Shown here: positions 1-41,391 of the stretch, piece by piece
Position numbering within the stretch: the stretch's first letter is position 1
Layout of the letters: each line of letters begins with the position of its first letter
NCBI GenBank assembly: GCA_027858735.1
Contig: JAQICC010000140.1
Location: 1-41,391, forward strand
Reading direction: 5' to 3'
Origin: Salinivirgaceae bacterium
GTDB lineage: Bacteria > Bacteroidota > Bacteroidia > Bacteroidales > SZUA-534
DNA: 41,391 nt
Position numbers and translations under genes: made by a program
The notes under the pieces: model-generated
The model's input: only the letters and a program-made list of their open reading frames with translations
What the model was told of the DNA's origin: nothing
The model's database searches: none

Positions 1-1
1 T

Positions 2-108
2 AAGAAAGCTCCAAGAATGAGGCTTTCGCAGCATTGAAAATCAGGAGTCCCGAAATCTCGGGATGACTGGTTGAAATGCAAGAGTAACGAAATTATTGGA
101 GCTTTCTT
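2..108. repeat. Palindromic intergenic element with 13-bp terminal inverted repeats
   Basis: Bases 2-14 (aagaaagctccaa) are the exact reverse complement of bases 96-108. Between them the two halves remain partly complementary around a central cccga-aatc-tcggg hairpin near 52-63, so the whole 107 bp can fold into one long imperfect stem. There is no ORF inside. The shape suits a MITE-like or REP-like non-coding repeat, but only one copy is visible and the left flank is outside the window. From 109 to 225 I see nothing further. Confidence 0.5.
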
Positions 109-225
109 GCTGAGACTAACTAAGGCTATGAAATAAATTTCTTTTTTAAAATGACAAAAAATATTTAAAATTCAACAGCTAAAACCACCAAGGATGATTA
201 TGGCACATGCTATTTAAATATAAGT

Positions 226-256
226 TTTATAAGTATAGCGCATTTCCCTATATTTG
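226..256 (+). promoter_or_regulatory. Bacteroidota-type promoter of the DUF3788 gene
   Basis: A -7 box TATATTTG lies at 249-256 and matches TAnnTTTG. A TTTA -33-like box lies 19 bp upstream at 226-229. Transcription would begin near 262, giving a leader of about 15 nt before the ATG at 278. This supports that ATG over the upstream TTG at 254. Confidence 0.5.
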
Positions 257-277
257 AATTCAACCAAACCAACCAAT

Positions 278-697
278 ATGGATTCAAGTGTTTTTATGGA
301 AAAGGAGCAAATTCCTACCCAAAAAGAATTATCAAAAAAACTTACCGATAAAATTAAATGGTGGCAACAAATTCGCGATTTTGTTTTTGAAAAATATCCC
401 AAAGCTGTCGAAGAATGGAACTTCCCGGGTAAAAAGTATGGCTGGAGTTTTCGGATAAAAGATAAAAAACGCGTCATTATTTATTTGCTGCCTCGCGAAG
501 GCAGTTTTATGGTAGCCTTTGTTTTTGGACAAAAGGCTTATACCCAAATAATGGAAACCGAAATTGACGAAAGTATAAAAACGGAACTCACGAATGCTCG
601 TGTTTATGCCGAGGGTAGAGGTATTCGTATTGCTGTTGATTCGGAAAGTGTGATTGAAGATATTGAGAGGTTGGTTGAGATTAAGCTTGCCTATTAG
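278..697 (+). CDS. DUF3788 family protein
   Basis: A 139-residue soluble protein with no signal peptide or membrane segment. The central stretch with WNFPGKKYGWSFR, then IIYLLPREGSFMVAFVFG, and the C-terminal YAEGRGIRI resemble the DUF3788 family, whose members are small cytoplasmic proteins of unknown biochemical role; the fold is often compared with the YdhG/DUF1801 group. I chose the ATG at 278 because the promoter -7 box overlaps the upstream TTG start. The gene is monocistronic and ends at a bidirectional terminator shared with the convergent polyprenyl synthase. The family assignment is from remembered motifs; no function can be stated. Confidence 0.75.
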   Translation: MDSSVFMEKEQIPTQKELSKKLTDKIKWWQQIRDFVFEKYPKAVEEWNFPGKKYGWSFRIKDKKRVIIYLLPREGSFMVAFVFGQKAYTQIMETEIDESIKTELTNARVYAEGRGIRIAVDSESVIEDIERLVEIKLAY

Positions 698-703
698 ATT
701 AAT

Positions 704-756
704 AAAGCCACAGATTCACAGATTAAGAAATTATTTAAATCTGTGGCTTCTTCTTC
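704..756. terminator. Bidirectional terminator between DUF3788 gene and polyprenyl synthase
   Basis: aagccacagatt (705-716) pairs with aatctgtggctt (738-749), a 12-bp stem. It is flanked by A-rich sequence on the left and a T/C-rich run on the right, so it can serve both convergent genes. Confidence 0.7.
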
Positions 757-760
757 TTTC

Positions 761-1735
761 CTATTTTTTCCTAGTAGTAGTATACTCCACCAATTCTACC
801 AACGACTTATTAGCATCGTTTTGGGGCAGGTTTGAAAGAATATCCAGAGCCTTGTTTTTATAGTTTATCATTATTTCTTTGGCATATTCAATACCGCCAT
901 TTTTGCGAACAAAGTCCATAATATCATCAACCATTTGCGTACTCTTGTTTTTGGTGCGCATCATTTTAAATATTTGCTTTTTCTCGGCTTTGGTACATTG
1001 GTTCATGGCATGAATAAAGGGCAAGGTCATTTTGCGTTCTTTAATATCGTTGCCCGAAGGTTTTCCGTAGCTGCCATTTCGATCATAATCAAACAAATCG
1101 TCACGAATTTGGAAAGCCATTCCTAAGGATTCACCCAATTCTTCCATTTGCGTAAAAGTTTGGCCATTAACACCAACTGAGTGTGTTCCGGCTGCAGTAC
1201 AAGCCACCATTAATGCCGCCGTTTTTTTGCGTATAATTTCAAAGTAGGTTTCTTCGTCAATATCAAGCTTGCGGGCTTTTTCTATTTGAATTAATTCACC
1301 CTCGCTCATTTCTTCAACAGCTTTCGATACAATTTTTAACAATTCAAATTGCTCTTTGTGAACGGCAAGCAAAAGTCCCTTGGCCAACAGGTAGTCGCCT
1401 AATAAAACGGCAATTTTATTCTTCCATAAAGCATTAATCGAGAAAAAGCCACGTCGCATGTTCGAGTCATCAACCACATCGTCGTGTACAAGTGTGGCTG
1501 TATGCATAAGTTCAATTAACGAGGCCGCATGGTAAGTTGATTCATTTACCTTGCCATTCATTTGGGCCGATAAAAAAACCAACATTGGGCGCATTTGTTT
1601 GCCCTTGCGCTTTAAAATATAGTTAATTATAACATTTAGCAGCGTTGCCTTACTCTTAAGGTAAGCCTTAAAATAAGGTTGAAAATTTTTCATTTCCTCT
1701 TTGATGGGAGCTTTTATGCTATCTACTGCCGACAT
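761..1735 (-). CDS. Polyprenyl diphosphate synthase (trans, IspB/HepT type)
   Basis: A 324-residue class I prenyltransferase that condenses isopentenyl diphosphate onto an allylic diphosphate, probably to make the menaquinone side chain. The first aspartate-rich motif is in LVHDDVVDDSNMRRG (about residues 82-96) and the second in QIRDDLFDYD (about 210-219). The N-terminal GKQMRPMLVFLSAQ corresponds to the substrate-binding GKxxRP motif. Length and motif order fit long-chain synthases. The product chain length cannot be read from the sequence. It is transcribed towards the DUF3788 gene and is separated by only 60 bp from the secreted protein gene upstream on the same strand, so the two may be co-transcribed. 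Confidence 0.88.
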   Translation of the reverse strand: MSAVDSIKAPIKEEMKNFQPYFKAYLKSKATLLNVIINYILKRKGKQMRPMLVFLSAQMNGKVNESTYHAASLIELMHTATLVHDDVVDDSNMRRGFFSINALWKNKIAVLLGDYLLAKGLLLAVHKEQFELLKIVSKAVEEMSEGELIQIEKARKLDIDEETYFEIIRKKTAALMVACTAAGTHSVGVNGQTFTQMEELGESLGMAFQIRDDLFDYDRNGSYGKPSGNDIKERKMTLPFIHAMNQCTKAEKKQIFKMMRTKNKSTQMVDDIMDFVRKNGGIEYAKEIMINYKNKALDILSNLPQNDANKSLVELVEYTTTRKK

Positions 1736-1795
1736 TTAGCGAATATTTTGGGTAAAAGTAATAATTAAATATAGTTATAGAATATTTTTTACTTC

Positions 1796-2380
1796 TTAAT
1801 CCGCTTTAAATTCAATTTGAAAATTTAAAATACTGTTTGGTATAGTCACTTTGTTAATATGTCCGTTTTTAAATTCAAACTCCATAGGATCGTCGGGGTG
1901 GAAAATATATATCGAACCGACTTTTTTTACAAAGGGTTGATATTTACCAGAATACTCGGAAAAAACGCTATCGTGTCCTCGATAATTCGTGAAGTAGTAA
2001 GGAATAAGGCTACTTGTTATGGGTTTATTATAATGAATAATTTCATTATTTGGAGTTTTTATAACATAAACCGAATTTTTTAAAACCGCAGAACAATAAT
2101 GGTAATTATTTCCATTTACATTAACATAAACAAGGCTTCTTTTTAGCTTTGAATTTGCAAATACAGCCTCAGCAAAATAGTTTATTTTATAAAAAGATAA
2201 AGCTTTAAGGGTCGATTCAAGTCGGTAACTTATGCTATCATTATTTCCAAAAGTTGTTTGAATGCCGCGCACTTCACCCAATTTAATCGATGTTGCTTTT
2301 ATTTCATAGCTTAGGATATCTTGCGCAAAGCATGAATAACTAAATAAAACAAGTATGCAGAATCCTTTAATTTTAGCCAT
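1796..2380 (-). CDS. Small secreted protein, DUF3108/DUF6134-like
   Basis: A 194-residue protein beginning MAKIKGFCILVLFSYSCFAQD, a clear signal peptide cleaved near residue 19. That is why I start at the ATG at 2380 and not 69 nt upstream. The mature part is rich in beta strands (SYEIKATSIKLGEVRG, YFAEAVFANSKL, NYHYCSAVLKN). The opening resembles periplasmic DUF3108/DUF6134 proteins, where a similar xYxvxxxGxxxG strand recurs. No catalytic motif is visible. It lies 60 bp upstream of the polyprenyl synthase on the same strand. The family call is tentative and the function unknown. Confidence 0.55.
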   Translation of the reverse strand: MAKIKGFCILVLFSYSCFAQDILSYEIKATSIKLGEVRGIQTTFGNNDSISYRLESTLKALSFYKINYFAEAVFANSKLKRSLVYVNVNGNNYHYCSAVLKNSVYVIKTPNNEIIHYNKPITSSLIPYYFTNYRGHDSVFSEYSGKYQPFVKKVGSIYIFHPDDPMEFEFKNGHINKVTIPNSILNFQIEFKAD

Positions 2381-2535
2381 ATTAAAACACATAGTTTTGG
2401 CCAATGGTAATTCGTTGAGAATAGTTACCTTTGTGCCGTTTAAAATCAAAGCACAATTTAATTTAAAACAGATTAAGTTTACGTGTATTTTGGGTTAATT
2501 ATTTTCAATAACAAAAACAAAAACAAAAAATAAAA

Positions 2536-2880
2536 ATGCATACTCCTACTCCCCGACAAAATAAAGTAGCCAGACTTATTCAAAAAGATATGAGTGATTT
2601 ACTTCAGAAGTATGCTCGCGACTGGTTTCCGGGTGTTTTAATAAGCGTATCGTCTGTTAGGGTTAGTCCCGATTACGGATTGGCTAAAGTTTATATTAGT
2701 ATTTTTCCTACCAACAGAAGCGAAGAGATTTTGGAGCGCCTACAAAAAGCGAATAAAGAAGTGCGGTATCAATTGGGGCAACGTGTGAAACACCAACTTC
2801 GTAAAATACCAGAGATTGTGATGTACAAAGATGATTCGCTTGATTATTTAGACAATATTGATAATTTATTAAAAGACTAA
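2536..2880 (+). CDS. rbfA: Ribosome-binding factor A
   Basis: A 114-residue protein of the usual RbfA length, a KH-domain factor that binds the 30S subunit and helps mature the 5' end of 16S rRNA. Visible features are the N-terminal RQNKVARLIQKDMSDLL, the strand VSSVRVSPDYGLAKVYISIF, and the C-terminal VKHQLRKIPEIVMYKDDSLDYLDNID, close to the family's LR.(V/T)P.l.F..D. It opens a + strand run with the methyltransferase (47 bp downstream) and the LolE-type permease. A TAnnTTTG box (TACCTTTG, 2426-2433) lies 100 bp upstream but has no well-spaced partner. Confidence 0.93.
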   Translation: MHTPTPRQNKVARLIQKDMSDLLQKYARDWFPGVLISVSSVRVSPDYGLAKVYISIFPTNRSEEILERLQKANKEVRYQLGQRVKHQLRKIPEIVMYKDDSLDYLDNIDNLLKD

Positions 2881-2927
2881 GCTCTAGTAAATTAAGAGTT
2901 TCAACTATTCGCAAAGAACTTATTGTA

Positions 2928-3698
2928 ATGAAGACCCTTATAAAAAATTTTAGCAGGTACATACCTCGACATATTCAACAGCAGTTTGCACATTTTATAT
3001 TAATTATATTGTCTCCGTTTTATAGGGGAAAAATAATTGAAGACCCTATTGACGGGAATACCTACCGTAAAATATTGCCATATGGGCAATTGAGTCCGCG
3101 TAAAAATGCTTTAGCTCCATTAAGTATGTCGTTAGAAAGGCATCGATTAATTTGGTTGTACTTAAAAGAAAAGACGGATTTTTTTAGCAATAAACATCGA
3201 ATGTTACATGTGGCACCGGAGTATTGTTTTTTGCGAAAATTTAAAAAACTTAAAAACATCGATTATGTTACCGGCGATTTAATTTCTCCGTGGGCCGATG
3301 TTAAAATGGATGTTCGTGACATTCCATTTGACGATAATGAATTTGATGTAGCCATGTGTAATCACGTTTTTGAACATGTTGACGAAGACCATTTGGCCAT
3401 GACCGAATTTTGTCGGGTATTAAAACCGGGTGGTTGGGCTATTTTTCAGGTACCTATTGATAATACTCTTCAAGTTACTTACGAAGATGCCTCAATAACC
3501 GATCCTAAAGAACGTGAAAAGGAGTTTTGGCAGCATGATCACGTGCGCCTTTATGGTAAAGATTATGGTAAACGTTTAGCAAAAGCTGGTTTTGAGGTTG
3601 AAGAAAACGACTATATTGAAGAGATTGGTGAGGAATTAGCAAAACGATACGCTTTGCCAATGGGTGAGATTCTTTATATTTGTCGTAAACCGATTTAA
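2928..3698 (+). CDS. Class I SAM-dependent methyltransferase (Methyltransf_11 type)
   Basis: A 256-residue Rossmann-fold methyltransferase. VTGDLISPWADVKMDVRDIPFDDNEFDVAMCNHVFEHV contains the acidic SAM-binding region, and EFCRVLKPGGWAIFQVP is the post-motif III LKPGG loop. Motif I is odd: the strand reads MLHVAPEYCFLRKF instead of the usual glycine-rich DxGxGxG, a variant known in some small bacterial methyltransferases. The C-terminal third (VRLYGKDYGKRLAKAGFEVEE) is typical of Methyltransf_11 proteins. The substrate is unknown. It lies between rbfA and the permease (9 bp upstream of the latter), so it is probably co-transcribed with them. Confidence 0.8.
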   Translation: MKTLIKNFSRYIPRHIQQQFAHFILIILSPFYRGKIIEDPIDGNTYRKILPYGQLSPRKNALAPLSMSLERHRLIWLYLKEKTDFFSNKHRMLHVAPEYCFLRKFKKLKNIDYVTGDLISPWADVKMDVRDIPFDDNEFDVAMCNHVFEHVDEDHLAMTEFCRVLKPGGWAIFQVPIDNTLQVTYEDASITDPKEREKEFWQHDHVRLYGKDYGKRLAKAGFEVEENDYIEEIGEELAKRYALPMGEILYICRKPI

Positions 3699-3707
3699 TC
3701 ATTCTTA

Positions 3708-4928
3708 ATGAACTTTTCTGCCTTTGTAGCTCGCAGGTATCTTTTCTCAAAAAAATCGCACAATGTAATCAATATCATTTCCATGATATCGGTTTTTGGT
3801 GTGGCTACAGTAACCATGTCACTTATAATTGTGCTTTCGTCTTTTAATGGGTTTGAAGATTTGCTTAAATCAGTATTTAGCACTTTCGATCCCGATTTAA
3901 AAATCACCATTAATGAAGGGAAAGTATTCGATTCGGAGGCTGATGCCATTAAAAGAGTAAAGTCGCTTGAATTTGTTGAGGTATTTTGCCCCACTCTAGA
4001 AGAGAATGTACTGCTTGAATACGATGAACGGAAACACCCGGCTGTAATAAAAGGCGTGCCTAAGGAATTTCAGCAAATGAGCGGTATTGATTCTATGATT
4101 GTAGAAGGGGAATATACCCTTAAACAAGGGGATATGAATTATGCCGTTTTGGGTGCCGGAGTGTCTTATTTTTTATCGGTTGGCCTCAATTTTATCGATC
4201 CTATTTTTGTTTACGTCCCTAAACGCTCAGGGCGAGTATCCTTAACCCCTTCAAAAGCCTTCAATAAGAAGTATATTTTTCCAAAGGGTATATTTCAAAT
4301 ACAGCAAGAAATTGACAGTAAATACATATTGGTTTCAATGGAATTTGCAAGAAGCTTGTTAAGCTATTCCACCGAAGTTTCAGCAATTGAAATTAAACTT
4401 AAGCCAAACAGCGATAATAATCAAGCTCAAAAAGAGATATCAGAAATTTTAGGAGATAAGTTTACCGTTAAAAACCAATTTCAGCAGCATGAAGTTCTAT
4501 ATCGAGTAATGAAATCGGAAAAATTTGCCATTTACCTCATACTTACTTTTATTCTCATTATAGCAAGTTTCAATATTATTGGATCTATTTCAATGCTAAT
4601 TATCGATAAAAAGGAGGATATAGCTACCCTGCGTAGCTTGGGTTTAGATAAGGATAAACTGCAGAAAATATTTTTATTTGAAGGATGGATGATTTGCATT
4701 GGTGGTGCATTAATCGGACTCGGATTAGGGGGCTTTATTTGTTGGTTACAGCAACAATTTCATTTGGTAAAGTTAAGCAGTATGGGTACTTTCTTAATCG
4801 ATTATTACCCGGTTGAAATGCAAGGATACGATTTTATTATTGTATTTATTACAGTTGGAGTAATTGGCTTGGTAGCTTCATGGTATCCGGTAAAATATTT
4901 TATTAACAGGTATTTGAAAGAGTTGTAG
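3708..4928 (+). CDS. LolE/FtsX-type ABC transporter permease
   Basis: A 406-residue inner-membrane protein of the MacB/LolC/E family. Topology is TM1 near residues 20-45 (NVINIISMISVFGVATVTMSLIIVLSS), a periplasmic domain of about 220 residues, then three C-terminal TM segments near 273-300, 325-350 and 375-395. The N-terminal AFVARRYLFSKKSHNVINIIS is typical of LolC/LolE proteins, which extract lipoproteins from the inner membrane with the ATPase LolD. No ATPase gene is adjacent, so its partner must be encoded elsewhere. Lipoprotein release is the likely role but is inferred from family resemblance. It starts 9 bp after the methyltransferase, suggesting translational coupling. Confidence 0.82.
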   Translation: MNFSAFVARRYLFSKKSHNVINIISMISVFGVATVTMSLIIVLSSFNGFEDLLKSVFSTFDPDLKITINEGKVFDSEADAIKRVKSLEFVEVFCPTLEENVLLEYDERKHPAVIKGVPKEFQQMSGIDSMIVEGEYTLKQGDMNYAVLGAGVSYFLSVGLNFIDPIFVYVPKRSGRVSLTPSKAFNKKYIFPKGIFQIQQEIDSKYILVSMEFARSLLSYSTEVSAIEIKLKPNSDNNQAQKEISEILGDKFTVKNQFQQHEVLYRVMKSEKFAIYLILTFILIIASFNIIGSISMLIIDKKEDIATLRSLGLDKDKLQKIFLFEGWMICIGGALIGLGLGGFICWLQQQFHLVKLSSMGTFLIDYYPVEMQGYDFIIVFITVGVIGLVASWYPVKYFINRYLKEL

Positions 4929-4951
4929 TAATTGTATATAATTGAACTCTG

Positions 4952-5315
4952 ATGGATAAAGAAAATGCTATAAAATTATTTCATGATCAAAGAATAAGAG
5001 TAGTCTGGGATGATGATACCGAAAAATGGTTTTTTTCTATTGTTGATGTTGTTGGGGTTTTATCGGAAAGTCCCAATCCAAGAAAGTATTGGAGTGTATT
5101 AAAAACTCGGCTTAAAAAAGAAGGTAGTGAGTTGACTACAATTTGTAGTCAACTGAAAATGCAGTCAAAGAATGGAAAATATTATAAGACTGATGTTACT
5201 GATACAGAGTAGTTACTGAGGGGTTGAAGAAAAAACAGGAAAAAGAATTGTTTCACCAAAGAATGCTAAAGAATTAGGCGAGACTAAGGGTGGAGATAAA
5301 GAATTGGAACCATAA
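4952..5315 (+). pseudogene. BRO-family protein gene, broken by nonsense mutation and internal deletion
   Basis: The first 86 codons read MDKENAIKLFHDQRIRVVWD and continue with WFFSIVDVVGVLSES and SQLKMQSKNGKYYKTDVTDTE, the N-terminal BRO domain found in many Bacteroidota proteins of about 280 residues. TAG at 5210-5212 falls where relatives have CAG; after it the frame still reads Leu-Leu-Arg (tta ctg agg), as in DTEQLLR. The middle of the gene is then missing, and in another frame the stretch 5226-5315 reads EEKTGKRIVSPKNAKELGET, ending GGDKELEP, like the usual C-terminus of such proteins. So a point nonsense mutation and a deletion of most of the gene have both occurred. An 86-residue fragment could still be made. 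Confidence 0.75.
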
Positions 5316-5326
5316 AACATACGAAA

Positions 5327-6511
5327 GTGAAAGCAACTGTAAATATTTTTATAACCTTAATTGTATTGGTGATTCTTTCTTTTAAAAGCTCTGCCAATGC
5401 GCAATTAGAAAAAATCGATTCGCTAAGTGAATATTCCTATATATCGCTTTTAACTTGCGACCCGGGTGATCAGCTTTATTCAGTATTTGGTCATAGTGCC
5501 ATTGGGGTGGTCGATCCTGAGCAAAAACTTGCGGTGGTTTTTAACTACGGAACCTTTAGTTTTAAGGTAGCGTTTTTTTATGCAAAGTTTGCTTCTGGTA
5601 AATTGTTGTATCAATTAAGTGCGGTGCCATATCAGCGATTTTTACGAGAGTACAAGTATGAACAGCGAATGGTGAATGAGGATATTCTGAACCTCTCAAC
5701 GTATCAAAAACAAAGGTTATTTGATTTATTAAAGGAGAACTATAAACCTGAAAACAGAAAATATCAATACGATTTCTTTTTTGATAATTGCGCCACCCGA
5801 ATTCTCGATATTTTTTACGAAGCTCTGGATGATAGTTTGCAATATATAGCGGCTAATAATGCTGAAATAAAAACACACCGCAATTTAATCGATGAATGCT
5901 TAGTTGATAGTTATTGGAGCGATTTAGGGATAGATATTGTTTTAGGATCGGTAATAGACCGGCCTACAACTGATAGAGAGAAGTCTTTTTTACCTGATTA
6001 CCTTTCAGAATATATAAATAATTGTACTGTCGAGGGAAAACCCTTCGTTAGGACAAGTAGAAAGTTGGTGAAAGAATCCGCTACTTTTAAAGCAACACCT
6101 TGGTTGGTGCGACCCCAACTGGTATTTTGGGTTTTATTTATTATGGTAACATTACTCACCATATTATTCCGTTCAAAACCGTGGGTTATTGGCGACCGCA
6201 TTGTATTTGGTGTATTTGGTATTTTAGGCATAATCGTATTCCTTATGATGTTTGCAACAGATCATGATGCCGCAGCAAAAAACTTTAACATTATTTGGGC
6301 ACATCCACTCTATCTTGTCTATGCATGGCTTATTGGGAGTAAGCATAAAAAAGCCCTAAAATGGGCATCGATTGTCATACTAGCTGTTAACATTCTTGTT
6401 TTGTTTGGCTGGAATACTATACCACAGATGTACCATATTGCTTTTATTCCACTAATTGGTATTATTATTTTACGAAGCGGAATAATCGCTTTAAGGTATA
6501 AATGGGCTTAA
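5327..6511 (+). CDS. DUF4105 (Lnb N-terminal-like) membrane protein
   Basis: A 394-residue protein with a signal peptide (residues 1-25, ending SSANAQ), an extracytoplasmic domain to about residue 260, and roughly five hydrophobic helices at the C-terminus (about 266-390). The first half has the DUF4105 hallmarks: LLTCDPGDQLYSVFGHSAIGV with its conserved His, FNYGTFSF, and YDFFFDNCATRILD with a conserved Asn-Cys. The His and Cys suggest a papain-like/NlpC-type fold, though activity is unproven. A GTG start is used because no in-frame ATG lies nearby. It follows the BRO remnant by 11 bp and precedes the cyclophilin-like gene by 22 bp. Confidence 0.8.
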   Translation: MKATVNIFITLIVLVILSFKSSANAQLEKIDSLSEYSYISLLTCDPGDQLYSVFGHSAIGVVDPEQKLAVVFNYGTFSFKVAFFYAKFASGKLLYQLSAVPYQRFLREYKYEQRMVNEDILNLSTYQKQRLFDLLKENYKPENRKYQYDFFFDNCATRILDIFYEALDDSLQYIAANNAEIKTHRNLIDECLVDSYWSDLGIDIVLGSVIDRPTTDREKSFLPDYLSEYINNCTVEGKPFVRTSRKLVKESATFKATPWLVRPQLVFWVLFIMVTLLTILFRSKPWVIGDRIVFGVFGILGIIVFLMMFATDHDAAAKNFNIIWAHPLYLVYAWLIGSKHKKALKWASIVILAVNILVLFGWNTIPQMYHIAFIPLIGIIILRSGIIALRYKWA

Positions 6512-6533
6512 TTTTAAACCAAAAAACTAGTGA

Positions 6534-6905
6534 ATGAAAATAAAAATAACCATTGCAGACAAAATTTTTAATGCTGAATTAGCAGATACAGAAACTGGCA
6601 AAGCTATTTATAAGAATTTGCCTATTAACTCAAGGGTAAATGTATGGGGGAGTGAACTTTATTTTGCAACTAATGTTTCGGCCAGCATTGAATCAGATGC
6701 AAAAACAGTTTTAAATATTGGTGATTTGGCATTTTATCCACCTATGCAGGCATTTTGTATTTTCTTTGGCTCAACTCCGGTAAGTAGCGGAGAAAATCCT
6801 GAAGCGGCTGGTCCGGTTAATGTTTTTGGGCACTTAATAAATAACAATATTAATGACTTGCAAAGTTTAAAAGACGGTTCTGATGTTGTAGTGGAGCGAT
6901 TGTAA
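6534..6905 (+). CDS. Cyclophilin-like fold protein
   Basis: A 123-residue cytosolic protein. MKIKITIADKIFNAELADTE, GDLAFYPPMQAFCIFFGSTP and NVFGHLINNNINDLQSL match the compact cyclophilin-like family (TM1367 type), which has the beta-barrel of cyclophilins but lacks the prolyl-isomerase active-site residues. The conserved features seen are the G(D/E)LAYYPP-like loop, the xxFGxTP loop and the xxxGxL stretch. Ligand and role are unknown. It is 22 bp downstream of the DUF4105 gene and may share its transcript. Confidence 0.75.
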   Translation: MKIKITIADKIFNAELADTETGKAIYKNLPINSRVNVWGSELYFATNVSASIESDAKTVLNIGDLAFYPPMQAFCIFFGSTPVSSGENPEAAGPVNVFGHLINNNINDLQSLKDGSDVVVERL

Positions 6906-6970
6906 ACTTAGCCTTTGGACAGCAGGTTGCCTGATCCGTTTATCATTATCGGATGGCCTCATCCGATTTC

Positions 6971-7819
6971 CTATATATACCTGACATAGGCAATATGCTT
7001 ACTATCAGGAGACCATGAGTTTACATTTATAGTGCCTTGTCCACCAAAAAATTCATCTGTAATATCTGTAATTTGTTCGGTTTCTAAGTCTTGAATACGC
7101 AATTTCACTTGTTGCCCAAATGGGTGACCTTCGCCTTGATCTTTAATATAGCAGAGGTATACCATTTTCTTATTGTCAGGTGAAAAGTGCGGAAACCAAT
7201 TGGAATGCTTATCATCGGTTATTTGAGTTTGTTCTGATCCATCAGCCCTCATTCTCCATAGCTCCATGATACCAGAATCGTATGAATTGTAGTAAATGTA
7301 TTTTCCATTAGGAGCGTATTCAGCTCCATCATGTTGTTTCGGTGAATTTGTTAACTGAGTTTCTTCGCCCCCTTTTGCAGGAATTGAATAAATATCCCAT
7401 TGCCCCTTTCTTAGAGCGGTATAAACTAGGGTCTTTCCATCGGGTGACCAGCCATGCCAAAACGATGAATTGGTTGAGGTAATTAATTTAGGAATACCAC
7501 CGTTAATTGGTAAGGTATATATTTTTGAACTTTGCCAGGCAAGGGGTTTAGACTTATCACCGTCTTCATGGCTAATTACTATATGCGAACCATCGGGCGA
7601 AATACCATGATCGTTGTTGCATGTTGTAGCAAAATCAGTATTTATTACTTCTTTTCTCGGGTTGTTGAGGTAAATACGATATAGTTTACCTCCTCCATTA
7701 ACTAAAAGATATTCATCTTTACTCCAGTTGGGAGCTTCTAAATGATCAGAGTCTTCCCAAACTATTTCTCTACTACCCGTTTGGATATTTAATATTTCAA
7801 TAATGGTTTTGGTTTTCAT
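6971..7819 (-). CDS. TolB-like PD40 beta-propeller protein
   Basis: A 282-residue beta-propeller made of PD40 (WD40-like) repeats. Repeated signatures are APNWSKDEYLLVNG, GISPDGSHIVISH, GWSPDGKTLVYTA, YAPNGKYIYYNS, HFSPDNKKMVYLC and SWSPDSKHIAYVR, about six blades. It lacks a signal peptide, so unlike TolB itself it is probably cytosolic. Such stand-alone proteins occur in Bacteroidota and have no settled function. An intergenic stretch of 186 bp with phased CGCAAAG repeats separates it from the dihydrouridine synthase upstream. Confidence 0.82.
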   Translation of the reverse strand: MKTKTIIEILNIQTGSREIVWEDSDHLEAPNWSKDEYLLVNGGGKLYRIYLNNPRKEVINTDFATTCNNDHGISPDGSHIVISHEDGDKSKPLAWQSSKIYTLPINGGIPKLITSTNSSFWHGWSPDGKTLVYTALRKGQWDIYSIPAKGGEETQLTNSPKQHDGAEYAPNGKYIYYNSYDSGIMELWRMRADGSEQTQITDDKHSNWFPHFSPDNKKMVYLCYIKDQGEGHPFGQQVKLRIQDLETEQITDITDEFFGGQGTINVNSWSPDSKHIAYVRYI

Positions 7820-7875
7820 AAAATGCTATTTAAAAAAAATTGAAAGTACACAAAATTTTTAAAAAGGCTTAGTTC

Positions 7876-7913
7876 ACGCAAAGATAGCAAAGCCTAACGC
7901 AAAGAGTCCAAAG
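7876..7913. repeat. Short phased CGCAAAG-type repeats
   Basis: Four copies of an (a)NgcAAAG-like unit (7876 acgcaaag, 7886 agcaaag, 7897 acgcaaag, 7907 tccaaag) recur with a period of 10-11 bp, one helical turn. They sit in the gap between the dihydrouridine synthase and propeller genes. Similar AAAG tracts are common in Bacteroidota intergenic DNA; the function is unknown. Confidence 0.4.
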
Positions 7914-8005
7914 AATAAGAAACTAAGATTATGCCCTCACGTTCTCTTTTCCCTTTTGATTTGAGTCCTTTGTGTGGTATTTTTTTTACATGATTGCGGC
8001 AAACT

Positions 8006-8986
8006 TTATTCATCACCCCACTTAGCACTAATCTCATTCAAAATATTTACAATAATCTCCGGGTCTTTCTCTGTAACTAAACGAATGCGCGTACTTTTAA
8101 AATCGGCAAGTCCCTTAAAATAGTTTGAAAAATGTTGGCGCATTTCATAAACGCCGGTAATATCGTCTTTCCATTCTAATGAATATTCCAAATGCCTTTT
8201 TGCCAATTCAACCTTTTCATGAACAGTAATGGGGGGCAATAATTCACCGGTATTTAAATAGTGTTTAACCTCTTTAAAAAGCCAGGGTTTTCCAATGGCT
8301 CCACGACCAATCATTATGGCATCGACCCCATAAGTATCAAATTTTTCTTTAGCAATTATAGGAGAAACAACATCTCCGTTTCCAATAATTGGAATATGAA
8401 TTCGAGGATTCTTCATTATTTCCCCTATCAAGGTCCAATCGGCTTGTGCTTTATACATTTGTTTACGAGTGCGGCCATGAACAGTAAGGGCTGCAATACC
8501 ACAATCTTGCAATTGTTCCGAAAGTGCAACAATTGGCATGTTCGATTCGTCCCAACCTAAACGGGTTTTCACAGTAACAGGTAATTTTACGGCAGCAACT
8601 ACCTTTTGGGTAATTTCAAGCATTAAAGGAATATTTTGCAATAATCCTGCACCTGCACCTTTGCCAGCTATTTTTTTAACAGGGCAACCAAAGTTTAAAT
8701 CAATAAGTTCAGGTTTGGCCTCTTCGCAGCGAATGGCAGCTTCAACAATAGCATCAGGATTATTTCCATAAATCTGGATTCCAACAGGGCGCTCGTAATC
8801 AGCAATGTCTAGTTTTCGTAAGCTTTTGGCTGCATCGCGAATTAAGCCATCGGCTGAAATAAACTCGGTGTACATCATATCGGCACCATACTCTTTGCAC
8901 AATCGTCGGAACGATGGATCACTAATATCTTCCATGGGGGCAAAAAATATGGGTCTCTCTCCTAACTCAATATTCCCTATCTTCAT
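8006..8986 (-). CDS. dusB: tRNA-dihydrouridine synthase (DusB type)
   Basis: A 326-residue FMN-dependent TIM-barrel enzyme that reduces specific uridines in tRNA to dihydrouridine using NADPH. FFAPMEDISDPSFRRLCKEY is the N-terminal flavin-binding segment. LNFGCPVKKIAGKGAGAGLL carries the proton-donating Cys101. The barrel ends with VHGRTRKQMY, IIGNGDV and IMIGRGAIGKPWLF, the phosphate-binding part. The last 70 residues form the helical tRNA-recognition domain. Assignment to the DusB/NifR3 branch is by overall resemblance. Its promoter faces that of rnhA across a 73-bp gap. Confidence 0.9.
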   Translation of the reverse strand: MKIGNIELGERPIFFAPMEDISDPSFRRLCKEYGADMMYTEFISADGLIRDAAKSLRKLDIADYERPVGIQIYGNNPDAIVEAAIRCEEAKPELIDLNFGCPVKKIAGKGAGAGLLQNIPLMLEITQKVVAAVKLPVTVKTRLGWDESNMPIVALSEQLQDCGIAALTVHGRTRKQMYKAQADWTLIGEIMKNPRIHIPIIGNGDVVSPIIAKEKFDTYGVDAIMIGRGAIGKPWLFKEVKHYLNTGELLPPITVHEKVELAKRHLEYSLEWKDDITGVYEMRQHFSNYFKGLADFKSTRIRLVTEKDPEIIVNILNEISAKWGDE

Positions 8987-9006
8987 AATGTAATATAATC
9001 AGGGCA

Positions 9007-9037
9007 CAAAAATAGTGCTCCTCATTCAAAAACTAAA
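9007..9037 (-). promoter_or_regulatory. Promoter of the tRNA-dihydrouridine synthase gene
   Basis: Read on the minus strand, TATTTTTG (9007-9014) matches TAnnTTTG, with a TTTA -33-like box 19 bp upstream (9034-9037). The predicted transcript starts near 9001, about 15 nt before the ATG. It lies back to back with the rnhA -7 box. Confidence 0.5.
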
Positions 9038-9047
9038 ACTAAAAGTA

Positions 9048-9055
9048 TACTTTTG
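9048..9055 (+). promoter_or_regulatory. -7 box of rnhA, placing the start at or beside the ATG
   Basis: TACTTTTG matches TAnnTTTG and ends 4 nt before the ATG at 9060. A TTCA lies 19 bp upstream (9025-9028), a weak -33 box. If real, the rnhA message has essentially no leader. Confidence 0.4.
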
Positions 9056-9059
9056 CATA

Positions 9060-9539
9060 ATGGCAACTGAAATTATTATGTATACCGATGGTGCTGCAAG
9101 CGGAAACCCAGGCCCTGGTGGTTATGGAACGGTTTTATTATCGGGTAAGCACCGTAAAGATTTAAGTGAAGGGTACCGGGAAACTACCAATAATCGTATG
9201 GAACTGCTTGCGGTAATTGTAGGTTTAGAAACTTTAAAAACGCCGGGTTGTAAGGTTACCATCTATTCCGATTCAAAATATGTGGTTGATTCTGTAGTAA
9301 AAGGTTGGGTATTTGGTTGGCAAAAGAAAGGTTTTAAGGGGAAAAAGAATATTGATTTATGGAAGCGCTTTTTGAAAATTTACCCAAAACACCAAGTAAC
9401 ATTTCAGTGGATAAAAGGCCATGCCAATATACCGGGTAATGAAATTGCCGATCAGCTGGCTGTGGATGCCTCAAAAAAACAGCAATTACTAATTGATGAA
9501 GGCTACAAATCGGGCCAAAGTGAGCAGGCGTTGTTTTAG
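9060..9539 (+). CDS. rnhA: Ribonuclease HI
   Basis: A 159-residue RNase HI that cuts the RNA strand of RNA-DNA hybrids. The catalytic carboxylates are visible: Asp10 in MYTDGAASGNPGPGG, Glu48 in TTNNRMELLA, Asp71 in IYSDSKYV, and an Asp in the C-terminal GNEIADQLA. The basic handle helix region GWQKKGFKGKKNIDLWKRF is also present, as is the QWIKGHANIPGN loop. I start at the ATG at 9060, not 45 nt upstream, because family members start just before the first strand and the promoter -7 box lies immediately ahead. It is followed by purN after 91 bp. Confidence 0.94.
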   Translation: MATEIIMYTDGAASGNPGPGGYGTVLLSGKHRKDLSEGYRETTNNRMELLAVIVGLETLKTPGCKVTIYSDSKYVVDSVVKGWVFGWQKKGFKGKKNIDLWKRFLKIYPKHQVTFQWIKGHANIPGNEIADQLAVDASKKQQLLIDEGYKSGQSEQALF

Positions 9540-9630
9540 CCTTGTTTTGCATAAAACATTTTTATATTACTTCTTTGCATCAAATTACTTTCTCAAGTAA
9601 AATGATTTAGTTTTTAATAATTTGACAATA

Positions 9631-10206
9631 ATGAAAAAAATAGCACTTTTTGCTTCAGGATCGGGAACCAATGTTGAAAATATAGCCAACTATTTTAAGG
9701 ACAGCAAGGATGTTGAGGTGGCTTTAGTTTTATCGAACAAAAAAGATGCATATGTTTTAGAACGGGCAAAAAAATTGAACATACCACATATGGCCTTCAA
9801 CCGTGAGCAATTTTATAACACCGACGAAATAGTTGGTATATTGGAAAGTAAAGCAATTAATTTAGTAGTACTTGCTGGGTTTTTATGGTTGGTACCCAAA
9901 AATTTAATTGAAGCGTACACCAACAAAATCATTAATATTCACCCTGCCCTATTGCCTAGGCATGGGGGCAAGGGAATGTACGGCAGTAAGGTTCATGAAG
10001 CTGTAGTGGACAATAAAGACGATGAAAGTGGTATTACCATTCATTATGTAAACAACTTTTACGATGAAGGAAATATCATATTTCAATCAACCTGTGATAT
10101 TTTGCCTACCGATACAGCTGATGATGTTGCTAATAAAGTTCATGCCCTGGAATATGAGCATTTTCCAAAAGTAATTGAGGAAGTTTTAAAACAACGGAAT
10201 CATTAA
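9631..10206 (+). CDS. purN: Phosphoribosylglycinamide formyltransferase
   Basis: A 191-residue enzyme that transfers a formyl group from 10-formyltetrahydrofolate to GAR in step three of purine synthesis. ALFASGSGTNVENI is the phosphate-binding loop. NIHPALLPRHGGKGMYG contains the catalytic Asn and His, and HYVNNFYDEGNIIFQ supplies the conserved Asp-Glu region. The ATG at 9631 is chosen over the TTG at 9622 because the protein then begins MKKIALFASGSG like its relatives. purE is the only other de novo purine gene in the window, 8 kb away, so the pathway is dispersed. Confidence 0.95.
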   Translation: MKKIALFASGSGTNVENIANYFKDSKDVEVALVLSNKKDAYVLERAKKLNIPHMAFNREQFYNTDEIVGILESKAINLVVLAGFLWLVPKNLIEAYTNKIINIHPALLPRHGGKGMYGSKVHEAVVDNKDDESGITIHYVNNFYDEGNIIFQSTCDILPTDTADDVANKVHALEYEHFPKVIEEVLKQRNH

Positions 10207-10516
10207 CCTCAATCTGGGGTATTTTTTATAGCATTAAATTTTATTTTTACGATCAAGGCTTGCTGCGAAAATCAGCTGCAATACCTACAATGATTGTCGC
10301 AACAATTTTTATTATCCGAAATTAGTTAATAAAACTCCGCAAACCTTTGCCTTACAAACCCTTAATATTTATAAACCATTGAGCCTGTTTGGTGTTATTT
10401 CATTGTGAAATAATGATAATACCTAATAATTAATCAGTTTGAAATTGTATGATAGCTGAAATTTGAATATTTTTGCGCGGCTTTACTAATAATTGAAAAA
10501 TAGAAAGACAAGAGAT
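10207..10516. other. 310-bp gap between purN and gpmI
   Basis: No ORF with family resemblance is present. It contains a small hairpin (attgt-cgca-acaat, 10293-10306, followed by TTTT) that could be a weak purN terminator, and the gpmI promoter at the right end. Otherwise I see nothing in it. Confidence 0.4.
10444..10475 (+). promoter_or_regulatory. Promoter of gpmI
   Basis: TATTTTTG (10468-10475) fits TAnnTTTG, with ATTG (10444-10447) 20 bp upstream as a three-of-four -33 match. Transcription would begin near 10481, leaving a leader of about 35 nt before the ATG at 10517. Confidence 0.45.
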
Positions 10517-12040
10517 ATGGCAAAGAAAAAAGCACTTTTAATGATTCTTGATGGATGGGGCATAGGCGATCATTCAAAATCAGACGTTATTTATTCAGTT
10601 GATACACCAAATATTGATGGATTACAAAAAAAATATCCAACTGGTGAAATTCTAACGAGTGGCGAGGATGTTGGGTTACCCGATGGACAAATGGGGAACT
10701 CTGAAGTTGGTCACTTAAACATTGGTGCCGGTAGAGTTCTTTATCAGGATTTAGTGAAAATTAACAAGGCGATTGATGATAAATTGATTGCTAAGAATGA
10801 AACTATAGTTGAGGCATTTAACTATGCTAAAGAAAATAATAAATCGGTACATTTTATTGGTTTAATAGGCCCTGGTGGTGTGCATGCTATGACAAAGCAT
10901 TTGTTAGGTTTATGTGACCTCACTGCCGATTATGATTTAAATAACGTTTTTATTCATGGCCTGATGGATGGTAGAGATACTGACCCCCAAAGTGGTTTAG
11001 GTTTTATGAGAACTGTGGTTGATCATATTGAGGGTAGTAATGTAAAAATGGCTTCAATGATTGGCCGTTACTATAGCATGGATCGCGATAAGCGTTGGGA
11101 TCGTATTAAGTTAGGTTATGATTTGATGGTTTTTGGTACTGGAACTCCATCGACAGATGTAATTAAAAGCATTGAAGAATCGTATGCAAATGATATTACT
11201 GATGAGTTTATTAAGCCAACTGTTATGGTCGATGAAAATCAGAAGCCCGTTGCAACTATTCAAGAAGGTGATGTAGTTTTTTGTTTTAATTTCCGTACCG
11301 ACCGTTTACGACAAGTTACTACAGTGCTTACGCAAAAAGACATGCCTGAGCACGGAATGAAAACCATTCCATTGCACTATGTTACGATGACCACCTACGA
11401 CGAAAACTTTAAAAACATTAAAGTTGCTTTTACAAAAGACAATGTTCAAAATACTTTAGGTCAGGTTATTTCTGATGCTGGGTTGCAACAAATTCGTATT
11501 GCAGAAACAGAGAAGTATGCTCACGTAACATTCTTTATGAATGGGGGTAGAGAAGATGAATTTAAAGGAGAAAGACGATTGTTAGTGAACTCACCAAAGG
11601 TTGCAACCTATGATTTGCAGCCAGAAATGAGCGCTTACGAAGTAAAAGACCTTATTGTTGCTGAATTGAATAAAGGCGAGGTTGATTTTGTAGCACTTAA
11701 CTTTGCCAATGGCGATATGGTGGGTCACACAGGTATTTACGAAGCTATTGCAAAAGCTGTAAAAGCGGTCGACGATTGTGTAGGTCAGGTAGTTGAAGCG
11801 GCTCGTAATAACGGTTACGAAGTGGTAATTATTGCCGACCATGGCAATGCCGATAATGCAGTAAATGCTGATGGTTCTCCGAATACAGCCCACTCTTTAA
11901 ACCCCGTTCCAATTATTGTAGTTTCTGATATCGTTAAGGAAGTTAAGAATGGTATTTTGGCTGATATTGCTCCTACAATATTAAATCTTATGGGCCTTGC
12001 TATTCCTTCTGATATGACAGGGAAAGTTTTAGTTAGCTAG
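10517..12040 (+). CDS. gpmI: 2,3-bisphosphoglycerate-independent phosphoglycerate mutase
   Basis: A 507-residue Mn-dependent enzyme of the alkaline phosphatase superfamily that interconverts 3- and 2-phosphoglycerate in glycolysis. LMILDGWG holds a metal-binding Asp, and [17 protein letters not shown] holds the phosphorylated Ser62. [15 protein letters not shown] and [10 protein letters not shown] are substrate-binding motifs. [14 protein letters not shown] and [10 protein letters not shown] carry the remaining metal ligands, and [12 protein letters not shown] is close to the C-terminus. I chose the ATG at 10517 since the upstream TTG would add eight non-conserved residues. A strong terminator follows 20 bp after the stop. 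Confidence 0.96.
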
Positions 12041-12060
12041 ACGTTAAAAATTTATATAAT

Positions 12061-12092
12061 AACCCCAATTGAGCAATCGGTTGGGGTTTTGT
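12061..12092 (+). terminator. Terminator of gpmI
   Basis: aaccccaa (12061-12068) pairs with ttggggtt (12081-12088), an 8-bp GC-rich stem with a T-rich tail. The tail runs directly into the -33 box of the next promoter. Confidence 0.8.
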
Positions 12093-12124
12093 TTTGAAAA
12101 TGGTTCAAGTTATTTATACATTTG
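12093..12124 (+). promoter_or_regulatory. Consensus promoter of the sulfotransferase gene
   Basis: TTTG (12093-12096), 20 bp, then TACATTTG (12117-12124): a full match to the Bacteroidota consensus. The -7 box ends 7 nt before the ATG at 12132, so the transcript should start at or next to the start codon. This rules out the apparent TTG start at 12069, which lies inside the gpmI terminator. Confidence 0.65.
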
Positions 12125-12131
12125 GTGCGAT

Positions 12132-13016
12132 ATGGATAAAAAGGTTAATGCTTTGATAATTGGTGCAGGCCGTTCAGGAACAACAACATTGCATAAAATA
12201 ATGGAACAACATAATGATGTATGTTTTTCTAAAATTAAAGAAGTTCATTATTTTTCAATAGAAGATTTGTATCAACGAGGCGAGGAATATTATCATTCCT
12301 TTTATCCGCATCATAAAAAGGAAAAAGTTAGAGCTTCGGCGGATACCTACCTATTGATGGATTACCATGCAATTCAACGCATTTATGATTACAATCCAAA
12401 TATGAAGATAATAGTTATGCTTCGTAATCCTGTTGATAGAGCGCATTCATCATATAATTATTCAGTAAATTACGGTTATCACAACGCTTATGAATCATTT
12501 TTGGAATCAATAGAGCAAGAGCACCAAATTGAAAAGGAGCCAAGTATTATACAAAGGAATAATATTGGGCATTTCTATGGAAGTCTTTACTTTAAGCACT
12601 TAAATGAATGGGCTAAAGTATTTCCCAAAGAAAATATATTGTTACTATCTACTCAAGAATTAAAATCTGATTTGAAAGGAATACAAAAGCGCATATCAAA
12701 GTTTCTTGGTATTAAACCCGTTGCAGGAGAAGGAGATACTGTAGATAAGCAAAATGCAAATGCTGTTCCTAAATTTAAAGCATTTGAGCAGTTTTTGTTA
12801 AATCGAGATAATCCCATCCGAAAATTTATTCGCCGGGCCTTTCCACCCTTTGTAAAGAAGCTTATTATTCATTCGAATGTGGTGGATAGAATTCATGATT
12901 TAAACCGTACGAAAACAGAATACAAACTTTTGGAGGAAAATGAAAAAAACGAAGCCATGAAGTTTTTTGAAGAAGATTTGAAACAGCTGAAAGAACAATT
13001 TAATATTGAGTTTTAG
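12132..13016 (+). CDS. Sulfotransferase family protein
   Basis: A 294-residue protein with the two PAPS-binding motifs of sulfotransferases: LIIGAGRSGTTTLHKIM near the N-terminus (5'-phosphosulfate loop) and VMLRNPVDRAHSSYNYSV near residues 96-113 (3'-phosphate binding). The C-terminal third (KRISKFLGIKPV, EENEKNEAMKFFEEDLKQL) resembles the Sulfotransfer_1/heparan N-sulfotransferase group, which modify carbohydrates. There is no signal peptide. No glycan gene lies nearby, so the acceptor is unknown. It is a single-gene unit with its own promoter, wedged between gpmI and the convergent rarA. Confidence 0.85.
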   Translation: MDKKVNALIIGAGRSGTTTLHKIMEQHNDVCFSKIKEVHYFSIEDLYQRGEEYYHSFYPHHKKEKVRASADTYLLMDYHAIQRIYDYNPNMKIIVMLRNPVDRAHSSYNYSVNYGYHNAYESFLESIEQEHQIEKEPSIIQRNNIGHFYGSLYFKHLNEWAKVFPKENILLLSTQELKSDLKGIQKRISKFLGIKPVAGEGDTVDKQNANAVPKFKAFEQFLLNRDNPIRKFIRRAFPPFVKKLIIHSNVVDRIHDLNRTKTEYKLLEENEKNEAMKFFEEDLKQLKEQFNIEF

Positions 13017-13064
13017 TGCGATTTGAATATTTTAATACTTTTTACAAGTTACTGATTGGCTGAA

Positions 13065-14342
13065 TTAATACCCATATTTTTTATTCCACCAACTCACTAA
13101 ACGCTTGCGTATACTTTCTTCTTGCGAATTATTTTGTGGTTCGTAAAGTTTTTTGGTGCGAATTTTTTCGGGCAAAAAATCTTGATCAGCAAAGTTTCCT
13201 TGATAACCGTGTGAATATTTGTAATTATCGCCGTATCCCAATTGCTTCATTAATTTTGTTGGTGCATTTCGAAGGTGCAAAGGAACGGGCAAATCGCCAG
13301 ATTCTTTTACTTCTGCCAAAGCATTTCCTATAGCCTCGTAAGCTGAGTTGCTTTTGGGGCTTGTTGCTAAATAAATAGCACATTCCGAAAGAATAATTCT
13401 TCCTTCAGGCATGCCAATTTTATGAATGGCATCAAAGCACGTATTGGCTAAAAGCAAAGCATTGGGGTTGGCCAAGCCAATGTCTTCAGCAGCTAGTATT
13501 ACCAAACGGCGCGAAATAAATTTAATATCTTCGCCCCCTTCAAGCATGCGTGCCAACCAATAAACTGCTGCATTAGGGTCGCCACCACGAATGCTTTTAA
13601 TAAAAGCCGAAATAATATCATAATGCATTTCGCCTTGCTTATCGTAAGTGGCAATATTCTCTTGTAAAATGGCCTCTACTTTTTTATTGGTGATGGTGAT
13701 TTGCTTTGTAGTAGCAGCACCAACTACCAATTCAATAATATTAAGTAATTTTCTGGCATCTCCACCCGAAAAGCGGAACATAGCTTCGTTTTCCTGTATT
13801 TTTATTTTTTGGTTTTTTAAATCGGTGTCTACGGATAATGCTCTGGTTACCAGTTCTTCTAAATCGGCTTTTTCAAGCGATTTTAACACATATACCTGAC
13901 AGCGAGAAAGCAAAGGGGATATTACTTCAAACGATGGATTTTCCGTAGTGGCTCCAATTAATGTAACAACACCTTTCTCAACTGCACCAAGTAATGAGTC
14001 TTGCTGCGATTTGCTAAAACGGTGAATCTCATCAATAAATAAAATGGGATTGGGCTGATCAAAAAATCGGTTGCGTTTTGCTTTATCAATAGTTTCGCGA
14101 ACATCTTTTACACCAGAACTTATGGCGCTCAAGCTATAAAAAGCTCGTTCTTGCTGCTGCGAAATAATATGGGCCAGTGTGGTTTTGCCAACTCCTGGAG
14201 GTCCCCACAAAATCATTGATGGTATGCGGCCTGTTTCAATAGATTGTCGTAAAATGGCTTTTTTACCCACCAAATGTTGTTGCCCAATATAATCATCGAG
14301 GCTTTTAGGTCGTAAACGTTCTGCTAAAGGTTGCAATGCCAT
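13065..14342 (-). CDS. rarA: Replication-associated recombination protein A (RarA/MgsA, AAA+ ATPase)
   Basis: A 425-residue clamp-loader-like AAA+ ATPase acting at stalled replication forks. PLAERLRPKSLDDYIGQQHL opens the protein, Walker A is GPPGVGKTTLAH, Walker B is ILFIDEIHRF, sensor 1 is LIGATTENPSFEV, and the arginine finger lies in LLSRCQVYVL. The C-terminal tetramerisation part has AEDIGLANPNALL, HLRNAPTKLMKQLGYG and the KYSHGYQGNFADQDFLPE tail. Length and motif order are standard. It is convergent with the sulfotransferase, and a TATCTTTA box (14358-14365, minus strand) lies just upstream of its ATG. Confidence 0.94.
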   Translation of the reverse strand: MALQPLAERLRPKSLDDYIGQQHLVGKKAILRQSIETGRIPSMILWGPPGVGKTTLAHIISQQQERAFYSLSAISSGVKDVRETIDKAKRNRFFDQPNPILFIDEIHRFSKSQQDSLLGAVEKGVVTLIGATTENPSFEVISPLLSRCQVYVLKSLEKADLEELVTRALSVDTDLKNQKIKIQENEAMFRFSGGDARKLLNIIELVVGAATTKQITITNKKVEAILQENIATYDKQGEMHYDIISAFIKSIRGGDPNAAVYWLARMLEGGEDIKFISRRLVILAAEDIGLANPNALLLANTCFDAIHKIGMPEGRIILSECAIYLATSPKSNSAYEAIGNALAEVKESGDLPVPLHLRNAPTKLMKQLGYGDNYKYSHGYQGNFADQDFLPEKIRTKKLYEPQNNSQEESIRKRLVSWWNKKYGY

Positions 14343-14514
14343 TTTAGTAATTTTGGGTAAAGATAAAAATTATTGCATGTCAAATTGAATTTTGAATGCA
14401 TACATAGTGTTTAATTTTAAGATTAAATGAGCTAATTTCAATAACTATTAGAACTTTAGTTCATTCAAGCTCACTTTAGCTCACTTTTAACTTCCGGTTG
14501 TTAGTTTTTTCATT

Positions 14515-14522
14515 AATTTTGC
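14515..14522 (+). promoter_or_regulatory. Possible -7 box of pdxS
   Basis: TAATTTTG fits TAnnTTTG and lies 25 nt before the ATG. I found no well-placed TTTG upstream, so this is a half-site only. Confidence 0.3.
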
Positions 14523-14547
14523 GGCAAAATATAAATCTATTTGTGAG

Positions 14548-15429
14548 ATGGAAAATAATCGTTTTGAGTTAAATGCTCAGCTTGCCCAGATGTTAAAAGG
14601 TGGAGTTATAATGGATGTTGTTAATCCGGAACAAGCGAAAATAGCTGAAGAGGCTGGGGCCGTTGCTGTAATGGCATTAGAGCGTGTGCCAGCTGATATA
14701 CGCGCTGAAGGTGGCGTGTCTCGTATGTCTGATCCAGAAATGATTGCTGAGATTCAGGCTGCGGTTTCAATTCCTGTAATGGCTAAAGCTAGAATTGGTC
14801 ATTTTGTTGAGGCTCAAATATTAGAAGCGTTAAAAGTTGACTATATCGATGAAAGTGAAGTGCTGACTCCTGCAGATGAGGAGAACCATATTGATAAATC
14901 AAAATTCAGTGTGCCTTTTGTATGTGGAGCTCGTAATTTAGGTGAAGCTGCTCGTAGAATTGCTGAAGGTGCTGCCATGATTCGTACCAAAGGTGAAGCA
15001 GGAACAGGTGATGTTGTTGAGGCTGTTCGCCATATGCGTCAAATGAAGAAAGATATTAAAGAGCTTTGTGCTTTAGATCCAGAGGAAGTAATGCCATTTT
15101 GCCGTGACAACGGTGTACCTTACAATATTGCCCTGCAAGTTCGCGAATTAGGCCGCCTTCCGGTTGTAAACTTTGCTGCCGGTGGTATTGCTACTCCTGC
15201 CGATGCTGCTTTAATGATGCAATTAGGCTGCGATGGTGTTTTTGTAGGTTCTGGTATTTTTAAATCAGGCGATCCTGCTCAACGTGCACGTGCAATTGTA
15301 AAAGCAACTGCTTATTTTAACGATCCTGTTAAAATTATGGAAGCTTCAAAAGGTTTAGGTGAACCAATGGTGGGCATTAATTGTTCTACTATGGCTGACG
15401 ATGATAAACTTGCTGGTAGAGGTTGGTAG
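14548..15429 (+). CDS. pdxS: Pyridoxal 5'-phosphate synthase subunit PdxS
   Basis: The 293-residue synthase subunit of the DXP-independent PLP pathway. It joins ribose 5-phosphate, glyceraldehyde 3-phosphate and ammonia. [12 protein letters not shown] carries the imine-forming Lys80, and [21 protein letters not shown] carries the second catalytic Lys148 and the phosphate loop. [21 protein letters not shown] and [11 protein letters not shown] complete the barrel. Ammonia comes from PdxT, encoded after a 302-bp gap that contains direct repeats and a terminator-like hairpin, so the usual tight pdxS-pdxT pairing is loosened here. Confidence 0.97.
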
Positions 15430-15466
15430 TTTACAGTCTGCTGTTTACAGTCTGCAGTCCACAGTC
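15430..15466. repeat. Tandem 14-bp direct repeats just after pdxS
   Basis: tttacagtctgc occurs at 15430-15441 and again at 15444-15455, followed by a partial third copy (acagtc, 15461-15466). The array starts directly after the pdxS stop codon. Confidence 0.6.
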
Positions 15467-15592
15467 AATATGTGGTTAATTTTTTCTGACTGAGAACTGT
15501 TGATTGAGTATTGTATCAATGAAAAGCAAAAGCTGAAATTATTCGAATGATAATTATACAGCGACTTCTTTATGATAAAAAAATTGAACATA

Positions 15593-15628
15593 AAAACCTG
15601 TCATGTTTATACTTGACAGGTTTTGTAT
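15593..15628 (+). terminator. Terminator-like hairpin between pdxS and pdxT
   Basis: aaaacctgtca (15593-15603) pairs with tgacaggtttt (15614-15624), an 11-bp stem with a 10-nt loop and a T-rich tail. It would stop or attenuate transcription from pdxS into pdxT, so pdxT may need its own promoter within 15629-15731, where I see no clear consensus. Confidence 0.7.
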
Positions 15629-15731
15629 ATTTTGCTTAGGAATAAAATGGTGATATGGAGTGATTGCCTTTTTGGGTAGGCTCAACGTAAAATATTTGCA
15701 TCTCTCGCTTGAGGGTATCAATTAATATAAT

Positions 15732-16391
15732 ATGGCAAAAAGAGATAAAATTGGGGTTTTAGATTTGCAAGGTGGTGTACATGAACATGTGTATCATTTA
15801 CAGGCTTTAGGAATTAATCCGGTTCGTGTGAAAGAAGCTCATGATTTGGATGATTTAGCTGGATTAATATTACCAGGAGGAGAAAGTACTTGCTTGATTC
15901 GTTTGTTAAATATTTTTGGTATTGCCCCAAAGCTGAAAGAGGCTTATGCCGATGGAATGAAAATTTGGGGAACCTGTGCCGGAGCCATTTTGCTTTCAAA
16001 AGAAATTGAAAATGAACAAGCCCAACTGGGTTTGATGGATATTGCTATATCACGTAATGCTTTCGGATTTCAAGTTGATAGTTTTAATACTAAGGTAGAG
16101 GTGCCAAAAGTTGCTAAAGGAGAAATAGATTTAACATTTATTCGTGCGCCAAAAATTAAATCGGTTGGTAGCGATGTTGAAGTACTGCTTAAAATTGACG
16201 ATTATATTGCAGCGGCTGAAACAGAGAATTGTTTAGCTACAGTTTTTCATCCTGAACTTACTCCAAGTCTAGCGTTTCACAAGTACTTTGTTGAAAAGTG
16301 TGGCATTGCAGTAACCAATGGAGTTAATATAATGCCTGACCGTACCGGTTGGATGAAATATGCACGAATTACTAGTCCTAATACCAAGTGA
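15732..16391 (+). CDS. pdxT: Pyridoxal 5'-phosphate synthase glutaminase subunit PdxT
   Basis: A 219-residue class I glutamine amidotransferase, slightly longer than the usual 190-200. It hydrolyses glutamine and channels ammonia to PdxS. KIGVLDLQGGVHEH and LILPGGESTCLIRLL form the N-terminal half. IWGTCAGAILLSKEI holds the nucleophile Cys82, and TVFHPELT holds the catalytic His and Glu. The extra C-terminal residues (DRTGWMKYARITSPNTK) are unusual in length. It is convergent with adk, with a shared hairpin between them. Confidence 0.95.
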   Translation: MAKRDKIGVLDLQGGVHEHVYHLQALGINPVRVKEAHDLDDLAGLILPGGESTCLIRLLNIFGIAPKLKEAYADGMKIWGTCAGAILLSKEIENEQAQLGLMDIAISRNAFGFQVDSFNTKVEVPKVAKGEIDLTFIRAPKIKSVGSDVEVLLKIDDYIAAAETENCLATVFHPELTPSLAFHKYFVEKCGIAVTNGVNIMPDRTGWMKYARITSPNTK

Positions 16392-16485
16392 ATGCTATAA
16401 TGCCCAAATGAGAGAATGACTCAGTAAGTCCTTTTATAAATCATTTGTGCATTAAATCATTCCGGCATTTATACATTATAGCATT

Positions 16486-16515
16486 AAAAAAGGAAAGCTT
16501 AGCTTTCCTTTTTCT
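16486..16515. terminator. Bidirectional terminator between pdxT and adk, overlapping the adk stop
   Basis: aaaaaggaaagct is followed by its exact reverse complement agctttccttttt across 16487-16514, a near-perfect palindrome flanked by A and T runs. It covers the last codons of adk (minus strand), so the terminator is partly coding. Confidence 0.75.
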
Positions 16516-17086
16516 TTCTATCTACGACTTTGCAAATTCGGTCAAAAACAGTTTCTTGCATGCCAAATCCATTAATATTTTCTAGTTTTCCTTGTACGGC
16601 ATAAAATTCTATAACAGGTCCGGTCTTTTTGTGGTAAACTTGAATGCGCGTTTCAATTATTTCAACATCCTGATCGTCTGCACGTCCTGAATATCTGCCT
16701 CGTTTCAGTATTCTTTCTGTTAGCGCAGCTTCCGGTACATCTAAACAAATCAAAGCATTTACTTTGTGGTTTAGTGTTCCTTCAAAAAGGTATTTTAGCC
16801 ATTGAGCCTGTTTTACGGTTCTTGGGAAACCGTCAAAAATAATTCCATTCCCATCTTTATTGGCTAAAATAAAGGTTTCAACCATTTGTTCAATCATCTC
16901 GTCAGGCACAAAATTACCGCTGTCAATAAGCCTGGCAATTTCTTTTCCAAGTTCTGAGCCTGATTTTATCTCTTCGCGCAATACATCGCCGGTTGACAAG
17001 TGTTTAAGTTGATACTTTTCAGCAATTTTTAACGATTGGGTACCTTTCCCCGATCCGGGAGCACCAAATATTACAATGTTAAACAT
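16499..17086 (-). CDS. adk: Adenylate kinase
   Basis: A 195-residue adenylate kinase converting AMP and ATP to two ADP. The P-loop is FGAPGSGKGTQSLKIAEKY. HLSTGDVLREEI and GFPRTVKQAQWL bind AMP, and RILKRGRYSGRADDQDVEI is a short LID, so this is the short, zinc-free form. It lies 15 bp downstream of hpt, a pairing common in Bacteroidota. An obg GTPase gene, which often follows in this phylum, is absent here because the strand switches after the terminator. Confidence 0.95.
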   Translation of the reverse strand: MFNIVIFGAPGSGKGTQSLKIAEKYQLKHLSTGDVLREEIKSGSELGKEIARLIDSGNFVPDEMIEQMVETFILANKDGNGIIFDGFPRTVKQAQWLKYLFEGTLNHKVNALICLDVPEAALTERILKRGRYSGRADDQDVEIIETRIQVYHKKTGPVIEFYAVQGKLENINGFGMQETVFDRICKVVDRKKKES

Positions 17087-17101
17087 AAAAAATGTGTATG
17101 A

Positions 17102-17638
17102 TTATTCAATAATAGTATATATATCACTTAGGTTGCGGCCATATCCATCATAATCAAGACCATAACCAAGTATAAATTCATTTGGTATTTCGATACCAAC
17201 ATAATCTATTGGTAAATCTTTTTTATAGGCTTCAGGCTTAAAAAGCAAGGTAGCAACCTTTATTTCAGCTGGTTCATAACCCATTAATTGCTTTATTATA
17301 TTCTCTAAAGTATTCCCAGTGTCAATAATATCTTCAAGAATAACTACTGTCTTTCCCTCAATATCCTCGTTTATACCAATTAAGCGTTTTACTGTGCCCG
17401 ACGATGATGTACCTTGATACGAGGCTAATTTTAGAAAGGTAATTTGACAAGGCAAAGTAATATGCTTAAACAAATCGCCTGCAAACATAAAAGAACCATT
17501 CAAAATGCCCAGAAAAATAACATCTTTTCCTACTAAATCAGTATTTATTTTTTCAGCCATTGTTTTAATACTGGCTTGAATTTTTTCCTCAGGAATCGAA
17601 ACTTTAAATCTTTTTCCAAGTACCTCTACCTCTTTCAT
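17102..17638 (-). CDS. hpt: Hypoxanthine phosphoribosyltransferase
   Basis: A 178-residue purine salvage enzyme that uses PRPP to convert hypoxanthine or guanine to IMP or GMP. The PRPP-binding motif is VVILEDIIDTGNTLENII. GILNGSFMFAGDLF is the N-terminal cis-peptide loop, LASYQGTSSSGTVK the flexible loop, and YVGIEIPNEFILGYGLDYDGYGRNL the C-terminal base-binding region. It is the promoter-proximal gene of the hpt-adk operon and is divergent from purE across 320 bp, so two purine genes share one intergenic region. Confidence 0.95.
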   Translation of the reverse strand: MKEVEVLGKRFKVSIPEEKIQASIKTMAEKINTDLVGKDVIFLGILNGSFMFAGDLFKHITLPCQITFLKLASYQGTSSSGTVKRLIGINEDIEGKTVVILEDIIDTGNTLENIIKQLMGYEPAEIKVATLLFKPEAYKKDLPIDYVGIEIPNEFILGYGLDYDGYGRNLSDIYTIIE

Positions 17639-17710
17639 ATTACAATTTATTTTGATGTTTATTAATCTTTTAAATAGCTCGTATTGCTAATATTATATTA
17701 TTGATGAATA

Positions 17711-17739
17711 CAAAGGTACAGTACTAAAAAACAATGAAA
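17711..17739 (-). promoter_or_regulatory. Probable promoter of hpt-adk
   Basis: On the minus strand TACCTTTG (17711-17718) is a full TAnnTTTG match. TTTC (17736-17739) lies 17 bp upstream, a slightly short spacer. Predicted leader is about 65 nt. The rest of the 320-bp hpt/purE gap is AT-rich with no other feature I can name. Confidence 0.45.
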
Positions 17740-17958
17740 GGCATATTGTTTCATCATATATAACAATTATAAAACATGAATTAATTAGATATTGAATCTA
17801 AGTAGTTGTATGTTATAGTATTAAGCGCATTTTTGCTTAAAGGGTTGTTATTTTTTTATTGCTGAAAATTGCACTTGATTCATAAATTTTGCCTTATTTT
17901 GCTGCGAAAATACATATTTTAAGGTGAACACCTTGCAATAAATTATAAAAGTAGAAGA

Positions 17959-18465
17959 ATGGAACCAAAAGTTAGTATTATTATGGGCAGTACTTCGGAC
18001 TTGCCAGTGATGGAGAAAGCAGCACAAATTCTAAATGATTTTAGAATTTCTTTTGAGATGAATGCGCTTTCTGCGCACAGAACTCCTGAAGAGGTTGAAA
18101 TTTTTGCTAAGGGAGCTGCCGGAAGAGGAATTAAAGTAATTATTGCGGGAGCAGGTATGGCCGCCCATTTACCGGGTGTAATTGCAGCAATGACTCCAAT
18201 TCCAATTATTGGTGTTCCAATTAAGGCATCGCTTGACGGGTTAGATTCTGTTTTTTCAATTTTGCAAATGCCTCCGGGGATACCGGTAGCAACAGTTAGC
18301 ATAAACGGTGCGCAAAATGCAGGAATACTAGCCGCGCAAATTTTGGGTATTTGCGATGCCGATGTTTTTAAGGCCACTGTAGATTATAAGGAAAGCCTAA
18401 AGCAAAAAATAGTTAAAGCCAATCTTGATTTAGAAGAAATTAAGTACGACTATAAAACGAACTAA
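17959..18465 (+). CDS. purE: N5-carboxyaminoimidazole ribonucleotide mutase
   Basis: A 168-residue class I PurE that moves the carboxyl group of N5-CAIR to carbon 4 in de novo purine synthesis. VSIIMGSTSDLPVMEKA is the phosphate-binding start, ALSAHRTPEEV contains the catalytic His, and AGAGMAAHLPGVIAAMTPIPIIGVP is the conserved glycine-rich core. LQMPPGIPVATVSINGAQNAGILAA completes the active-site octamer interface. No purK is adjacent. A strong terminator follows. Confidence 0.96.
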   Translation: MEPKVSIIMGSTSDLPVMEKAAQILNDFRISFEMNALSAHRTPEEVEIFAKGAAGRGIKVIIAGAGMAAHLPGVIAAMTPIPIIGVPIKASLDGLDSVFSILQMPPGIPVATVSINGAQNAGILAAQILGICDADVFKATVDYKESLKQKIVKANLDLEEIKYDYKTN

Positions 18466-18485
18466 TAGAGAAAAATACCATAATG

Positions 18486-18517
18486 AAACGCTCTATTATT
18501 AATAGAGCGTTTTTTAT
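18486..18517 (+). terminator. Terminator of purE
   Basis: aaacgctctatt (18486-18497) pairs with aatagagcgttt (18501-18512) around a tiny loop, followed by TTTTT. This is a textbook intrinsic terminator. Confidence 0.85.
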
Positions 18518-18722
18518 TTATGTTTTTTATTTGGTCTATTTTATTATTGTGTAACCATGTTAAATAAGAGATGTTAGCTAGTTTAAGTTTATGCTATAAA
18601 TCGTATTTTAGCAATTTGAAACCCATATTGTGGAATTTATAAGGAAAGCTAATCACCACAACAAAAGGATAGGGTTATATCACAATAACTTAACTGGAAT
18701 TTAAGCGAATAAGATATTTTTT

Positions 18723-19187
18723 ATGAGAAAAATTTTTACAGGATTTGTTTTAATAATTTTCTCTTTACTATCAGTAGGGCAAACAAATGATTCTGTATGG
18801 GTTTGAAAAGAAAACCAACGTTTTTCTATTAATGAAGAGGTGAATGATTTTGGTGTTGTGAGCAAAAATCAGAAAACAGTGTTTAAATTTAAGATTATCA
18901 ATTTAGAAAGCGAAGCTTTTGTAATATGGCATGTAACTGTTTCATGCGGTTGCACGTCGCCACAATGGACTGAAAAACCTGTGAAGGAAAATCAAAAGGC
19001 TGTTGTAAAAGTAAAATACGATTCAACGAAAATAGGAGCTTTTAATAAATCGGTATTTGTATATACCAATTTTGACGATAGACCCATGAAACTAATAATT
19101 GAAGGAGCTGTTGTTGGTGATGAAGCCACTTCAGATATTTCAACAGAGAGCACAGAATTAAAGGGTAATTTACCTATTAACAATTAA
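18723..19187 (+). pseudogene. DUF1573 secreted protein gene with an in-frame TGA
   Basis: From the ATG at 18723 the frame reads MRKIFTGFVLIIFSLLSVGQ, a signal peptide, then TNDSVWV, then TGA at 18804-18806. The same frame continues KENQRFSINEEVNDFGVVSK with a full DUF1573 domain: FDFG-like DFGVV, FKIINLESEAFVI, VSCGCTSPQWTEKPV, and GAFNKSVFVYTNF. So one base change (TGG to TGA, for example) separates the export signal from the domain. Translation could restart at GTG 18840 to give 115 residues, but that product would lack a signal peptide. DUF1573 proteins are periplasmic or surface Ig-like proteins of unknown role. A sequencing error is possible. Confidence 0.8.
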
Positions 19188-19197
19188 TACTACTACT

Positions 19198-20400
19198 ATG
19201 CCAAGAATATCAAATAAAGGCTTGCAAATGCCGGCTTCGCCAATCAGAAAACTGGTTCCGTTTGCTGAAGAAGCTATTAAAAAAGGCCGAAAAGTATATC
19301 ACCTTAATATCGGACAACCTGATATTAAAACGCCGGAAGTGGCGCTTAATGCCATTCGAAATATAAGTGACAAAGTAATTCAGTATAGTCATTCAGCTGG
19401 CAACGAATCGTATCGACGCAAATTGGCTCAGTACTACCAAAACCTTGATATTGATATTGATTATAACGAAATTTTAATTACTACCGGTGGCTCAGAGGCA
19501 TTGTTGTTTGCCTTTCAAAGCACACTCGACCCAGGTGATGAAGTGTTAATTACAGAACCTTTTTATGCTAATTACAATGCATTTGCTATAATGGCGGGAG
19601 TAAAATTGGTGCCTATCACTTCAATTATTGAAAATGGTTTTGCACAACCTTCTTTGGATAAATTTGAGGAACTGATAACTGAGAAAACTAAAGGAATTAT
19701 TGTATGCAATCCGAATAACCCGACAGGTTATTTGTACAGCGAACAAGAATTGAGAAAACTTGCTGAATTGGTTAAAAAACACGATTTGTATTTATACTCC
19801 GATGAAGTTTATCGCGAGTTTTGTTACGATGGAGAGAAACATTTTTCAGCAATGTATTTAACTGATATTTTGCAGAATATAATATTGGTCGATTCTGTAT
19901 CAAAACGGTACAGTTCATGTGGTACACGTATTGGCGCAATGGTTTCGAAAAATGAAGAAGTAATTTCAACAGCACTGAAATTTGGGCAGGCGCGTTTAAG
20001 CCCTCCAGGACTTGGGCAAATTGCCGGCGAAGCATCGCTAGATACACCGGATTCTTATTTTACTGAAGTTTACAACGAATATATTGAGCGCCGTAATTTC
20101 ATGGTGGCTGCTTTAAATAAAATGGAAGGTGTAATTTGTCCTAACCCTAAAGGAGCCTTTTATACAGTTGTAAAGCTACCAGTCGATAGTAGTGAGAAAT
20201 TCTGCGAATGGATTTTAAGCGAATTTGAATATGAAAATCAAACCGTAATGATGGCACCTGCCAGCGGGTTTTATTCAACTCCGGGTAAAGGTCATAACGA
20301 AGTGCGTATTGCTTATGTGCTAAAAAAAGCTTATTTAGAAAAAGCTATGGTTGTTTTGGAAAAAGCTCTGTTGGCTTATCCGGGAAGGGTTTTGGAATAA
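19198..20400 (+). CDS. Class I/II PLP-dependent aminotransferase (aspartate aminotransferase-like)
   Basis: A 400-residue fold-type I aminotransferase. YHLNIGQPDIKTPE is the N-terminal substrate loop, TTGGSEALLFAFQ binds the PLP phosphate, CNPNNPTG (170-177) and YLYSDEVYREF (Asp202) contact the cofactor, and VDSVSKRYSSCGTRIG holds the Schiff-base Lys236. RIAYVL near the C-terminus contains the carboxylate-binding Arg. It belongs to the broad AspC/pyridoxal-dependent transaminase subgroup; the true amino donor cannot be told from sequence. It follows the broken DUF1573 gene by 10 bp, so transcription of the two may be linked. Confidence 0.9.
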   Translation: MPRISNKGLQMPASPIRKLVPFAEEAIKKGRKVYHLNIGQPDIKTPEVALNAIRNISDKVIQYSHSAGNESYRRKLAQYYQNLDIDIDYNEILITTGGSEALLFAFQSTLDPGDEVLITEPFYANYNAFAIMAGVKLVPITSIIENGFAQPSLDKFEELITEKTKGIIVCNPNNPTGYLYSEQELRKLAELVKKHDLYLYSDEVYREFCYDGEKHFSAMYLTDILQNIILVDSVSKRYSSCGTRIGAMVSKNEEVISTALKFGQARLSPPGLGQIAGEASLDTPDSYFTEVYNEYIERRNFMVAALNKMEGVICPNPKGAFYTVVKLPVDSSEKFCEWILSEFEYENQTVMMAPASGFYSTPGKGHNEVRIAYVLKKAYLEKAMVVLEKALLAYPGRVLE

Positions 20401-20417
20401 ATCTTAATTTTTGAATC

Positions 20418-20447
20418 CCCGCTGCCGCACGATTGCATCGTGTGGTA
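20418..20447 (+). repeat. REP-like palindromic repeat, left member of an inverted pair
   Basis: The sequence gctgccgcacgattgcatcg continues into tgtggta and contains the internal palindrome cacgat-tgc-atcgtg. The reverse complement of the same unit stands at 20606-20634. Such sequences are typical of REP elements moved by RAYT-type transposases in Bacteroidota (from memory). No transposase gene is in the window. Confidence 0.65.
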
Positions 20448-20522
20448 TGTAATTAAGAAAGGCTGGCAACTAAAACAAAAAGCTAATTTTATAGCCTGTA
20501 ATTAAAACAAGCTTATTAATAG

Positions 20523-20570
20523 CCTACCATATTTTAAAACCTGTTTTTTCAATTTTGGTAGGTTTTGTTA
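20523..20570 (+). terminator. Possible terminator of the aminotransferase gene
   Basis: cctacca (20523-20529) can pair with tggtagg (20556-20562), followed by TTTTG. The loop is long (26 nt), and an alternative inner stem aaaacct/aggtttt exists at 20536-20566. It lies between the two REP-like repeats. Confidence 0.45.
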
Positions 20571-20605
20571 TTTCTTTTGCTTTGTTTATTATTTATTAGT
20601 TTGTG

Positions 20606-20634
20606 ACCACACGATGCAATCGTGCGGTAGCGAG
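20606..20634 (-). repeat. REP-like palindromic repeat, right member of an inverted pair
   Basis: accacacgatgcaatcgtgcggtagcg is the inverted copy of the repeat at 20418-20447, differing at about two positions near its outer end. Together the pair encloses about 160 bp, a REPIN-like arrangement. Confidence 0.65.
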
Positions 20635-20674
20635 GTGTTGTACTACTGACTAAATTTAATAATTGTAGCAGAAT

Positions 20675-20985
20675 TTATTCTGGCTTTTTAATTTCTTTCA
20701 ATACATGAAAAATCTGCTCCTTCTTCCCATCATTCGGAGCAGCCTTTATTTCCAGAATATGAGCATTAGATTGTAAATATCGGTGTTGTATAATTGACCG
20801 GCATTATACCCATTTTTAAAATTAGGGCCAATGGCATAAAAAATACCGTTTATATCGGGTATGGTATTATCGTAACCATGAGTTCTGCCGGCATATGCTT
20901 TATGTTTAGAGTTAGAGCTTACGCTCCAGCCGTCTTTTGCAACAACTACTATTTACGATATTCGTTTGCCCATTTGCTCAGAGAG
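20675..20985 (-). pseudogene. Remnant of a second nucleotide pyrophosphatase/phosphodiesterase gene
   Basis: On the minus strand this DNA is closely similar to the 3' end of the intact gene at 25700-26935. It encodes VVVAKDGWSVSSNSKHK, then AYAGRTHGYDNTIPDINGIF, then AIGPNFKNGYNAGQLYNTDI, and ends EQIFHVLKEIKKPE before TAA at 20675-20677. It is broken by a one-base deletion near 20762-20764 (gagcattag against gagcaattag in the intact gene) and by a TAA where the intact gene has a Glu codon. Similarity fades beyond about 20985. Its C-terminus (LKEIKKPE) differs from that of the intact copy (LKQ), so it is a diverged paralogue and not a fresh duplicate. Confidence 0.85.
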
Positions 20986-21080
20986 CTTTTTTCGATTCAA
21001 ATAGATGTAAAAAAGTTAAGGGAATAAAAATCCAGATTGCCAGATAGATTAAATCTTGTATTAACAAGATAGAAATTTAA

Positions 21081-21833
21081 CTACAAAGAAAGATGTTTTA
21101 ATACCGATTCTTTTCTTTGTCGCGAGACAGCAACTGTTGTTCCGTTGTGAAGTAATAAATGGCCTCCATTTGATTTTTCGAATGACTTTACAAATTTTAA
21201 ATTGACAAGGTGCGATTGATGCACTCTAATAAAGTCATATTCATTGAGAAGCTCCTCAAATTCTTTTAAGGTACGCGTGACAAGTACTTTTTTACCATCG
21301 GCTAAATAAACATGGGTGTAATTATTTTCCCCCTGGCATCGAATTATCTCTGAAACCTTCACAAACTCTATCCTTTCCATTGAAGGTAGGCCTATTCGTT
21401 TTTCTGTATTTTGAACGTTAGCATAAAAAGTTTCCAACCTGGAATTAATTGATTCCTTTTCGGTATTAATTTTCAACAATGCCTTCTCAACGGCATTTTT
21501 TAATTCGATAACGCTAATTGGTTTTAACAAATAATCTAAGGCGCAAAAACGAATTGCTTTTATGGCATATTGATCATAAGCGGTAACAAAAATAACTTCG
21601 AAGTTACGATTCGGAATACAGTCGAGTAATTTAAAGCCATCGCCATTAGGCAGATGTATATCTAAAAACACCAATTGAGGTTTTTGCTCTTTTATAAGGT
21701 CTATTCCCTGAATGGCATCTTCAGCCATTCCAACAATATTGACCGACGAACAGTGCTTTTTCAATAAATTGTTAAGGTGCAAACGATTATTTTCCTCATC
21801 CTCAATAATAACTGCTTTTACAAACACACTCAT
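21081..21833 (-). CDS. LytTR-family response regulator
   Basis: A 250-residue two-domain regulator. The receiver (1-125) has the acidic pair in VIIEDEENN, the phospho-acceptor Asp58 in LVFLDIHLPNGDG, the Thr in FVTAYDQYA, and the Lys in YLLKPIS. Residues 140-250 form a LytTR DNA-binding domain (ERIEFVKVSEIIRCQGENNY, FIRVHQSHLVNLKFV, LHNGTTVAVSRQRK). It lies 61 bp downstream of the S41 protease with no promoter visible between, so it is probably co-transcribed with it, and its partner kinase is the next gene but one. Its likely targets are the 9-12-9 direct repeats upstream of those two genes. A small hairpin (21053-21070) follows. Confidence 0.93.
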   Translation of the reverse strand: MSVFVKAVIIEDEENNRLHLNNLLKKHCSSVNIVGMAEDAIQGIDLIKEQKPQLVFLDIHLPNGDGFKLLDCIPNRNFEVIFVTAYDQYAIKAIRFCALDYLLKPISVIELKNAVEKALLKINTEKESINSRLETFYANVQNTEKRIGLPSMERIEFVKVSEIIRCQGENNYTHVYLADGKKVLVTRTLKEFEELLNEYDFIRVHQSHLVNLKFVKSFEKSNGGHLLLHNGTTVAVSRQRKESVLKHLSL

Positions 21834-21894
21834 ATTAGTTTTTTACTAAAAATAGTTTTAAATATTAAACTGCATACCAATTAAAAATAAAATT

Positions 21895-23607
21895 TTATTT
21901 TGTTTTAAAACGTAATTGCCATGAATCTAAAGAAATGCCAGAAACACTCTTAAAATTTGTGTACTTTTCACTATTAAAAGTTAACCAGTATTCCTTATTT
22001 GGCTCAAGCTCCACCGGAATAAAAATGGTTTTTTTATCGATCCATTTTGGTTTCTCACTAATTTTTGGAAAATGCTCGGTGTTTACAACTGACATTCCGC
22101 TTTCCATATTCTGATCAAACTTAATTACAATCTCCTTCAAATTTGAATCAACAATAGCTCCAAATACCGGCGAAGTACTTATAATCTTGGGAGGTGCTAC
22201 ATCTTGTTTATTGCTTTGAGAAGGGTTATCCTTTTTTGTTATTTCAATAATTTTGTTTAGTAGCAAATCCTCTTGTTTATTTTTCATAAAATCTTTTGTG
22301 AGAGCATTATTATGCTCTGAAATTATCTCAATATCAGGTTCAATTCCATTTCCTTCAATTAGTTTCCCATCAAGCGTAAATGCCTGCCACGACGGAATAA
22401 ATATCTTTATATAGTTTGATAATTCAACAGGTTTTGGATTTGCAGTACTTCCATACGATTTCATTCCCGCAATCTTAACGTTTTCAATTTGCTTCATCAT
22501 TAATAAAAATGATTCATTGCTACTCATTACCGCAGGACCAGAGAGTACATAAATATTTCCTTTGAAGTTTAAAGGTTTATTGTTTGGATAAAGATATTTT
22601 TCCCGCTCAATTTCAAATTTGTTCGTAACGCTATCCCTAACTACAATTTTTTCATAAGCAAGCTTTTTATTGGTAAAAAATGATGCAAATTGTTTCGCAT
22701 AGGCCTCATTCCCTCCCGTGTTTTCTCGAACATCAATTATTAAGTTCTCCAATGAATTAAACCCATTAAGGAAATCGCGTATTGTTATGGTACTATCGTT
22801 ATGACCCCATAAACGAACTTCAAGATTCTCAATATCAAAATTCCAATTTTTAATATAAACATATCCAACATCACCTATTCTCCCACCGCTAAATGAAAAA
22901 TGTGCGGCTGTCACCTGATCTTCAAGCAGTCTAAATATAGAATTCGCGCGAATGTAATTCGGAGTAGTAATTCTTGTTCTACCTGAATAATACCTTTCTC
23001 CCTTTACCTCAATGTACATATGAGGGTCGTTGGCTTGCTTTAATACCGAAAGTAAATTTATGGCAAACTCTATGTCTGAATTACTATTTATAAACTCATT
23101 TTTTCGTTTTTCAAACTCTTGTTTCCAATTAATCCCTTTAAGGTCTGAATACGAATAATAATTGGGGAAATAGGTAAATAATTCTTCGTAAGCTTTTGTA
23201 TTTAATCTCTCATAATTTACGGTTTCCGTTTTAAAAAAAAGTTCATCGGGTTGTAATGGAATTCCGTCAATGTTTCTGAAGTTGGTGAATTTTTGATTAT
23301 TAAAAATCAAATAATACAATTTATCGGCAGTTAAATTTACCGGTATTACAAATGTTCTTTTATCCTTCCAGAATGGTTTGTCAGTTATTTGTGGCATATC
23401 ACGTGAATCAACAACTGACATTCCACCTTGCATATCCTCATTAAATATTACTACAATTTCCTTTAATTCTGAATTCACTTGACAATCTCCATATTCGGGA
23501 ATTGTTTTTACAATTTTAGGACTCATGTTGTTTTCTTGGGAGAATGAATGTGTCCATAGAAATAAAAGACTCAAAATTGTTGCGATATACTTTTTCATTT
23601 TTTTCAT
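21895..23607 (-). CDS. Secreted S41 peptidase flanked by two Ig-like (Big_5-type) domains
   Basis: A 570-residue protein with a signal peptide (1-24). Residues 29-127 form an Ig-like domain and 471-570 a second one. The two are clearly related to each other: both contain LKEIV, GMSVV, a K.FWKDK/K.KWIDK stretch, and end in FKT. Between them lies a tail-specific-protease-like S41 domain with IDVRENTGGN (291-300), the likely nucleophile Ser362 in VMSSNES, and GMKSYGSTANP as the probable Lys region. IPSWQAFTLDGKLIEGNGIEPDI is the typical S41 ending. It is probably periplasmic or surface-exposed. It is expressed from its own promoter carrying the same direct repeat as the kinase promoter. The substrate is unknown. 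Confidence 0.88.
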   Translation of the reverse strand: MKKMKKYIATILSLLFLWTHSFSQENNMSPKIVKTIPEYGDCQVNSELKEIVVIFNEDMQGGMSVVDSRDMPQITDKPFWKDKRTFVIPVNLTADKLYYLIFNNQKFTNFRNIDGIPLQPDELFFKTETVNYERLNTKAYEELFTYFPNYYSYSDLKGINWKQEFEKRKNEFINSNSDIEFAINLLSVLKQANDPHMYIEVKGERYYSGRTRITTPNYIRANSIFRLLEDQVTAAHFSFSGGRIGDVGYVYIKNWNFDIENLEVRLWGHNDSTITIRDFLNGFNSLENLIIDVRENTGGNEAYAKQFASFFTNKKLAYEKIVVRDSVTNKFEIEREKYLYPNNKPLNFKGNIYVLSGPAVMSSNESFLLMMKQIENVKIAGMKSYGSTANPKPVELSNYIKIFIPSWQAFTLDGKLIEGNGIEPDIEIISEHNNALTKDFMKNKQEDLLLNKIIEITKKDNPSQSNKQDVAPPKIISTSPVFGAIVDSNLKEIVIKFDQNMESGMSVVNTEHFPKISEKPKWIDKKTIFIPVELEPNKEYWLTFNSEKYTNFKSVSGISLDSWQLRFKTK

Positions 23608-23650
23608 TTTAGATTAATATTTAGACAGAAGCCAGTTTCAATTGGCATGC

Positions 23651-23716
23651 TAAATATAAAAAGCATTTTTTGCTTGAAAAACCTTAAACTAGAATCTGGT
23701 ATATATGAACTAGAAT
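23651..23716 (-). promoter_or_regulatory. Promoter of the S41 protease with a 9-12-9 direct repeat (candidate LytTR-regulator site)
   Basis: Written on the plus strand, AACTAGAAT (23687-23695), 12 bp (ctggtatatatg), then AACTAGAAT again (23708-23716), a perfect direct repeat with a 21-bp period. On the minus strand the core promoter follows: TTTT (23678-23681), 19 bp, TATATTTA (23651-23658). The repeat ends 29 bp before the -7 box, the same as in the kinase promoter. Confidence 0.75.
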
Positions 23717-23743
23717 TTAGCATAATTAAAAGCAGACAACAAT

Positions 23744-25519
23744 CTATTTTTCCAATGAATACTTAATTTTAACAATCGTTCCTGATAATGAATCAGAATG
23801 CTTATCAATAATGTCCAAACTAAGTTCAGAATTATACTGCTCCTTAATAATTTGTATTCTCCGTTCAGTTAATGATATTCCCTTTCCATTTTTTCCTGAA
23901 TTATCCTTCTCAAAGCCCTTTCCATTATCTTCAATTTCACATATTAGGAATTCATCCTGCTGAAAAACTCTAAAGTCAATAATTCCATTTGATTTCATCC
24001 CGCTTATTCCGTGAATAACTGCATTTTCAACAAAAGGCTGAAAAAGCAAACCGGGAATTTCTATATTATAGATATCAAGGTTTTTACCAACGTCAATAGA
24101 ATATTGAAATTTAAACCTGAGCTTTTCTAATTCAAGATAAGTTGTTATTAATTTTATTTCTTCTTCAAGAGGAATTAATACTTTCTCAGAATTTACTAAG
24201 ACCTTTCGCATTAAACCGGCAAACATAGATATATACTCATTTGCTTCATCTGACTTATTCTCAGAAATAAGGTGTTGAATAGAGTTTAAGGTGTTAAACA
24301 AAAAATGAGGATTCAGCTGTGCTCTGATGGCTCGTAATTCCATTTGCATCAATTCTCTCTTACGCAGTTCTCTCTTTTTTAGTTGATTGTTTTTTATGAA
24401 AAAAAACAACCATAAAATCAATGAAACGAAAATAATAATAGCACCAATGTATAACAGGGAATAATCCTTTTCTTTAACTTTTATTTGGGAGTATTCTTTT
24501 TCATAGTTTTTTATAATCTCATCTAATTGAGGATAAATAATGCCAGCATTTTCAATAGTTTGGTTTTTATACAAGTTTATCAATTGAGAATTTCCTCCCG
24601 ATTTAATAAGATATTGAATAAAAGAAGCTCCAAGTATACTAACCGTTTCGTCATGATAATTGAAAGGATTTTGCCATATGTCAAAAAGACTAATGGAATC
24701 AAGTAGCAATTTTTGCTTTACCTTTTCCAATGGTAATCTCTCATTTTCAGCGAAGTAATTTGCTATTCCTTCGTCAATAAGGGCCTTTTTAATTGTTGGG
24801 TGGTAATTTATTTCAAGAAATAAATGAGAAAGTGCATGGCCAGGATTATTATCAACATAATCATTTATAATACACAAGTTGGGTTTGGCATTATGTGGAA
24901 ATTTGCCAGTAGCATCAAATCCTGTTTTTAGGTCATTCCAAACAAAATAGTCAATTATTTTAAAGGGCAAGGTATCCAATTTTCTTGTAAGTAATTTATA
25001 TTTCATTTCCCTTTCTTTCATATATTCTTTAGGATTTTCTAGTTCACTTATATCCTGAAAATGAAACCTTATTTGTTTTGCTTCTTTAACGGTCCACTTG
25101 AAACTCAACTGGTTCATTTGAAAACTATTCAAAAAATCTTTAGCCTGATTTACAGAATTTGTTGTTGCGCCAATAAAAACGGTTTCAAATAAATGGCTTT
25201 TTGCATTTGAAAAATCACCTGTCATAAAATAACTCTCTCCTAAATATGCGTGACTCCAGGCCTTTACCCAGTTAGTTTTCGAACTAGTTCCTTTTTCCAA
25301 ATAAGGGAGAGCTGTTTCAAATTCATCTAATGCAGTATAAGCTCGACCTATAAGCGAATTTAAATTTTTATCTTCAGGATTATTTTTTAATTTCTCTAAA
25401 CCAACAGTAACAACACCTTGATAATTGCGACTACCAAAAAGTTGCGAAATGGTATCGCGTTCCTGTCCATAAACCGAAACAGAAATAATTAATGCAAGCA
25501 AATAAATAAGATTTTTCAT
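23744..25519 (-). CDS. LytS-type sensor histidine kinase with TPR and inactive gluzincin (peptidase MA-like) sensor domain
   Basis: A 591-residue membrane kinase. It has a signal peptide (1-19), TPR-like repeats (about 30-135), then a domain resembling peptidase MA-type metalloproteases (about 140-340): NNPGHALSHLFLEINYHP with HALSH at 228-232 where active enzymes have HExxH, ALIDEGIANYF with the third-ligand Glu250, and SILGASFIQYLIKSGG as the following helix. A TM helix spans about 354-375. The cytoplasmic part has the His_kinase motif QLNPHFLFNTLNS (His405), the N-box FQPFVENAVIHG and the ATP-binding DNGKGF. The catalytic Glu of the protease motif is Ala, so I infer a non-hydrolytic sensor. 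Its partner is the LytTR regulator at 21081. Confidence 0.88.
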   Translation of the reverse strand: MKNLIYLLALIISVSVYGQERDTISQLFGSRNYQGVVTVGLEKLKNNPEDKNLNSLIGRAYTALDEFETALPYLEKGTSSKTNWVKAWSHAYLGESYFMTGDFSNAKSHLFETVFIGATTNSVNQAKDFLNSFQMNQLSFKWTVKEAKQIRFHFQDISELENPKEYMKEREMKYKLLTRKLDTLPFKIIDYFVWNDLKTGFDATGKFPHNAKPNLCIINDYVDNNPGHALSHLFLEINYHPTIKKALIDEGIANYFAENERLPLEKVKQKLLLDSISLFDIWQNPFNYHDETVSILGASFIQYLIKSGGNSQLINLYKNQTIENAGIIYPQLDEIIKNYEKEYSQIKVKEKDYSLLYIGAIIIFVSLILWLFFFIKNNQLKKRELRKRELMQMELRAIRAQLNPHFLFNTLNSIQHLISENKSDEANEYISMFAGLMRKVLVNSEKVLIPLEEEIKLITTYLELEKLRFKFQYSIDVGKNLDIYNIEIPGLLFQPFVENAVIHGISGMKSNGIIDFRVFQQDEFLICEIEDNGKGFEKDNSGKNGKGISLTERRIQIIKEQYNSELSLDIIDKHSDSLSGTIVKIKYSLEK

Positions 25520-25568
25520 GATTTAAACATTTGATATAAGGTTACAAATACTGCTGTAATCTATTGTG

Positions 25569-25634
25569 CAAATGTAAATAGTATTGATTTGATAAAAAAC
25601 CTATACCTAGAATCTGGTATTTATGAGAGAGGAT
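25569..25634 (-). promoter_or_regulatory. Promoter of the sensor kinase with a 9-12-9 direct repeat (candidate LytTR-regulator site)
   Basis: Plus-strand ACCTAGAAT (25605-25613), 12 bp (ctggtatttatg), then the degenerate half AGAGAGGAT (25626-25634). On the minus strand TTTT (25596-25599), 19 bp, TACATTTG (25569-25576). From CTAGAAT through TATG the element is nearly identical to the one upstream of the protease gene, and the distance to the -7 box is the same 29 bp. Confidence 0.7.
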
Positions 25635-25699
25635 TTGGTATTGAAACCTTTAATGTTCTAATAAACAATTAATATTATAGATTCTAAAAAATTACACTT

Positions 25700-26935
25700 T
25701 TATTGCTTTAATACATGAAAAATCTGCTCCTTCTTCCCATCATTCGGAGCAGCCTTTATTTCCAGAATATGAGCAATTAGATTGTAAATATCGGTGTTGT
25801 ATAATTGGCCGGCATTGTACCCATTTTTAAAATTAGGGCCAATGGCATAAAAAATACCGTTCATATCGGGTATGGTATTATCGTAGCCATGAGTACCACC
25901 TGCATACACTTTATGTTTAGAATTAGCTGTTAAACTCCAACCGTTTTTTGCAACTACTAAAATTTCCGGTACTCGTTTGCTCTGTTTAAAATGAAATTTC
26001 TCAGGGATATCTTCTTTAGCCCATGCATTTATTCCTTCTACTCCCAACAAACTGGTTAAAATGGAATCTTTGAAGTCTTCGTTTGGTTGAACCAAATAGA
26101 ATGGATTGCTACCAATAAGAGTATCAACCCATTGAGGTTTTATATATGAATCTAAATAAACTACCTTTTGGGTATCAATGGTTTGCATGCCGTGATCAGA
26201 TACTATAATAAAATTTATAGAATCTTTAATATCAAGCATGTTTGTTTGTTGTAAAAAGTAGCCAATTACACTATCAAGCATTGGAATAGTGTTTGCTAAC
26301 TCTTTGCTGTCGGGGCCGTGCTTGTGGCCAACACCATCCGCTTTATCTAAATACCAGGTAATTAGTTTGGGTCGTTCGCTGTAGGGTTTGTTTAACCAAT
26401 TTATTATGGAGTCAACGCGTTGGTAATAGGGGAATTTGTGATCGTAAAGTTTCCAATATGTGGGTTGGTAGCCTTTAATTTTTGCTTCCGATCCTACCCA
26501 AAAGTACGATCCGGTTTTTACACGCTGAGCCTCAGCTGTTACCCAAATGGGTTCGCCTTTGTAAAATTTTCCATTTTCCACTTTGCTACGGTCGCGAATA
26601 GAATAGTATTGTTTAATATCGGGGGCGTAGAATGAATTTGAAATTAATTCGTGATTTCCCGGATACAAGCCTGTAACAATGCTGTAATGATTTGGAAATG
26701 TTTTTGACGGAAATGATGGTTGTAATCCAGTAGCTTTTACCCCGTATTTTGTAATAGAGTCGAGGGTTGGCGTTGGGGCTTTATCTTGATAATCCCAGCG
26801 AAAACCGTCGAGTGAAAGCATTACCACATAGGGACGGGGAGCAACAGGTTGTGCCTTTTTTTTGTTTTGTAAAAAATCTTGAACCAACACCACAAGAGCT
26901 AGGCCTACTAGTAAAAGTATAATGGTTTTTTTCAT
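25700..26935 (-). CDS. Ectonucleotide pyrophosphatase/phosphodiesterase (alkaline phosphatase superfamily)
   Basis: A 411-residue enzyme with an N-terminal membrane anchor or signal sequence (about 4-21), so it acts outside the cytoplasm on phosphodiester or pyrophosphate bonds. Metal and catalytic residues are visible: Asp43 in LSLDGFRWDY, the nucleophile Thr79 in FPSKTFPNHYS, YLDKADGVGHKHGPDS, IIVSDHGM and AGGTHGYDN. Length and motifs match bacterial NPPs such as the Xanthomonas enzyme. It is 30 bp downstream of the GNAT gene on the same strand. A broken paralogue of its 3' third lies 5 kb away, beyond the kinase-protease-regulator cassette. Confidence 0.92.
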   Translation of the reverse strand: MKKTIILLLVGLALVVLVQDFLQNKKKAQPVAPRPYVVMLSLDGFRWDYQDKAPTPTLDSITKYGVKATGLQPSFPSKTFPNHYSIVTGLYPGNHELISNSFYAPDIKQYYSIRDRSKVENGKFYKGEPIWVTAEAQRVKTGSYFWVGSEAKIKGYQPTYWKLYDHKFPYYQRVDSIINWLNKPYSERPKLITWYLDKADGVGHKHGPDSKELANTIPMLDSVIGYFLQQTNMLDIKDSINFIIVSDHGMQTIDTQKVVYLDSYIKPQWVDTLIGSNPFYLVQPNEDFKDSILTSLLGVEGINAWAKEDIPEKFHFKQSKRVPEILVVAKNGWSLTANSKHKVYAGGTHGYDNTIPDMNGIFYAIGPNFKNGYNAGQLYNTDIYNLIAHILEIKAAPNDGKKEQIFHVLKQ

Positions 26936-26965
26936 GTTTTATTATTTAGGTGTTGTGTATAGGGT

Positions 26966-27853
26966 TTATTTAAAAAATGGAATTCTGCTTTTATTTATTC
27001 TGTAATAGGTTTCAGTTTTTCCACCAAAACTTCTAAAAAACCTTGCAATACTCTCAATCATTGAACCTTCAAAATCAAGAAATATATTTTTTTCAGCGTT
27101 TTCAAAAATAACATGGTCAAGTATGCGGTACATTACTCTTTTCTTTTTACCTAGAGTGCTTGATGCCGAGAAAAGATAAATTATTCTGTTAGGTTTATGA
27201 ATAAAGGCTGCAGCCCCAAGCAAAATATTATTTTTATCGGAAACGCCTATTATAAAGGCCATTTTTTTGTCAATTAGGTGGCTTAATAGACTATGCATAG
27301 TTCTATAGTGGTGCTCTGTTAGATCATTTTTAGCATTTTCTTTTTTTAGGTTTAATAGTATGTTAATAGGTAAATTATTTACCAAGCTTACATCATCCTC
27401 ATTTTTACTTAGTTTAACATTCCTGCGGCACTTCGTATCGTACCTGGCAAGCAATTCATCATACTTTTTATTTAAATTAAGCAAATAATTTACTCTCTTA
27501 TTTAAAGGTAATATTTCACATGCATTGTTATAATTTAATGCAAATTCGTATTTTAAAAATATTTTAGGAATAGCCCCTATAAAATCAGCAAGGTTGAAAG
27601 AGATCCCCTCTTTATAAAAAACGCCCAACTGTTGTGAAAAAAACGGATGGTAAATAAATTTAATCCCAAATTTGCTTTTCCATGGCAATGGCATTACTGC
27701 TCTGTAGTTATCTAAAATTAATGCGTCCCAATTTTCGCAAACAATATCAAGATACCAGCTGTAGCCATAAATCAGTCTGTTTTTTGCGGCATCAAGACAT
27801 CCATCCCATTTGTGTTTATCAATTTCGTTATGCTTTAAGTATTTTATTGCCAT
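26966..27853 (-). CDS. GNAT/FemAB-like acetyltransferase-fold protein
   Basis: A 295-residue cytosolic protein. The layout resembles FemAB/GNAT-like proteins common in Bacteroidota: an N-terminal part with SWYLDIVCENWDALIL and VMPLPWKSKFGIKFIYHPFFSQQLGVF, a basic stretch YDTKCRRNVKLS, then a GNAT-like half with MAFIIGVSDKNNILLGAAAF and RIIYLFSASSTLGKKKRVMYRILDHVI, ending LDFEGSMIESIARFFRSFGG. Such proteins often transfer acyl or aminoacyl groups in envelope or capsule synthesis, but the substrate cannot be read here. It is the first gene of a likely two-gene unit with the nucleotide pyrophosphatase. Confidence 0.75.
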   Translation of the reverse strand: MAIKYLKHNEIDKHKWDGCLDAAKNRLIYGYSWYLDIVCENWDALILDNYRAVMPLPWKSKFGIKFIYHPFFSQQLGVFYKEGISFNLADFIGAIPKIFLKYEFALNYNNACEILPLNKRVNYLLNLNKKYDELLARYDTKCRRNVKLSKNEDDVSLVNNLPINILLNLKKENAKNDLTEHHYRTMHSLLSHLIDKKMAFIIGVSDKNNILLGAAAFIHKPNRIIYLFSASSTLGKKKRVMYRILDHVIFENAEKNIFLDFEGSMIESIARFFRSFGGKTETYYRINKSRIPFFK

Positions 27854-27857
27854 AGTG

Positions 27858-27865
27858 CAAAAGTA
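27858..27865 (-). promoter_or_regulatory. -7 box immediately upstream of the GNAT gene
   Basis: On the minus strand TACTTTTG ends 4 nt before the ATG, exactly the arrangement seen at rnhA. No clear -33 box at 19-20 bp. It implies a leaderless or nearly leaderless message. Confidence 0.4.
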
Positions 27866-27953
27866 GCTAAATCAATTAATTATTGATAATTGCTCATTAA
27901 TATTGTGGGATAATTAACTTTCTGTTATTTTCGCATCCTTAAAATAAGTAAAT

Positions 27954-28523
27954 ATGTTACAGATTGACAGGGCGTTGTTAAGCTTTGATGTTTTAGAAAA
28001 AAAATTTGTTTGCGAGTTAGGTGCTTGCAAGGGTGAATGTTGTGTTGATGGTGATTCTGGAGCTCCGCTTGAGGAGGACGAAACTTCAACGATAGAAAAG
28101 CACTATTCTATGTTTGAAAAATACATGACTCCTGAAGGTAAAAAGGCCATTAAAAAGCAAGGTAAGTGGATTATTGATTCGGACGGAGATAAAGTAACCC
28201 CGCTTGTAAAAAATAAAGAATGTGCATATACTTATAAAAGTAACGAAGGTATTGTATTTTGTGCCATTGAGAAGGCTTTTTTAGAGAAAGAAATTGATTT
28301 TCAGAAACCTCTTTCTTGTCATTTGTATCCCATAAGAATTACTACTTATAAAGATTTCGATGCTGTTAACTACGAATCAAATAAGCTATGCATTCCGGCT
28401 CGAATACAGGGCGAAAAATTAGGTGTGCCCTTATATAAATTTGTAAAAACTCCACTTGTCAGAAAGTATGGGAAAGAATGGTATGAACAACTTTTGATAG
28501 CCGTTGAAGAATTGGCAAAATAA
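27954..28523 (+). CDS. DUF3109 Cys-rich protein
   Basis: A 189-residue cytosolic protein with conserved cysteines in FVCELGACKGECCVDGDSGAP (four Cys), NKECAYTY, IVFCAIEKAF, LSCHLYPIR and KLCIPA. This pattern is characteristic of DUF3109, related to the YkgJ/Fe-S or zinc-binding Cys cluster group. Bacteroidota members are of unknown function. The many cysteines suggest metal or Fe-S binding, which is inference. It stands alone between the divergent GNAT gene and the M20 peptidase. The 233 bp after it show no structured signal. Confidence 0.85.
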   Translation: MLQIDRALLSFDVLEKKFVCELGACKGECCVDGDSGAPLEEDETSTIEKHYSMFEKYMTPEGKKAIKKQGKWIIDSDGDKVTPLVKNKECAYTYKSNEGIVFCAIEKAFLEKEIDFQKPLSCHLYPIRITTYKDFDAVNYESNKLCIPARIQGEKLGVPLYKFVKTPLVRKYGKEWYEQLLIAVEELAK

Positions 28524-28756
28524 TTAGCTTTGATATTTCCTATGAAAAATTGAACGCTAAAGTTTTCATGCTACTTTTTTAATTAAACCTGTTCTATAAT
28601 TACCTACCTGCCATTTCGTTTCTTGATTATATTTTGGTTATTTGTATTAATTGAAGTAGGGCTTAATCAAAAGTGTTTATTTTAAACACTATTTATACAG
28701 GTTAATAGATATGCTGGTTTAATTTTCATGATGCAAATTCATAATATAAAATCGAT

Positions 28757-30127
28757 ATGGAAAAATTAAAAGAATACATTGAAGAAAACAAACAACGATT
28801 TTTAGATGAATTGTTTGATTATATCAGAATTCCATCAATTAGTTCAATAGTCGATCATGAGCCGGATATGTATAAAGCTGCAGAATATGTAAAAGCGGCA
28901 CTTTTAAAAGCCGGGGCAGATAAAGCTGAAGTATATGAAACTCCGGGAAACCCTGTAGTATACGGCGAAAAAATAATTGATGCACAGTTACCAACAGTTA
29001 TGGTTTACGCCCACATGGATGTAATGCCTGTCGATCCTATTGAATTGTGGGATTCTAGCCCATTTGAACCTGTTATTAGGGACGGTAAAATTTTTGCACG
29101 TGGAGCCGATGATGACAAAGGCCAATCATTTATGCATATTAAAGCATTCGAGTATATGGTGGTAACTAACCAATTGCCTTGTAATGTTAAATTTATGATA
29201 GAAGGTGAAGAAGAGGTAGGGTCACCAAATTTGCCTCAATTCTGTAAAGATTATAAGGAAATGCTAACAGCTGATGTAATATTAGTTTCCGATACGGGAT
29301 TAATAGCACAGGATATTCCATCAATTACTACCGGCTTACGTGGATTATCGTATTGGGAAGTTGAAGTTACCGGGCCAAATCGCGATTTACACTCAGGTTT
29401 ATTTGGTGGGGCAGTTGCCAATCCGGTTAATGTTTTGGCCAAAATGGTTGCTCAAATGGTCGATGAAAATGGTAAAATTAGCATTCCGGGTTTTTATAAC
29501 GATGTTATTGATGTTGACAAAACTGAAAGAGCTGAAATGGCAAAAGCACCATTTGATGAAGAAGCTTATAAAAAAGCCATTGATGTTGAAGAGTTAGCTG
29601 GAGAAAAAGGGTACTCACCCTCAGAACATACCGGAATTCGTCCTAGTTTTGATATTTGTGGAATTTGGGGAGGATATACAGGAGAAGGTGCAAAAACAGT
29701 ACTTCCTTCAAAAGCTTTTGCTAAAATATCAACTCGCTTGGTGCCCAATCAGGATAACCAAAAAATATCAAAACAGTTTAAAGAGCATTTTGAAAGTATG
29801 GCGCCCAAAAGTGTTAAAGTTAAGGTTAAACCATTGCATGGTGGGCAAGCGTATGTATGCCCTACCGATACTCCAGCATATTTAGCCGCCGATAAAGCGT
29901 ATACCGAAACCTTTGGAAAAAAGCCGGTACCCGTTCGTAGTGGAGGAAGTATTCCTATTATTTCCGATTTTGAACAAATTTTAGGAATTAAATCAGTTCT
30001 AATGGGTTTTGGATTGGAATCAGATGCTATACATTCACCAAACGAAAACTTTCCTCTATTTAATTTTTTTAAAGGGATTGAAACCATTCCACTTTTCTAC
30101 AAGTATTTTGTTGAGCTGGGAAAATAA
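28757..30127 (+). CDS. M20 family dipeptidase
   Basis: A 456-residue cytosolic zinc peptidase of the M20/ArgE/CNDP group, likely cleaving dipeptides or acylated amino acids. VMVYAHMDVMPVD holds His86 and the catalytic Asp88. FARGADDDKGQSFMHIKA holds the bridging Asp119, and FMIEGEEEVGSPNL the catalytic Glu and the next ligand. The dimerisation domain has DLHSGLFGGAVANPVN with a conserved His, and the end GFGLESDAIHSPNENFPL supplies the last zinc His. Both length and arrangement fit CNDP-like dipeptidases. A strong hairpin terminator follows 26 bp after the stop. Confidence 0.92.
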   Translation: MEKLKEYIEENKQRFLDELFDYIRIPSISSIVDHEPDMYKAAEYVKAALLKAGADKAEVYETPGNPVVYGEKIIDAQLPTVMVYAHMDVMPVDPIELWDSSPFEPVIRDGKIFARGADDDKGQSFMHIKAFEYMVVTNQLPCNVKFMIEGEEEVGSPNLPQFCKDYKEMLTADVILVSDTGLIAQDIPSITTGLRGLSYWEVEVTGPNRDLHSGLFGGAVANPVNVLAKMVAQMVDENGKISIPGFYNDVIDVDKTERAEMAKAPFDEEAYKKAIDVEELAGEKGYSPSEHTGIRPSFDICGIWGGYTGEGAKTVLPSKAFAKISTRLVPNQDNQKISKQFKEHFESMAPKSVKVKVKPLHGGQAYVCPTDTPAYLAADKAYTETFGKKPVPVRSGGSIPIISDFEQILGIKSVLMGFGLESDAIHSPNENFPLFNFFKGIETIPLFYKYFVELGK

Positions 30128-30153
30128 ATTGGGAACTAACAGCATCATATATT

Positions 30154-30187
30154 AGAAAAGCAGGCTTATGCCTGCTTTTCTCATTTT
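30154..30187 (+). terminator. Terminator of the M20 peptidase gene
   Basis: agaaaagcaggc (30154-30165) pairs with gcctgcttttct (30170-30181) around the loop ttat, followed by a T-rich tail. Confidence 0.85.
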
Positions 30188-30297
30188 ACAATTTTTGCGA
30201 CTGCATTTATAAAACATTGATATTCAGTCTGGAGTATTTAATAAAGAGGAGGTGTTTTGTATCTAAAAACATAATTTCTATTTATAAGGGTGTATTA

Positions 30298-30328
30298 TTT
30301 GGGGTATACTCCTGAATTATTAAATTTG
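30298..30328 (+). promoter_or_regulatory. Consensus promoter of GSIII gene
   Basis: TTTG (30298-30301), 19 bp, TAAATTTG (30321-30328): a full consensus match. Transcription should start near 30334-30336, that is, after the ATG at 30331 and before the ATG at 30352. The box ends 2 nt before a 15-nt sequence also found at the GSII start. Confidence 0.65.
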
Positions 30329-30351
30329 TAATGAAATCTAAATTATTCAAC

Positions 30352-32541
30352 ATGGCACAAATAAGATTTAATGCTCTCAATGCTTTAATGTCAAGACAAC
30401 CGGTAAATGTAGCGCAACCTGCAAAAAAAACTTCAGAATATTTTGCTGAGAATGTATTTGACCAGCAAAATATGAGAGAATATCTTTCAGCAGAAGCATA
30501 CGATACTGTTAAGGATGCCATTGATAATGGTGCCAGAATTCCTCGCAAATTTGCCGATCAGGTTTCGTCAGGAATGAAAGCTTGGGCAATATCGAAAGGA
30601 GTTACTCATTATACACACTGGTTCCATCCTTTAACAGGATCAACCGCTGAAAAGCATGATGCTTTTTTTGAGCCTACTGGAACTGGCGGTGTTATTGAAA
30701 GTTTTGAAGGGGCTAAATTGGTCCAGCAAGAGCCCGATGCCTCAAGTTTTCCAAGCGGCGGACTAAGAAATACTTTTGAGGCTAGAGGTTATACTGCATG
30801 GGATCCTTCGTCGCCAGCATTTATATTTGACCGCACGCTTTGTATTCCAACCATATTTGTTTCTTATACTGGCGAGGCTCTTGATTATAAAACTCCCTTA
30901 CTAAAATCACTTGCTGTTTTAAACGATGCAGCGGTAGATATTTGTCAGTATTACGATAAAAATGTATCCAAAGTGAATGCTACACTGGGTTGGGAACAAG
31001 AATATTTCTTGGTTGACTCGGCTCTTTATATGGCGAGACCCGACTTGATGCTTACGGGTAGAACGCTAATGGGACACGCATCGGCAAAGGATCAGCAATT
31101 AGAGGATCATTATTTTGGAACAATACCCGGTAGGGCAAGTGCTTTTATGCGCGATTTTGAAATAGAGGGATATAAGTTAGGTATTCCAATTAAAACGCGT
31201 CATAACGAAGTGGCACCGAACCAATTTGAATGTGCACCTGTGTATGAGGAGGCAAATTTAGCAGTTGACCACAACATGTTGTTAATGGATTTAATGAAAA
31301 AAGTGGCTCGTCGTCATAATTTTGATGTATTGTTTCACGAAAAACCTTTTAAGGGGGTTAACGGATCGGGCAAACATAACAATTGGTCAATGGCAACCGA
31401 TACTGGAGTTAATCTTTTAAGTCCGGGAAAAAACCCAAAGTCGAACATGCAGTTTTTAACCTTTATGGTGAATACCATTAAGGCTGTTCATGAGCATGCC
31501 GATTTATTGCGAGCCAGCATTGTTTCAGGGAGTAATGAGCATCGTTTGGGGGCATCGGAAGCTCCACCATCAATAATGTCAGTTTTTATTGGCGATTATT
31601 TAACCAAGGTGCTTGATGAGCTTGAGCAAAGGGTTACTGATAAAAAAATGACACCTGACGAAAAAACGGAGATTAAACTTGATATTGGCAGAATACCTGA
31701 GATTTTATTAGACAATACAGATAGAAATCGAACTTCACCTTTTGCATTTACTGGTGATCGATTTGAATTTAGGGCCGTTGGTTCAAATGCAAACTGTGCT
31801 GCGCCAATGACATTTCTGACTTTGGCAGTTGCCGACCAACTTAAAAAATTTAAAGTTGAAGTTGATAAAAAGATTGAGGCTGGTGTAAAAAAGGACGAAG
31901 CGATTTTTCAGGTTTTGAAGAAATTCATTATTGCCTCGAAACCTATCAGATTTGAAGGAAACGGATATTCCGAAGAGTGGATAAAAGAAGCTAAGAAAAG
32001 AAAACTTACAAATGTTAAAGAAACCATCAAAGCCCTGGAGTCTTTGGTTTCAGTTTCAACAAAAAAGCTTTGCAAAACACATAATATATTTACAGAGCGC
32101 GAATTAGAAGCAAGGCATGATATAAAAGTGGTTCACTATACTAAAAAATTGCAAATTGAATCAAGAGTATTAGGTGATTTAGCTACCAACCATATTATTC
32201 CTACTGTTTATAAGTATCAGAATCAGTTAATTGAAAATGTTAAAGGCTTAAAGCAAGTACTTGATGCAAAAGATTTTGACCAGATAGCGAGTATTCAGTT
32301 GCAAACTATTAAAGAAATATCGGGGCGAATTGCGCTTATAAAGATTAAAGTTAAAAATATGGTTGAGGAGCGTAAAAAGGCCAATGCCATTGATGATATA
32401 TATGAAAAGGCGCGCTTGTATGCTGAAGATGTAAAACCCTACTTGTCGGAAATAAGATACCATATTGATCATTTAGAAATGATTGTGGACAATGAAATTT
32501 GGCCATTACCTAAATATAGAGAGTTGCTTTTTGCTCGATAG
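30352..32541 (+). CDS. glnN: Type III glutamine synthetase
   Basis: A large (729-residue) GSIII that makes glutamine from glutamate, ammonia and ATP. ATP and substrate motifs are visible: GWEQEYFLVD, IPIKTRHNEVAPNQFECAPVY, FHEKPFKGVNGSGKHNNWS, VSGSNEHRLGASEAPPS and RNRTSPFAFTGDRFEFRAVGS, followed by a C-terminal helical region found only in GSIII. I start at ATG 30352 (MAQIRFNAL), because the promoter places the transcript start after the in-frame ATG at 30331 and because 729 residues equals the Bacteroides GSIII length I remember. The alternative start adds MKSKLFN. It is followed by an independent GSII gene. Confidence 0.92.
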   Translation: MAQIRFNALNALMSRQPVNVAQPAKKTSEYFAENVFDQQNMREYLSAEAYDTVKDAIDNGARIPRKFADQVSSGMKAWAISKGVTHYTHWFHPLTGSTAEKHDAFFEPTGTGGVIESFEGAKLVQQEPDASSFPSGGLRNTFEARGYTAWDPSSPAFIFDRTLCIPTIFVSYTGEALDYKTPLLKSLAVLNDAAVDICQYYDKNVSKVNATLGWEQEYFLVDSALYMARPDLMLTGRTLMGHASAKDQQLEDHYFGTIPGRASAFMRDFEIEGYKLGIPIKTRHNEVAPNQFECAPVYEEANLAVDHNMLLMDLMKKVARRHNFDVLFHEKPFKGVNGSGKHNNWSMATDTGVNLLSPGKNPKSNMQFLTFMVNTIKAVHEHADLLRASIVSGSNEHRLGASEAPPSIMSVFIGDYLTKVLDELEQRVTDKKMTPDEKTEIKLDIGRIPEILLDNTDRNRTSPFAFTGDRFEFRAVGSNANCAAPMTFLTLAVADQLKKFKVEVDKKIEAGVKKDEAIFQVLKKFIIASKPIRFEGNGYSEEWIKEAKKRKLTNVKETIKALESLVSVSTKKLCKTHNIFTERELEARHDIKVVHYTKKLQIESRVLGDLATNHIIPTVYKYQNQLIENVKGLKQVLDAKDFDQIASIQLQTIKEISGRIALIKIKVKNMVEERKKANAIDDIYEKARLYAEDVKPYLSEIRYHIDHLEMIVDNEIWPLPKYRELLFAR

Positions 32542-32978
32542 CGTATATTAATATATATTCATTATTAAACGACTAAAATTGGTTCACTGATTAAACTTAT
32601 TTGTATGATTATTTTATGATATTGATAATCAGTTTACTATTTGAATGTTTTAATATTAGAGCACTCTAATTTGAGGAGCTCATGAAAATACATTCAAAAC
32701 TAAGGCTTCTGACCATCCCATTTTTTAATCGGACAGTAGTGATAAATAATATAAACGAGGGTCTTTGAATTATTCAAAGGCCTTTTTTTGTGGTTTTATC
32801 CGATCTTATTGGATACAAAGTACGGCAAGTTTCAATATTATAGTTAAAAAATCAAGTTGGTTGTTAAAAAACGCACGAAGAATTGATAAAAATATTTATT
32901 TCAGCTATACACCCCCTAAAAAAACATGGGTCATATAGAAAAGATATAAAATTAGCGTATAAATATACTTTCGATTTT
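32542..32978. other. Intergenic region between the two glutamine synthetase genes
   Basis: The full gap is 511 bp. It contains the GSIII terminator at 32759-32790 and, at its right end, the GSII promoter. No ORF with any family resemblance is present, and the rest is AT-rich with no structure I can name. A regulatory RNA cannot be excluded. Confidence 0.4.
32759..32790 (+). terminator. Terminator downstream of glnN
   Basis: ggtctttgaa (32760-32769) pairs with ttcaaaggcc (32773-32782; one G-T pair), followed by TTTTTTT. It lies 218 bp after the glnN stop, leaving a long 3' untranslated region or a separate small transcript ending here. Confidence 0.7.
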
Positions 32979-33008
32979 TTTGTAATAAGTTTTAAATAGT
33001 TATCTTTG
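32979..33008 (+). promoter_or_regulatory. Promoter of the GSII gene
   Basis: TTTG (32979-32982), 18 bp, TATCTTTG (33001-33008). The predicted start is near 33014, a leader of about 39 nt. A second -7-like TAATTTTG (33043-33050) lies 2 nt before the ATG, echoing the glnN promoter layout. Confidence 0.5.
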
Positions 33009-33052
33009 AGCCCGAAATAGTAAACAAATGTAACATTATTAATAATTTTGCT

Positions 33053-34072
33053 ATGAAATCTAAATTAGAGTACATCTGGCTTGATGGGAATAAGCCAACG
33101 CAAACCCAACGTAGTAAAACCTTAGTTGTAGACAATTTTAGTGGTAAATTAGAAGATTGTCCAATGTGGTCATTCGATGGTTCTTCTACAAAACAGGCTG
33201 ATGGTGGGTCTTCAGACCTACTTCTTAAACCAGTACGTGTTTGTCTTGATCCAACAAGAAAAAATGGTTATTTAGTAATGACCGAAGTTCTAAATGCTGA
33301 TGGAACTCCTCACTCTACAAATGCTAGAGCTACCATTGATGATGATGACGATGATTTTTGGTTCGGTTTTGAACAAGAGTATGTTCTTTGGGATATTAAG
33401 AAACATACACCTCTTGGCTTCCCGGCTGCAGGATATTATCCTCCTCCACAAGGACCTTTCTATTGTTCAGTAGGTGCTGAATTTGCAGTAGGCCGTGATA
33501 TTGTTGAAGAACATGCAGATGCGTGTATTGCTGCAGGTCTTAACTTTGAAGGTATCAATGCTGAGGTTATGAAAGGACAGTGGGAGTATCAAATTTTTGC
33601 TAAAGGAGCAAAAGAAGCCGGTGACCAAACTTGGATGGCTCGTTACCTAATGGAGAAAATTGGTGAAAAGCATGGTGTTCGCATCAACCTACACCCAAAA
33701 CCGGTACAAGGTGACTGGAACGGTTCCGGTATGCATGCAAACTTCTCAAATGGTTTAATGAGAACTAGTGGTGACCAAAAAGTATTTACTGCTATTTGTG
33801 AGTCTTTTGGTAGATCTCCTGAAGTTGTCAAAGAGCACATTGATGTGTACGGTGTAGACAATGAACAACGTTTAACAGGGAAGCATGAAACTGCAAAAAT
33901 TACAGATTTTTCTTACGGAGTTTCTGACCGTGGTTCTTCAATCCGTATTCCAATTGGAACTGTTGAAAACGGATGGAAAGGTCGTTTAGAAGATCGTCGT
34001 CCTGCCTCAAATGCAGATCCATATAAAGTAGCTGCTGTCGTTATTAAGTCAACAAAAGCTGCTAAATTGTAA
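33053..34072 (+). CDS. Type II (eukaryotic-type) glutamine synthetase
   Basis: A 339-residue glutamine synthetase of the GSII family. The N-terminal beta-grasp domain contains SFDGSSTKQADGGSSDLLLKP. The catalytic domain has WFGFEQEYVLWD, AEFAVGRDIVEEHADACIAAGL, GQWEYQI, HPKPVQGDWNGSGMHANFS and RGSSIRIPIGT. Length fits the short bacterial/eukaryotic GSII. Having GSIII and GSII side by side gives the organism two unrelated routes to glutamine. The first 15 nt (atgaaatctaaatta) are identical to the in-frame start upstream of glnN. Confidence 0.93.
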   Translation: MKSKLEYIWLDGNKPTQTQRSKTLVVDNFSGKLEDCPMWSFDGSSTKQADGGSSDLLLKPVRVCLDPTRKNGYLVMTEVLNADGTPHSTNARATIDDDDDDFWFGFEQEYVLWDIKKHTPLGFPAAGYYPPPQGPFYCSVGAEFAVGRDIVEEHADACIAAGLNFEGINAEVMKGQWEYQIFAKGAKEAGDQTWMARYLMEKIGEKHGVRINLHPKPVQGDWNGSGMHANFSNGLMRTSGDQKVFTAICESFGRSPEVVKEHIDVYGVDNEQRLTGKHETAKITDFSYGVSDRGSSIRIPIGTVENGWKGRLEDRRPASNADPYKVAAVVIKSTKAAKL

Positions 34073-34095
34073 GCAAAAAACAATTGACATTATAT

Positions 34096-34127
34096 AAATG
34101 GGATTCTTCGGGATCCCATTTTTTTCG
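34096..34127. terminator. Bidirectional terminator between GSII gene and ispH
   Basis: aaatgggat (34096-34104) pairs with atcccattt (34113-34121) around ttcttcgg, with T-rich sequence to the right and A-rich sequence to the left. Confidence 0.8.
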
Positions 34128-34148
34128 TTTGTGAAAATTTCCGGAATG

Positions 34149-35057
34149 TTAAGATAGCTTTAGTTGTTCAATAGCTTTTGCAACATCTTCCATTAACCAT
34201 TGAGGAGTTGAAGTAGCTCCGCAAATTCCTATTGATGTTGCATTTTTTAATGTAGCGGCATTAATATCGGATGGGGAAACAATAAAGAAACTATTTTCGT
34301 TTGCCCTTTTACATTCTTGGTATAAAACTTTTGAGTTCGAACTTTTTAAATCTCCAACAAAAAAAACAGCATCAAATTTTTTTGAAAACTCTTTTAGATG
34401 CGTTTGTCTATTTGAAACCTGTCGGCAAATGGTGTCATTTGCTTTAAATGAATTTTTAGCCTGTATTTCAATTCGTTTCTTTATATTTTGAAATTCGGCA
34501 AGCGATTTTGTGGTTTGTGAGAATAGCTCAATAGGTTTTGAAAAATCAAGTTTTTTTAAATCGTTTTCGGTTTCAATAAGTATGGCATTATTATCGGTTT
34601 GTCCTATAAGGCCAATGACTTCAGCATGGTTTTTCTTTCCCAATAGTGCAATTTGACCATCATTTTTCTTCGAATTTATATAGGCTGCTTTTATTCGTTG
34701 CTGAATTTTTAAAACAACAGGGCAGGTAGCATCAATTAATTTATTGTCCGATTGTTTTAATATATCGTAGCTTTCAGGAGGTTCGCCATGTGCTCTAAAA
34801 AGAATATTTTTGTTTGCTAAGTTTTTAACTTGTGCAATATTTATTATTTCGAGGCCTTTTTCAGACAACCTTGAAACCTCTTGTGAATTATGAACTATAG
34901 AACCAATGCAGTAGAGTTTTTCATCAGTACTTAGGTTTTCTTCTGCTTTTTTAATAGCATTAACAACACCAAAACAAAATCCTGATTGATTGTTTATTTC
35001 AATGCTAAATTCGGGGTGGTGAATGAGGTTTCTGCTATTTAAATTTTGAGTTGACAA
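34149..35057 (-). CDS. ispH: 4-hydroxy-3-methylbut-2-enyl diphosphate reductase
   Basis: A 302-residue [4Fe-4S] enzyme giving IPP and DMAPP, the last step of the MEP pathway. The cluster cysteines are in SGFCFGVVNAI (Cys28), IDATCPVVLKIQ and GICGATSTPQWLMED. LFRAHGEPPESYDIL holds the conserved His, and the TxKxLAEFQ-like TTKSLAEFQ is present. Its start overlaps the end of cmk by 23 bp, so the two are translationally coupled. With the polyprenyl synthase at 761 it accounts for part of isoprenoid synthesis in this window. Confidence 0.94.
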   Translation of the reverse strand: MSTQNLNSRNLIHHPEFSIEINNQSGFCFGVVNAIKKAEENLSTDEKLYCIGSIVHNSQEVSRLSEKGLEIINIAQVKNLANKNILFRAHGEPPESYDILKQSDNKLIDATCPVVLKIQQRIKAAYINSKKNDGQIALLGKKNHAEVIGLIGQTDNNAILIETENDLKKLDFSKPIELFSQTTKSLAEFQNIKKRIEIQAKNSFKANDTICRQVSNRQTHLKEFSKKFDAVFFVGDLKSSNSKVLYQECKRANENSFFIVSPSDINAATLKNATSIGICGATSTPQWLMEDVAKAIEQLKLS

Positions 35058-35733
35058 GATCCAATATTTTATTTAATTGCTCTTCGCGAGAAAGAAAACT
35101 GTTGTCTATTAAAACAGCATCATGTGCTTGTTTTAATGGCGAAATTTCTCGTGTTTGGTCAATGTAATCTCTTTTTTCAATGTTCTTAATAATATCCTCC
35201 AAGGTTACTGAACTTCCCTTGGTATTTAATTCTTTAAATCGGCGTTGGGCACGCACTTCAGATGATGCAGTCATAAATATTTTTAATTCAGCATCCGGAA
35301 AAACAACTGTTCCAATGTCTCTGCCATCCATTACAATGCCTCCATTGAAACCCATTTCTTGTTGCATTTGAACCAGTTTTTCACGCACAAATCCAATTTG
35401 ACTAACGATGCTAACACGCTCGGAAACTTCAATATCACGAATCTCATCTTCAACCAATTCGTTATTTAGCCAAGTTAAGTATTGTTGCTTTTCGGTATCA
35501 AACGAAAAATGAATTTTTACGCTATTAAGCAATGATTCGAACTCTTGTTCAAAAACTTTGTCTTCGTCCATTAATTCTTTCTTCATACAAAAGAGGGTTA
35601 CAGCACGATACATTGCTCCACTATCAATATAAGTATAGCTTAATAATTTTGCCAGGCTCTTTGCTACGGTGCTTTTTCCACACGATGAATGCCCATCAAT
35701 AGCAATGGTTATTTTTTTTTCTGAAGTTGTCAT
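35035..35733 (-). CDS. cmk: Cytidylate kinase
   Basis: A 232-residue (d)CMP kinase. The P-loop is IDGHSSCGKSTVAKSLAKLL, YIDSGAMYRAVTLF is the CMP-binding region, and VMDGRDIGTVVFPDAELKIFMTAS is the conserved DGRDIGTVVFPxAxxKIFxTA core. RRFKELNTKG and RDYIDQTREISPL form the LID. The coding end overlaps ispH. The order porQ-cmk-ispH is, from memory, conserved in other Bacteroidota such as Porphyromonas. A TAACTTTG box (35753-35760, minus strand) lies just upstream, so it may have its own promoter despite the nearby porQ. Confidence 0.95.
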   Translation of the reverse strand: MTTSEKKITIAIDGHSSCGKSTVAKSLAKLLSYTYIDSGAMYRAVTLFCMKKELMDEDKVFEQEFESLLNSVKIHFSFDTEKQQYLTWLNNELVEDEIRDIEVSERVSIVSQIGFVREKLVQMQQEMGFNGGIVMDGRDIGTVVFPDAELKIFMTASSEVRAQRRFKELNTKGSSVTLEDIIKNIEKRDYIDQTREISPLKQAHDAVLIDNSFLSREEQLNKILDLVNSKFK

Positions 35734-35882
35734 TTGTTCCTTTTTCTGGCCACAAAGTTAAAAATAATACCATGTGGAGTATCAGAAAAAGAGAATAAGT
35801 GAATAATTTAGTATTGATTTTGTTTTTACACATTTGTAGCAGGTTGTAACTGCTATTTATCCAGATGTTTAGCTATGTAATT

Positions 35883-36911
35883 CTAATTGAAAAAATCATT
35901 TATATTAGTTGTAATAGCCATATGATTGGATACAGAAGAAGGATGGTATTTAACATTTGCATAACTGAAATGCAATCTTTTGATTTTAAATCCAAATCCC
36001 CATGAAAAACCTGTCATGCCCGGTTTTTCCTCTAAGGCTAATTCTTTACGTCGCATGAAATTATAGCCACCACGAATAAAAAACGTTTTGGTTGGAGTAA
36101 ATTCAACACCAAAAATCATATGATTCATTACATCCTGAAGAATGGTTGCATCTTTTTCTACTTCATTATCTATTTCCATATTTCCGGGTTCAACCCAGTT
36201 GGTTTGAGTATATGAAAGTTTTGGCTTCTGTAAGTTATGTGCTACTATTGAAAATCGGAAAGGAGCATGCTCTAGTTTTGTTGCAATTCCGGCTTGAATA
36301 TCAAAAGGCAAGGGCGCAGTTTCATCAATATAAGAAGTTATTTGAGCACCCATATTTTTGAATAGAAGCGATGCTGTGAATAAGCGGTTTTCTGAGGTAT
36401 AAGCTCCTCCAACATCCATAGCTAATCCAAACGAGTTATATTGGGCTAATTGTGAATATATGGGTTTAAAAGTAGCTCCAATTGTGAAAGAGCTATCCAA
36501 AGCCTTGGCATACGAAAGATTCAAAGCAAATTCTGAAGTGCTAAAATTCCCATATTTATAACCGTATTCATCTGCTTCAATAAAGGTGCCTCCATTAAAA
36601 TATTGAATTCCTAACCCAATTGTACCTATTTTATCATAATGTTTTGAATACGATGTATATCCGAAATTTATATCTGATATATAATTAATGTATTCAACGG
36701 CAAGTTTTCCGTCGGTAGCAGATGAAAATAGGGCGGGATTTTCATTTGCAAGACTTATGTCACCATCGTTTATTGCCATTGCTGATCCTCCTAAGGCTGC
36801 TGATCTTGGCGATACAGGAATGGATAAAAAATCGTAAACATTGTTGCCTCCAATTTGCGTGAATCCTACCAAAGGAAGAAATATACTTAGAATTATGCTT
36901 GTTGTTTTCAA
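35883..36911 (-). CDS. porQ: Type IX secretion system protein PorQ
   Basis: A 342-residue outer-membrane beta-barrel-type protein with a signal peptide (1-18). GGNNVYDFLSIPVSPRSAALGG and GDISLANENPALFS are the PorQ/PorV-like FadL-type openings, and the rest is alternating beta strands ending KIKRLHFSYANVKYHP. PorQ is an accessory component of the type IX secretion system. No other Por gene is in the window, as is usual since por genes are dispersed. The neighbouring cmk and ispH match its context in other Bacteroidota. Confidence 0.88.
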   Translation of the reverse strand: MKTTSIILSIFLPLVGFTQIGGNNVYDFLSIPVSPRSAALGGSAMAINDGDISLANENPALFSSATDGKLAVEYINYISDINFGYTSYSKHYDKIGTIGLGIQYFNGGTFIEADEYGYKYGNFSTSEFALNLSYAKALDSSFTIGATFKPIYSQLAQYNSFGLAMDVGGAYTSENRLFTASLLFKNMGAQITSYIDETAPLPFDIQAGIATKLEHAPFRFSIVAHNLQKPKLSYTQTNWVEPGNMEIDNEVEKDATILQDVMNHMIFGVEFTPTKTFFIRGGYNFMRRKELALEEKPGMTGFSWGFGFKIKRLHFSYANVKYHPSSVSNHMAITTNINDFFN

Positions 36912-37028
36912 CTTTATAAAGATTAGTTTAATTAATGAATAAACGGAAACAAATAAAAATTAGTATGTGTTAAGTAATACTAGAATAAAAATTGTATGGT
37001 TTGTTTATCGTGTGCACAAATATTGATG

Positions 37029-39104
37029 TTATACAATGTATTTGTAATCGGACGGAATTGTTATTTCTACGGAGCCTCCTTTAGGATTTTCACTAGTACC
37101 AAGGTCTCTGTATTTTATTGCAATTTTGTATATATTATGTTGGTTGAAATAAGAAACTATTCGGGCCATCATTTGCATATTTTTGGTGTGCGAATCCATC
37201 GATCCTTCTAAGTTGCGATATAATCCAGTGTCCGATATCATTATGAATATTCCTTTCCCATTAACATGATCAATTGTAATTTCAATTCGCCCACCTGTAT
37301 TTTTAGGCAAAACACTTTTTTTTAAAGCACTTTCAATAAAACTAAATAATATGAGCTTAGGAACTTTTTGACCTTTTATTACTCCGGGTCCAACAATAAA
37401 ATCGTAGTCGAATTTTTCTTTAAACCGAAACTTTTCGAGGTTTAAATAATTTTTCACATAGTCAATTTCTTCTTCAAGAGAACGTGAAAAATCATCAAGT
37501 GTAATGATCGATTCGCGTAAGAATTTTGCAAAAAGACCAAGGTTTGAGTAGGCTACTTTGCGTTCGTCTTTGTTAATAGAGAAACTTATTGAGTTTAAAG
37601 CATTAAACAAAAAGTGCGGATCAAGTTGATTGCGAATTAACTCCATTTGCATTTGATAAAACTTTTCATTGTCGTCTTTAATTTGGTCAACTTGATTATA
37701 ATGAATTTTTCTAATAATAAAATACACGAAGTAAAAGCTTAAAACAGAGGCTATGTAAACTAAATACTGTAACCAGTAGTACTTGTTTTTTGAATAGCTA
37801 ATTAAGTATTGTTGGTTATGGTTTTGTAATGAAAGCATATGACCAGAATCTTGGTTTTGTTTTACCGAGAAGCTAACTTTTTGCACGTTTAAACCTGGGA
37901 TTTCTATTTTAACAGGATTCGAGAAATTATTGCTGTAAATGGTTAATCGATTATTTTCAACAATAATAGGCTCTTCATGTCCATCATTATCAATGTCTAA
38001 AAATGCCACCTGATTTATGGGAGCATGCATGCGCACCTTATTCTTAAGCGTTAAGTCTGGACTGAATTGAGAAATTTCGCCATTTTTTTTAAATAGTAAT
38101 ATTTGATCCCAAAGTGCCCTTTTGGGGTCAAATATGAACCCTCCAGGAGACATTTTTTGTTGTTGAATGATGTCACTATTTCTATTCATGATTGTTAATT
38201 GAGAATGCCCTTCTTTTTTTAAGGGCCAACTTAAAACGCCAATAAAATTTTCTGGTTCCGATTCTACTGGAAATGTAGCAGTTACCGACATTCTATTTTC
38301 AAATAGAGCAGGAACCATATAATAACTTAAATCGTTCTGCAACACAACAGAAGTAGAATATTGTGCTTGTTCTCGAGGTGATGCCCACGCCTGATTTGTG
38401 CTATTTAAGGTTGCCAAAAATATCTCAGGGAACTGATCCTTGTCAAAATCATAAATTATCGGGCTTCCAACCAACTGCAGTCCAAGTTCAGGTGATTTAA
38501 GAAGTGTATCGTTAGCAATATCGTAGGCAAATACACAACGAGGCGTCTCTGAAAATCTACTATTAACAGAGAAAATAACCTCGCCAAATCCGTCATTATT
38601 CAAGTCAGCTACTCCACCTGAATGAATAAATATATAACTAAAGTTTGTGTTGATACCAAATTCGTGAATGATTAGTTTCTCGGGCAGAAACTGATTACTT
38701 GATCCTGGAATAAGTCCATATAGACATAAGCAATTTCGATAAAATGAGAATGTATATATTTCATTAATACTATCTTTATTATAATCTCCCGATATAAAAT
38801 CGAAATTTTCAGCTACTTCCCCTTCCAAATACCAAACGTTTTGATACTCCCCTGAGCTTGAATACTGGTTTATTACAGGTTGTCTATTGTCGGATAAATG
38901 ATAGTATATAAATTCTTCAGAATTTTGGTCGTTATCAACATCAATATATGCAATTTTTTGTCCATCGGCTAAAGTTTCGAAAGTACCATTAAAAACTTTT
39001 GCTCTATATTTTTCCAGCTGTTTGGGTTGAATAAAATAACCAACTGCAAGGCCAAGCATTGCAACACCAATTCTAATAAACCATTTGTTTGAGATTGATA
39101 GCAT
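37029..39104 (-). CDS. Orphan FG-GAP/VCBS-repeat histidine kinase with degenerate ATPase domain
   Basis: A 691-residue protein with an N-terminal TM helix (about 8-25), a large extracytoplasmic part, a second TM helix (about 445-465), and a LytS-like kinase region. The outside part has at least five Asp-rich FG-GAP-type calcium loops: DVDNDQNSE (55), DYNKDSINE (107), DLNNDGFGE (167), DFDKDQFPE (219) and DIDNDGHEE (370), suggesting a seven-bladed propeller. The phospho-acceptor motif QLDPHFLFNALNS (His497) is intact. In the ATP domain, however, the N-box reads FSFIESALKKS (Ser592 instead of Asn), DTGLY replaces DNGxG, and no GxGL is seen. So kinase activity is doubtful. No response regulator is adjacent. 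Confidence 0.85.
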   Translation of the reverse strand: MLSISNKWFIRIGVAMLGLAVGYFIQPKQLEKYRAKVFNGTFETLADGQKIAYIDVDNDQNSEEFIYYHLSDNRQPVINQYSSSGEYQNVWYLEGEVAENFDFISGDYNKDSINEIYTFSFYRNCLCLYGLIPGSSNQFLPEKLIIHEFGINTNFSYIFIHSGGVADLNNDGFGEVIFSVNSRFSETPRCVFAYDIANDTLLKSPELGLQLVGSPIIYDFDKDQFPEIFLATLNSTNQAWASPREQAQYSTSVVLQNDLSYYMVPALFENRMSVTATFPVESEPENFIGVLSWPLKKEGHSQLTIMNRNSDIIQQQKMSPGGFIFDPKRALWDQILLFKKNGEISQFSPDLTLKNKVRMHAPINQVAFLDIDNDGHEEPIIVENNRLTIYSNNFSNPVKIEIPGLNVQKVSFSVKQNQDSGHMLSLQNHNQQYLISYSKNKYYWLQYLVYIASVLSFYFVYFIIRKIHYNQVDQIKDDNEKFYQMQMELIRNQLDPHFLFNALNSISFSINKDERKVAYSNLGLFAKFLRESIITLDDFSRSLEEEIDYVKNYLNLEKFRFKEKFDYDFIVGPGVIKGQKVPKLILFSFIESALKKSVLPKNTGGRIEITIDHVNGKGIFIMISDTGLYRNLEGSMDSHTKNMQMMARIVSYFNQHNIYKIAIKYRDLGTSENPKGGSVEITIPSDYKYIV

Positions 39105-39127
39105 TAATCATCACTATATTTGATTAC

Positions 39128-39159
39128 CAAACCTACATGAAATTTGCATTATTCACAAA
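39128..39159 (-). promoter_or_regulatory. Consensus promoter of the FG-GAP kinase gene
   Basis: Minus strand: TTTG (39156-39159), 20 bp, TAGGTTTG (39128-39135), a full consensus match. The predicted transcript begins near 39122, about 17 nt before the ATG. Confidence 0.65.
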
Positions 39160-39224
39160 TGCCCAATAGCAATTGTATTTATTTTTTAATGCATAAACTA
39201 TCTCTTTTTTAAAATGTTATAATT

Positions 39225-39232
39225 TATATTTG
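39225..39232 (+). promoter_or_regulatory. -7 box of the CYTH gene
   Basis: TATATTTG fits TAnnTTTG; a T-rich run upstream (39205-39210) is the only -33 candidate, with a short spacer. Predicted leader is about 45 nt. Confidence 0.4.
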
Positions 39233-39282
39233 TAAGCATGTTTTACAGTGCAAGTGAGCTTTAAATAGTAATATAAATTAAT

Positions 39283-39783
39283 ATGAATATTGAAATTGAA
39301 AGAAAGTTTTTAGTTACGGGAGCTTATAAACATTTGGTGGTTAAAAAATTTGAAATTAAGCAGGGCTATATTTCCACTGACAAAGAACGGGTTGTTCGCA
39401 TACGGCTAAAAAATAAAATGGGTTTTATTACGATTAAAGGGTTAAGCGATAATTCAGGTATGGCAAGAATGGAATGGGAAAAGGAAATACCCTATAATGA
39501 AGCTTTAGGTTTGCTGGAATTATGTCATAAACCAATAATTGAGAAGGTTAGATATATTGTGGAGCATGGCAAACATATTGTTGAAGTTGATGAGTTTTTT
39601 GGAGAAAATACAGGTTTAACTCTAGCAGAAATTGAACTTTCTGATATGAATGAAAAAATTGTTTTGCCACAATGGTTAGGTAAAGAGGTCACTAATGATT
39701 CTAGATATTACAATTCAAATATTTCGAAGCATCCTTATACTGATTGGGCTAACGAGGAAATAGAAAATATTCCATTAAATTGA
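39283..39783 (+). CDS. CYTH domain protein (triphosphate tunnel metalloenzyme)
   Basis: A 166-residue protein with the CYTH signature: the N-terminal EIERKFLV (ExExK metal site), RVVRIRLKNKMGFITIKG, RMEWEKEIP, EKVRYIVEHGKHIVEVDEFFG and LTLAEIELSD, so all eight strands of the tunnel are present. Most bacterial single-domain members hydrolyse inorganic triphosphate or nucleoside triphosphates; class IV adenylate cyclases share the fold. The compact size favours a triphosphatase but the substrate is not proven. It is followed by the M16 protease after 67 bp on the same strand, without obvious functional linkage. Confidence 0.9.
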   Translation: MNIEIERKFLVTGAYKHLVVKKFEIKQGYISTDKERVVRIRLKNKMGFITIKGLSDNSGMARMEWEKEIPYNEALGLLELCHKPIIEKVRYIVEHGKHIVEVDEFFGENTGLTLAEIELSDMNEKIVLPQWLGKEVTNDSRYYNSNISKHPYTDWANEEIENIPLN

Positions 39784-39850
39784 TGCTGTTTGTCTTCATA
39801 ATCAAACAAATACCAATAATTATGTTACTTTTACTGCCTTTTATTTGACG

Positions 39851-41080
39851 ATGGATATGCAGGGATACGAATATTTTGTTTTAAACAACGGAATAAGAAT
39901 TATACATAAGCAGGCTGAGGGTGAAGTTGCTCATTTAGGTGTTATTATAAATGCCGGATCGCGCGATGAGGAAGACTCGGAACACGGAATTGCTCATTTT
40001 ATTGAGCATGTAATTTTTAAAGGAACACAAAAACGAAAAGCGTATCACGTAATTAGTAGGCTTGAGGATGTTGGGGGCGAAATTGATGCATATACTACCA
40101 AGGAAGAAACGGCAATTTATGCGGGATTTCTAAAGGAATATTATAGCCGCACCTTAGAACTTTTTGCCGATATTATTTTTAACTCATCGTTTCCTGAAAA
40201 GGAGCTTGAGAAAGAGAAGGAGGTTATACTTGATGAAATAAATTCCTACAAAGACAGTCCGGCAGAATTAATTTTCGACGATTTCGAAGAACTCATATTT
40301 AAAGGGCATCCTATAGGAAGAAGTATTTTGGGTGAACCTAAGTCGCTAAAAAAATATAAGCGGAAGCATCTTCAGCATTTTCTTCAAAAGAATTATAATA
40401 CCAATCAAATGGTTATTTGCTCGGTTGGCGATGTGAAATTCTCGAAATTGTTAAAATGGGCCAAAAAATACTTCGAAGAATATGAGACCAATACGAGAAT
40501 TACTGAACGAAAGCCATTAAATGGATATGACGCTCAGATAATTGAACAATCAAAAGACACCTATCAAGCACATTGTATTTTAGGGAATCGTGCCTATGCC
40601 ATTACCGATAAAAAGCGTCTGCCTCTTGAACTGCTGAATAATATTTTGGGTGGCCCGGGTATGAATTCAAGGTTGAATATGGCATTACGTGAAAAGCATG
40701 GTTATACCTATAATATTGAATCGTTTTACAATCCTTATACCGATACCGGAATTTTTGGTATTTACTTCGGAACGGAGGTGGAGAAGGTGGAACGCAGCAT
40801 GAAAATAATTGAAAGGGAGATAAAAAAACTCAAAGAAAAACCATTAGGTATTTTGCAAATGGAACGGGCAAAAAAGCAACTAATTGTTCAAATGGCTATT
40901 GGTGCTGAAAATAAATCGAGTCTTATGCTTAATATTGGGCGAAGCTATTTGCTATTTGATACGGTTGATCCTTTGGAGAAAGTATATGAAAAAGTAAATT
41001 CAGTAAATGCCATGCAATTGCAAGAGGTTGCTAATGAGATTTTTGATTTCAAAAAATTATCCACATTACTTTATAAGTAG
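39851..41080 (+). CDS. M16 family zinc peptidase
   Basis: A 409-residue single M16 unit, like the processing peptidase beta subunit or the YmxG/PqqL group. The inverted zinc motif is HGIAHFIEHVIFKGT with His49, Glu52 and His53, and the distal Glu is in KEVILDEINSYKDSP. The second half has GGPGMNSRLNMALREKHGYTYNI, the conserved R/Y region of M16 partners. There is no signal peptide, so it is likely cytosolic. I start at the ATG at 39851, since the upstream TTG at 39845 adds only two residues; ATG 39857 is also possible. A TACTTTTA box precedes it at 39826-39833. Confidence 0.9.
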   Translation: MDMQGYEYFVLNNGIRIIHKQAEGEVAHLGVIINAGSRDEEDSEHGIAHFIEHVIFKGTQKRKAYHVISRLEDVGGEIDAYTTKEETAIYAGFLKEYYSRTLELFADIIFNSSFPEKELEKEKEVILDEINSYKDSPAELIFDDFEELIFKGHPIGRSILGEPKSLKKYKRKHLQHFLQKNYNTNQMVICSVGDVKFSKLLKWAKKYFEEYETNTRITERKPLNGYDAQIIEQSKDTYQAHCILGNRAYAITDKKRLPLELLNNILGGPGMNSRLNMALREKHGYTYNIESFYNPYTDTGIFGIYFGTEVEKVERSMKIIEREIKKLKEKPLGILQMERAKKQLIVQMAIGAENKSSLMLNIGRSYLLFDTVDPLEKVYEKVNSVNAMQLQEVANEIFDFKKLSTLLYK

Positions 41081-41280
41081 CTCGAACTTTGTTTTTTAAT
41101 TTGATCCTTTTTAAGAAATAATTACCTTCTCAATTCTGGAGTATTATTGAAAATTGGTGAGAAATATAAACGTGCAGGGAGTGCATATTTTATCGGAATA
41201 TTCGAAATTTAATCTAACCTGATTAATTCATGCGTTTAGTTTAGTGCAAATACAACTTGGAATACCTGCCAACGTAGTTC

Positions 41281-41390
41281 CCTACTTCAAAGGGATTGCA
41301 AGGAAGTAGATGTGCTGAAATAAATGCACTTTAGTAATACCTAAGTTGAGCGATTCGAACAAAGTGAAGAGGCGCTTTACTTAGGTATAA
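41281..41390. repeat. Hairpin-rich non-coding stretch at the right edge
   Basis: The 311 bp after the M16 gene hold no ORF with family resemblance. ctacttc (41282-41288) is inverted as gaagtag (41303-41309). tacctaagt (41338-41346) is inverted as acttaggta (41379-41387), and a few more bases pair inside. This may be a palindromic repeat or the edge of a mobile element continuing past the window. No terminator with a clear T-run was found for the M16 gene. Confidence 0.35.
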
Positions 41391-41391
41391 C

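Follow-up and report, generated by a model that had tools for sequence, protein, structure and literature searches.

Two promoters in the window (the whole stretch of DNA analysed, 41,391 nt) each carry a 12-nt half-site repeated with a period of 21, at the same distance from a Bacteroidetes-type −7 box. Judging from the sequence, we put at roughly 75% the probability that these are activator sites centred near −59 and bound by the product of the adjacent LytTR regulator gene, which would exert positive feedback on the kinase gene, the protease gene and probably its own. The genome measures 5.99 Mb in 452 contigs (98.89% complete), one of which makes up the window. Kinase, S41 peptidase and LytTR regulator genes are arranged head to tail, in this order, on the minus strand. 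The kinase is preceded by a gap of 180 nt and separated from the peptidase by 136 nt, and the regulator follows the peptidase after 61 nt. The features concerned are:

23744..25519, minus strand: histidine kinase (PF06580) with a signal-peptide-like start, a TPR-like and peptidase-MA-like outer region and a membrane segment
21895..23607, minus strand: S41 peptidase with a Big_5 domain
21081..21833, minus strand: receiver–LytTR response regulator (domain search) with the motif FIRVHQSHL, the presumed binder
25628..25639, minus strand: kinase promoter, distal half-site ACCAAATCCTCT, about −75 to −64
25607..25618, minus strand: kinase promoter, proximal half-site ACCAGATTCTAG, about −54 to −43
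25596..25599, minus strand: kinase promoter, TTTT, presumed −33 region, with a 19-nt spacer to the −7 box
25569..25576, minus strand: kinase promoter, −7 box TACATTTG, exact TAnnTTTG, predicted start near 25564
23710..23721, minus strand: protease promoter, distal half-site GCTAAATTCTAG, about −75 to −64
23689..23700, minus strand: protease promoter, proximal half-site ACCAGATTCTAG, about −54 to −43
23678..23681, minus strand: protease promoter, TTTT, presumed −33 region, with a 19-nt spacer to the −7 box
23651..23658, minus strand: protease promoter, −7 box TATATTTA, one letter off TAnnTTTG, predicted start near 23646

On the transcribed (minus) strand the kinase element reads ACCAAATCCTCT-N9-ACCAGATTCTAG and the peptidase element GCTAAATTCTAG-N9-ACCAGATTCTAG. 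The proximal 12-mer is identical in both promoters; the distal half-site agrees with it at 9 of 12 positions in the protease pair and 8 of 12 in the kinase pair. Neither element has a third copy at the 12 bases another 21 nt upstream. The original prediction had described identical 9-bp repeats with a 12-bp spacer at both promoters. The sequences it quoted lie where it placed them and CTAGAATCTGGTAT is indeed conserved between the promoters, but the identity is true of the protease promoter only (AACTAGAAT twice), because the kinase pair (ACCTAGAAT versus AGAGAGGAT) agrees at 5 of 9 positions. The 9-12-9 frame was therefore dropped for the kinase promoter and replaced by the better 12-mer, period-21 frame. 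According to PMC4847170, a LytTR site consists of two repeats of 9–11 nt, direct or inverse, with 11–13 nt between them, a rule with which the period of 21 agrees in both elements.

The −7 boxes are those of Bacteroidetes housekeeping (sigma A) promoters, exactly so for the kinase and with one letter off for the protease: TAnnTTTG is the −7 consensus of the Flavobacterium housekeeping sigma factor, where it occupies −12 to −5 (PMC9723704). Placing the boxes at these positions predicts the starts and the half-site positions listed above, and puts the centre of each element at about −59, upstream of the −33 region and close to −60. Exactly 30 nt separate the proximal 12-mer from the −7 box in both promoters. 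The 29 bp previously given for this distance amount to 28 intervening bases in the 9-bp frame, although the distance is, as claimed, equal in the two. Similarly, the predicted TTTT is present in both promoters with a 19-nt spacer to the −7 box, but lies 7 nt from the half-site and does not abut it. The −33 consensus is TTTG, and both window promoters have TTTT instead. A scan for sigma-70 promoters and terminators was left unused, having returned fewer sites than shuffled sequence (19 versus 30 and 1 versus 3.7, respectively).

When the two 200-nt upstream regions are aligned without gaps, the promoters share 53 of 72 positions (score 34). In 1000 dinucleotide shuffles the mean score was 11.3 and the largest 17, so that 0 of 1000 reached 34; outside the 72-nt stretch the same alignment yields 23 of 90 identities. 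A genome-wide search with the 28-nt element returned 2 matches with no mismatch, which are the two window promoters, none with one or two mismatches and 4 with three (2 for the reversed-pattern control). The original prediction had staked itself against many copies at non-promoter positions, and no such scatter was seen for the full element. Since the full element is found only here, the adjacent regulator is the likeliest binder. Shorter pieces of the element are less distinctive. The 9-mer by itself occurs in the window about as often as expected by chance (18 places at no more than one mismatch, 16.8 expected), and the 14-mer CTAGAATCTGGTAT alone has 51 genome-wide matches with at most two mismatches (15 for the control). 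Among the 49 of these outside the window, all six for which the DNA was read lie inside ORFs and 12 are one dispersed repeat. This repeat (L177–L179 and 9 further places in the genome, G000) holds CTAAAATCTAGTAT and ATACGAATTTCATTCGTA; there are 12 exact copies of its 14-mer, several of them near contig ends.

The neighbourhood of the elements is that of a LytTR-type operator, as PF04397 (LytTR) matches the regulator at 21081–21833 with an E-value of 1.3e-20. The gap between protease and regulator is only 61 nt, so the protease promoter may also serve the regulator, and the two genes would then be co-transcribed; TATTTTTA within this gap could nevertheless mark a promoter of the regulator's own. 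We propose that the sensor kinase would phosphorylate the adjoining regulator (21081–21833), and that two regulator molecules would sit on the same face of the DNA, one at each half-site (a period of 21 being two helical turns). Bound just upstream of the −33 region, the regulator would aid housekeeping RNA polymerase at the TAnnTTTG-type −7 box. The phosphorylated regulator would switch on kinase and protease, and probably the regulator as well, which would amount to local positive feedback. The window holds a second PF06580 histidine kinase (37029–39104), whose outer part contains FG-GAP repeats and which has no LytTR gene next to it.

The outer region of the kinase apparently resembles a dead metallopeptidase that has been fused to the kinase and is used as a sensor, because HALSH (residues 228–232) takes the place of HExxH while DEGIANYF is kept. 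Residues 1–356 (24452–25519) resemble stand-alone, peptidase MA proteins in a few genomes, and all five homologues found of this region have HExxH and the downstream EG-A-Y motif; the HExxH of an active peptidase MA (gluzincin) is absent from the kinase. PF13485 (Peptidase_MA_2) matched one of two scanned homologues (9.8e-06, below the curated cut-off) and did not match the window's own sensor region, for which a single-sequence structure prediction was poor (mean pLDDT 38.2). A dead-peptidase sensor, if this is what it is, would allow a concrete guess at the signal, namely peptides or a peptidase substrate.

Searches for an orthologous locus in which both promoters could be footprinted found none. 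The full kinase (E ≤ 1e-50) was recovered from 2 of 60 relatives, namely this genome and one that matches residues 303–575 only, and a scan of named genomes gave two loci, both matching the kinase part only. The sensor region was found in 4 of 295 genomes of the order and 2 of 395 of the phylum (this genome counted in both), and the protease in 3 of 295 genomes of the order, this one included. An ACC-type pair is missing from both other protease loci, one of which carries a low-complexity repeat past the next gene. The comparison that follows therefore rests on related regulators.

Relatives of the regulator (E ≤ 1e-55) occur in 105 of the 295 sampled genomes of the order. Around the best of them we extracted 60 regions, none longer than 13 kb and together drawn from 47 other genomes; they represent 60 of the 65 best rows (left out were G303:C269, G062:C95, G101:C61, G224:C4 and G071:C17). 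Repeats were counted without reference to any motif, at every lag from 12 to 69, in the intergenic DNA of those loci in which an ORF had by then been tagged LytTR, with at least 10 of 12 positions matching and at least three G/C. A lag of 21 gave 15 intergenic repeats near LytTR genes, some of which resemble simple repeats or coding DNA (e.g. L118 at 7832, L141 at 3710), versus a mean of 1.26 and a maximum of 5 for the other lags. In 16 regions of the window's own genome the corresponding numbers were 7 for lag 21 and at most 3 for any other lag.

The distance to the −7 box was examined across all intergenic regions of the 60 loci, as were other periods and the controls, using lag-21 repeats with at least 8 of 12 matches, a proximal copy starting with ACC and a box of the form TAnnTTT(G/A). 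In 18 of 39 repeat–box pairs the box lies 41–42 from the proximal ACC; these come from 18 different loci, which are not 18 independent events because many carry closely related regulators. Both window elements have a distance of 42, and for the 16 own-genome regions 0 of 2 fell in the 41–42 peak. With a stricter threshold of at least 9 of 12 there were 24 repeats of period 21, 13 of them with a box at 41–42, versus 3 boxed repeats for 47 other periods (13 to 60) together. Twenty 20-kb regions from 16 genomes served as controls, with L162 left in although it holds a LytTR gene and a kinase. Boxed period-21 ACC repeats made up 18 of 35 in LytTR loci and 1 of 20 in these controls (13 of 24 and 0 of 10 at the stricter threshold). 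The density of ACC-type repeats alone is similar (4.8 versus 3.5 per 10 kb), so it is the fixed −7 box that constitutes the signal. Under a loose rule that does not require ACC, at least one candidate is present in 38 of the 60 loci and none in 22, as raw counts. The proposal that the window elements are LytTR sites thus gains support from their fit to the described repeat and spacer rule (PMC4847170) and from the concentration of period-21 repeats with this −7-box offset at LytTR genes, with near absence from the controls.

Two further arrangements were noticed. L114 lies in the window's own genome, on a contig (C140) where a LytTR gene is also present, and has several intergenic GTAGGA-type copies at about 5890–6020, some 20–21 bases apart. 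A recurring series (L083, L086, L088, L089, L096, L099, L152 and others) consists of a kinase of about 1060 aa and a LytTR regulator, often followed by a small protein of about 155–170 aa and a large one of about 1210–1250 aa; ACCGTTAACTGA-type repeats lie directly behind the regulator gene.

The letters of the half-sites vary between loci. Those of L125, L082 and L151 are similar to the window's. L125 has ACCAAATTCTCA and ACCAAATACTCA upstream of a gene–kinase–regulator series, and many other relatives have (A/G)CCGNNAACT. L082 carries ACCAAATCCTAT and two further copies, at another distance from the nearest −7-like box. L151 parallels the window in having two separate promoters at one LytTR locus, each with three CGAATTCTA-type copies (one copy being CGGATTCTA) at 41–42 from the −7 box. 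The residue that follows H in FxRxH-x-S is K with AAC-type sites in 28 of 37 rows and Q with TTC-type sites in 6, with 3 exceptions, in a set where half-sites were framed by hand, the AAC class is loosely defined and L082 was entered by eye despite its differently spaced box. Six rows (L087, L133, L141, L149, L153 and L111 of the own genome) had been dropped as doubtful before this count, including two that go against the trend, L087 (Q, CCATTTGCTC) and L141 (K, CCATTCACTC). Eight further Q-type loci (L081, L085, L090, L091, L092, L119, L137 and L147) gave no candidate. We regard the covariation as a lead, not a test, because of the hand framing and because the residue changes just twice on the tree. 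The residue at the equivalent place in AgrA, N201, interacts with DNA (PMC4227749). The half-sites of many relatives end in TAACTGA, and a link to the TAACTGA direct repeats of PMC4679880 was considered; none was made, because the repeats described there are tandem heptamers, mostly just before start codons.

Could the elements be LytTR sites that serve another LytTR protein of this genome, or at which the bound regulator represses? The genome has 19 LytTR domains, two paralogues, L103 and L104, likewise contain the HQS motif and have ATTCA-type repeats nearby, and a LytTR repressor is on record in CoxC, with three repeats over the −35 box (PMC11347149). We nevertheless consider this unlikely, given that the full element occurs twice beside this regulator and is matched, perfectly or nearly, nowhere else in the genome, and that the half-sites lie upstream of −33, as at activated LytTR promoters (PMC4227749, PMC11347149).

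Local duplication, leaving repeats that have no regulator, would account for the likeness of two promoters 1.9 kb apart, which extends to the 30 nt between half-site and −7 box. It is quite improbable in our judgement: the likeness ends at functional limits (23 of 90 beyond them), in other genomes, unrelated promoters at LytTR loci show this geometry too, and the 21-base repeat inside each promoter would be left unexplained. Least credible of all is that another kind of transcription factor has its sites near LytTR genes by chance, or that the element is a dispersed repeat; a 14-mer two mismatches away does exist in 12 copies and proteins other than LytTR regulators also use direct repeats spaced by two helical turns, but the 12-copy sequence is a longer repeat from which paired half-sites are absent (three copies read), and the 21/42 geometry goes with LytTR loci and is almost missing from the controls.

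Returning to activation by the adjacent LytTR regulator, the observations can be joined into a wider reading, which we offer tentatively and which as a whole is rather doubtful. It would combine a promoter template common to Bacteroidales LytTR systems, half-site letters coded by a regulator residue and a dead-peptidase sensor that induces the adjoining protease. The template would have half-sites from near −75 and −54, with a period of 21 and the proximal one 41–42 before the −7 box. Only the half-site letters might vary, K (in FxRxH-x-S) going with CCGNNAACT and Q with CCNNATTC; if they do keep step with one residue, targets and starts would be predictable from sequence. The sensor might have lost its catalytic glutamate and kept the domain for peptide binding. 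The newer parts are the constant geometry and the sensor domain that resembles a dead metallopeptidase; in the openings of open-access abstracts we found no paper on the DNA sites of Bacteroidales LytTR regulators or on the 21/42 template. LytTR regulators are numerous in Bacteroidales, and a geometry recognisable from sequence would give directly testable predictions of targets and starts for many uncharacterised sensor systems.

In its repeats and their spacing, the element fits the described LytTR operator, and it is most like the sites of AgrA and BtsR. The sites of BtsR (YehT) and YpdB in Escherichia coli are direct repeats, as here, and the BtsR/YehT oligonucleotide ACCGCTTAC...ACCACTCA (PMC4847170, Table 1) has ACC-type half-sites with the same period of 21, differing from the window's in the letters downstream of ACC. 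BtsR is also the best-scoring NCBIfam model for the window's regulator, but at 135.3 bits versus a cut-off of 246, so the regulator is not a BtsR equivalog. In the CoxC and RcoM operators the copies are likewise two helical turns apart (PMC11347149); three tandem copies, as found there, are also present in L082 and L151, whereas the window's elements have two. CoxC represses, its three repeats overlapping the −35 box (PMC11347149), whereas the window's half-sites lie upstream of the −33 region. At the agr P2 and P3 promoters of Staphylococcus aureus, AgrA is described as binding two direct repeats directly upstream, centred near −60 as in the window (PMC4227749). The window differs from agr in its half-site letters, in its Bacteroidetes −33/−7 promoters and in its two elements, which point the same way before separate genes. 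AgrA promoters have suboptimal spacing and lie beside the regulator's own two-component genes (PMC4227749), and the window's elements likewise lie beside two-component genes; the activation we infer at promoters with a TTTT −33 region would resemble that by AgrA at suboptimally spaced promoters (PMC4227749).
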